Shown here: positions 1-10,284 of the stretch, piece after piece
Position numbering within the stretch: position 1 is the stretch's first letter
How the letters are laid out: the number at the start of each line of letters is the position of its first letter
DNA from: an uncultured Lachnospiraceae bacterium
GTDB lineage: Bacteria > Bacillota > Clostridia > Lachnospirales > Lachnospiraceae
Reading direction: 5' to 3'
DNA: 10,284 nucleotides
NCBI GenBank assembly: GCA_947068385.1
Contig: CAMTBF010000087.1
Coordinates: forward strand, 1-10,284
Made by a program: the position numbers and the translations under genes
The notes under the pieces: generated by a model
Seen by the model: the letters and a program-made list of their open reading frames with translations, nothing else
Told to the model about the DNA's origin: nothing
Database searches by the model: none

Positions 1-64
1 CTTGCTGAACGGGAGCAAGAACCGGCTTACCGAGCGGGAGCATTGGGCCAAACGGAATAGATAG
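1..64 (+). CDS. possible 3' end of a gene entering from the left (partial, unidentified)
   Basis: Two plus-strand frames are open from the window edge. One ends at TAG 58-60 and reads AEREQEPAYRAGALGQTE at its C-terminus; the other ends at TAG 62-64 and reads LTEREHWAKRNR. Both tails are hydrophilic and neither is recognisable, so the frame cannot be chosen from this fragment. The pepT promoter begins only a few bases downstream, which fits the end of a preceding gene. The stretch could equally be non-coding. Confidence 0.25.
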   Translation, partial: LLNGSKNRLTEREHWAKRNR

Positions 65-71
65 AAAAGAA

Positions 72-100
72 TTGTGGTTCATCCGGATTCATGGTATGAT
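72..100 (+). promoter_or_regulatory. sigma-A type extended -10 promoter for pepT
   Basis: A -35 hexamer TTGTGG (72-77) and a -10 hexamer TATGAT (95-100) are separated by 17 bases. TGG directly before the -10 box gives an extended -10 motif. Transcription would start near 107, leaving a leader of about 95 bases before the pepT ATG at 202. The spacer contains the perfect 8-bp palindrome ATCCGGAT (81-88), flanked by the direct repeat TTCAT (79-83 and 88-92), which could be a repressor site. Assigned by eye. Confidence 0.6.
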
Positions 101-135
101 GAAAATCAGATAACAAAGAAATACGCGCACTCAGC

Positions 136-167
136 GGCAGCGCATGTATCCCCGGCAATGCGCTGCC
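136..167 (+). promoter_or_regulatory. 10-bp stem-loop in the pepT leader
   Basis: GGCAGCGCAT (136-145) and ATGCGCTGCC (158-167) are perfect reverse complements around a 12-base loop. The stem is GC-rich and lies in the predicted 5' untranslated region, 34 bases before the start codon. It is not followed by a T-tract, so it is not a standard intrinsic terminator. It may stabilise the mRNA, bind a protein, or be a DNA operator. I do not recognise it as a known riboswitch. Confidence 0.5.
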
Positions 168-201
168 TGCTTAAAACGCAGAAAAGAGAGGTCAACAGAA
201 C

Positions 202-1440
202 ATGTCAAAGACAATCGATTACTTTTTGCAGTATGCCAAAATCGACACCCAATCCGATGAGACGACTGGAACATCGCCCAGCACGGCGAAGCAGCACGAC
301 CTGGCGAAGCTCCTGGCCGGGCAGCTTGAGGACATAGGGGCCACGGAAATCACCTACGACAGGGAGCACTGCTACGTATACGCCACCGTCCCCGCGTCAG
401 AGGGCTGCGAGGACGCGCCGGTGCTGGGGCTAATCGCCCATATGGATACATCCCCCGCAGTGTCCAACGAAGGGACGAAGCCCCGGATCGTGGAGAACTA
501 TGACGGCGGGGACATCGTCCTCAACGAGGCGGAGGACATCGTGTTCCGGCGGGCGGACTTTCCGGAGATGGCGGAGTACGTAGGCCATGACCTGATCGTG
601 ACGGACGGCACTACGCTTCTGGGCGGGGACGACAAGTGCGGCATCGCGGAAATCATGGCGGCCAGCGAATACCTCCTCCAGCATCCGGAGGTAAAGCACG
701 GCAAGCTCCGTATCGGCTTCACGCCGGACGAGGAGATCGGAGAGGGCACCAAGCACTTCGACGTGGAGCTGTTCGGCGCGGATTTCGCCTACACTGTGGA
801 CGGCGGCGGATTCGGCGGCCTGCAGGCGGAGACCTTCAACGCCGCAGGGGCGAAGCTCACCGTGAACGGCCGCAGCGTCCATCCCGGCGGGGCAAAGGGC
901 AGGATGATCAATTCCATGCTCATAGCCTTTGAATTCCAGAGCCTCCTTCCGGTGTTCGACAATCCCATGTACACCGAAGGGCGGGAGGGCTTCTTCCACC
1001 TGGACAATATCCAGGGCACCGTAGACAGGACGGTATCGGACTACATCATCCGCGACCACGACCGAGAGCTCTTCGAGCACAGGAAAGAGGTCTTTAGACA
1101 GTGCGCGGAGTTCCTGAACCAGAAGTATGGCCAGGGCACCGTGGAGGTGGAGATGAAGGACAGCTATTACAATATGTGGGAGATGCTGGAGCCCCATATG
1201 CACCTCATAGACAATGCCTCCGAAGCCATAAAGGAGCTGGGCGGCGAGCCGGTGGTGAGCCCTATCCGGGGCGGCACGGATGGCGCCAGGCTTTCCTTCC
1301 AGGGGCTGCCCTGCCCGAACCTGTGCAATGGCGCGGGCAATGGCCACAGCCGCTTCGAGTTCGCCAGCGTCCAGTACATGGAGAAGGCGACGGAGCTGCT
1401 TTTGAAGCTGGCGGTGAAGTATGGAGAGGCAAAGCGCTGA
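202..1440 (+). CDS. pepT: peptidase T (tripeptide aminopeptidase), M20 family
   Basis: A cytoplasmic dizinc aminopeptidase that removes the N-terminal residue from tripeptides, the last stage of peptide use. At 412 residues it is the usual length for PepT. The M20 metal and catalytic motifs are intact: AHMDTSPA with H80 and D82, LLGGDDKCG with the bridging D143, FTPDEEIGEG with general base E177 and zinc ligand E178, TVDGG with D200, and GNGHSRFE with H382. RSVHPGGAKG (224-233) belongs to the lid/dimerisation domain. Residue roles are transferred from the known PepT family. The ATG at 202 follows AGAGAGG at 185-191 with about 10 bases of spacing; an ORF starting at 74 in another frame is a shadow. 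There is no signal peptide. The next gene starts 28 bases downstream, suggesting co-transcription with the regulator and kinase and a possible role in degrading a peptide signal or product (inference). Confidence 0.96.
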   Translation: MSKTIDYFLQYAKIDTQSDETTGTSPSTAKQHDLAKLLAGQLEDIGATEITYDREHCYVYATVPASEGCEDAPVLGLIAHMDTSPAVSNEGTKPRIVENYDGGDIVLNEAEDIVFRRADFPEMAEYVGHDLIVTDGTTLLGGDDKCGIAEIMAASEYLLQHPEVKHGKLRIGFTPDEEIGEGTKHFDVELFGADFAYTVDGGGFGGLQAETFNAAGAKLTVNGRSVHPGGAKGRMINSMLIAFEFQSLLPVFDNPMYTEGREGFFHLDNIQGTVDRTVSDYIIRDHDRELFEHRKEVFRQCAEFLNQKYGQGTVEVEMKDSYYNMWEMLEPHMHLIDNASEAIKELGGEPVVSPIRGGTDGARLSFQGLPCPNLCNGAGNGHSRFEFASVQYMEKATELLLKLAVKYGEAKR

Positions 1441-1468
1441 GAAATCTGCTTTGACGGAGCGTGAGATT

Positions 1469-2326
1469 ATGCTGCATCTGGCCATATGCGATGACGACAA
1501 AAGGTTCCTGGAATATCTGTCCCGAGAGATTGAATGCTGGGCGATGGAATGTGAGCACTCCATGGAAGAAAAGCACTCCGCAGAAATGGAAGAAAAGCAT
1601 TCCATGGAAGAAAGGCCAGCCATGGCAGAAAGGCATTCCACGACAAAGGAGTTGGCGTGCAGCGTGGAGCTGTACCCTTCCGCGGATGCCTTTCTGTTCG
1701 CCTGGGAAGAGAGGAAAGATACGGACATCCTGCTCCTGGACATCGAGATGCCGGGGACGGACGGCATGGCGCTGGCGAGGAAGCTGCGGCAGATGGGAAA
1801 ACCCGTCAGCATCATCTTCGTCACAGGCAATCCGGACTTCGCGCTGGAGGGATACGACCTGGAAGCCGTGTCCTACATCGTAAAGCCCGTGAAAAGACAG
1901 CGCCTGTGGGCAGCGCTTGACAGGGCCAGGGAACGGGTCTCCGGCAGGGCGGCAATATTGGCGCCGCTGTTCGGCGGGGAGATGGAGAAGGTGTACGTGT
2001 CGGACATCTGCTGCCTGGAGGGAGACGGGCATGACTGCATCCTCTGGAAAAGGGACGGAGAGAAGCTGATCTGCAAATCCGGTATCCGGCAGATAGAACA
2101 GGAGCTGATGGAAAAGGGGCATTCCACAGAAGAGGAGCGTTCCAGGCCATGCGGCAGCTCTTTTTTCAAGCCCCACAGGTCTTACTGCATCAACCTGGAG
2201 CATGTGGAGCGGATCGGGAAGAAGGAAATCCGGATGGACAACCGGATGACAGTCCCCATCGCCAGAGGAAAATGGGAGGAGCTGAGCCGAGCCTATATGG
2301 ATTACTTCCGCAGGCAGAGCTTCTGA
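1469..2326 (+). CDS. LytTR-family response regulator (AgrA/VirR-like) with repeat insertions
   Basis: A transcription factor of 285 residues: N-terminal receiver domain (about 1-150) and C-terminal LytTR DNA-binding domain (about 170-282). Receiver residues are all present: acidic pocket D8-D10, phosphoacceptor D91 in LLLDIEMPGTDG, T119 in FVTG and K139 in VKP. The LytTR part carries the typical FFKPHRSYCINLEHV block (232-246). The ATG at 1469 is preferred over the in-frame ATG at 1421 because it follows GGAG at 1456-1459 at 9 bases and the protein then begins exactly at the receiver beta-1 strand (MLHLAICDDD). The spacing from D8 to D91 is about 30 residues longer than normal, because residues 28-59 are an HSMEE-type insertion encoded by an 18-nt tandem repeat. 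A second small insertion (about 216-230) sits in a LytTR loop. The partner is the kinase gene 92 bases downstream. Target promoters are unknown. Confidence 0.92.
   Translation: MLHLAICDDDKRFLEYLSREIECWAMECEHSMEEKHSAEMEEKHSMEERPAMAERHSTTKELACSVELYPSADAFLFAWEERKDTDILLLDIEMPGTDGMALARKLRQMGKPVSIIFVTGNPDFALEGYDLEAVSYIVKPVKRQRLWAALDRARERVSGRAAILAPLFGGEMEKVYVSDICCLEGDGHDCILWKRDGEKLICKSGIRQIEQELMEKGHSTEEERSRPCGSSFFKPHRSYCINLEHVERIGKKEIRMDNRMTVPIARGKWEELSRAYMDYFRRQSF
1550..1645 (+). repeat. 18-nt tandem repeat array inside the response regulator, five units
   Basis: Five 18-base units run in phase with the codons: 1550-1567, 1568-1585, 1592-1609, 1610-1627 and 1628-1645, with a 6-base spacer ATGGAA at 1586-1591. 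The best unit is GAAAAGCATTCCATGGAA. Translation gives successive variants of E-K-H-S-M-E between receiver helix 1 and strand 2. The array contains the perfect palindrome TTCCATGGAA at 1600-1609. The last unit shares GAAAGGCATTCCA exactly with 5866-5878. Confidence 0.9.
2114..2149 (+). repeat. two degenerate units of the 18-nt repeat in the LytTR domain
   Basis: Units 2114-2131 (AAGGGGCATTCCACAGAA) and 2132-2149 (GAGGAGCGTTCCAGGCCA) match the consensus around CATTCC and keep the regulator's reading frame. They encode KGHSTEEERSRP, located just before the conserved FFKPHRSY block, where LytTR proteins usually have a short loop. Confidence 0.65.
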
Positions 2327-2349
2327 CCTGGGCGGAAAGGGCTGTGGAA

Positions 2350-2409
2350 ACAGAGCATTCCATGGAAAGCAAAGAGGAATATTCCGGGAAAGTGGGTATT
2401 CCAGGAGGA
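2350..2409 (+). repeat. 18-nt repeat units in the kinase leader, including its Shine-Dalgarno site
   Basis: Units at 2350-2367 (ACAGAGCATTCCATGGAA), 2374-2391 (GAGGAATATTCCGGGAAA) and 2392-2409 (GTGGGTATTCCAGGAGGA) lie between the regulator stop at 2326 and the kinase ATG at 2419. The first carries TTCCATGGAA at 2358-2367. The third supplies most of the AGGAGGAG Shine-Dalgarno sequence at 2403-2410. The second and third units are degenerate, so their assignment is less certain than that of the first. Confidence 0.65.
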
Positions 2410-2418
2410 GAAAGCAGC

Positions 2419-3636
2419 ATGCTGCGACTGGGAGCCTGGCTGATATGGCTGGCATTGTATCAATATTACCTGGAGCGAATCTGCGATTTCGAAAAAGGGA
2501 AGATAAGGCGAATCGCAGTCTGGGGAATCACAGGCGGCACGGCGCTGGCTGTATGGATTGCGCAGCTGCTCATACCTAACCTGAAGCCTGCTGCCGGGAG
2601 ATGGCTGACGCTTGCGGGCTGGCTTTTGATTATGATGGTGTCTTTTTTGTATGTGCTGTTTTACGATGGAATCCCCCTGGGGCAGCAATGGTGGAAAGTG
2701 CTGGCCCCAGGGCTTATGCTGCTACCGGGAGTGCTTGCGGATAACCCTGTTTGGGTGGTGCTGGCAAATGGAGCGGTGACGGCGGCGTTCCTACTAATAT
2801 TGACAGGCGCGAATGGGCGCGGAGATTTCCGCGGAAAAGGGGCTTTGAGCCTGGCGAATATTGCTGTCTACGGAATCCTGAGCCTTTATCTATGGAAAAT
2901 CAGGGACATCGCCGATTCATGGACGCTGCTTGGCTTCCTGGCGGTGGAGCTGCTGGTGTTCCTGTCCCTGGAGGGGACATTCTTTTCCTACCATCAGGGA
3001 TTTGAGGCCCGGACTGAGCGCTTCCAGCGGGATATCCTGAGCCATCAGTATGAGGAGGTGAAGGAGATCTACCTGAACATGCGGGGCTGGCGGCATGATT
3101 ACCACAACCATCTCCAGGCCATGAAGGCCCAGATCGCCTCGGGGCAGATGGAGGAGATGAAGCAGTATCTGGACGAACTGGAGCGGAACCTGGACAAGGT
3201 GGACACCTATGTGAAATCCGGCAACCTGATGACGGACGCCATCCTGAACAGCAAGCTGTCCCTGGCGGAGCAGAAGGGCATCCGGGTGAACTGCAGGGCC
3301 ATCCTGCCGGGGGAGCTGACCGTGGAGGACGTGGATCTGTGCGTGCTGCTGGGCAACCTCCTGGACAATGCCCTGGAGGCCTGTGAGAAGATTCCGGAAG
3401 ACCAGAGATTCCTGCGCATCTACATGGTGGTGAACAGATCCCAGCTCTATATCTCCGTCCAGAACTCCGCCAGGGAGGAGCTGGATTTCAACGAAAGGAA
3501 CTACATTTCCACCAAGCGCGGGAACCACGGGCTGGGCATGAAGCGGGTCAGGGCGCTGGCGGACAAATATGACGGATACCTGACACTGGCCAATGAACCG
3601 GGCATCTTCGCGGCGGAGGTGACGCTGCCGCTATAA
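2419..3636 (+). CDS. GHKL-domain sensor histidine kinase (AgrC-like)
   Basis: A membrane sensor of 405 residues, expected to phosphorylate the upstream LytTR regulator. The first ~190 residues contain about six hydrophobic segments (roughly 1-18, 31-52, 62-82, 95-130, 143-160, 168-188) with no large extracellular domain, as in peptide-sensing AgrC-type kinases. A coiled region leads into the H-box WRHDYHNHL with likely phosphoacceptor H226, followed by a dimerisation helix. The ATPase has an N-box LLGNLLDNALEA (N313, D316, N317) and a G-box GNHGLGM (368-374). The start at 2419 is chosen because AGGAGGAG (2403-2410) lies 8 bases upstream and the first membrane segment begins immediately. The frame is open upstream to 2149, but that extension overlaps the regulator gene and is not convincing; an ATG at 2362 lies inside a repeat unit. 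The ligand is unknown and no adjacent peptide gene was found. Confidence 0.92.
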   Translation: MLRLGAWLIWLALYQYYLERICDFEKGKIRRIAVWGITGGTALAVWIAQLLIPNLKPAAGRWLTLAGWLLIMMVSFLYVLFYDGIPLGQQWWKVLAPGLMLLPGVLADNPVWVVLANGAVTAAFLLILTGANGRGDFRGKGALSLANIAVYGILSLYLWKIRDIADSWTLLGFLAVELLVFLSLEGTFFSYHQGFEARTERFQRDILSHQYEEVKEIYLNMRGWRHDYHNHLQAMKAQIASGQMEEMKQYLDELERNLDKVDTYVKSGNLMTDAILNSKLSLAEQKGIRVNCRAILPGELTVEDVDLCVLLGNLLDNALEACEKIPEDQRFLRIYMVVNRSQLYISVQNSAREELDFNERNYISTKRGNHGLGMKRVRALADKYDGYLTLANEPGIFAAEVTLPL

Positions 3637-3709
3637 GACGCGATTGTCTCCTTTTTCGCGACAGCCTCTCTGACGACAGCGGTAACGCGCCCCTGTGCAA
3701 TTCGCGTCT
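3636..3709 (+). promoter_or_regulatory. possible structured 3' untranslated region after the kinase gene
   Basis: AGACGCGA (3636-3643) can pair with TCGCGTCT (3702-3709) in an 8-bp outer stem. Inside, CGCG at 3657-3660 can pair with CGCG at 3686-3689, and the heptamer CGACAGC occurs twice (3658-3664 and 3674-3680). No ORF with a start codon is visible here. The region is transcribed just before the terminator and could be an RNA structure or the body of a small RNA. Pairing was found by eye only. Confidence 0.3.
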
Positions 3710-3729
3710 CAAAATCGACATTTCGTGCG

Positions 3730-3756
3730 AAAATCCCCTTTTCGGGGGATTTTTTT
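3730..3756 (+). terminator. intrinsic (Rho-independent) terminator of the pepT-regulator-kinase unit
   Basis: AAAATCCCC (3730-3738) pairs with GGGGATTTT (3745-3753) around a 6-base loop TTTTCG, followed by continued Ts to 3756. It lies 93 bases after the kinase stop codon and directly before the ABC transporter genes, separating the two groups into different transcription units or allowing partial read-through. Confidence 0.85.
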
Positions 3757-3812
3757 CTATGATAGAATTGTCAACGGGATCCCGAAAAAGGATGGAGGTA
3801 TACAGGAAAGAT

Positions 3813-5825
3813 ATGAGCAGAAATGGAAGAGGAGCATTCCATGGAAGAAGAACATTCCATGAAAGAGGAGCATTCCAAGGAAGAAGGGCGCTCCGGGGAA
3901 AGGAAGCTTCGCAGGAATCAAGTGAAAAAAGTTATTTTTTATGGGACAACTGCAGGACAGCCCTCGCCTGGTTCGCGCAGACCATGGGAGGAGGATATCT
4001 GGCGACCACAGGGGCGGCCATATGCCTGTCCGTGGCACAGCCCTTTGCGGCCATGGCCCTGCCCAGCGCGGTGGTCTATCTGCTGGGAAGCGGCTGGAGG
4101 CCGGAATTCATCTTCCTGTCCCTGGCAGGCTATGTGCTTGCCCTGCAGATGCTGCAGATATCCCAGAGCTACCTGTCCGGCATGGCGAAGAAATCCAGAT
4201 TCCTGTTCCGCGGCCTGCTGGGCACGGATTTCTTCGAGGCCTGCCTGACGGCGGACTTTCAGGAGCTGGAGACCGCCAGGGGCCAGCGGAAGCTGGAGGG
4301 AGCCAGGGAAAACGTCTATAACGGCGAGGGAACCGGAATCGAAGCATATCTCTCAGGATTTGAGAAAGCAGCCACCGCGCTGGGGAGCCTGCTCATCTAT
4401 TCGGCCATCGTGGGCAGGATGAGCCCTTTGCTTCTCCTGCTCCTGCTTGCCGCTGCCGGAGCTGGCTTGGCGGCCAACATCTATGCAGACCGCAGGGGCG
4501 CCAGGCATGAGGAGCGCTACATCCAGGCGAGCCAGGGATACGAGTATCTGAAGCGGGAGGTGCTGGCTCCGGCAAACGGCAAGGATATCCGGCTGTACCG
4601 CCTGTGGACATGGTTTCAGGAGGAATTCGGGAAAATGACCAAGGAGCTGGCCTACTGGACAGGCAGACAGAAGGGCTGCGCCATCAACGCCTCGCTTTTC
4701 GAACGCGTGCTGGCCGCCATAAGAGATCTGCTGGTCTACGGCTACCTGATTCGCCAGCTGGCCCTGGGAAGGATGAGCCTGTCCGCCTTTCTGCTCTACA
4801 TTGGAATCGTGGCCGGCTTCGGGGGCTGGATGAGATCCCTGTCGGAGGCCTTTGCGGAGATACTGCGCAACAACCGGTACATGAACCGCTATCGGGATTT
4901 CCTGGAATTCGCGGAAGGAAGGCCCGGGCAGGAGGGAGCCACATGGAAGGAGAGCGTTTCCGGACAGGCTCCCGGAAAGAGAAGATCGCCACAACAAAAA
5001 GTGAATATTTCAGAGCGGATTCCCATGGAACACCCGGGAAAGGCCCATGAGATCCGCCTGGAGCATGTATCGTTCCGCTATGAGGGGAATGACCAGGATA
5101 CGATCCATGACCTGACGCTGACCATCCGCCCCGGCGAGAAAATCGCCCTGGTGGGATTGAACGGAGCCGGAAAATCCACGCTGGTCAAGCTGATCTGCGG
5201 GCTGTACCGCCCCTCTTCCGGGAAAATATACCTGGACGGACAGGATGCATCCCTGTTTTCACCGGAAGAATACCGGAAAGAGTTCGCGGTGGTATTCCAG
5301 GAGGTGTTCGCCTTTTCCTTTCCGCTGGCCGACAACGTCTCCTGCAGGGCAGCCCGGGAGACGGACGGCAGGCGGCTGGAGCAGAGCCTGAAGGACGCGG
5401 ACCTGTGGGACAGAGTGCAGGAGCTTGCAAAGCGGGAAGACACCTACCTGAACAAGGATCTGGACGCTACGGGCGTGACATTGTCCGGCGGGGAGCTCCA
5501 GCGGCTGATGCTGGCCAGGGCCCTCTACAAGGCCGCGCCCGTGGTCATCCTGGACGAGCCCACCGCGGCCCTGGATTCCATTGCGGAGAGCCATATGTAC
5601 GAAAAATATCATGAGATGACCAAAGACAGGACAAGCATCTTCATCTCCCACAGGCTCAGCTCCACCAGGTTCTGCCACCGCATCCTGTACATGGAAAAAG
5701 GAGCAGTCCTGGAGGAGGGCAGCCACGGCCGGCTGATGGAGAGGAATGGGGCCTATGCCGCCATGTTCCACGCCCAGGCACAATACTACGAAAAGGAACA
5801 GAACAGCGGGGAGAGCCTGCTCTGA
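3813..5825 (+). CDS. ABC transporter, fused permease and ATPase half-molecule (first of pair)
   Basis: An exporter-type half transporter of 670 residues from this start. Membrane segments cover roughly residues 45-345, followed by a cytoplasmic ATPase with Walker A GLNGAGKST (448-456), Q-loop Q496, signature LSGGE (557-561), Walker B VVILDE with catalytic E582, and switch histidine H613 in ISHRLSS. A Lys/Ser-rich linker of about 45 residues joins the domains. The start is uncertain. ATG 3813 has AGGA 5 bases upstream and GGAGG at 3794-3798. ATG 3792 has poor spacing. ATG 3759 lies at the end of the terminator T-tract. Residues about 7-32 are encoded by the 18-nt repeat, read in a different frame (GAFHGR) from the one used in the regulator. 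A single-base frameshift near 3925-3940 is possible. The second half-transporter begins 37 bases downstream. Substrate unknown; a peptide is plausible from the context. Confidence 0.9.
   Translation: MSRNGRGAFHGRRTFHERGAFQGRRALRGKEASQESSEKSYFLWDNCRTALAWFAQTMGGGYLATTGAAICLSVAQPFAAMALPSAVVYLLGSGWRPEFIFLSLAGYVLALQMLQISQSYLSGMAKKSRFLFRGLLGTDFFEACLTADFQELETARGQRKLEGARENVYNGEGTGIEAYLSGFEKAATALGSLLIYSAIVGRMSPLLLLLLLAAAGAGLAANIYADRRGARHEERYIQASQGYEYLKREVLAPANGKDIRLYRLWTWFQEEFGKMTKELAYWTGRQKGCAINASLFERVLAAIRDLLVYGYLIRQLALGRMSLSAFLLYIGIVAGFGGWMRSLSEAFAEILRNNRYMNRYRDFLEFAEGRPGQEGATWKESVSGQAPGKRRSPQQKVNISERIPMEHPGKAHEIRLEHVSFRYEGNDQDTIHDLTLTIRPGEKIALVGLNGAGKSTLVKLICGLYRPSSGKIYLDGQDASLFSPEEYRKEFAVVFQEVFAFSFPLADNVSCRAARETDGRRLEQSLKDADLWDRVQELAKREDTYLNKDLDATGVTLSGGELQRLMLARALYKAAPVVILDEPTAALDSIAESHMYEKYHEMTKDRTSIFISHRLSSTRFCHRILYMEKGAVLEEGSHGRLMERNGAYAAMFHAQAQYYEKEQNSGESLL
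3829..3900 (+). repeat. four-unit 18-nt tandem repeat at the start of the first ABC gene
   Basis: Four contiguous units: 3829-3846 GAGGAGCATTCCATGGAA, 3847-3864 GAAGAACATTCCATGAAA, 3865-3882 GAGGAGCATTCCAAGGAA and 3883-3900 GAAGGGCGCTCCGGGGAA. A half unit ATGGAA precedes at 3823-3828. Divergence increases from left to right. The first unit carries TTCCATGGAA at 3837-3846. The ABC frame reads it as G-A-F-H-G-R; the frame beginning at 3823 reads it as E-E-H-S-M-E, the same as in the regulator. Confidence 0.93.
5013..5030 (+). repeat. possible decayed repeat unit in the ABC interdomain linker
   Basis: GAGCGGATTCCCATGGAA resembles the 18-nt consensus, with small insertions around ATTCC and ATGGAA. 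It encodes ERIPME in the linker between the membrane and ATPase domains, a place that tolerates insertions. A single weak copy could be chance. Confidence 0.25.
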
Positions 5826-5862
5826 AATCCCGCACAAAATAAACGGAAAGAGAGGAATCCCC

Positions 5863-5880
5863 ATGGAAAGGCATTCCAAC
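5863..5880 (+). repeat. single repeat unit overlapping the start codon of the second ABC gene
   Basis: ATGGAAAGGCATTCCAAC includes the 13-mer GAAAGGCATTCCA (5866-5878), identical to 1628-1640 in the regulator's array. Here it supplies codons 2-6, and the ATGGAA half of the motif supplies the start codon. Confidence 0.6.
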
Positions 5881-7743
5881 CACAGAACACTCCAAAAGCT
5901 CACGAAATCCCTGGAATACCACAAAACAGGGCTGGAGCTGCTAAAGCTCGTCCACAAGGTAGACCAGGCAGCCATCCCCCTGCGGATCATCAACAGCGTG
6001 CTGAAGGTATCCGGCGCATACCTGAGCCTGTACCTGACGGCAGGACTGATCGACGCTTTGCTTTCAGGGCACTTCCGGCAGGGCCTGTACCATGCCTGCG
6101 CCATAGTGGCTTCCGGCCTGCTCTTCGGCCTATCCGCCGGGCTGCTGGAAAAGGCATACGCAAAATCCGCCCAGCGCTGTACCCTGAACTTTGCCGTCAT
6201 GATGCGGGAGAAGACCGCTTCCCTGGATTACGAGACCATGGAGCAGCCCCAGGTGTCGGACAAGATATACAACTCCGAGCGCACCGCCCAGATTTATGGC
6301 GGCCTGGGCGCCGTGGCGGACAATTACCAGGGGATGCTGTCGGCGCTGCTGGAAATCGTGGGGGCAGTGGCCATGATCGCCGCCCTGTGCCTCAGCCGCC
6401 CCACGGCCCGGGGATCCGTGCTCTCCCTTGCGGCCCAACCGGCAGTGTCCGCACTGCTGCTGCTCATCTTCCTATGCCTCACCGTCATGATCAGGGCAAA
6501 GCAGAGCTCCGGCATAGTGAAGAATTCGGAGAGCACCATCCAGGAATACACCGGAACGCAGATGCAGCTGAACTACCTGCTGTCCAGAGTGATGATGAAC
6601 CTCCAGGCGGCAAAGGTGATACGCCTCTACGACATGAAGGAAATGCTGGTGGACAACATCCGGAAATGCAATGAGAGGAGCGAGCGCCTGTTCGGCAGGA
6701 TGTGGGATACGGAAATCAAAGGCGGGCTGCGGGTGAACCTGGTCAACGGCTTCTTCACCCTGTTTAGCTACCTCTTTGTAGCTGTGAAGGCCCTGGCGGG
6801 AGCCATCACCATAGGAGCCTTTACCCAGTACGCGGGAGCCATGGTAAAGCTGTCCGGGGGCCTGCAGGGCGTCACATGGCACAGCACAGTGATCAAGATT
6901 ACCAGCGTCTACATGGAGGATTTCCTGAACCTGATGAAGATGGAGAGCGCCCATGCAAAGGGCACCATTCCCGTGGAGAAGCGCCTGGACGGAGAGTACG
7001 AGATAGAATTCAGGGACGTGAGCTTCCATTATCCGGGCAGTGAGGAAATGATCCTAAAGCATGTGAGCTGCAAGCTCACCGTGAAGGACAGGCTGGCGCT
7101 GGTGGGAAAGAACGGCGCGGGCAAGACCACCTTCGTAAAGCTCCTGTGCAGGCTCTATGAGCCCACGGAAGGGGTCATCACCCTGAACGGCATCGACATC
7201 CGCAAATACCGGGAGGAGGAGTACAGAGAGCTGTTCGGCGTGGTGTTCCAGGACTTCAGGCTCTTCGCCTTCCCCCTCTGGCAGAACCTGGCGGCAGGGT
7301 ACGAGAGGGACGAGGAGAAGGTCCGGGACAGCCTGAAGCGGGCCGGAGCCTGGGACTTCGTGGAAAAGCTCCCCCAGGGAATGGACACGCAGCTGTTCAA
7401 GGACAGGGAGGGCGGCGTAGACATCAGCGGCGGAGAGGCCCAGAAGCTGGCGCTGGCCAGGGCCCTGTACAAGGACGCGCCTTTCGTGGTCCTGGACGAG
7501 CCCACCGCTGCCCTGGACCCCATCAGCGAGGCCAAAGTCTACGCCAGCTTCCACGAGATGGTGCGGGACAAGACAGCCATCTACATTTCCCACCGCATGG
7601 CCAGCTGCCGCTTCTGCGATGACATCATCGTATTCGAAGACGGACAGATAGTAGAGCGCGGCAGCCACGAGGAGCTCCTGAAAAGACAGGGCCAGTACGC
7701 CGGGATGTGGCATGCCCAGGCGAAGTACTATGTGGAGGCTTAG
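5863..7743 (+). CDS. ABC transporter, fused permease and ATPase half-molecule (second of pair)
   Basis: A half transporter of 626 residues. The membrane domain spans about 35-350, with hydrophobic stretches near 40-66, 75-95, 158-176, 193-210 and 295-325. The ATPase has Walker A GKNGAGKTT (415-423), Q-loop Q463, signature ISGGE (521-525), Walker B FVVLDE with E546 and switch H577 in ISHRMAS. The start at 5863 follows AGAGGA (5851-5856) at 6 bases; the frame stays open upstream to 5746, but that part overlaps the first ABC gene. The first codons (MERHSN) match the 18-nt repeat. Both ABC proteins share the C-terminal block DEPTAALD...ISHR...HAQA.YY, supporting a common origin and a heterodimer. 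Both ATP sites look catalytically competent. The coding end overlaps the convergent rhamnosidase gene by 4 bases. Substrate unknown. Confidence 0.94.
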   Translation: MERHSNHRTLQKLTKSLEYHKTGLELLKLVHKVDQAAIPLRIINSVLKVSGAYLSLYLTAGLIDALLSGHFRQGLYHACAIVASGLLFGLSAGLLEKAYAKSAQRCTLNFAVMMREKTASLDYETMEQPQVSDKIYNSERTAQIYGGLGAVADNYQGMLSALLEIVGAVAMIAALCLSRPTARGSVLSLAAQPAVSALLLLIFLCLTVMIRAKQSSGIVKNSESTIQEYTGTQMQLNYLLSRVMMNLQAAKVIRLYDMKEMLVDNIRKCNERSERLFGRMWDTEIKGGLRVNLVNGFFTLFSYLFVAVKALAGAITIGAFTQYAGAMVKLSGGLQGVTWHSTVIKITSVYMEDFLNLMKMESAHAKGTIPVEKRLDGEYEIEFRDVSFHYPGSEEMILKHVSCKLTVKDRLALVGKNGAGKTTFVKLLCRLYEPTEGVITLNGIDIRKYREEEYRELFGVVFQDFRLFAFPLWQNLAAGYERDEEKVRDSLKRAGAWDFVEKLPQGMDTQLFKDREGGVDISGGEAQKLALARALYKDAPFVVLDEPTAALDPISEAKVYASFHEMVRDKTAIYISHRMASCRFCDDIIVFEDGQIVERGSHEELLKRQGQYAGMWHAQAKYYVEA

Positions 7744-9992
7744 AGGCTCGGCATTTCCAGAAGGTTTTCCCCCGTCCGCAGCGCCAGCCTGTCGCCGCCG
7801 AAGCGCAATACGGCCTGGGTTTCGTCAGGAATCTGTATGGAAAAGCGTATTTTTCCATCCGCTTTTTCCCAGGAGACACTGACATCCCCCTGAGGAAGCC
7901 CCCGCCTGCCGCTGACACGCTTCAGGCTGCCTACAGGTACCGGCGCAATGACGATATCCCGGTAACCGGCCTTTCCGTCTTCCTGCCGGATGCCCAGCAG
8001 ATAATCCGACAGATAAGCCGTCACCGCACCGAACATGGGATGGTTGTGGGAACGGTCACAGCACTGGGAATCGGGCCAGCTTTCCCAGAGGGTGGTGGCC
8101 CCGGCCCGCCGCATGCCGGCGAAGGTGGCAGGCGCGGAGGAGGACAGCAGGCGCACGGCCAGATCGCCGTCCCCGTGCTCGAACAGCACGCGGATCACCA
8201 CATCCGTTCCGAAGATGCCCGTGTCCAAATGGCCCAGCTTTTCATAATGCTCCCTCAGCCTGCCATAAGTCTCTTCCGCCCCCAGGCCGATATCGATGGC
8301 AAAGGCATCGGCACCCTGAATCCCGCCGATAAAGCTATGGCTGTGGGCCGAGTAATATGCGGCGTTGAAGCTTCCTTTCAGCGTCTCCAGCTTCCGGTCA
8401 AAGCCAGGAATATCGAAGCTGCGGCCCACTACCTCGGCAATCTCCCTCATGCGCCCCAGCAATTTGATGTAGAACCAGGTATTGACGAACTGCGTGGGCA
8501 GCAGCACCTCTTCCGTGGGCGCACACCAGTCTCCCAGGCACCATTCCCCCTCCTTGTCCCGCACCACGAAACCCTCACAGGAGCAGGAGTCCAGATAATC
8601 GAAATACCGCAGCATCTGCGGATACAGGCGGGACAGAGGCTCGCTGTCCCCATAATGCCTGTAATACTGATAGGGCACTTCAACGATGGCACCGCCCCAG
8701 CCGCCGGGGCCGCCGCCGCATCTGGTGTAAGGGGCAGTGTTCTGCACATGCCCGGTATAGATATCCTGGCAGTCGCTGATGTCCCCGATCCATTTCCTGT
8801 AAAAGCTCCGGGCATCCAGCACGTTCATGACCGCATGACAGGCAAGCTGGCCGTCGCCGGTGTACCCTCTGCGCTCGATGTGGGGACAGTCCGAGGGAAT
8901 GCCCGCGTGCATGTTGCAGAGCTGTGTATGGATGAAAGTATCGTACAGCCAGTTCAGCAGCTCATTGTCGCAGGAAAAGCGCCCCGTCACGCGGACGTCC
9001 GCATGGACGAATGCCACGCTTTCCACCTGTGCGTCCCCCTCTACCGAGAAATATCGGAAGGCGAACCAGGTAAACCGGGGCCATACAGTGCGCTCCCGGC
9101 CATCCGAGACCACCTGATAGCTCTGCCCGAAGACATAATCCGGATGCAGGGAGCCGTCCTCCTGCCGCTCCTCGGAGAAGGCCACGCGGATGCACGCCCC
9201 TTTGGGAGCCTTCACCCGCAGGACCGGATATCCGGACAGATTCTGCCCGCAGTCATAGACCCGCTTGGCCCCGCTGTCCCTGATGCAGACAGGATGGAAG
9301 CTTTTGTCCACCCGGTCGGCAGGGCAGTCGCACACAGAATAGTCCGTGCGAAGCGCCTGGGCTTCCTGTGCGAAGCTCCATCCGCTGTCGTCATACCCGG
9401 CCGAGAACACGGCATCGTCAAAGTCCGTGTAATCCTGTGCCTCAAAAGAGGTCAGCCGATAGGTCTTCACAAAGCTGTCCCCCATCCGGTCCCGGCAGGA
9501 GGAGACGATCTCCCGGACTCCCTCCGGGCCTTCCAGCACGAGCCTGAAAATAGCCTTCGGGCAGCCGAAGCGGGAATCATGCCCCGGCATCCAGCCGTCA
9601 TTGCTGTTGAAGGTATACCAGCCGCCGCCGAAGTGGATGGCAATGACATTTTTGCCCTCATGCAGATAATCCGTGACATCATATTCCGGCACATAGATTC
9701 GATGCCCGGCCAGCGTCTCATGTATCGGATAGTCCGCCCGGGGCTCATAATCCGTGTTGAGCGGAAGGAACTGATCCTGCGTGATCTCCTTTCCGTTCAC
9801 ATAGCAGTGGAAAAAGCCAAGCCCCAGCACCCGGAGGACAGCTTTTTGCAGCTCCTGCCTTTCGCACTCAAAAGCGCTGCGCAGAATGGGAAAATGCGGC
9901 AGCCCGGCCGGATGGAGGGTTTCCGAGGTGTGTTCGCTGTAATCTCCCGCACATACCCATTTCGCCTCACCGAACATCTTAGATTGCTCCAT
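7740..9992 (-). CDS. GH78 alpha-L-rhamnosidase, cytoplasmic
   Basis: Hydrolyses terminal alpha-L-rhamnose from plant glycosides, pectic fragments or bacterial polysaccharides. 750 residues, shorter than many GH78 enzymes. Domain order follows the family: N-terminal beta-sandwich with ligand-binding-like blocks VNGKEI (65-70) and FGGGWYTF (121-128), a second beta domain (about 240-335) with YDCGQNLSGY (246-255), an (alpha/alpha)6 catalytic barrel (about 336-665) and a C-terminal beta-sandwich (about 675-745). The catalytic loop SDCPHIERRGYTGDGQL (367-383) supplies the likely general acid E373, and TTLWESW the likely base E637; SHNHPMFGAV (648-657) is also typical. The usual Arg before the acid (DCPxRE) is Ile372. 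There is no signal peptide, so the substrate must be imported or intracellular. The start is supported by AAGGAGA (plus-strand positions 9998-10004), 5 bases upstream of ATG. The gene faces the ABC pair and appears functionally separate. Confidence 0.94.
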   Translation of the reverse strand: MEQSKMFGEAKWVCAGDYSEHTSETLHPAGLPHFPILRSAFECERQELQKAVLRVLGLGFFHCYVNGKEITQDQFLPLNTDYEPRADYPIHETLAGHRIYVPEYDVTDYLHEGKNVIAIHFGGGWYTFNSNDGWMPGHDSRFGCPKAIFRLVLEGPEGVREIVSSCRDRMGDSFVKTYRLTSFEAQDYTDFDDAVFSAGYDDSGWSFAQEAQALRTDYSVCDCPADRVDKSFHPVCIRDSGAKRVYDCGQNLSGYPVLRVKAPKGACIRVAFSEERQEDGSLHPDYVFGQSYQVVSDGRERTVWPRFTWFAFRYFSVEGDAQVESVAFVHADVRVTGRFSCDNELLNWLYDTFIHTQLCNMHAGIPSDCPHIERRGYTGDGQLACHAVMNVLDARSFYRKWIGDISDCQDIYTGHVQNTAPYTRCGGGPGGWGGAIVEVPYQYYRHYGDSEPLSRLYPQMLRYFDYLDSCSCEGFVVRDKEGEWCLGDWCAPTEEVLLPTQFVNTWFYIKLLGRMREIAEVVGRSFDIPGFDRKLETLKGSFNAAYYSAHSHSFIGGIQGADAFAIDIGLGAEETYGRLREHYEKLGHLDTGIFGTDVVIRVLFEHGDGDLAVRLLSSSAPATFAGMRRAGATTLWESWPDSQCCDRSHNHPMFGAVTAYLSDYLLGIRQEDGKAGYRDIVIAPVPVGSLKRVSGRRGLPQGDVSVSWEKADGKIRFSIQIPDETQAVLRFGGDRLALRTGENLLEMPSL

Positions 9993-9997
9993 ATGCG

Positions 9998-10004
9998 TCT
10001 CCTT
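9998..10004 (-). promoter_or_regulatory. ribosome binding site of the rhamnosidase gene
   Basis: The minus strand reads AAGGAGA, 5 bases before the ATG at 9992. This strong Shine-Dalgarno site fixes the start of the gene. Confidence 0.8.
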
Positions 10005-10023
10005 TTCTTCCTTTAATATATTT

Positions 10024-10042
10024 TAGTAAGAATCTGTTACTA
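10024..10042 (-). promoter_or_regulatory. operator-like inverted repeat next to the rhamnosidase transcription start
   Basis: TAGTAA (10024-10029) and TTACTA (10037-10042) are a perfect 6-bp inverted repeat with a 7-base spacer. It lies immediately downstream of the -10 box, near the predicted transcription start at about 10045, a typical position for repressor binding. The regulator is not in the window. Confidence 0.4.
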
Positions 10043-10051
10043 TTTTGGGGA

Positions 10052-10080
10052 AGTATAACATGAAGCATATGCAGAATCAA
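10052..10080 (-). promoter_or_regulatory. sigma-A type promoter of the rhamnosidase gene
   Basis: On the minus strand, -35 TTGATT (plus positions 10075-10080) and -10 TATACT (10052-10057) are separated by 17 bases. TGT just before the -10 box makes an extended -10 element. The leader to the start codon is about 50 bases long. Confidence 0.65.
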
Positions 10081-10099
10081 TAGTTTTTTCAGATTATCA

Positions 10100-10128
10100 T
10101 TGTAATGGCTGAAAGAATCCGGTATACT
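10100..10128 (+). promoter_or_regulatory. possible plus-strand promoter, divergent from the rhamnosidase gene
   Basis: TTGTAA (10100-10105) and TATACT (10123-10128) with a 17-base spacer form a good sigma-A match. Transcription would start near 10135 and read toward the gene that starts at 10270. It overlaps the 5' end of the small ORF at 10105, so the promoter and the full-length ORF are partly competing interpretations. Confidence 0.45.
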
Positions 10129-10251
10129 AAAAACGGGCAGCGGTTCCAGGATATGGGTTTGGAGGGAATGGCAATCCAAACAGAAGAGGACAATCTGGCC
10201 ATGCGGAGAGTGATTGAGAAGCTTGACTTTACGAGGTGCAGATTATTATAG
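10105..10251 (+). CDS. small ORF of 48 residues, unidentified
   Basis: ATG 10105 to TAG 10249-10251 is open for 48 codons. The product starts MAERIRYTKNGQRF and ends IEKLDFTRCRLL; it is charged and soluble-looking, with a likely amphipathic helix in the second half. I do not recognise it. No good Shine-Dalgarno site precedes ATG 10105, and a promoter-like sequence overlaps the first codons. If that promoter is used, translation would start at ATG 10153 (AGGA only 2 bases upstream) or ATG 10168, leaving 32 or 27 residues. It could also be the remnant of a longer gene. The next gene starts 18 bases after its stop, consistent with a shared transcript. Confidence 0.35.
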   Translation: MAERIRYTKNGQRFQDMGLEGMAIQTEEDNLAMRRVIEKLDFTRCRLL

Positions 10252-10269
10252 GAAAGAAGGTACAAAGTA

Positions 10270-10284
10270 ATGAACATAGAGATT
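10270..10284 (+). CDS. start of a gene running off the right edge (partial)
   Basis: ATG at 10270 begins MNIEI and continues past the window end. AGAAGG (10255-10260) lies 9 bases upstream, a plausible ribosome binding site. Five codons are too few to identify the product. It diverges from the rhamnosidase gene. Confidence 0.5.

Follow-up and report, generated by a model that had tools for sequence, protein, structure and literature searches.

An 18-nt tandem repeat dispersed in Acetatifactor genomes and found mostly in frame within protein genes

The window, i.e., the whole stretch of 10,284 nt that was analysed, carries genes for a response regulator, a histidine kinase and two ABC transporter proteins, and copies of a short repeat lie within and between these genes:

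1469..2326, + strand: response regulator gene (Response_reg and LytTR domains), host of arrays A and B
1544..1645, + strand: array A, boundary ATGGAA (1544-1549) and ~5 units, some degenerate; in frame between helix 1 and strand 2 of the response regulator's receiver domain
2108..2149, + strand: array B, boundary ATGGAA and 2 degenerate units; in frame in the LytTR DNA-binding domain of the response regulator
2350..2409, + strand: array C, a good unit at 2350-2367 plus degenerate ones; in the response regulator/histidine kinase spacer, shortly before the probable kinase start (2419)
2419..3636, + strand: histidine kinase gene (GHKL domain / SpoOB-type)
3759..5825, + strand: ABC transporter gene 1, an ORF of uncertain start
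3823..3900, + strand: array D, 4 units after the boundary ATGGAA; 5'-terminal in ABC transporter gene 1, where a start at 3813 would put it in the GAFHGR frame
5013..5030, + strand: single weak unit (10.7 bits by weight matrix), possibly a chance match; in the linker of ABC protein 1
5863..5877, + strand: 15-nt version of the unit, ATGGAAAGGCATTCC (ATGGAA AGGCATTCC), by direct reading of the sequence; forming the probable start of ABC transporter gene 2
5863..7743, + strand: ABC transporter gene 2

Five units with at most three mismatches were found in the window (at 1592, 2350, 3829, 3847 and 3865), where shuffled sequences lead one to expect 0.01. Period-18 arrays at 1554-1640 and 3823-3884 were reported independently by Tandem Repeats Finder, and a weight matrix recovered further, more degenerate units within 1550-1645 and 2114-2149; the 15-nt version at 5863-5877 is below the reporting threshold of this matrix. 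An earlier note on this DNA had placed arrays or units at five positions, all of which exist; only one unit of the array at 2350-2409 is good, the rest being degenerate, and the single unit assigned to 5863-5880 is the 15-nt version at 5863-5877. The weak unit at 5013-5030 was absent from its list. Relative to genome G047, array B represents a net gain of 36 nt and array C of 52 nt over the stretch compared. In a structure model of the response regulator both domains are kept, and inserts A and B are predicted as low-confidence extensions.

The unit, ATGGAA-GARRRGCATTCC (18 nt; R is A or G), forms head-to-tail arrays, with ATGGAA as left boundary, which are dispersed over the genome. The earlier note had tied it to one regulatory and transport locus; instead, the host genome (G000, a fragmented assembly of 581 contigs, 89.5% complete) contains 73 matches with at most three mismatches, versus 1 for the reversed control. 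The counts were 96 versus 3 reversed in G047 and 105 versus 3 in G026, while G532, with 6 reversed matches against 48, is a point on the other side, the reversed-pattern controls being 0 to 3 in the host genome, G047, G026 and the genus survey. The fetched loci (1.11 Mb) gave 419 units versus 6 in reversed sequence; as the loci of G000, G047 and G026 were picked for holding the motif, per-genome totals are taken only from the whole-genome counts, and the G026 sites are those among the matches listed. Within the genus Acetatifactor, 17 of 138 genomes, including some other species, had tandem copies, as did 2 of 397 genomes sampled across the family Lachnospiraceae. The repeat is thus a patchy family of one genus, Acetatifactor. 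It recurs in other assemblies, among them that of Acetatifactor muris DSM 23669, and its units agree while the array flanks are unrelated. A phage source was rejected, the exact tandem pattern being in no viral contig searched. Searches against Rfam with 9 sources yielded one match (6S RNA in L131) and none at the repeats, and 2 relatives turned up when the repeat region of a BlaI-type protein served as a protein query. Judged by title and the start of the abstract, none of the papers listed by the literature searches reports a repeat of this kind from Acetatifactor or Lachnospiraceae.

We asked whether the arrays are additions to their host genes. Arrays lie in frame within conserved proteins (response regulator, MurE, AnmK, ValS, a UvrD-type helicase, a macro domain protein), most relatives of which have no inserts. 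As the earlier note had proposed, orthologues of the response regulator were aligned: the first insert is absent in 9/9 homologues covering the site and the second in 10/10. The tenth homologue, G047, whose aligned frame begins past the first site, has a shorter array there; inserts of other lengths were found only among the closest relatives. Among 24 aligned MurE proteins, 3 have inserts at one site (26, 14 and 32 residues), with length differences of 6 residues, i.e., 18 nt, and 21 have none there. In 31 of 86 orthologous pairs the other genome has no unit, and in 10 of these 31 the length difference is a non-zero multiple of 18; in the remaining 21 it is not, 3 of them showing no difference at all. 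These 3 pairs are chance matches without insert, and others carry further indels. Array length between close relatives changes by whole units, as in VNTRs and minisatellites: at one site, G532 has 6 units and G026 has 2, the two flanks being 97.9 and 95.4% identical. These data show presence/absence and copy-number change, on which the proposal of a mobile or amplifying repeat family stands; no transposition machinery was found, so "mobile" rests on these changes and not on a mechanism.

Reading frame and strand were scored on the 98 arrays of at least 2 units, with gene calls from a crude script based on codon usage instead of a published gene finder. Of these arrays, 74 lie in genes, 70 of the 74 in sense orientation and 57 reading as EEHSME (frame 0); of the 57, 41 are internal to genes and 13 at N termini. 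In-gene arrays nearly always add in-frame residues, mostly E-[E/K/R/G]-HSME. Intergenic counts include some N-terminal arrays, because this caller put array D outside its gene (the start codon of the first ABC gene being uncertain), and array counts are not all independent events, because some sites are common to the three genomes. Weak single units (68 of 235 arrays) include chance matches. Of 222 steps between units, 200 measure exactly 18 and 211 are multiples of 3, which is partly built in, as the script that assembles the arrays adds and fills in units every 18 nt. Triplet spacing holds for 174 of 177 genic but 37 of 45 intergenic steps; non-triplet spacing is thus rarer in genes (3/177 versus 8/45, p=0.0002). 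A separate count, which also takes strong single units, isolates the spacer arrays whose downstream frame is closed: outside the stem-loop element described below, these were sense 16 to 0, a bias that protein tolerance does not obviously explain. An orientation set by the replication strand was rejected, as arrays keep to the direction of their host gene even where neighbouring genes run the other way (9 in sense with opposite neighbours versus 2 antisense with co-oriented neighbours, single units of at least 18 bits included).

The earlier note had also pointed out that the unit is open in all six frames and so cannot interrupt a gene if it enters in multiples of 3 bases. Openness itself is unremarkable, as 22% of random 18-mers (54% GC) are open in all six when tandem; the remarkable point is that all six frames are in use. 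This use is very uneven (57/74 in one frame), which means that insertions are filtered by what the protein tolerates and not only by the lack of stops.

The unit holds a 10-nt palindrome, TTCCATGGAA, a single unit folding as a 6-bp hairpin, and has the layout GAGGAG (ribosome-binding-like), 6-nt spacer, ATG GAA. Variation between founders lies mainly at three positions and is mostly purine (purine-only in 141 of 161 arrays). Six-frame openness does not explain this restriction, as 56 of the 64 triplets at these positions would keep all six frames open. Variation at positions 14, 16 and 17 is 0.28, 0.17 and 0.24 in intergenic arrays versus 0.12, 0.06 and 0.08 in genic frame-0 arrays, so some coding constraint, or a register effect, is possible. 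Antisense, intergenic and other-frame arrays share the DNA consensus, including synonymous sites such as position 9, and antisense and other-frame arrays show the same profile. No general compensatory change was detected in the palindrome arms among 429 units: the 15 double changes at pair 10-17 (in 10 arrays) were all complementary, a slight excess over the 10.9 double changes expected, whereas complementary double changes were 3/3 at pair 11-16 (3.3 expected), 4/11 at 9-18, 0/3 at 12-15 and 6/28 at 13-14. Maintenance of the hairpin or palindrome by compensatory change was therefore rejected.

How the unit reaches new sites was addressed in several ways. The transposase search covered the Y1 family: PF01797 was unmatched in the host assembly (89.5% complete) and gave a single match in each of G026 and G059 and two in G047 (one weak, with stops); in all it was present in 20 of 61 genomes, many of these low-copy for the repeat. 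Reverse transcriptase, present in 33 of 61 genomes, likewise had no match in the host assembly. As neither was matched there, both are apparently not required, and their role as required factors is unsupported. At insertion sites in 16 pairs, neither the palindrome nor ATGGAA was enriched (mean background fraction 0.57 and 0.56) and a target motif was rejected; no target duplication was noticed by inspection of the alignments, and terminal repeats with duplication were not consistently seen. The copying step itself was not caught in the genomes compared. In G026, a separate palindromic stem-loop element of ~92 nt occurs in 4 copies without the unit, 5 with one and 3 with two, the units sitting at one point of the element and a unit adding 18 to 20 nt. 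A further candidate for this element, a 104-nt difference next to one array of G026, proved to be something else.

Taken together, these results make it probable that we are dealing with a short tandem repeat, selfish or neutral and limited to this lineage, that is copied around the genome and filtered by protein tolerance; a host benefit need not be assumed. Points against this reading are the insertion sites without an enriched motif, the palindrome arms without general compensatory change, the 21 of 31 pairs whose length difference does not fit whole units, the sense bias of spacer arrays and the purine restriction. A new site would be founded by copying of a unit or array piece into an unrelated place, most likely through replication-associated copying or template switching helped by the unit hairpin (ATGGAA...TTCCAT), and the array would then grow or shrink by slippage or unequal exchange. 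In G026 the ~92-nt element appears to have acquired the unit, which may travel with it as a passenger. Selection would remove insertions that break the frame, place a hydrophobic frame in a protein or lie antisense in a transcribed spacer, leaving the observed bias. A bolder version, which we consider rather unlikely, is that the 18-nt hairpin unit copies itself, as one of the smallest elements known to do so, by a dedicated route linked to transcription: it would be placed in sense in transcribed DNA, its three apex purines would be rewritten, and proteins of the lineage would be continually remodelled with tolerated peptide.

Movement in trans, as a small non-autonomous REP/MITE-type transposon whose hairpin or palindrome is recognised by a transposase, is suggested by the 6-bp hairpin, by the G026 palindromic element that carries units and by the Y1 transposases of G026, G047 and G059. 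We regard it as unlikely: Y1 is unmatched in the host assembly yet present in many low-copy genomes, no target motif was found and no target duplication noticed in the alignments inspected, the palindrome arms show no general covariation, 18-nt tandem arrays are unlike single REPs, and no viral contig had an exact tandem match. The layout of the unit, the N-terminal position of 13 of the 57 frame-0 arrays and the 16-to-0 sense bias of spacer arrays would suit a portable translation-start or regulatory module selected at or upstream of gene starts, but 41 of these 57 arrays are gene-internal, the purine triplet varies freely (often to GAAAAG, an expected poor ribosome site), and antisense and other-frame arrays show the same profile, making this quite improbable.

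Selection of the encoded HSMEE-repeat peptide, for instance as a linker or binding tag, would account for the dominant frame and for the three positions that vary less in genes; it is very improbable given that the DNA consensus is common to intergenic, antisense and other-frame arrays, synonymous position 9 included, that the peptide is missing from close relatives of the host proteins, and that the host proteins scanned have no common function. The fragmentation of the host genome could point to an assembly or binning artefact, or to independent local duplications alike by chance, but recurrence in the DSM 23669 strain and other assemblies, the low reversed controls and the agreement of units between unrelated flanks leave this next to no probability.

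The selfish or neutral repeat that we favour can be set beside known systems. Rickettsia palindromic elements (RPEs) are ~150 bp long (PMC10969869). Like them, the Acetatifactor repeat is dispersed, inserted in frame in unrelated protein genes, absent from relatives and tolerated as added peptide, and its 10-nt palindrome and 6-bp hairpin per unit may be a further parallel; unlike them, its unit is 18 nt and tandem, changes length unit-wise, belongs to another lineage and is found in all six frames. The comparison with RPEs made in the earlier note, as something far smaller and tandem, is thus apt as an analogy drawn from their description. REPs are linked with RAYT transposases. They are 20-40 bp, extragenic by name and mostly tagged at one end by GTAG/CGTC (PMC3733652). 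The Acetatifactor unit is similarly small, hairpin-forming, of high copy number and lineage-restricted, but its consensus, GARRRGCATTCCATGGAA, has neither a GTAG nor a CGTC tag, it is mostly genic and its host has no PF01797 match. Mycobacterial MIRU units are several times longer than 18 nt and mainly intergenic; MIRUs/VNTRs share with the present arrays dispersal in tandem, variable copy number and sense orientation in operon spacers, whereas the latter lie mainly inside genes. The ~92-nt G026 element looks like a MITE, but for the 18-nt unit itself no terminal repeats with target duplication were consistently seen in the alignments inspected.

The original observation is therefore confirmed, and its interpretation supported: both conditions under which the earlier note would have been refuted turned out in its favour, as the motif is strongly enriched elsewhere in the genome and homologues of the response regulator lack the inserts. 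If true, this would be another, apparently independent, example of DNA that spreads within protein genes and leaves them intact, and its unit would be several-fold shorter than that of any such element we can name. As the repeat sits in a culture-collection species (A. muris DSM 23669), in many genes and at variable lengths, two questions can be put to the test: by what means so short a repeat arrives at new sites when no transposase is in view, and what amount of added peptide a conserved protein can take. For annotation, an insert in a conserved protein of Acetatifactor may reflect invasion by a repeat rather than a functional domain.

The repeat unit has the consensus GARRRGCATTCCATGGAA, and an extra ATGGAA usually stands at the start of an array. 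Five matches (up to 3 mismatches) occur in the window, where 0.01 are expected. Pfam matches identify the following genes in the window:
M20 peptidase gene, whose product we read as peptidase T-like
LytTR response regulator gene
GHKL kinase gene
two ABC genes
alpha-L-rhamnosidase gene

The earlier note had suggested a repeat family amplified in this lineage, and a whole-genome search bore this out: the motif is enriched in the host assembly (3.78 Mb, 581 contigs, 89.5% complete), with 73 matches against 1 for the pattern read backwards. Three other genomes with the repeat gave 96 matches against 3 (G047), 105 against 3 (G026) and 48 against 6 (G532, which is the same genome as G087, with identical coordinates). 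In 1.11 Mb of loci fetched from three genomes, a weight matrix detected 419 units of at least 10 bits, compared to 6 in the reversed sequence. In the species-representative collection, 12 stretches contain the exact tandem pattern, every one titled Lachnospiraceae or Acetatifactor; Acetatifactor muris DSM 23669 is among them, as is an 'uncultured Acetatifactor sp.'; 'Lachnospiraceae bacterium isolate B63' in that collection also carries it, and it was absent from the viral contigs searched. The host genus is most likely Acetatifactor, and G026 is placed in the same genus. With a 30-letter pattern and up to 2 mismatches, tandem copies turned up in 17 of the 138 genomes searched within the genus (between 1 and 46 matches per genome; control zero), and family-wide in 2 of 397 genomes from 334 genera, namely the host and G450, from another genus. 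The G450 array (G450:C57:7728-7829; 3 matches in one place) was possibly acquired by gene transfer. As judged by the M20 peptidase sequence (identity to the host 95% in G026 and 94% in G047, at most 79% for the remaining hits, no hit in 21 of 61 genomes), G026 and G047 are close relatives of the host.

Two inserts enlarge the response regulator of the window: one of ∼32 residues in the receiver domain, between helix 1 and strand 2, and one of 12 residues in the LytTR domain. When homologues were aligned, as the earlier note had proposed, the first insert was missing in 9 of the 9 that cover the site, the tenth, from G047, having a shorter array there, and the second in 10 of 10, some of these homologues being just 44-50% identical and perhaps paralogues. 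The nearest database relatives (P0004, P0005 and P0006) have other insert lengths at the first site; P0007-P0013 have none, and a short insert occurs at the second site of P0007. In a structure model of the regulator (mean pLDDT 83.9, pTM 0.65), both domains are predicted to be kept, most 10-residue blocks having pLDDT 81-97, and the inserts are modelled as a long helix end plus loops, partly below 50 (residues 55-61 and 217-228). The G047 regulator match contains one in-frame TAG, and the first ABC gene beside it (L113, about 7200-7560) appears cut down to short remnants.

Length changes were also found at other sites. Between CLQG and S-V-D, the insert of host MurE measures 26 residues, compared to 14 in P0123 (92% identical) and 32 in P0133, and the other 21 of 24 aligned proteins have none; the empty site is visible in DNA from relatives. 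Among 86 orthologous pairs within the fetched loci, the other genome was without the unit in 31, and in 10 of these 31 the length difference, taken over the array and 40 nt per side, was a non-zero multiple of 18, the pairs being partly non-independent and chance single units being counted. One intergenic site has 6 units in G532 versus 2 in G026, with flanks 97.9 and 95.4% identical and a spacing of 17 or 19 nt between some units. At a single site of a macro-domain protein (loci L035 and L034), A. muris has 12 units versus 4 in strain 526-35. In BlaI-type genes of G026 (G026:C26:1560, L152) and G532 (L243), the sequence beside the array is nearly identical and 4 units differ at one same purine (GAGGAG versus GAGGGG), a concerted change of the apex triplet.

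How do genes tolerate these arrays? With a crude codon-usage caller (coding fraction 0.863), 74 of the 98 arrays of at least 2 units lay inside genes, 70 of the 74 in sense. The earlier note had pointed out that the unit is open in all six frames; frames other than EEHSME are indeed found in genes (IPWK, AFHG, SMECSS and PWNAP, and FHGM in the antisense array of the A. muris macro-domain protein), but use is uneven, as 57 of the 74 arrays read in EEHSME, the most hydrophilic of the six. The step from one unit to the next was divisible by 3 in 174 of 177 cases within genes versus 37 of 45 in intergenic arrays (p=0.0002). Pfam-named hosts include MurE, AnmK, ValS, MetG, a UvrD-type helicase, D-Tyr-tRNA deacylase, MnmA, the macro-domain protein and a cytosine DNA methylase; ABC, DUF1015, BlaI-type and OmpR-type proteins also host arrays. 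A 10-unit array near the N terminus of a C-5 cytosine DNA methylase (L041, 3750-3929) is accompanied by a Pfam domain match split into two stretches.

The DNA consensus, synonymous positions included, is common to genic frame-0 (EEHSME), other-frame, antisense and intergenic arrays, and conservation is therefore not chiefly at the level of the peptide; at positions 14, 16 and 17, however, intergenic arrays are more variable. Variation from founder to founder gathers at three adjacent positions, mostly A or G (purine-only in 141 of 161 arrays). Stop avoidance cannot account for this pattern, as 56 of the 64 triplets would be open in six frames. Adjacent units had the same triplet in 63 of 124 cases versus 13% by chance, as expected for arrays grown from one founder.

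Array orientation tracks the host gene, not the neighbourhood. Protein tolerance can account for the sense bias in genes. Spacer arrays were counted where both flanking genes run the same way, or where a contig end takes the place of one of them, with the downstream frame closed before or within the array; these were 16 sense and 0 antisense outside a separate stem-loop element of G026 (two of the 16 being one site in two genomes), and 4 sense and 3 antisense inside it. A possible reason for the spacer bias, which we infer, is that the antisense strand yields pyrimidine-rich RNA, which might promote early termination; a bolder alternative is a transcription-linked copying route.

This stem-loop element is palindromic, intergenic and ∼92 nt long, ends near TATACTCAC / GTCAGTATA and looks like a MITE; 12 full-length copies and one partial were found, and 5 of its loci searched gave no Rfam match to it. 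Its loci, and a neighbouring RNA, are:
L124, L126, L129, L131, L132, L135, L137, L138, L153, L154, L155 (e.g., L153 4939-4993): stem-loop element
L131 4898-5119, minus strand: 6S RNA (Rfam RF00013), directly adjoining a unit-carrying element copy (4858-4801)

At the same point, 4 of the 12 full-length elements have no unit, 5 have one and 3 have two, and a single unit lengthens the element by 18 to 20 nt. The unit can thus exist singly, but the same picture would arise if one element gained a unit and its filled form then spread.

Insertion sites showed no preference for the palindrome or for ATGGAA, the palindrome arms showed no general covariation, and neither a Y1 transposase nor a reverse transcriptase was matched in the 89.5% complete host assembly; the copying step is thus an inference, and we tentatively propose that it is template-switching-like. 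A literature search covering few subscription papers returned no dispersed, mostly genic tandem family with an 18-nt unit. REP elements differ in tag, location and transposase. Among described phenomena, the Rickettsia palindromic element, which is ∼150 bp long and lies in frame within unrelated genes (PMC10969869), comes closest; compared by behaviour and size, it behaves like the 18-nt repeat but differs in unit size. The best overall explanation is that the unit is, quite probably, a lineage-restricted, selfish or neutral short repeat copied to new sites.
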